Positions 1 through 20,720 of a DNA stretch of 20,720 nucleotides are shown here, piece by piece. Position numbers and translations under genes: made by a program. The notes below the pieces were generated by a model that was not told where the DNA came from, ran no database searches, and saw nothing but the letters and a program-made list of their open reading frames with translations. The first letter of the stretch is position 1. Each line of letters starts with the position of its first letter. This stretch comes from a virus. The stretch spans positions 1-20,720 of the IMG/VR virus record IMGVR_UViG_3300023210_000280. The stretch is one strand, 5' to 3'.

Positions 1-111
1 CTGTTGTGCGAAATCATTCGTTCCATCAGTAAAGTTTAAATAATTGCCTTCTAAGGCTTGCTTTTTTTGCGTTGGGATTAAGCTTCCAAACGCTGGGCTT
101 ACATTTGCCAT
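1..111 (-). CDS. N-terminus of probable major capsid protein (partial)
   Basis: An open frame starts with ATG at 111-109 and runs off the left edge of the window, giving 37 codons. It begins MANVSPAFGSLIPTQKKQAL and continues EGNYLNFTDGTNDFAQQ. The leader is A/T-rich (AAAAAATTAAAAAATT before the ATG), as at the other starts here, and the spacer to the preceding scaffold-like gene is 14 bases. I do not recognise the fragment by sequence. The major-capsid call rests on gene order only: terminase, portal, scaffold-like protein, then this gene, which is the usual order in tailed-phage head modules. The visible part has no signal peptide or membrane segment. It could instead be a decoration or other head protein. 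The frame is very likely real; the product is moderately likely. Confidence 0.6.
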   Translation of the reverse strand, partial: MANVSPAFGSLIPTQKKQALEGNYLNFTDGTNDFAQQ

Positions 112-125
112 AATTTTTTAATTTT

Positions 126-1253
126 TTAGTTAAATTTTTTTGTTTTAATTCTAAGTTTAGAAGAATCATAACCGCTTATTGACTTGACTTTTATTCCATT
201 TACGAATTCACCTGTACCAGTTTGTCTGGGTTCTGTGCTAGGATTTTTAGAGTTACTAACTATTTCTTTAGTAGCATCTGTTTTTCCTTGTTCGTAAAAA
301 TGATTAATAATCTTGTCAGCATTTGAAGCGATATAAATAGCCTTGTGATAACCTTTCGTATCTTTTATATTACCGCTTTCGTCAAGAAACTTTCCTACGA
401 AATTGTTAATACTTGATTGGTTCTCTGCAACTTTATCAGGATCTTGTAAACCATACCTAAACTTCTTTTTACCTACATTGAAGTCAAAACCTTTGAATTC
501 ATTAGTAAAGTAATCATTTGTTTTTGATTTAAAGTCCGAATGCTGTTGCTCAGCCATCTTTTGATCTTCTTGATATCGGTTGAAAAACTCTGTTGCTTTT
601 TGTTGTTCCTGAGTAACGCCGGGTCTCAACTTGATTTCGTCGTAATATTTACTCTTGGTATTTTCTAAAAAGCCTTTTGCTTTTGCAACTTCTTCTTTAA
701 ACGCAAGTTTCTTTTTGCGTATATTTCTTTCCTCATCTATGTCTTCATCATAATCGTAGTCCTCTAATAGCAGGCTAACGTCATCTGATTCTAAATAAGG
801 TTTTGTTTGTTTGTAATATTCTTTTAATAGTGTTTTATCATCAACACTTGAGTAGTCCGCGTTTAATCTAACGTAGTCTTCCACTGATCCACCCGTTTCT
901 TCCATAAAAGTAACAAGTTTATCTATGTTTTCAGGTAACACTCTTTGTTCAGCTACTTGCTTGTATTCTTCAGCAGCTTTTTGTAATTGATTGTTCGGAG
1001 GCGTATCATCGTCTTCGTCTACAATTTCTATAATACCATCTTCTTCAGGTGTGTCGTTAACGACTACAACAGGTTCTTCAATCACATCTTCTTTAACTTC
1101 TGGTATTACTACTTTAGCAACTTCTTCAGCCACTGGATCTTTTACTTCATCTATATTAACCTTTATAGGTTCATTAGATTGATTTCCTAACTTTTTAGGA
1201 CTTGTTTTCTTGGATTTAATTTTAAAATCCCCTTCTTGTTTTACTTCTGACAT
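126..1253 (-). CDS. Probable capsid scaffolding protein
   Basis: This 375-aa hydrophilic protein has no cysteine, no membrane segment and no catalytic motif that I can see. Residues 34-83 and 155-176 are strongly acidic (for example EIVDEDDD and LLLEDYDYDEDIDEE). The middle is rich in Glu, Gln and Lys and looks helical. The C-terminus is basic (KLRIKTKKFN). An acidic, helical, low-complexity protein with a basic tail, placed between portal and capsid genes, fits the scaffolds that template procapsid assembly and bind coat protein through a basic C-terminal helix. That is known of scaffolds in general and is applied here from position and composition. The start is ATG after an AT-only leader; the gap to the portal stop is 32 bases. 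It could instead be a head-internal protein. Confidence 0.65.
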   Translation of the reverse strand: MSEVKQEGDFKIKSKKTSPKKLGNQSNEPIKVNIDEVKDPVAEEVAKVVIPEVKEDVIEEPVVVVNDTPEEDGIIEIVDEDDDTPPNNQLQKAAEEYKQVAEQRVLPENIDKLVTFMEETGGSVEDYVRLNADYSSVDDKTLLKEYYKQTKPYLESDDVSLLLEDYDYDEDIDEERNIRKKKLAFKEEVAKAKGFLENTKSKYYDEIKLRPGVTQEQQKATEFFNRYQEDQKMAEQQHSDFKSKTNDYFTNEFKGFDFNVGKKKFRYGLQDPDKVAENQSSINNFVGKFLDESGNIKDTKGYHKAIYIASNADKIINHFYEQGKTDATKEIVSNSKNPSTEPRQTGTGEFVNGIKVKSISGYDSSKLRIKTKKFN

Positions 1254-1285
1254 AATATAATATAATTAAATAATTGTTTGTAATT

Positions 1286-3694
1286 TTAACTAGGACCAAA
1301 TTCTTCCAAACCAAAACCTCCTAACACGTCGTTACCAGATGATTCAAAATCCTTAGGTAATCCTTCTGTTTGTCTTTGCTGAATCAGCTCTGATTGCTGT
1401 GTTCCTTGTAATTTTATTCTTTGATCTTTTCTGTCTTCAATTTCTTGCTCTTTCGCTTTTGCTGCACCCATCTGAGCCTGAGCTAGTTGTATATTGTATT
1501 GAAACTCTTCAGCCATTAGCTCTCTTTTTATTTGAGCCTCTGTTTGCATTCTTTGTATTTCAAATTGAGACTTAGCTTGTTCTATACTTACTTTTTCTTG
1601 AGTTAAAGCTTGCTGCTTTTGTACTTCAGCCATCGCGGCTTTTTCAGCAGCCTCGGCGTTTGCTTGCGCTTGCGCTTGAATATTTGCTTGCTGTTGCTCT
1701 TGCTCTCTTTTAATTTTTTGTTTTTGTCTAAGCTTTAGAAACTGATTAGCTAATTTTATATTTTTAATTTGTCTAATATCTATAGCATCTGATAAAGCTA
1801 TTGCTCCTGTTTGTAAGGCTACTTGAATATTTTGTTCAAGCAAAGCTTTTTCTTCTTCTTCTGGTTCTAACTCTAAATATATACCAAAGTCATGCAGCTG
1901 TAAATTCATTAACTCCTCTAATGTTTTTGTATTGAACGTACTTACCGCATTTGTTAAAGCATTTTCTGTTAACGGGTTTTCAATAACATCTGCTACTTTA
2001 AGGCTTATATTTTCACAAGTTCTAACAGTTAAATAAAGTAATGAGTCCAGTATATGTTTAGTCGCTATATTAGAAGCGTTTGCTGCCATTTTTTGCAAGC
2101 CTACTAGTGAGTCTTTAATTGGAGCACTTCCGTCTCTTGCTTCATTCAATCCGGTTACATCCCTTATCATTTGTAAATAATATTGGTATGTACCTATTAA
2201 ACTTTGTATTTTTGCTTGACCACTTGAAGATGATAATTCTTGAACAGGTACTTTACCTCTATTCAATTCACCGTCTTGGGTTAATGACCTACCTACAACA
2301 GAACCTGTTTGGAAATACATGTTCAATGCTTCCGCTGGATTGTATGTTGTACCGTTACCTAAATCAACTTCAGCTAAACCATCCATATCTAAAAATACAC
2401 CATCTGGCACTATTCTAGACATTACTTGTTGTAGTTTAAGGTGTGTTATTTGGATCATATCAGCAAAGCTAGTAATTTTACTAACTACTGATTCTATACG
2501 CCCCTTGTACATTCTAGGGGCAGATATACAATAATTCATCACTACTTTAGTAGTATCAGCGGTTGGCCTTGTCATGTTTTCAGCAAGTTTCCAGTCCAGC
2601 ATTATATTTGTTCCTAAGACCTTTGCTCCTGAGTATAAAACTTCTATAGTTCTAGATATTCTGTCAAAGTTATCATTAGCAGGTGGATTAAATGTGTCAG
2701 GCTTTTCTAACGTTTTTTCTAACCCTTGATCTGTTTTCTTTATTTTAAATACCTGATCTGAATATGTTTTGTATTCAAAGTATAAAACCTGAATTGTATT
2801 AGAATCGTAGTTACCCCAATTGGTCACATATTGTGAATTACCCGGCATATCTTGAATTCTTTGCAGTTCGTCAGGAGATATGGTTGGGAATTGTTTTTTA
2901 AGTTCCGCTAAAGATATTGATTTAACTTCGCCTACATAATATATGTCTTCGAAATTTGGATCTTCAGTGTATGAGTAAATCATGTTAGCAGGATCCACAT
3001 AGTCAGTAACTATACCTTCAGCCTTGTTAAAAGACGTTTTAACAGCTCCGATTCCAATTGTAGTTAAATCTTGAGCTAAGCGCTTTTTTATTTGATCATA
3101 CTTATTAAAAGCTAATACATTATTTATAACTTCTTCTTCAGCAACTTCTACATTTTGCTTAGCGGTCATTTGAAGATGTACGTCTAATTCTTCTTTGCTC
3201 TCAGGAAGGTCTTCTAAACTACCTGTAGCTGCCATATCCATTCCTAATTCTTGCTTAATATTTTCAAGCATAGGCCTAGCATTCATATCTTGCTCTACAG
3301 CGGCTGCGTAATCAGTTCTACTTTTTACAGAAAATGGATCTTGAGCAAAAGCATTTATTTCATAACTCTTATTAGACATTCCATTTACAACAATATCAAC
3401 AAACTTTGATATAACTGGTATAGGTTTCCAATCTAAATTAAGATATGACAAATCACCGTTTATCGATAACTCATCTTTATACTTTTGTATTGGTTGCTCT
3501 CCTCTAGCATATAAACGTAATGAATGAAAGCTATTCCAATTGTTTAAGTATCTATTACCGTTACCTCTTCCTTGATTGAACCATTCTTGTTCAATAGCTC
3601 TAGAGACTTGTAAGCCGTAATCATAACTAGCTTTTACTTCGTCGCTAACAACCTGGTTAGGGAAAGAACTATCAGTATTTGTTTGTATTTTCAT
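1286..3694 (-). CDS. Portal protein
   Basis: This 802-aa protein follows the large terminase with no spacer (TAAATG). Residues 40-120, with LRLYARGEQPIQKYKDEL and a DWKPIPVISKFVDIVVNGM segment, resemble the N-terminal portion of large portal proteins I know from marine and Bacteroidota phages. The central part is mixed alpha/beta and ends in a helical stretch around TGLNEARDGS, where portal stem and crown elements usually lie. From about residue 651 to 775 the chain becomes a Gln/Ala/Glu/Lys-rich coiled coil, typical of long portals that form a barrel or tail-facing extension. The portal forms the dodecameric DNA entry ring at one capsid vertex and docks the terminase. Size, position and sequence style agree, so I am confident in the role, but not in the exact family. 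Confidence 0.88.
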   Translation of the reverse strand: MKIQTNTDSSFPNQVVSDEVKASYDYGLQVSRAIEQEWFNQGRGNGNRYLNNWNSFHSLRLYARGEQPIQKYKDELSINGDLSYLNLDWKPIPVISKFVDIVVNGMSNKSYEINAFAQDPFSVKSRTDYAAAVEQDMNARPMLENIKQELGMDMAATGSLEDLPESKEELDVHLQMTAKQNVEVAEEEVINNVLAFNKYDQIKKRLAQDLTTIGIGAVKTSFNKAEGIVTDYVDPANMIYSYTEDPNFEDIYYVGEVKSISLAELKKQFPTISPDELQRIQDMPGNSQYVTNWGNYDSNTIQVLYFEYKTYSDQVFKIKKTDQGLEKTLEKPDTFNPPANDNFDRISRTIEVLYSGAKVLGTNIMLDWKLAENMTRPTADTTKVVMNYCISAPRMYKGRIESVVSKITSFADMIQITHLKLQQVMSRIVPDGVFLDMDGLAEVDLGNGTTYNPAEALNMYFQTGSVVGRSLTQDGELNRGKVPVQELSSSSGQAKIQSLIGTYQYYLQMIRDVTGLNEARDGSAPIKDSLVGLQKMAANASNIATKHILDSLLYLTVRTCENISLKVADVIENPLTENALTNAVSTFNTKTLEELMNLQLHDFGIYLELEPEEEEKALLEQNIQVALQTGAIALSDAIDIRQIKNIKLANQFLKLRQKQKIKREQEQQQANIQAQAQANAEAAEKAAMAEVQKQQALTQEKVSIEQAKSQFEIQRMQTEAQIKRELMAEEFQYNIQLAQAQMGAAKAKEQEIEDRKDQRIKLQGTQQSELIQQRQTEGLPKDFESSGNDVLGGFGLEEFGPS

Positions 3695-5905
3695 TTATCT
3701 TAATATTTTAGACGTAGAACCTCTATTGTCATATCTTTTAATTCCTAAATCGTAAATCTTTTTTTGCACTGGACTAACTGGTGAATATAGGTTTTTGTTA
3801 CAAGCCATTATTGCTAGCCCTGAACTTATAGAAGCATCGTGCTTCGTTCTGTTATTTATATTAAATTTACCCCAATCTTCAAGTGTTCTTTGGAAATACA
3901 TATCTCCATAACCTGCTTCTGTTCTTCCAACACAAGTTTCTATATATGATTCTATAGCCGCAGCATGCGCTTGCTTTATATCTTCACTGGAGTTTGGTAT
4001 ACCACCTATTTCTCTTTCAGTTACAGATAATTTGTTTAATCTTTTATCAGGCCTATTCATAGAATAGCCTCTGTAGCCTCTTCTTTTAAAATGATACAGT
4101 AATCTAGGTTTATTGTTTTCCGCAAGTATTGGCATACCGTAAAATATGCAAGCCATTAATACGTCTTCAAAAAATATCTCAGCAGTTTGTGGTCTAGCTA
4201 TATATTCTAAAAAGAATCTGTTAGGCGGAACATCTTCCATACTAAACTTAGTTAAACCGTGTAAAGCTCCGTTAGAACCTCTTTTATCAACTGTACCTGA
4301 TATATCATAACTGTCACACCCAAAAGCACCGCAGTGTTCGTTACCTGGATATTTTGTATTACCTTTTACTATAACCCTATTTTGAAGACCAATATTAGGA
4401 ACCCAACTAACGTTGAACCTACCGTTTTTATTTGGTACAAACATTACCTTAGTGTCTTTTATACCGTTTTCCCACATAAAACTTCCAGTGGTTATTATCG
4501 ATGTATTCCTAAGATCTTCATTATAATCTATTTGTTCGTATATCTTTGTTAAGTTAAACAGCGACTGTTTTGCTTCATCTCTAAAAGCGTGTTGCTCTGT
4601 TCTTGGAAACTGGCGATAGTATTCATTTAAACCATCTTGATCACTCTTTAATCCTTCAACTTCATTTTGCCAGTAACTTATTACCCCTTGCTTTATTAAA
4701 GATCCGTCAGGCGATTCTACTGGGTTCTTTGGGTCTTCGAATACAGGAAACCCATAAGAATCAATGTATCCTTCGTAGTTCCATTCCATAGGTATGAACA
4801 AACTATAGAGTCCCGAACGAGTCTGTCCATTGGCGTTTCTGCTTTTGACATCTGAATCATAATATAGTTTTTTAAAATTCTCTCCTCCTTTATCTAAAGC
4901 ATTTGAGGTTGAACCCATCATACACTTACCTATAATTCTAGAACCTAGTCTTAAACAAGTTTTAGTTACCCTCCAGTTGTTTAATATATTTGTAGGTCTC
5001 TCCCACTTTCCACTTTCATCGTGTACTAGTAGTTTTAATTTTTCACCGTCGTACGAGTTGTCCCCAGTGTTCTTCCAGTCGATCGTTGTATCGAGACCGG
5101 TAATCTCCTGTAGTTTCTCATTGGTGTCGAGTTTCTTTCTGGTAAATTTCGACGCTGGTACTCTGTACGCAAGCTCCGTCTTCGGCCTGTCCATACCGTC
5201 CTGGATTGGTTTGAAGAAGAAGGGGTAATTAACCGATATGGGTACGACCTTATCAGTAAACATCTTTTTAGCGTCTGGTCCTGACTTTGATAAAATGCCA
5301 AATCTTGAATCTGTGGATATTGTTGCCTGATTAACCGTCTCGCCTGATGCCATGAAAGAGAAACCTGACCGTCGGTTTTTAAGATAACACATTCCGTAAC
5401 ACCGTACATCTGCTTTACAAGCCTCCCAGAAGATATAGAATAATCTGTTTGACTCTCTAAAGTCTGGCTGCCCAACATCAATTTTGGACCACTGCAAGTA
5501 CATGTAGTGAGTGCCAGTAATATAAGAAGAACTGTCTTTGTTAAAAAACCAAAAGCCTTCGTCACGCCTTTTAAACTCTGTGTCAATATAGTCATACCAC
5601 TTTTCTTTAAAATCTGAAGGGTACTCATCCCAATCAAATACTGATTTAATCTTAGAAAGCTCCTTAGGATATTGAGTATGTTGCCATTTGTTTTCTTCAA
5701 ATTTTACAACATCTTTTTCTTTTGGCAAGGCTATTTTTAATCCTTGTATTTCGTAAACTTCCCCTATTTGTCCGGTTTTACTAATTACAACAACGTCATG
5801 TTCTTCATTGTATCCGTAATCCCACTTCTTATATCTATTTAGCCTATTAACTATTTTAGGTTTTATATAGTCTTTTAATACTGTTACTAAAGTTTGCTCG
5901 TACAT
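3695..5905 (-). CDS. Terminase large subunit (packaging ATPase and nuclease)
   Basis: This 736-aa protein is the motor that cuts and pumps DNA into the procapsid. The ATPase half shows a degenerate P-loop, KNRRSGFSF at 176-184, with no classic GKT/GKS; a Walker B, LLVHDE at 292-297, with the catalytic Glu at 297; and a coupling motif, GSTSN at 331-335. The nuclease half has an RNase-H-like acidic set: D531 in FGCDSYD, E597 in ILAENN and D690 in KHDASISSGLA. These assignments are by eye. The start overlaps the stop of the preceding 93-aa gene by one base (TAATG) and the gene abuts the portal gene. Bases 5035-5245 are about 49% GC, well above the surroundings, which may mark recombination inside the gene. 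The non-canonical P-loop is odd, but such variants are known among terminases. Confidence 0.93.
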   Translation of the reverse strand: MYEQTLVTVLKDYIKPKIVNRLNRYKKWDYGYNEEHDVVVISKTGQIGEVYEIQGLKIALPKEKDVVKFEENKWQHTQYPKELSKIKSVFDWDEYPSDFKEKWYDYIDTEFKRRDEGFWFFNKDSSSYITGTHYMYLQWSKIDVGQPDFRESNRLFYIFWEACKADVRCYGMCYLKNRRSGFSFMASGETVNQATISTDSRFGILSKSGPDAKKMFTDKVVPISVNYPFFFKPIQDGMDRPKTELAYRVPASKFTRKKLDTNEKLQEITGLDTTIDWKNTGDNSYDGEKLKLLVHDESGKWERPTNILNNWRVTKTCLRLGSRIIGKCMMGSTSNALDKGGENFKKLYYDSDVKSRNANGQTRSGLYSLFIPMEWNYEGYIDSYGFPVFEDPKNPVESPDGSLIKQGVISYWQNEVEGLKSDQDGLNEYYRQFPRTEQHAFRDEAKQSLFNLTKIYEQIDYNEDLRNTSIITTGSFMWENGIKDTKVMFVPNKNGRFNVSWVPNIGLQNRVIVKGNTKYPGNEHCGAFGCDSYDISGTVDKRGSNGALHGLTKFSMEDVPPNRFFLEYIARPQTAEIFFEDVLMACIFYGMPILAENNKPRLLYHFKRRGYRGYSMNRPDKRLNKLSVTEREIGGIPNSSEDIKQAHAAAIESYIETCVGRTEAGYGDMYFQRTLEDWGKFNINNRTKHDASISSGLAIMACNKNLYSPVSPVQKKIYDLGIKRYDNRGSTSKILR

Positions 5906-6186
5906 TACCTAGATCTTCCTTCTGCAAATCCTCTAAAAGCTTGCTTCATTTCTTCTTTAGCTTCTTTTGGATTATCATTTAATAAAGCCTCTTCCGCTTC
6001 TATTCTAGTAAGTATTTCGAAAGCATCAAATATCGCTAGCTTTTTTGTAGCTGCGGCGTTTTTTAATCTATCAGCTGTTATATCGTCTCCAGAATCAACG
6101 ATAGCCTCTTTAGCTACTTTAATTAATTCTTCAACTGCTTTTTGCCCAGCTAGGATTATACTCTTCTTCGTTTCCTTCGTGTTCAT
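5905..6186 (-). CDS. Small helical protein in the small-terminase position
   Basis: This 93-aa protein is predicted to be almost entirely helical and rich in Ala, Glu and Lys (EELIKVAKEAI, RLKNAAATKKLAIFDAFEIL, NPKEAKEEMKQAF). It lies directly upstream of the large terminase and shares one base with it (TAATG). Its start lies inside the last 56 bases of the preceding 201-aa gene, in another frame. No other ATG is available before residue 80, so the overlap is probably real and the two are probably translationally coupled. Small terminase subunits are commonly short helical proteins in exactly this position that recognise viral DNA and regulate the motor. I see no clear helix-turn-helix, so the small-terminase call is inference. 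It could also be a structural accessory. Confidence 0.6.
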   Translation of the reverse strand: MNTKETKKSIILAGQKAVEELIKVAKEAIVDSGDDITADRLKNAAATKKLAIFDAFEILTRIEAEEALLNDNPKEAKEEMKQAFRGFAEGRSR

Positions 6187-6736
6187 ACTTTATTACAATA
6201 TCATTAGATTTCATACAATAAACTCTTTGATCATCTATTATAAAATCCCATTCGCTACCCGGCGTAAAGCCTATTGTGTCTCCTGGATTGATATTAAGCG
6301 CTTTTAAAGAACTATTACCTATTTTTAGTATACCAATAAGGCTTTGTTCTTTTTGTGATCTTAAAGAGTCATTATTTTTTAAAGGCATTACAAAGCATCT
6401 GTCTCCAAATGATTTCCAATCCCCTGTGTTTTTATACAAATATATTTGGTCTGCTGAACAAAAGTGCAAGTCCTCTTTAAAATGAGATCTACTTCTTTTC
6501 TTATTACCTCGAATATCATAAAAAACTCTAAATACATTATGATGTATTATTATGATGTCTCCTTTTTTTATATTTGTTTTAAAAGCTTTTGGTGTTTCAA
6601 CCACTATAGCTAAATTATTTACAGACTTGAAGTCTTCAATTTTAGTGTTTAGTATTAATGTAACGTCGCCAAGCTTTACTTTGTTATCGTATCTATCGCC
6701 AATAGGTTTGACGATAAAATCGTATAGACTTCTCAT
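6131..6736 (-). CDS. Tandem double GroES-like protein
   Basis: This 201-aa protein reads as two consecutive co-chaperonin-like domains. Domain 1 (about 4-102) opens with FIVKPIGDR, like the GroES start MKPLHDR. It has VTLILN at 25-30 where GroES has its mobile loop (GGIVL), then AIVVETP at 43-49, IKKGDIIII at 56-64 (GroES VKVGDKVLF), and ends in ADQIYLYK. Domain 2 (about 110-185) repeats the plan with GDRCFVMPL, INPGDTIGF at 149-157, SEWDFIIDDQRVYCMKSNDI and VIKYE, but it has no hydrophobic mobile-loop tripeptide. Each half is about GroES length. A tail of about 16 residues (EHEGNEEEYNPSWAKSS) follows. The gene starts directly at the stop of the 75-aa gene (TAAATG). The fold call rests on motif order and needs a profile search; an unrelated beta-barrel is the alternative. 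Confidence 0.65.
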   Translation of the reverse strand: MRSLYDFIVKPIGDRYDNKVKLGDVTLILNTKIEDFKSVNNLAIVVETPKAFKTNIKKGDIIIIHHNVFRVFYDIRGNKKRSRSHFKEDLHFCSADQIYLYKNTGDWKSFGDRCFVMPLKNNDSLRSQKEQSLIGILKIGNSSLKALNINPGDTIGFTPGSEWDFIIDDQRVYCMKSNDIVIKYEHEGNEEEYNPSWAKSS

Positions 6737-6964
6737 TTAATATTCTAAATCATACTCAACGGATATTGCCATGTTAGAATTAAACTTCTTCCATGGCATT
6801 ACCTCATTTCCTTTCTTTATGTAAATACTGTAAGAATTAGATTGTGCATCATGCAATATACAATCTATAGTATGTCCACCATAAACGTTTTGCCCTACTG
6901 AATAGTGCATAGCGTCATTCTTATAGTCAGAGCCTATACTTATTTTTCTTACAACAGAACTCAT
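6737..6964 (-). CDS. Small protein of unknown function (75 aa)
   Basis: I do not recognise this protein. The 75-aa sequence looks like a small beta-rich domain: alternating hydrophobic stretches (HTIDCILHDA, SYSIYIKKG, MAISVEYDLEY) are separated by short turns, and there is a single tryptophan in MPWKKF. There is no membrane segment or metal motif. The start codon overlaps the preceding 85-aa gene's stop by one base (TAATG) and its own stop abuts the start of the double GroES-like gene (TAAATG). It is therefore part of the same tightly coupled string of genes leading to the terminase. The gene is real by packing; the function is unknown. Confidence 0.7.
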   Translation of the reverse strand: MSSVVRKISIGSDYKNDAMHYSVGQNVYGGHTIDCILHDAQSNSYSIYIKKGNEVMPWKKFNSNMAISVEYDLEY

Positions 6965-7221
6965 TATTCCGCTATTTCAAGAGTTTTTGATTCCTCTTGC
7001 TTAGCTTCTTCATAAGTACCATCAACTAAGTTTACGGTAATGTCACCGTACTCTTCCCTGATTTCAGCCTTGACACCATCTAATTCTTTTGCAGCTTCAA
7101 AATGTGCCGCTAGGTATTCTGCTTTTCTTGCCTCTAAAAACCCTACTTCTGTAAGTATAGAGTTCATTTTTCCTGTTGCGTCTTTAATAGACTTTAATTG
7201 TTCATCTGTTAATTTTCCCAT
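6964..7221 (-). CDS. Small coiled-coil protein of unknown function (85 aa)
   Basis: This 85-aa protein begins MGKLTDEQLKSIKDATGKMN and is predicted helical through about residue 58 (LEARKAEYLAAHFEAAKELD, then VKAEIREEYGD). A short beta-like segment (ITVNLVDGTYEE) and an acidic tail (KQEESKTLEIAE) follow. It has no cysteine and no membrane segment. The helical part could form a coiled coil or a small oligomeric bundle. The ATG at 7221 follows an AT-rich leader in the 55-base gap after the putative holin gene. I recall similar short proteins in marine phage genomes but can assign no function to them. A scaffold-, chaperone- or lysis-accessory role would be a guess. Confidence 0.7.
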   Translation of the reverse strand: MGKLTDEQLKSIKDATGKMNSILTEVGFLEARKAEYLAAHFEAAKELDGVKAEIREEYGDITVNLVDGTYEEAKQEESKTLEIAE

Positions 7222-7245
7222 TTTATTTAATTTAATTGGTTATTG

Positions 7246-7260
7246 TTATTATTATTATTA
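7246..7260. repeat. TTA simple sequence repeat
   Basis: Five consecutive TTA units lie in the 55-base gap (7222-7276) between the putative holin stop and the 85-aa gene start. On the transcribed strand they form an AAT/TAA-rich leader ahead of the 85-aa gene. The gap is otherwise AT-rich and I see no hairpin or promoter in it that I would defend. The unit count could vary among relatives and change leader spacing. Confidence 0.7.
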
Positions 7261-7276
7261 CTCGTTTTTAATATTT

Positions 7277-7678
7277 TTACTTTTTAAACACTGGTGCTAG
7301 CTTATCTACTATTTTTTCACCACTTCTACCTATTACATAACCTCCAATACCTATTTCTAATAAGCTCCAAAATTCTGGTTCTAAAACAGGTGTTACTAGG
7401 TATGTTGATAGTTGTGATATGAATTTTGTATATATGATTATAAAACCAAATGAAAGCATCAGTATTGGCCTCCAGCTTCTTTGCAACCAATTACCTTTAG
7501 CTTCTGCTACAATAATCTCAGTTTGCATTCTTTGCAGCTCTAGTTGAGCATCCTGCAATACTTTAAATATTTTATTTCTAGCATTAAGTCTTTCTTCTTC
7601 ACTGGTGAATAGGTTGTCAACCACATCACCAACTTGTTTGAAGACTTTAGTGCTGAAAAATTCTAATATTTTTTTCAC
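7277..7678 (-). CDS. Putative holin (3-TM, GTA-type)
   Basis: From a GTG at 7678 this is a 133-aa protein. It has a long helical N-terminal part (about 1-60), then NWLQRSWRP at 63-71 leading into a hydrophobic segment (about 71-91), and a second, glycine-rich segment (about 104-118) with LLEIGIGGYVIGRSGEKIVDK. The WLQRSWRP ... GGYVxGRSxEK pattern matches what I know of the three-transmembrane holins of the gene-transfer-agent type. Such holins open the inner membrane at the end of infection. The frame stays open to a TTG nine codons earlier, but that start would overlap the preceding gene by 26 bases; the GTG lies one base after that gene's stop and fits the local packing. No endolysin gene is seen nearby. 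A tail- or virion-associated membrane role is possible. Confidence 0.72.
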   Translation of the reverse strand: MKKILEFFSTKVFKQVGDVVDNLFTSEEERLNARNKIFKVLQDAQLELQRMQTEIIVAEAKGNWLQRSWRPILMLSFGFIIIYTKFISQLSTYLVTPVLEPEFWSLLEIGIGGYVIGRSGEKIVDKLAPVFKK

Positions 7679-7679
7679 T

Positions 7680-7961
7680 TTATTTCTTTTTTGTATTTGG
7701 ACCAAAATCAGGGTAAACTGTCATCGAATCCCCAGTTTCTGCATTGTATAGGTTATATCGATTAGGTCTGAATTTTTCCGTACCCTGCACAGGTCGCCTC
7801 TCCTTATAACCTGGATATCTTTTTGCTAGAATAGCTAATTTGTCTAACTGCTTTTTAGCTGCGGTAGGCGTGATCTTTTCTTTTGTTTTCCTAGATATAA
7901 CCGGCTTTGGGTCTTCTTCGTTGTGAAGAGGAGATATAAATCTTTTTATTTTAAACGCCAT
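7680..7961 (-). CDS. MAFKI-type small protein, duplicate copy B (93 aa)
   Basis: This 93-aa basic protein starts MAFKIKRFISPLHNEEDP and shares three blocks with the preceding gene: the MAFKI-x-RFISPL start, EEDP at about 15-18, and YPGYK near residue 49. The first 53 bases of the gene match the start of the preceding gene at 47 positions, so the pair arose by tandem duplication. After the shared N-terminus the two diverge. The C-terminal half (NRYNLYNAETGDSMTVYPDF) looks beta-like and ends in TKKK. There is no membrane segment. Function is unknown. Its position among small probable virion genes, and a common N-terminal tag, suggest that the N-terminus is a docking or targeting element, which is inference. 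Confidence 0.72.
   Translation of the reverse strand: MAFKIKRFISPLHNEEDPKPVISRKTKEKITPTAAKKQLDKLAILAKRYPGYKERRPVQGTEKFRPNRYNLYNAETGDSMTVYPDFGPNTKKK
7909..7961 (-). repeat. Duplicated 5' gene segment, copy B
   Basis: These 53 bases, covering the first codons of the 93-aa gene, match 8374-8426 at 47 of 53 positions with no gap, counted by eye. Both copies end exactly at the start codon. The identity is much higher than elsewhere in the two genes, so the N-terminal tag is either recently duplicated or under strong constraint. Confidence 0.85.
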
Positions 7962-7979
7962 AATTCTAATATTTTTTCA

Positions 7980-8426
7980 CTATTTTCTTTTAATAATATC
8001 TCCGGTGCTGTTATAACTATGCTTCATATTCTGGTAATTAAGCTTCACCATACCTTTTGACTTTATATTTGAAGCTAAATTTTCTCTAGTAATTTCCATA
8101 ACTGGAAGTTTACCAGGTTTTCTAACATATACGTTACCGCTTGTTGAATTACTACCAACAATTTTGAAACCTTTACGACCAATTCTTTGTCCTTTTGTTG
8201 GAAATTTAAGGCTTAAATCTTTTTCCTTATGCTCTGATTTTATTTTATTCTGAGCCTTAGTGTTAATAGTATTAAGCGCTTGAGCTTCAACACTGTCGCC
8301 TCTCATTTTATCAGCATCGCCAAGAGGCTTATAACCTGGGTAATGCTTTTTCTTTTCAGTTTTAGGGTTTCTTGGATCTTCTTCTATGCGAAGAGGAGAT
8401 ATAAATCTTTGTATTTTAAATGCCAT
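7980..8426 (-). CDS. MAFKI-type small protein, duplicate copy A (148 aa)
   Basis: This 148-aa, highly basic protein begins MAFKIQRFISPLRIEEDP and has YPGYKPLG at about 29-36, both shared with the 93-aa gene that follows. The middle (SEHKEKDLSLKFPTKGQRIG) is charged. The C-terminal part (GFKIVGSNSTSGNVYVRKPG, then MVKLNYQNMKHSYN) looks like a small beta-rich domain. It has no cysteine and no membrane segment. The gene starts two bases after the stop of the HExxH gene, which also begins MAFKI. I do not recognise a family. A minor virion or head-tail accessory is plausible from the neighbourhood. Confidence 0.72.
   Translation of the reverse strand: MAFKIQRFISPLRIEEDPRNPKTEKKKHYPGYKPLGDADKMRGDSVEAQALNTINTKAQNKIKSEHKEKDLSLKFPTKGQRIGRKGFKIVGSNSTSGNVYVRKPGKLPVMEITRENLASNIKSKGMVKLNYQNMKHSYNSTGDIIKRK
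8374..8426 (-). repeat. Duplicated 5' gene segment, copy A
   Basis: Partner of 7909-7961, with 47 of 53 bases identical. It encodes the MAFKI-x-RFISPL ... EEDP N-terminus of the 148-aa gene. Confidence 0.85.
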
Positions 8427-8428
8427 AG

Positions 8429-8737
8429 TTACTTTGCTTTTTTATATGCTTCTTTTTCCCAGGGTAAGTTTTTTGCCCCTTCTTTCATTTGTTTGCGTGA
8501 ATATTTTTTACCTTTCCAGTAAACGTTTTGATCGTCGTAGTCTAAGTCGCCACGCTTCATTTGATCTATGTGTACCATTTCGTGGTTTATTACGCTAGTC
8601 AGTTTAGCTGGTGATAAATTATTATTTATAATAATAGTACCATTGTTATTGGCTTTACCTAAAACGCCGTCCTCCATATCTACACTGTAAATAGGAGTAT
8701 TGTCTATGTTATAAAATGGTGTAATTTTAAAAGCCAT
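8429..8737 (-). CDS. HExxH zinc-metallopeptidase-like protein with MAFKI N-terminus
   Basis: This 102-aa protein carries HEMVH at 52-56, preceded by the helix PAKLTSVIN, which is the classic zincin active-site helix with two His ligands and a catalytic Glu. LPWEKEAYKKA at 91-101 would supply the third ligand, a Glu; a PWExEA block downstream of HExxH recurs in small phage and bacterial zincins. A beta strand, TIIINNNL, just before the helix fits the edge strand of that fold. The protein is short for a peptidase, so it is either a minimal domain or a zinc-binding structural relative. The first five residues equal those of the next two genes. The start lies at the edge of the structured non-coding element. 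Peptidase activity is inferred from the motif alone. Confidence 0.75.
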   Translation of the reverse strand: MAFKITPFYNIDNTPIYSVDMEDGVLGKANNNGTIIINNNLSPAKLTSVINHEMVHIDQMKRGDLDYDDQNVYWKGKKYSRKQMKEGAKNLPWEKEAYKKAK

Positions 8738-8754
8738 ATTTTTTTAAAAATAAA

Positions 8755-8917
8755 TGTACAGGTCGGGTCTACAGTGGAGGCTGGAAAGAAAAAGGTAAAT
8801 GTCTTCACGGCAAGTTGAGGGGATCATCCCGCGTGTAGCCGAGTGGCACCAAGATCTCTGCCAGTCATGTAAAGTCAAGTCCTAGAAAAATCTAGCTTCC
8901 ACCTCGCCGCCTGTACA
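8755..8917 (+). ncRNA. Candidate structured RNA, possibly with a pseudoknot
   Basis: The 189-base gap 8738-8926 has no credible reading frame but holds a 163-base element at about 51% GC (83 of 163) in AT-rich flanks. Bases 8755-8762 pair perfectly with 8910-8917. Next, CGG 8764-8766 can pair with CCG 8907-8909. A 12-bp helix joins 8774-8785 and 8891-8902; it includes two G-U pairs on the plus strand that would be A-C mismatches on the minus strand, so the plus strand is favoured. Inside are the hairpins GGGA/TCCC (8820-8830) and TGGCA/TGCCA (8844-8863). CTACA 8769-8773 can pair with TGTAG 8834-8838, crossing the 12-bp helix as a pseudoknot. ATTTTTATTTT (8918-8928) follows and could act as a terminator. 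I match it to no known class. The alternatives are a minus-strand processing structure or a mobile DNA hairpin. Confidence 0.58.
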
Positions 8918-8926
8918 ATTTTTATT

Positions 8927-9157
8927 TTACTTTCTACAATGTTTAGACATCCAAGAACCTTTCATAGCTATTGGAGATTTATCTAATTCAGAACCATAAC
9001 CTTTATTAAGGTTATTTATAGGACCTCCAGCTGCAACTTTTACAGCTTGCTTTTCCTCGTATTTACCTTCTTTTCTAATTTTAGCACTGCTAGACTTAGA
9101 GTCCGCTATAGCGTTTCTAGAATAATCTTGCGCTATTTTTTTTCTTGATTTGTTCAT
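8927..9157 (-). CDS. Small basic protein of unknown function (76 aa)
   Basis: This 76-aa protein begins MNKSRKKIAQDYSRNAIADS and is basic and probably helical through residue 40, followed by a Gly/Pro-containing linker (VAAGGPINNLNKGYG) and the ending KSPIAMKGSWMSKHCRK. The SPIAMKG block resembles GPLAMKD in the EF-hand protein encoded just upstream; short Pro-Leu/Ile-x-Met-Lys blocks recur in this group of small genes. A single cysteine lies near the C-terminus. The ATG follows an AT-rich leader (TAAATAATT). The stop at 8927 sits ten bases past the structured RNA element. No family is recognised; a minor virion protein is possible. Confidence 0.68.
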   Translation of the reverse strand: MNKSRKKIAQDYSRNAIADSKSSSAKIRKEGKYEEKQAVKVAAGGPINNLNKGYGSELDKSPIAMKGSWMSKHCRK

Positions 9158-9175
9158 AATTATTTATTTATATAT

Positions 9176-9565
9176 TTAACAGTTCCATTTTCTTCTAGCA
9201 GCTCTACCTCTTTCAGAAGTCCAGCCTTTTGATCTAGCACAGAATGATTTTCTTCTTTTAGCAGCCTTACTTCCTTTCTTTAATTGCGAAGGAGGCGTTG
9301 TAACTGCTGTTTTTAATTTACTACCAGGATTATCTCTTCTATACTTGCTAACACCTTTGCTAGTCATACCTCCACCAGCTTTAGATCCAGTACCTCCGCC
9401 TTTTTTTACTTCAGCATAATTACCTTCCGATTTTTTACGTGAAGGTGCTTTTCCTTTCTCAGCCTTTCTGTTAGCTCGTCTTTCTTGACGAAACTCTTTT
9501 CTTTCTGTTCTAGCTGCGCTTTTTTTCTTTTTTAAAAATGGTGAATCCGATTGAATATAAGCCAT
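9176..9565 (-). CDS. Very basic protein with C-terminal Cys motif (129 aa)
   Basis: Forty of the 129 residues are Lys or Arg, against about nine acidic ones. The N-terminal half is a charged, Arg/Lys/Glu-rich helix (TERKEFRQERRANRKAEKGK). A Gly-rich linker (about 55-67) follows, then a C-terminal block at 104-129: RRKSFCARSKGW ... RAARRKWNC. The pattern RRKSFCAR ... RKWNC is one I recall from small proteins of large marine phages, where the tail includes ALRKWNC. The charge suggests nucleic-acid binding, for example condensation of packaged DNA, but this is inference. The two cysteines (109 and 129) could form a disulfide or bind metal with a partner. The start is ATG, two bases after the 51-aa gene's stop. 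Confidence 0.72.
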   Translation of the reverse strand: MAYIQSDSPFLKKKKSAARTERKEFRQERRANRKAEKGKAPSRKKSEGNYAEVKKGGGTGSKAGGGMTSKGVSKYRRDNPGSKLKTAVTTPPSQLKKGSKAAKRRKSFCARSKGWTSERGRAARRKWNC

Positions 9566-9567
9566 AA

Positions 9568-9723
9568 TTATTTACCTTTTTTAAGTTTAAACCATTTAGA
9601 CATAGTGTAACCTATAGTAACTACTAGTAATAGTATTTTTAAGCCCATTTCTATTTTAGTAAACGTAGTTACCCCTAGCGCAAAAGTATTTATTGAGTAT
9701 AGTTTAAAGTCTCCAAGTGTCAT
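9568..9723 (-). CDS. Single-pass membrane protein (51 aa)
   Basis: A short gene fills the apparent gap between two neighbours: ATG at 9723-9721, stop TAA at 9570-9568. Spacing is one base to the upstream gene's stop and two bases to the next gene's start, which is this genome's usual packing. The protein begins MTLGDFKLYSINTFALGVTT, continues FTKIEMG, then has a hydrophobic segment (about 28-41, LKILLLVVTIGYTM) and a basic tail SKWFKLKKGK. One membrane span with a positive C-terminus suggests an inner-membrane protein with its C-terminus in the cytoplasm. I recall similar short proteins in marine phages. It could be a second lysis protein (a pinholin- or antiholin-like partner of the putative holin) or a minor virion membrane-contact protein. 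Confidence 0.78.
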   Translation of the reverse strand: MTLGDFKLYSINTFALGVTTFTKIEMGLKILLLVVTIGYTMSKWFKLKKGK

Positions 9724-9724
9724 A

Positions 9725-9907
9725 TTACATTGCTTTAGCTCGCTGAGTAATAGGCCCTTTCATGGAGTCGCATCCACAGTGTGCTTTAGAAATTTCCATT
9801 CCATACATACCTGAACTAGATCCTTTACCTTTTGGAAGTGCATCCAAATCTAATGGCCCGTCCCATATAGCGTTTTGTCCTGATGCTTTTTTATTAATGT
9901 TATCCAT
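9725..9907 (-). CDS. Small Cys-containing protein of unknown function (60 aa)
   Basis: This 60-aa protein begins MDNINKKASGQNAIWDGPLD and has a Ser/Gly/Lys-rich middle (LPKGKGSSSGMYGMEIS). It ends with a compact block, HCGCDSMKGPITQRAKAM, where His-Cys-x-Cys could bind metal or form a disulfide. The MKGP piece echoes AMKG and GPLAMK in neighbouring small genes. No family is recognised. The gene is supported by packing: 17 bases after the EF-hand gene and one base before the 51-aa gene. The ATG lies after an AT-rich leader. Confidence 0.68.
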   Translation of the reverse strand: MDNINKKASGQNAIWDGPLDLDALPKGKGSSSGMYGMEISKAHCGCDSMKGPITQRAKAM

Positions 9908-9924
9908 ATCTTTTATTTTTAAAT

Positions 9925-10287
9925 TTATTCTTTATAACCTTCTATTCTAGCTTTTATAACGTCGGCTCGTGTAATTTTACTATCACCATTTTGATCCTTC
10001 ATAGCTAAAGGGCCTTCAACATTCCCTCTAACTGGCATGCTTCTTGTTCTTTGATCTTGAGTACCAAATACGTAATCTCCGTATGAGTTTTGCTGTGGTG
10101 AAAAAACAGATTTGTTTTTATAAGCAGCCGAATCAGTTCTTTGTTCCGGCCTAATTCTTTCTACACCCGGTTTGAAAAAAGGATCACCTACGCTAGCGTT
10201 AGCCCTGTATTGTTCTTGTTCTTGTTTTGCTAGGAATTTTTGCGTTATACCTAAGATTCCTTTATATTGGGTACCTGCTCCAAACAT
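9925..10287 (-). CDS. Small protein with EF-hand-like calcium loop (120 aa)
   Basis: The N-terminal 30 residues are helical (TQYKGILGITQKFLAKQEQE). A polar middle (about 31-90), rich in Gln, Arg, Ser and Tyr, follows, including SPQQNSYGDYVFG. The C-terminus carries GPLAMK and then DQNGDSKITRAD at 98-109, which fits the 12-residue EF-hand or dockerin-type loop: acidic or Asn at positions 1, 3, 5 and 12, Ile at 8 and Thr at 9. The following helix, VIKARIEGYKE, fits the exiting F helix. A single loop of this kind usually binds Ca2+ and stabilises a fold or an interface. The start is ATG, two bases after the winged-helix gene's stop. I infer a minor virion protein whose assembly may depend on calcium. 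Confidence 0.72.
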   Translation of the reverse strand: MFGAGTQYKGILGITQKFLAKQEQEQYRANASVGDPFFKPGVERIRPEQRTDSAAYKNKSVFSPQQNSYGDYVFGTQDQRTRSMPVRGNVEGPLAMKDQNGDSKITRADVIKARIEGYKE

Positions 10288-10289
10288 AA

Positions 10290-10730
10290 TTATCTGTTTT
10301 TATCTTTATTAACTATTTCTATTGCTTTTTTTAAAACTTTATCCGTGTAAGATCTACCTGCCATTATGCTGTTTCTTCTGCTCATAGGTATATCCTCTTC
10401 ACCTAGCATCATTCGGTACATTCTACTTATTAGTTGTTTACATTTAAAAGAAACTTTGTATATATGATACTTTTGAGTTGTTCGATTTCTTTTTCTCCAT
10501 ACAACTATCCATCCTTCTTTTAATAATCTATTCCACCGTCTGTTATCCCAGCTGTAAGAATAAGTACCTTCCATAAAGTCGTGTTTTGTAAAAAACTCCA
10601 TGCAGTCAAAATGAATTAATAATTCCAAGTCTGCATCATTTAGGTTGTTATTTTTACAAGCCCACTTTCTTATAATTCTATAATGTTTTAATAAGCCTAG
10701 TTTTTTAATGTCGCCAGCGCTTATTCTCAT
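10290..10730 (-). CDS. Probable winged-helix DNA-binding protein (146 aa)
   Basis: This 146-aa basic protein has the layout of a MarR-like winged helix: a helix with LNDADLELLIHFDCMEFF at 30-47, then a helix with NRRWNRLLKEGWIVVW at 63-78, where the rLxxGWI pattern matches the end of a recognition helix. A basic hairpin wing (RKRNRTTQKYHIYKVS, 79-94) follows, and then a helix that begins FKCKQLISRMYRMM. The C-terminal 35 residues are charged and helical. The start overlaps the GroES stop by four bases (ATGA), so the two are translationally coupled. It may regulate late transcription or bind DNA in the particle. The fold is inferred from the pattern only; I know similar proteins in marine phage structural clusters without a proven role. 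Confidence 0.68.
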   Translation of the reverse strand: MRISAGDIKKLGLLKHYRIIRKWACKNNNLNDADLELLIHFDCMEFFTKHDFMEGTYSYSWDNRRWNRLLKEGWIVVWRKRNRTTQKYHIYKVSFKCKQLISRMYRMMLGEEDIPMSRRNSIMAGRSYTDKVLKKAIEIVNKDKNR

Positions 10731-10993
10731 AAAACTACAACTATATCTTGCATTTTTATAACTTGGTACGGATCACCTTCTATTTCTATAGTGTGACCAG
10801 CGTGTCTATCATAATATATAAGATCATTCTTTTTCATGCCTGCGCTAACAGCATCTTCCCCAGGTGATACTATTGATGCTTTCACATACCTAATATCTTC
10901 TCTTTGTTTCTCAGCAAGAAGTAAACCACCTTTAGTAGCAGCAACACCTTCTTTTTGTTTCTTTATTATTAAGTTTCTACCTATCGCCTTCAT
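10727..10993 (-). CDS. groES: Phage GroES-type co-chaperonin
   Basis: This 88-aa protein has the GroES plan. MKAIGRNLIIKK is the first strand. KGGLLLAEK at 21-29 replaces the mobile-loop GGIVL that contacts GroEL. VKASIVSPGED and MKKNDLIYYDRHAG (53-66) match the conserved VGDKVLF region, and IEGDPYQVIKMQDIVVVL (71-88) is the usual final strand. It is slightly shorter than bacterial GroES (about 95), with a reduced roof-hairpin region, giving a cap that is perhaps more open; T4 gp31 shows that phage caps can reshape the folding chamber. The start lies 17 bases inside the GroEL reading frame and the stop overlaps the winged-helix gene by four bases, so the three genes are translationally linked. 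The identification is firm. Confidence 0.9.
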   Translation of the reverse strand: MKAIGRNLIIKKQKEGVAATKGGLLLAEKQREDIRYVKASIVSPGEDAVSAGMKKNDLIYYDRHAGHTIEIEGDPYQVIKMQDIVVVL

Positions 10994-12530
10994 TTGCTCT
11001 TAAATTATTAATTACACAATCAGTTGATAATATTGTAGTAGCTACAGAGGCAGCATTTCTTAATGCACTTTTGGTCACCATTAACGGATCAATTATACCG
11101 TGTTTAACCATATCTACAGGTTCTCCTGTTATTGCATTCAAACCAACACCTTTATCTTGTGGCTCAGATGCTGTAATACCTGCATTTTCTAATATTGTAA
11201 AGTAAGGAGCTTTTATGGCTCTTAATAAAACTTCTTCGCCTAATCCTTCGCTTTTAATATATGTTGAAGCATTTAATAATGCAACTCCACCTCCTGGTAC
11301 AATACCTTCTTTAACAGCTGCTTTTGTTGCACAGATAGCATCTTCAACTCTATCAGTTTTTTCTTTTAACTCTACTTCAGAGTTTGCACCAACTTTAACC
11401 ACTGCGATTTTAGCAGTTAACATTGATAATCTTTTTTCAAGCTTTATAACTTCCCAGCTTTTCAGCGTGTTATTTGTAAGCTTTTCTTTTATGCTACGTA
11501 TTACATCCTTTATCTTTTCGGATGCCTCAGAGACCGTTATAACAGTGTCCTCGTGTGAGGTAACACTTTTTAAACAAGATCCTAAATAATCTATGTCAAT
11601 TGAATCAAGGTCATCTCCTAGATCTTCATTAACTATTGTAGCTCCAGTTAGTAAAGAAAGATCCTCAAGTACTTCTCGCTTGCTAATACCGTAAGTAGGA
11701 GCATTGATTACATTTACTTTTAGATTACCTTTCTTTTTATTGGTAGCTAGAGTTGATAAAACACCTTGTTCTAAGTCGCCTATGATAAGCAAAGGTTTGT
11801 TGTTTTTTATTACGTACTCCAGCACTTTTTGTATATCTCTTATAGTATTAACTGGTGATTCCATGATTAATACTAATGGATTTTCTAATTCAGCTGTTTT
11901 TGTTTGTTCGTTTGTAATGAAGTGAGAATTTGTTAAACCTTTATCGTAAGGTACACCTTCAATTAATTCAGAAACAGTTTTACCGTCACCGGCAGTCTCC
12001 ATCATTACAATACCTGTATTATCCACAGATCTAAACGCATCAGCTATAATAGAACCTAATTCATTGTCATTGTTGACGGATATAGAAGCTATGTTATCTA
12101 ACATGTCTCCTTTTACATCAACCGCAAGTTCCTCTAAATACTTAATAACTTTTGTAACTGCAGAATTTATACCGTCTTTTATTTCTCTGGCATTTTTCTT
12201 TTCTGAAACAGCGTAAGCTTCTTTTAATATAGCGTGAGCTAAAACAGTCGCGGTAGTTGTACCGTCACCTGCTTCTTGAACAGTCTTTCTAGCAGCTTCT
12301 TTTAATAACGTAGATCCCATATTTTCAACTGGATCAAACAATATTATAGAATCAGCTACAGTAACACCATCTTTTGTTATAACAGGTTTTCCTGTACCGT
12401 CCTCTAGCATTACGCATTTACCGCCAGCTCCTAATGTAGAGCTGACAGCATTTGCTAGTTTTTCTATTCCTTTAAATACTTGATTTCTAGCTTCGTCACC
12501 AAAGTTCAAGTTTTTGACAATTCCGTTCAT
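10977..12530 (-). CDS. groEL: Phage GroEL-type chaperonin (Hsp60)
   Basis: This 517-aa protein is a complete group I chaperonin with equatorial, intermediate and apical regions in order. ATP-site motifs are intact: DGVTVA at 54-59 (the Asp equivalent to E. coli D52), GDGTTTATVLA at 88-98 (D87), RVEDA with D397 (D398), and GGG at 413-415. By-eye alignment shows changes in the apical substrate and GroES-binding groove: L199 for Y199, H203 for Y203, Q234 for L234, and A262/T263 for V263/V264; F204 and L237 are kept. The GGM-repeat tail is absent; the protein ends LRANEGDR. groES follows with a 17-base overlap. It should form the folding cage for phage proteins, probably capsid or fibres. A less hydrophobic groove suggests a narrowed clientele, which is inference. 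Confidence 0.95.
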   Translation of the reverse strand: MNGIVKNLNFGDEARNQVFKGIEKLANAVSSTLGAGGKCVMLEDGTGKPVITKDGVTVADSIILFDPVENMGSTLLKEAARKTVQEAGDGTTTATVLAHAILKEAYAVSEKKNAREIKDGINSAVTKVIKYLEELAVDVKGDMLDNIASISVNNDNELGSIIADAFRSVDNTGIVMMETAGDGKTVSELIEGVPYDKGLTNSHFITNEQTKTAELENPLVLIMESPVNTIRDIQKVLEYVIKNNKPLLIIGDLEQGVLSTLATNKKKGNLKVNVINAPTYGISKREVLEDLSLLTGATIVNEDLGDDLDSIDIDYLGSCLKSVTSHEDTVITVSEASEKIKDVIRSIKEKLTNNTLKSWEVIKLEKRLSMLTAKIAVVKVGANSEVELKEKTDRVEDAICATKAAVKEGIVPGGGVALLNASTYIKSEGLGEEVLLRAIKAPYFTILENAGITASEPQDKGVGLNAITGEPVDMVKHGIIDPLMVTKSALRNAASVATTILSTDCVINNLRANEGDR

Positions 12531-12613
12531 ATTTAATTTGATTTGATTTGATTTAATTGAGCCTTGTCAGACATACGAGTATTATTACCCGTTTTATAGG
12601 TTTTTTACCTATT
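12531..12613 (-). promoter_or_regulatory. groEL leader with 5-bp tandem repeats and small hairpin
   Basis: This 83-base gap is one of the larger intergenic spaces. On the transcribed strand it starts with a 6-bp hairpin (ATAGGT/ACCTAT, 12596-12612, loop of five) immediately after the 120-aa gene stop. It then has TAATAATACT-like AT-rich sequence and ends in three exact CAAAT units (plus-strand ATTTG at 12536-12550) before the ATG. No Shine-Dalgarno sequence is visible. The space is large enough for a promoter or a translational enhancer for the chaperonin genes, but I find no convincing -35/-10 pair or Bacteroidota TTTG/TANNTTTG pair. Treat it as a candidate leader only. Confidence 0.3.
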
Positions 12614-12976
12614 TTATTCTTCTACTGGAGGAACAGGTTCTCCAATTACTAATGTAACACTAGTAGGTGTTATTAAATCCTGTATTTGTTTATCAATGTT
12701 CGTTTCAATCTCAGTAACTTGTTCGCTACCCATAGCTCCTTTAGTCCAGGCTACAACTTCATCATTTGTCAGATCTTCAAACGGTATGAAGTTTGTTATC
12801 TGACTTGTGTCTAAAGTTTGCGTTCCAATATTAGTAGCGGAATAAGGGTTACCTTCTGGATCTAATTGATCCGATATACCTGTTACAATCCAGTGTACAT
12901 TGTATACCACATCTGCTTCGTTGTTTTGTTCTGGATAGCAATCTACTGTTTTGCAATTCCATTCGTAATTTGTCAT
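12614..12976 (-). CDS. Small fibre-associated protein (120 aa)
   Basis: This 120-aa acidic protein begins MTNYEWNCKTVDCYPEQNNE and continues ADVVYNVHWIVTG. A short Trp-x-x-x-x-x-Asp-Cys-Tyr-Pro-Glu ... Asp-Val-Val-x-x-Val-His-Trp opening is one I recall from small proteins next to tail-fibre genes in T7-like and marine phages (a domain of unknown function). The middle looks beta-rich (LDTSQITNFIPFEDLT). The helical segment NDEVVAWTKGAMGSEQVTEI is followed by a Pro-rich end, VIGEPVPPVEE. It sits 26 bases after the S74 fibre gene and is the last gene before groEL. A virion-associated role is likely, for example at the fibre base or tip, but no activity can be assigned. Confidence 0.72.
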   Translation of the reverse strand: MTNYEWNCKTVDCYPEQNNEADVVYNVHWIVTGISDQLDPEGNPYSATNIGTQTLDTSQITNFIPFEDLTNDEVVAWTKGAMGSEQVTEIETNIDKQIQDLITPTSVTLVIGEPVPPVEE

Positions 12977-13002
12977 AATTTTTGTTTTTGGTTTTGGTTT
13001 AT

Positions 13003-16000
13003 TTATTTTTCTAATTTTTGTATTCTTGCTTCTAATTCAGCAATTTTTGCTATAAGTAAATCTATATAAGCTACAGACTTAAATCCTTGACTGTCTTCTC
13101 TTACAAACTCAGGATTAGTTTTTTCTAACTCTTGAGCTATAACACCGTATCTTTTTTGTTCTTTTTCAGTTTTGAAATTAAACGTTTTCCAACTTACCTC
13201 TATATTATTATTACATACTTCTTCAATATTTTCTTTTAATCTTTCATCTGAAGAATTTATAAAGTTTGTAGCTGTTACAGTACTTGTAAAAGTAGCTGCT
13301 TGATTTGAAGCTAAAGATAACGCTTTTGAATTATTCGAATATAAATGTGTAGTTTCAGGAGTGTTAAAACCTTCTGTTGTAAAAACTTTATAACCTCCAA
13401 CTGATAAGTTTAAAGCTTCGTTTCTATAACCACAATTTAAAATAACATTATAATTACCGTCACTTGAACTGGATAGTTTTATAGACGGATGTGTTTCACC
13501 TGAAACGTGTAGTCTTTCTTGAGGACTAGCAATACCAATCCCAACGTCTCCACCGTTAAAGTACGAAGCAGAATTAGATCTTATTCTAGCGCCAATAACA
13601 TTAGAACTATTTCTTAGATAAATTTCTGAACTATTATTATTAAAGTATATTCCACTGTCTGCTGTACTAGCATTGTTTCTTACTTGAACAGCCCATTGAT
13701 CAGCTGAAGCGTTTGTAGCTACAAAAAACCTATCACTTTGAACAACACCGCTTACATGTAATTTTTGGCTAGGACTAGTCGTGCCAATACCGACGTTACC
13801 TGCGTTTGTAATACGCATTCTTTCTGCGTTATTAGTGTGGAAAATTGTATTGTAATAAGCGCTGTTTTTTATATTTAAATTATTGCTACTTTCATATATC
13901 AAACCATAACTACCTACTTTAAAGCCAGTGGTAGCTTTTGCATACCCTACTACCTCTAGTTTCTCACTAGGTGCTGTTGTTCCAATACCGACGTTACCTG
14001 AATCTTTAATAACCATTTTTGTGTTAACAGAGTCTCCACTATTGGTTTGAAAAACCATATCTCCCTTTAAAGCAGAAGGGCTGGCTTGTGTAATGACAGA
14101 CTTTATTATACCTACTGAATTAGTTGACGAATTAGCAGATGTGCCTACTTGAAATCCTAACTCTAAAGCCTCACCTACTGTTTCACTTGTAGTTCTTAAA
14201 GATATTCTAGGCGAACCACCTCCTAATACCTCTAGCTCGTTGGTAGGGCTAGTCGTCCCGATTCCTACGTTGCCTCCATTAAAGTATGAATTACCATAAC
14301 CCCTTACAACAACATTTGTAGTTCCTGCTTCATTGTATAAATTAATTAAACCTCCATTTGAATCATCATATCCTATTAATGCTTTTTGGCTTCCATCTGA
14401 TTTAAGTATGCTAATTTTAGCATCACCCCCTGAACCTGGTTTTAATTCTAGTAATTCACTAGGACTAGTCGTCCCGATTCCTACGTTACCTTGTCTTTTG
14501 ATACGTATTCTTTCCGCACCTCCGGCTGTAAATTTTATATCAGTCAAGCCTTGAGAGGCCTTAATATCAAAATCATTTGTTCCGTAATGATTTAAGTCAG
14601 TTAAAACATAAGCACTACCTCTAGTTATTACATTTCCATTTACATCTAATTTAAAGCCGCTTTGAGGACTATCTGTTCCAATACCTACGTTTCTATCGCC
14701 TCTAACATATAAAGCACTACCTGTATTATTTGCTACATTTAATAAAGCTGATCCTGCGTTATCTCCTGCATCTGAGCGTACTTTTAAAACATCCCCTGAA
14801 GACTGCGCCGCATTGTTATGATGTATATAAGCTACATTATCAGAAGCATCAGCGCTGTCAACGTGTAATTTGAAAGTAGGACTCGTCGTCCCGATACCGA
14901 CATCACCTGTAAAAATACCATTACCTGTTACTGATACACCTCCATTTGAAGTTTCAAACTTTTTCGAAGTATTGTAGTATAAAGAAACAGAATCCCCTTG
15001 GTTTGCTACCACCATATTAGAGCTATCTGTACCTTCTAATCTTAAACTTGTGCTTCTAATCCGTAAGTTACCTGTTCCTGATTCTTTTATATAGCTATTA
15101 CTGCCATCGTGGGATATTTGTAAATCATTATTATCACCAAAATAAGCAGCAACACCATCTGTGTGTCTAGTATCTTTATAAAACCTTGTTTGCTCAGCAC
15201 TTCCATCAACTACCATATATGAAGTTGTAGCACCTGTGCCATCGTCTGTTTTAAATATTATATCCCTATCATCACCTGTGTTTATTATATTTAAGTGCCC
15301 CTCGCCTTCGTTACTTAAAAAAGTATTTGAACCGTCATGCCATATTTGAAAATCGTTACCTGTTCCGTATCTATCTTTTACGTTATCACTATGGCTTGTG
15401 TTACCAGTCATTGTTCCACCAGCTAACGGTAAGTAAGGACCACCTATTACAGTAGAAGCATTAGCCCAAGCAATACCGCCAGAGCCAGTGCTTGTTAATA
15501 CCTGGTTAGTTAAACCCCTGCCGTTATTTATGTCATAAATTAATTTAGCCCATAATTGATTAAATCTGTTAGTCGATGTTCCAAGGTTATTTACTTCATT
15601 TCCCTCTGGGGCTATTGTTCCATTTACTTGTAATTTATATCCAGGACTAGTCGTACCGATACCGACGTTGCCGTTATTAGCTATCCTAAATTTTTCACTT
15701 CCAGATGTTTGAAAAGTAAATAATCCACTAGAACCTTGAGCAGCAAATGTTATTCTTTGCTCTGAGCCTTTTCTTTCTATGTAATCATTGGTGCCACCTA
15801 TATATATTCTCTCCCAGTTATCTACACTATCAAAAAAAGCTACACCTACATTCCCAGTTTTGCTTTTAACTGTTAAAGGGTAAGAAGGGCTAGTCGTTCC
15901 TATACCGACGTTACCGGTTTGGTCTTTTAGTGTCATCCAAGTTGCTTGGTTATTTCCACTGTCCCTACCGCCAAAAACTGTATCACCGGCATTTGTAATT

Positions 16001-16626
16001 TTAATTCTTTCTGTATTTGTATCATTTAATTTAATATGAGTACCGTCAGAAACAAATCTAAATTGATTACCATTATTACCTTTTAACCCAAATCTTACTT
16101 CAGAGTCAGATGATTGTACATTTATTTGTCTAACGCCACCTCCGCTAACTAAAATATTTCCATCAGCAACATTTAATTTAGCGCTAGGACTAGTCGTCCC
16201 GATTCCGACGTTACCTGGGTTTGAAAAATAAGCGTGTGTAGTGCTTCCGTCTAAAGTTAAATATGGAGTTGTACCACCAGAACCATTATCACTTTCAAGT
16301 ATTAAATCTGCATCAACTTTATCTTGTTTTATTACAAAACTTCCATTTAAGTTTCTTAAATAAGTATTTGAACCGTCGTGGTACGCTTGAAAATCATTAC
16401 CAGTACCTATATATAAATCAACATTATCATTTAGCTTCAGATCACCAATCATTGTCCCACCAGCAAGTGGCAAGTACGGTCCTCCTGGCAAGTTACTTCC
16501 ACTAACCCAGTTAATACCTGTAGCTGTAGAGCTCAACACTTGGCCGGATGTTCCAGCATCTCCACTTGTATCTAAAAACTTATCAAGTAATTGAAACTCT
16601 GTATTTATTTTTTTTATTTCTGCCAT
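13003..16626 (-). CDS. Repeat tail fibre with C-terminal S74 chaperone domain
   Basis: This 1207-aa adhesin has a short N-terminal region (MAEIKKINTEFQLLDKFLDT), two PYLPLAGGTMxG blocks followed by DLYIG/HDGSN-type repeats, and ten copies of (N/D)VGIGTxSPxxxL. Each copy ends in a short beta stretch and is separated from the next by variable inserts, many ending in AERIRI or similar. The last 83 residues form a peptidase S74 (intramolecular chaperone) domain: SSDERLKENI starts at about 1125, where the Ser-Lys pair drives self-cleavage in known members. KRYGVIAQELEK and a coiled coil, LLIAKIAELEARIQKLEK, follow. Such domains trimerise the fibre and are then released. The start is two bases after the other fibre gene. 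The role is receptor binding at the cell surface, and the call is strong. Confidence 0.9.
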   Translation of the reverse strand: MAEIKKINTEFQLLDKFLDTSGDAGTSGQVLSSTATGINWVSGSNLPGGPYLPLAGGTMIGDLKLNDNVDLYIGTGNDFQAYHDGSNTYLRNLNGSFVIKQDKVDADLILESDNGSGGTTPYLTLDGSTTHAYFSNPGNVGIGTTSPSAKLNVADGNILVSGGGVRQINVQSSDSEVRFGLKGNNGNQFRFVSDGTHIKLNDTNTERIKITNAGDTVFGGRDSGNNQATWMTLKDQTGNVGIGTTSPSYPLTVKSKTGNVGVAFFDSVDNWERIYIGGTNDYIERKGSEQRITFAAQGSSGLFTFQTSGSEKFRIANNGNVGIGTTSPGYKLQVNGTIAPEGNEVNNLGTSTNRFNQLWAKLIYDINNGRGLTNQVLTSTGSGGIAWANASTVIGGPYLPLAGGTMTGNTSHSDNVKDRYGTGNDFQIWHDGSNTFLSNEGEGHLNIINTGDDRDIIFKTDDGTGATTSYMVVDGSAEQTRFYKDTRHTDGVAAYFGDNNDLQISHDGSNSYIKESGTGNLRIRSTSLRLEGTDSSNMVVANQGDSVSLYYNTSKKFETSNGGVSVTGNGIFTGDVGIGTTSPTFKLHVDSADASDNVAYIHHNNAAQSSGDVLKVRSDAGDNAGSALLNVANNTGSALYVRGDRNVGIGTDSPQSGFKLDVNGNVITRGSAYVLTDLNHYGTNDFDIKASQGLTDIKFTAGGAERIRIKRQGNVGIGTTSPSELLELKPGSGGDAKISILKSDGSQKALIGYDDSNGGLINLYNEAGTTNVVVRGYGNSYFNGGNVGIGTTSPTNELEVLGGGSPRISLRTTSETVGEALELGFQVGTSANSSTNSVGIIKSVITQASPSALKGDMVFQTNSGDSVNTKMVIKDSGNVGIGTTAPSEKLEVVGYAKATTGFKVGSYGLIYESSNNLNIKNSAYYNTIFHTNNAERMRITNAGNVGIGTTSPSQKLHVSGVVQSDRFFVATNASADQWAVQVRNNASTADSGIYFNNNSSEIYLRNSSNVIGARIRSNSASYFNGGDVGIGIASPQERLHVSGETHPSIKLSSSSDGNYNVILNCGYRNEALNLSVGGYKVFTTEGFNTPETTHLYSNNSKALSLASNQAATFTSTVTATNFINSSDERLKENIEEVCNNNIEVSWKTFNFKTEKEQKRYGVIAQELEKTNPEFVREDSQGFKSVAYIDLLIAKIAELEARIQKLEK

Positions 16627-19600
16627 GTTTATGCGTAAGTTGAATTAATTGAATGACCAGTTGCTTCTATTGTTACTCTAGGTGTGTAATATTTTGTACC
16701 AGAAGTTGATTTAAAAGTAAACGTAATGGTTGATCCATCAGCTGACGCTTCTACGTCAAAATTATTAGTTCCTTCGTTTATGACTTTTTTAGTTCTCCAC
16801 GTACCCATGTCGTTATAGCAACTGTAAACTATTTTTTGATATCCTCCTGTGTCGCCGAAGCATGTAAACGTAAACCCTGTTGAGTTACCGTTACTGCTAG
16901 ATGTTAATCCAGCTACAGCTTGTCCGGTTGTAGTTAAGTTTGAATATGGTTTTGAATATGTAATAACACCCCCAGCTCTTACCGCCCCGTTGGCATCTAA
17001 TTTATAAACAGGACTTGTAGTTCCAATACCTACGTTGCCGGTGTTAGCAATAACTAAATTATTACTAACGTTATTTGTACCAAAAGACAATTGGCCGCCG
17101 TCTCTATTATATATAAAAGCATTTGTTCCTGATTTATTAATTAGTAAGGCATCTCCTGTTCCTGTTCCATTATCCCTATCGGAAAGATATATTTGGCCTG
17201 AAGAACCTGCATTACCTACAACGTGAAGATTACCGCCAGGACTAGTCGTCCCTATACCAAGTCTACCAAAGGCGTCAAGACGCATTTTTTCACTACCTCT
17301 ATTTTGAAATATAATATTTCTAGCTGTATCTCCACTATTACCGTCAGCGTCTGCATTAAGAATTAAATTTACTAGTGAACCAAAGTATTTATTATTATCT
17401 GTGTCTGAAATTAATATATTTCCATCTACAGATAACTTTTGACTAGGTGCTGTTGTCCCAATCCCGACGTAACCCGCGTTGGTTATAGAAAAAATATCTC
17501 CACTATTAGTTGTGACTCCAAAAGCATAATAAGAATTAGATGTCCCTGCGTTAGAAACCCATAAATCTGGATTATTAGTTGGTGTCCAGGTATTACTGTT
17601 GGATACTGGATTTACTACAGACAACATTCCTATAGGGCTAGTCGTACCGATACCTACGCTACCGGTTGAGGTAATACGCATGCGTTCTGCGCTATTTGTC
17701 TTGAAGCCTAAAGCGTCTGTGTTTGGTGTAGATATATATTTTGCCCCTACTCCATTACCCTTTAATGTTAAACCTGCGAATCTGTCTAACTCAGCATAAT
17801 TTACATTTCCAGAATCTCTTGAAGTTATAGTGCCGTCTCTAACATCTAACTTCTGACTAGGACTAGTCGTCCCGATTCCGACGTTACCGCCTAACGGGTT
17901 TAATGAAAGTACTCCTAAATTATTTGCGGATGAGCCTGGATGCCCTGACTGAATCCAAGATTTTCTATCGTTTGCTGTTTGAGAAACTCCTAAAGCTAAT
18001 CCATTAGACGAATTAGATTCTTCAATTAATAACCCAGCGTTTCTATTCCAATTTGTTGAAGCGGTTCCCGCTGTAGCAGTCATTGAATTTATAGCTACAC
18101 TAGTGTATTTATTTTGCTGCTTGTTTACAGGGATACTATTTCCTATACCTATGTTTCCGGTATTTGTAATACGCATTTTTTCGGTATTGTTGGTTTCAAA
18201 AACCATATTACCGTTCTCCCTGTTAATAAAGTTAACCTGAGATACTCCCATTGATATTTGAAATCCATCATTAGATGTTGTACCTGTAGCTGCTTGCGTT
18301 AATTGTAAATACGCATTACCACTGTCAGCGTGTACATGTAGTTTTCTGCTAGGACTAGTAGTTCCGATACCTACGTTACCGTTAGAGTTAATAACCATTT
18401 CTGCTGTTGGTGTTGCCGAACCGTTTTCTCTTACACCAAATTGTAAGCCAAAACCATAGTCACCATCGTTAGCATTTGCTTTAGCGGCCCTTATATATGG
18501 AGCTCCACCCAATATAAAGCCTAAGCTACTGTAAACGCCAGCTAAAGATATTACCGCTCCTTGTCCAGCGTTTAAACCAGTGCTAATGTCAACCAATCTT
18601 AAAGTTGAATTAGTGTCATTAATAACTCCAGTTCCTTGCGTTTTTCTTATGTCAAGTTTAGTGCTAGGGCTAGTAGTACCGATTCCTACGTTAGTTCCGT
18701 TATCATATAAAGTACCAATACCTAAAGTATCTGTATCTATCCAACGCGCAGAATAATTTGCAGTACCAGAACCATCAACTGGTCCTGAGCCTATAGGTAT
18801 TTCTATTACGTTACCATTAGTATCTACAGCTAATCTTTGAGTTGCAGTGCCTGTAAAAGATCCAGATCCGTAATCATTAAAGGACACACGTCCATCATGA
18901 TTAATAATCATCCTTTGCTGCATAGAGTTAGCTCCTGATTTGTCGGTGTAAAAAGCTAAAAATCCATCTGCTGTATTACCTGCCGTATCAGTACCTCCCT
19001 TGATAGCAGCTCTAGTTGTTTTAGTTGTCCCTGAGTAGTTGTCTGAAAAAGTTAACGTGCTTCCTTTACCAGCAACGTCCGCAGATGAGGTATTATATAT
19101 GTCAAATGCTGAGTTAGAAATAGATAAATCTCCTGATGTATGTGTGTCTGTATACGCTATTTGTAGCTTGGTTTGTGGACTAGTAGTTCCAATACCCACG
19201 TTACCTGCATTAAGCCAGCTATTTCCTTGAGCGCTTAATCTGACATCTTCGTTATTTACAGAGTCAAGTATAGATATCATACCCGAACCTACAACATCTA
19301 AAGTATGTTTAATTTTAGCAGAGCCATTTGAGTTTGAAAAATGAGCTATATCTACACTTGTAGTCGCGCTTGCAGCCACTTCTAACCTAGCGCTAGGACT
19401 AGTTGTTCCAATACCAACGTTACCAGATATTATAGACATTTTAGGCGTTCCAGACTCCATAAAATGTGTTCTAGCTGTAGGTGTGTTAAAAAGCAACCCT
19501 CCGCCTGAAATAACTCCACCGGTACCGTCCATGTAAATATTAGCAGTATGAGATGAGCTTTTTAAATCCAACCTAATAGCGTGAACGGTGTTTTCAAATT

Positions 19601-20380
19601 TAACATAACCCTTATAGACCTGTGTACCCACCACATGGAGAGTAGATGTAGGACTAGTAGTCCCTATACCGACGTTACCAGCATTTGTTCCGGATGTCTT
19701 TATTCTTAAGTATTCATTCGAGCCGCCTGCGTCTCTAAAAGCGTGATCACTGCTTGCTCTATAAAATATACTATTATTAGGAGATCTTAAGTTTAAGTAG
19801 CTACCGTTTGCAGCAATATCTAAATGATTATCCCCTGTTATACTTCCACCTCCTGTTATATTTACCGAGTATGATGAACCTTGCTGGCGGATATCTCCAT
19901 TTACATGAAGTTTAGTACTAGGACTAGCCGTCCCGATACCGACGTTGTTTCCTGATCCAAATATTAAATCAGCATCATTTTGCCTTATCTTAAAGTTACC
20001 ACTAGCGTCAGACCCAAAACCTCCACCTGTTCCTGCTGTGTAGTAGTATTTTTCTGCACTAATAAGAGTATTCCCATCTACGTGTAGCTTTTGTGTAGGA
20101 TTAGTAGTGCCAATTCCGACGTTACCATTGTAGTTTACACGGATTCTTTCAGAAGCGTTAGTAACCATAGTTATATAACCAGCCGAGCCACTTGAGTCTA
20201 ATATGAAATTCTGGCTACCTGCTGTTTTTACAGAGGTGAAGTTTCCAGCTGACTGAATGTTGAAGTATTTGCCAGACACATCACTGTGCATTCTAAACTC
20301 AGTTTCTGCGGCTGCGTTTGTACCAATCTCCAGTTCTTTAGTTGGACTACTATTTCCAATACCTACCTTGCCGGCGAAAT
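13520..20380 (-). repeat. Dispersed VGIGTTSP-coding repeat family, 24 copies
   Basis: About 30-base units coding for VGIGTTSP-like motifs recur every 150-500 bases across both fibre genes: ten in the 1207-aa gene (near 13530, 13780, 13980, 14250, 14470, 14675, 14885, 15655, 15900, 16195) and fourteen in the 1260-aa gene (near 17015, 17245, 17455, 17645, 17870, 18140, 18365, 18675, 19185, 19405, 19660, 19930, 20110, 20355). They are conserved as DNA as well as protein: 16184-16215 and 17857-17888, in different genes, are identical over 32 bases. The variable inserts between units differ. Shared anchors like these allow recombination that swaps or deletes receptor-binding modules. Confidence 0.9.
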
Positions 20381-20411
20381 ATGCGTTATTTAAAAATGGT
20401 ATATTTGCCAT
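16629..20411 (-). CDS. Repeat tail fibre or adhesin without S74 domain
   Basis: This 1260-aa protein starts MANIPFLNNAYFAGKVGIGN and carries fourteen VGIGTxSP-type units with varied inserts (a typical insert ends AERMRIT or EKMRI before the next unit). The final 100 residues form a different domain: TGFTFTCFGDTGGYQKIVYS, then TWRTKKVINEGTNNFDVEAS, then YYTPRVTIEATGHSINSTYA. It looks like a compact beta domain I have seen at the ends of other phage fibres. Unlike its neighbour it lacks the S74 chaperone and any terminal coiled coil, so it must trimerise in another way or depend on a partner. The gene is next to the 1207-aa fibre, two bases apart, and shares its repeats. It probably forms part of the same adhesion device, either the shaft or a second receptor specificity. 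Confidence 0.85.
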   Translation of the reverse strand: MANIPFLNNAYFAGKVGIGNSSPTKELEIGTNAAAETEFRMHSDVSGKYFNIQSAGNFTSVKTAGSQNFILDSSGSAGYITMVTNASERIRVNYNGNVGIGTTNPTQKLHVDGNTLISAEKYYYTAGTGGGFGSDASGNFKIRQNDADLIFGSGNNVGIGTASPSTKLHVNGDIRQQGSSYSVNITGGGSITGDNHLDIAANGSYLNLRSPNNSIFYRASSDHAFRDAGGSNEYLRIKTSGTNAGNVGIGTTSPTSTLHVVGTQVYKGYVKFENTVHAIRLDLKSSSHTANIYMDGTGGVISGGGLLFNTPTARTHFMESGTPKMSIISGNVGIGTTSPSARLEVAASATTSVDIAHFSNSNGSAKIKHTLDVVGSGMISILDSVNNEDVRLSAQGNSWLNAGNVGIGTTSPQTKLQIAYTDTHTSGDLSISNSAFDIYNTSSADVAGKGSTLTFSDNYSGTTKTTRAAIKGGTDTAGNTADGFLAFYTDKSGANSMQQRMIINHDGRVSFNDYGSGSFTGTATQRLAVDTNGNVIEIPIGSGPVDGSGTANYSARWIDTDTLGIGTLYDNGTNVGIGTTSPSTKLDIRKTQGTGVINDTNSTLRLVDISTGLNAGQGAVISLAGVYSSLGFILGGAPYIRAAKANANDGDYGFGLQFGVRENGSATPTAEMVINSNGNVGIGTTSPSRKLHVHADSGNAYLQLTQAATGTTSNDGFQISMGVSQVNFINRENGNMVFETNNTEKMRITNTGNIGIGNSIPVNKQQNKYTSVAINSMTATAGTASTNWNRNAGLLIEESNSSNGLALGVSQTANDRKSWIQSGHPGSSANNLGVLSLNPLGGNVGIGTTSPSQKLDVRDGTITSRDSGNVNYAELDRFAGLTLKGNGVGAKYISTPNTDALGFKTNSAERMRITSTGSVGIGTTSPIGMLSVVNPVSNSNTWTPTNNPDLWVSNAGTSNSYYAFGVTTNSGDIFSITNAGYVGIGTTAPSQKLSVDGNILISDTDNNKYFGSLVNLILNADADGNSGDTARNIIFQNRGSEKMRLDAFGRLGIGTTSPGGNLHVVGNAGSSGQIYLSDRDNGTGTGDALLINKSGTNAFIYNRDGGQLSFGTNNVSNNLVIANTGNVGIGTTSPVYKLDANGAVRAGGVITYSKPYSNLTTTGQAVAGLTSSSNGNSTGFTFTCFGDTGGYQKIVYSCYNDMGTWRTKKVINEGTNNFDVEASADGSTITFTFKSTSGTKYYTPRVTIEATGHSINSTYA

Positions 20412-20431
20412 TTAATTGGATTTTATTAATA

Positions 20432-20720
20432 TTATACTATTGTTATAAGAGCAGTGTATGTTCCATTTGCTACTGTAGGTATGAATTTAAAGTCTAAGCT
20501 ACCTGTTCCGTTTCCAGTTATATCTGGATATACGGTTTGTCTTCCCGATGTTGTAATTACTTCCGCTTTACAATTAGCAGCTAAAGCTCCTGCTCCAAAC
20601 AAAGTTGTTACATCTACAGTGAACGTTGTTTCACCTCCAGAATCCGAACCACTATTTAATAACACTGAAGAGGCATAAGGATTTGATTGAGGCTTTAATT
20701 GTACCCAACCATTTGATGAT
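20432..20720 (-). CDS. C-terminal part of a virion or tail protein (partial, 5' end outside window)
   Basis: The frame is open from the right edge to the stop TAA at 20434-20432, coding for SSNGWVQLKPQSNPYASSVL and onward, ending NGTYTALITIV. A GTG at 20665 could serve as a start, but the sequence before it remains open and protein-like, so I treat the gene as a longer one cut by the window. The visible 95 residues are beta-rich, with Thr, Gly, Val and Ser in alternation, and contain TFTVDVTTLFGAGALAANCK and GRQTVYPDITGNGTG, which suggests a small beta-sandwich such as a fibre, baseplate or decoration domain. It precedes the 1260-aa fibre gene by 20 bases. No family is assigned. Confidence 0.72.
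   Translation of the reverse strand, partial: SSNGWVQLKPQSNPYASSVLLNSGSDSGGETTFTVDVTTLFGAGALAANCKAEVITTSGRQTVYPDITGNGTGSLDFKFIPTVANGTYTALITIV

Follow-up and report, generated by a model that had tools for sequence, protein, structure and literature searches.

The sole long gap in the structural-gene cluster of a marine flavobacterial phage holds an element of about 163 bases that is real, conserved, folded and non-coding. It occupies positions 8755-8917 of an IMG/VR virus record of 20,720 bases (hereafter the window, meaning the whole stretch of DNA analysed), and it is defined by its fold z-scores, six distinct homologous versions and covariation that none of 500 shuffles reached. Tentatively, we read it as a structured RNA of accessory character, embedded in an intrinsic terminator at a place between late gene units where sequences are exchanged.

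To our knowledge, structured phage RNAs outside tRNA islands have rarely been described, and our literature search found neither a structured RNA reported for marine flavobacterial phages nor a description of this one. At a fixed operon junction, we report a covarying RNA in place of a terminator and, in other relatives, an unrelated second RNA built in the same way; with two such RNAs at one site, the exchange of modular RNA control (or RNA cargo) among phages can be put to the test in a concrete case.

Genomic position and composition

The long open reading frames of the window all lie on the minus strand, as the initial annotation, made from the sequence alone, had it; the borders which that annotation drew for the element, 8755 and 8917, are exact. 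On the gene strand, the upstream neighbour is gene N (8927-9157, minus strand), which encodes 76 amino acids, and the downstream neighbour is gene M (8429-8737, minus strand), which encodes a metallopeptidase-like protein (HEMVH motif; Pfam DUF6782 below the cut-off; PHROG metallo-protease). The 37-kb relative G001 has a single gap longer than 90 nt, and this gap is the element. The terminase of the window is closest to that of a podovirus-like metagenome genome (64%) and next to those of Flavobacterium elemo phages, and Cellulophaga phages were also matched.

The GC content of the element, estimated at about 51% in the initial annotation, was measured at 50.9%, which exceeds that of every other 163-base stretch sampled across the 20.7 kb (maximum 50.3%; mean 35.4%). 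When folded as a single RNA, the + strand reaches -58.8 kcal/mol (z -4.3, a value equalled by 0 of 200 shuffles) and the - strand -53.5 kcal/mol (z -2.9, 3 of 200 shuffles).

Several other features of the window were recorded. The phage encodes its own GroEL (10977-12530) and GroES (10727-10993), which together span 10727-12530, and a second GroES-like protein (6131-6736; PHROG co-chaperonin). Two long fibre-like proteins with many GNVGIGTTSP repeats are encoded at 13003-20411, and the C-terminal region of the one at 13003-16626 resembles, by eye only, an intramolecular chaperone (DERLKENIEEV...). Three adjacent genes at 7680-8737 share a MAFKI motif at the N-terminus, extended to MAFKI[KQ]RFISPL in two of them, and in relatives (L146, L154) other genes with the same start occupy this spot; to judge from the sequences, the shared start looks like a common leader or virion-targeting tag on variable cargo. 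PADLOC returned no match among six neighbouring proteins.

Homologs and covariation

IMG/VR was searched for homologs by means of the terminase, two neighbouring proteins and five DNA patterns, and versions of the element were collected by a covariance model and repeated nhmmer searches. In contigs of the same flavobacterial podovirus group, this gave six distinct versions with 67-98% identity: those of the window, L004, L146 (identical in L150 and L153), L147, L013 (with L012 and L151) and L154 (identical in L030). As these six versions represent approximately three effective lineages, all covariation counts given below rest on that number.

Over the six versions, 93.9% of the helix cells hold standard pairs and 10 of the 49 pairs are changed on both sides, and neither value was reached in any of 500 shuffles. 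Shifting the pairing partner by one to three columns reduced pairing to 31-40%, and the RNAalifold consensus energy lies 5.8 (+) and 6.4 (-) standard deviations below that of column-shuffled alignments. The most telling case for a conserved fold is helix P2 of L154, in which most of both arms has been replaced while pairing is still held at most positions. The compensatory changes expected of the helices named in the initial annotation were thus found, and the lack of covariation that would have spoken against a structured RNA was not observed.

No match to the window was obtained with Rfam 15 at the gathering score, which places the element outside known classes, as had been suspected; a permissive Rfam search yielded only a chance match to ToxI (E 5) outside the element, and ARAGORN predicted no tRNA or tmRNA genes in the window. 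Among INPHARED phages and in PLSDB there was no homolog, BLASTN giving chance matches or none. In 84,980 bacterial and archaeal genomes (GTDB), four pattern matches were obtained, approximately the number estimated for chance, none of them with a model match. Three DNA patterns run against IMG/VR returned the same set of contigs plus chance matches, while a looser pattern returned 90 stretches, of which the new ones were chance. A covariance-model search of the collected relatives found no further homolog; the weak matches left over were short AT-rich stretches or came from the element's own opposite strand. In phage MW202828, an annotation gap of 445 nt was considered as a candidate RNA and rejected, by eye, as coding sequence.

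The same alignment bears on the idea that the element is a short coding gene misread as RNA, specifically a 28-amino-acid open reading frame on the + strand (ATGTCTTCACGG...TAG), the frame of which is open across the core in several versions. However, the start codon is absent in L146, L147, L013 and L154, single-base insertions and deletions break the frames, most differences affect the first or second codon position with no third-position bias, and nearly all frames contain stop codons in all versions. We regard this explanation as hardly credible and, on the stops and indels, rejected a protein-coding gene.

Architecture of the folded element

The ends of the element are joined by a closing helix, P1, of 11 pairs (5' arm 8755-8766, 3' arm 8907-8917), in which 98.5% of the cells are paired over the six versions. 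The 8-bp closing helix proposed in the initial annotation (8755-8762/8910-8917) is perfect, and P1 extends beyond a one-base bulge by three further pairs (8764-8766/8907-8909). A 7/4 internal loop joins P1 to the 12-bp helix P2 (8774-8785/8891-8902), also proposed initially, which is present in the window with two G-U pairs on the + strand and covaries over the six versions, four of its pairs being changed on both sides and its sequence being mostly replaced in L154. Between P2 and the next strong helix lie a large internal loop, A-rich on the + strand, and a weak helix, P3 (8793-8796/8880-8883), with 83% of cells paired and no double change.

Helix P4 (8803-8808/8869-8874) forms the base of a three-way junction and also covaries, with two double-changed pairs; in the L004 version it is extended and repaired. 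On it sit the two hairpins that had been proposed, at 8809-8840 and 8841-8866. The first, P5 (8809-8811/8838-8840 and 8816-8821/8828-8833, with the loop GATCAT at 8822-8827), has 100% and 97% of the cells of its two segments paired and one double change, and it ranks among the most conserved parts of the element. The second, P6 (8841-8848/8859-8866, with GATC at 8853-8856 in the loop), has 97% of cells paired and two double-changed pairs. Much of the conserved sequence (GTTG, CGTGTAGCCGA, ACCAA and TCTCT) lies in these two hairpins.

The two hairpin loops may also pair with each other (8822-8825 with 8853-8856), as GATC:GATC in the window type and as GAC:GTC in the L146 type. Such pairs occupy 87.5% of the cells, with one double change and one pair lost, and the same bases can alternatively join a helix between the 5' strand of P5 and the 3' strand of P6 (L154); the complementarity is therefore only suggestive of a loop-loop contact. 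The initial annotation had additionally proposed a pseudoknot (8769-8773/8834-8838). Although this can form in the window, it does not covary: its columns (36-39/101-104) show no double change, one pair is broken in L146 and L013, and the last pair competes with P5.

Both ends of the element are flanked by AT-rich sequence. On the gene strand, an A-tract precedes P1, and directly 3' of P1 lies a T-tract followed by an A-tract (8738-8754, minus strand) that ends at the start codon of gene M. The bases immediately 3' of P1 on this strand, TTTATTTTT, include T at 8 of 9 positions in five of the six versions and at 7 of 9 in L147, and the flank is kept in L146, where the element stands before another gene. 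On the + strand, the T-rich run noted initially after the element is likewise present (8918-8926; T at 6-8 of 9 positions).

A variable junction upstream of gene M

To place the element in context, we examined how the gap on the upstream side of gene M (8429-8737) varies over 93 distinct contexts among the collected relatives. This gap is no longer than 30 nt in 69 contexts and 31-120 nt in 14, all 14 of which contain a simple hairpin, mostly with a T-run on the gene strand. The 163-nt element fills the gap in four contexts and a different element, of 107 nt, in three; the longer gaps of the remaining three are probably coding sequence missed by the script. Simple intrinsic terminators on the gene strand lie directly upstream of gene M in L021, L017, L269, L275, L277, L063, L052 and L294. 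Judged by sequence, terminators at this site likely mark a transcription-unit boundary in the phage group.

The 107-nt element (L248:3360-3466; also L247, L249, L264 and L266) is unrelated to the 163-nt element and occupies the same junction. It is closed by a 9-bp inverted repeat (AGCGGTCCT/AGGACCGCT) and flanked by AAATAAAAGT and TTTTATTTAAAAAAAA, with the start codon right after TTTTATTTAAAAAAAA. It folds far better on the gene strand (z -4.75 versus -2.2), and it has no Rfam match. A blind scan of all collected loci (approximately 3.1 Mb) for GC-rich inverted repeats of 8 bp that enclose 70-260 nt and have AT-rich sequence on both sides returned only the 163-nt and 107-nt families.

Among close relatives, the 163-nt element is present or absent as a whole unit. 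Empty alleles were found both at the junction of genes M and N (L011/L245, with a 9-nt gap) and at that of genes M and D (L070/L251, with a 7-nt gap), the latter being filled in L147. In L146 (12384-12608, corresponding to 8738-8926 of the window), the element is bordered by an N-like gene on one side and gene D on the other, the N-like genes about it are shuffled, and gene M carries a simple terminator of its own. Because the element comes and goes as a unit and stands at two different junctions, co-oriented with the genes at both, we consider it an exchangeable accessory unit. It has no fixed regulated gene, since the gene downstream of it on the - strand is M in most contigs and N-like in L146.

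Exchange of this kind raises the question of whether the element could be a MITE-like mobile DNA hairpin, moving between AT-rich spacers without any RNA function. Its terminal inverted repeats (TGTACAGG/CCTGTACA), its AT-rich flanks, the clean empty sites and its presence at two junctions agree with this. However, a repeat that merely drifts should not show inner helices with compensatory changes or loops that stay invariant, only one copy is present per record, and the element was not found outside this phage group. Moreover, there is no fixed target-site duplication, and the empty sites fit recombination between ATTTTT repeats. We thus consider a mobile hairpin improbable and, given a single copy per record and no fixed duplication, do not assign the element to the MITEs or other mobile elements bounded by inverted repeats, although inverted repeats are present.

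The relatives lacking the element also bear on its supposed function. A role in packaging or late expression had been entertained in the initial annotation; an essential role of this sort is unlikely, because close relatives have no element at this locus; most relatives are incomplete contigs, so that absence holds for this locus and a copy elsewhere is possible. In particular, some of them encode a very similar terminase or neighbour proteins, so that packaging appears not to need the element. This weighs against an assembly RNA in which the loops of P5 and P6 of neighbouring copies pair to form a ring or dimer for virion assembly or packaging. In favour of such an RNA are the paired ends, the three-way junction and the complementary hairpin loops, one loop pair of which has changed on both sides, and the overall design recalls the phi29-type prohead RNA (PMC5340915). 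However, no Rfam family is matched, and the loop evidence amounts to one event that could reflect the alternative pairing of the 5' strand of P5 with the 3' strand of P6, so that we consider this role very improbable.

Strand of the RNA

The initial annotation had assigned the RNA to the plus strand, on the grounds that two G-U pairs in P2 would be A-C mismatches on the other strand. These two pairs are peculiar to the window/L004 version, and over all six versions the helix positions hold 8 G-T versus 9 A-C cells, so that wobble pairs do not decide the strand. Nor do the folding statistics differ greatly: consensus folding is alike on both strands (z -5.8 on + and -6.4 on -), structure conservation is slightly better on the - strand (SCI 0.81 versus 0.71), and single-sequence z-scores averaged over the versions are similar.

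Unpaired bases are 41% A on the + strand and 36% U on the - strand, and A-rich unpaired positions are typical of structured RNAs. The purine share on the + strand is 52-56% in all versions, as compared to 42% for the window, making the element the most purine-rich 163-base stretch sampled on that strand and setting it against the genome trend. These A-rich loops and the purine richness would point to the + strand, and they support an independent small RNA gene, expressed from a promoter in the left flank, starting near 8755, ending at the T-run 8918-8926 and acting in trans on host or phage messages. Such a gene is further supported by the left flank (TTTTTAAAAATAAA), which is kept more strictly than the right flank even at another junction, and by the wobble changes in P1, which are G-T on the + strand. 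However, the balance of wobble cells and the slightly better consensus fold on the - strand weigh against it, and no sigma-70 or Bacteroidetes-type promoter consensus beyond chance was detected at the site, so that the promoter of its own proposed for the element gained no support. In addition, relatives carry gene-strand terminators at the junction, and the gene strand is also the one on which the comparable 107-nt element folds. A + strand small RNA consequently seems to us possible but doubtful. As far as such sequence features can tell, the - strand is favoured by the position of the element, by the terminators found in relatives and by the 107-nt element, and we consider the gene strand the slightly more probable source of the RNA.

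A proposed terminator with an embedded folded domain

On either strand, P1 with its A/T tracts looks, from its sequence, like an intrinsic terminator having a folded domain as its loop. On the - strand a stem is directly adjoined by a U-rich tract (T at 8 of 9 positions in five of the six versions), and, taken with the site and the alternatives found there, this U-tract favours a terminator that encloses a folded domain over any other single reading. This reading is supported by the covariation, the site survey, the second element, the T-tract, the empty alleles and the co-orientation with the genes. Against it, a loop of 140 nt is unusual for a terminator, the versions represent only about three lineages, and the element has no fixed regulated gene. 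Owing to the length of its loop, the element is not called by a simple terminator scan. Against the gene strand in particular, a terminator made of P1 and its A/T tracts would function nearly as well on the + strand, and the A-rich unpaired positions and purine richness lie there.

If the element acts as an embedded terminator, its RNA would have the sense of the gene (-) strand and would form the 3' terminus of a transcript covering the upstream late genes. The internal domain would fold and P1 would then close, and closed P1 with the following U-tract (UUUAUUUUU) would either stop RNA polymerase or cap the 3' end, so that less transcription continues into gene M and the terminase genes. Since the conservation of the inner domain exceeds what a terminator needs, this domain probably binds something or acts in trans: it might bind a protein, another copy through the P5 and P6 loops, or a ligand, and so tune termination, or the released 163-nt RNA might itself be active in trans. 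There is precedent for a terminator with an embedded sensing domain in the HMP-PP riboswitch (PMC6478431).

A broader reading, which we put forward as speculative and rather unlikely, is that a fixed site in the late operon of these flavobacterial phages, upstream of gene M, serves as a slot at which RNA devices (plain terminators, the 107-nt element and the 163-nt element) are exchanged for one another. The cores of the two elements might sense a signal, self-assemble to control late transcription or act in trans. The 107-nt element strengthens the case for such a slot; the two RNAs are mutually unrelated and outside known families, yet they are built alike, each with a closing helix, A/T tracts and a folded core.

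Comparison with known systems

The closest counterparts of the element at the junction itself are the intrinsic terminators of relatives (L021, L146, L275), which likewise lie directly upstream of gene M and combine a GC-containing stem with a T-tract and then an A-tract reaching the start codon. In contrast to the element, with its three-way junction and conserved loops, these are single short hairpins. If the RNA is made from the - strand, it would, by analogy, also resemble bacterial small RNAs derived from 3' UTRs, as an RNA from the end of an mRNA finished by a terminator. The inner domain is, however, far more structured than a typical base-pairing small RNA.

In the HMP-PP (thiS motif) riboswitch, too, a stem with a U-tract behind it encloses a conserved folded domain, and the loops are conserved beyond the needs of termination. 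However, the aptamer of this riboswitch is tiny and lies before bacterial thiamin genes (PMC6478431), whereas the element is 163 nt long and lies in phages before small late genes; with a negative Rfam search and phage late genes as neighbours, we do not count it among riboswitches of this type.

Among phage RNAs, the phi29-type prohead RNA shares with the element paired 5' and 3' ends, a three-way junction and two hairpins, the loops of which may pair in the element as well. It belongs to a different phage group, and the element neither matches the Rfam pRNA profile nor appears essential for packaging, being absent at the locus in close relatives, the records of which are incomplete, so that we do not assign it to this class. 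GOLLD and ROOL (PMC12286853) are also structured phage RNAs with possible kissing loops, but GOLLD members are frequently longer than 800 nt and frequently lie close to tRNA islands (PMC12286853), while the element has 163 nt, no tRNA in its window and no Rfam match. We thus view the element as a new family within a general kind, the structured phage RNAs, that is unusual in its place and build.
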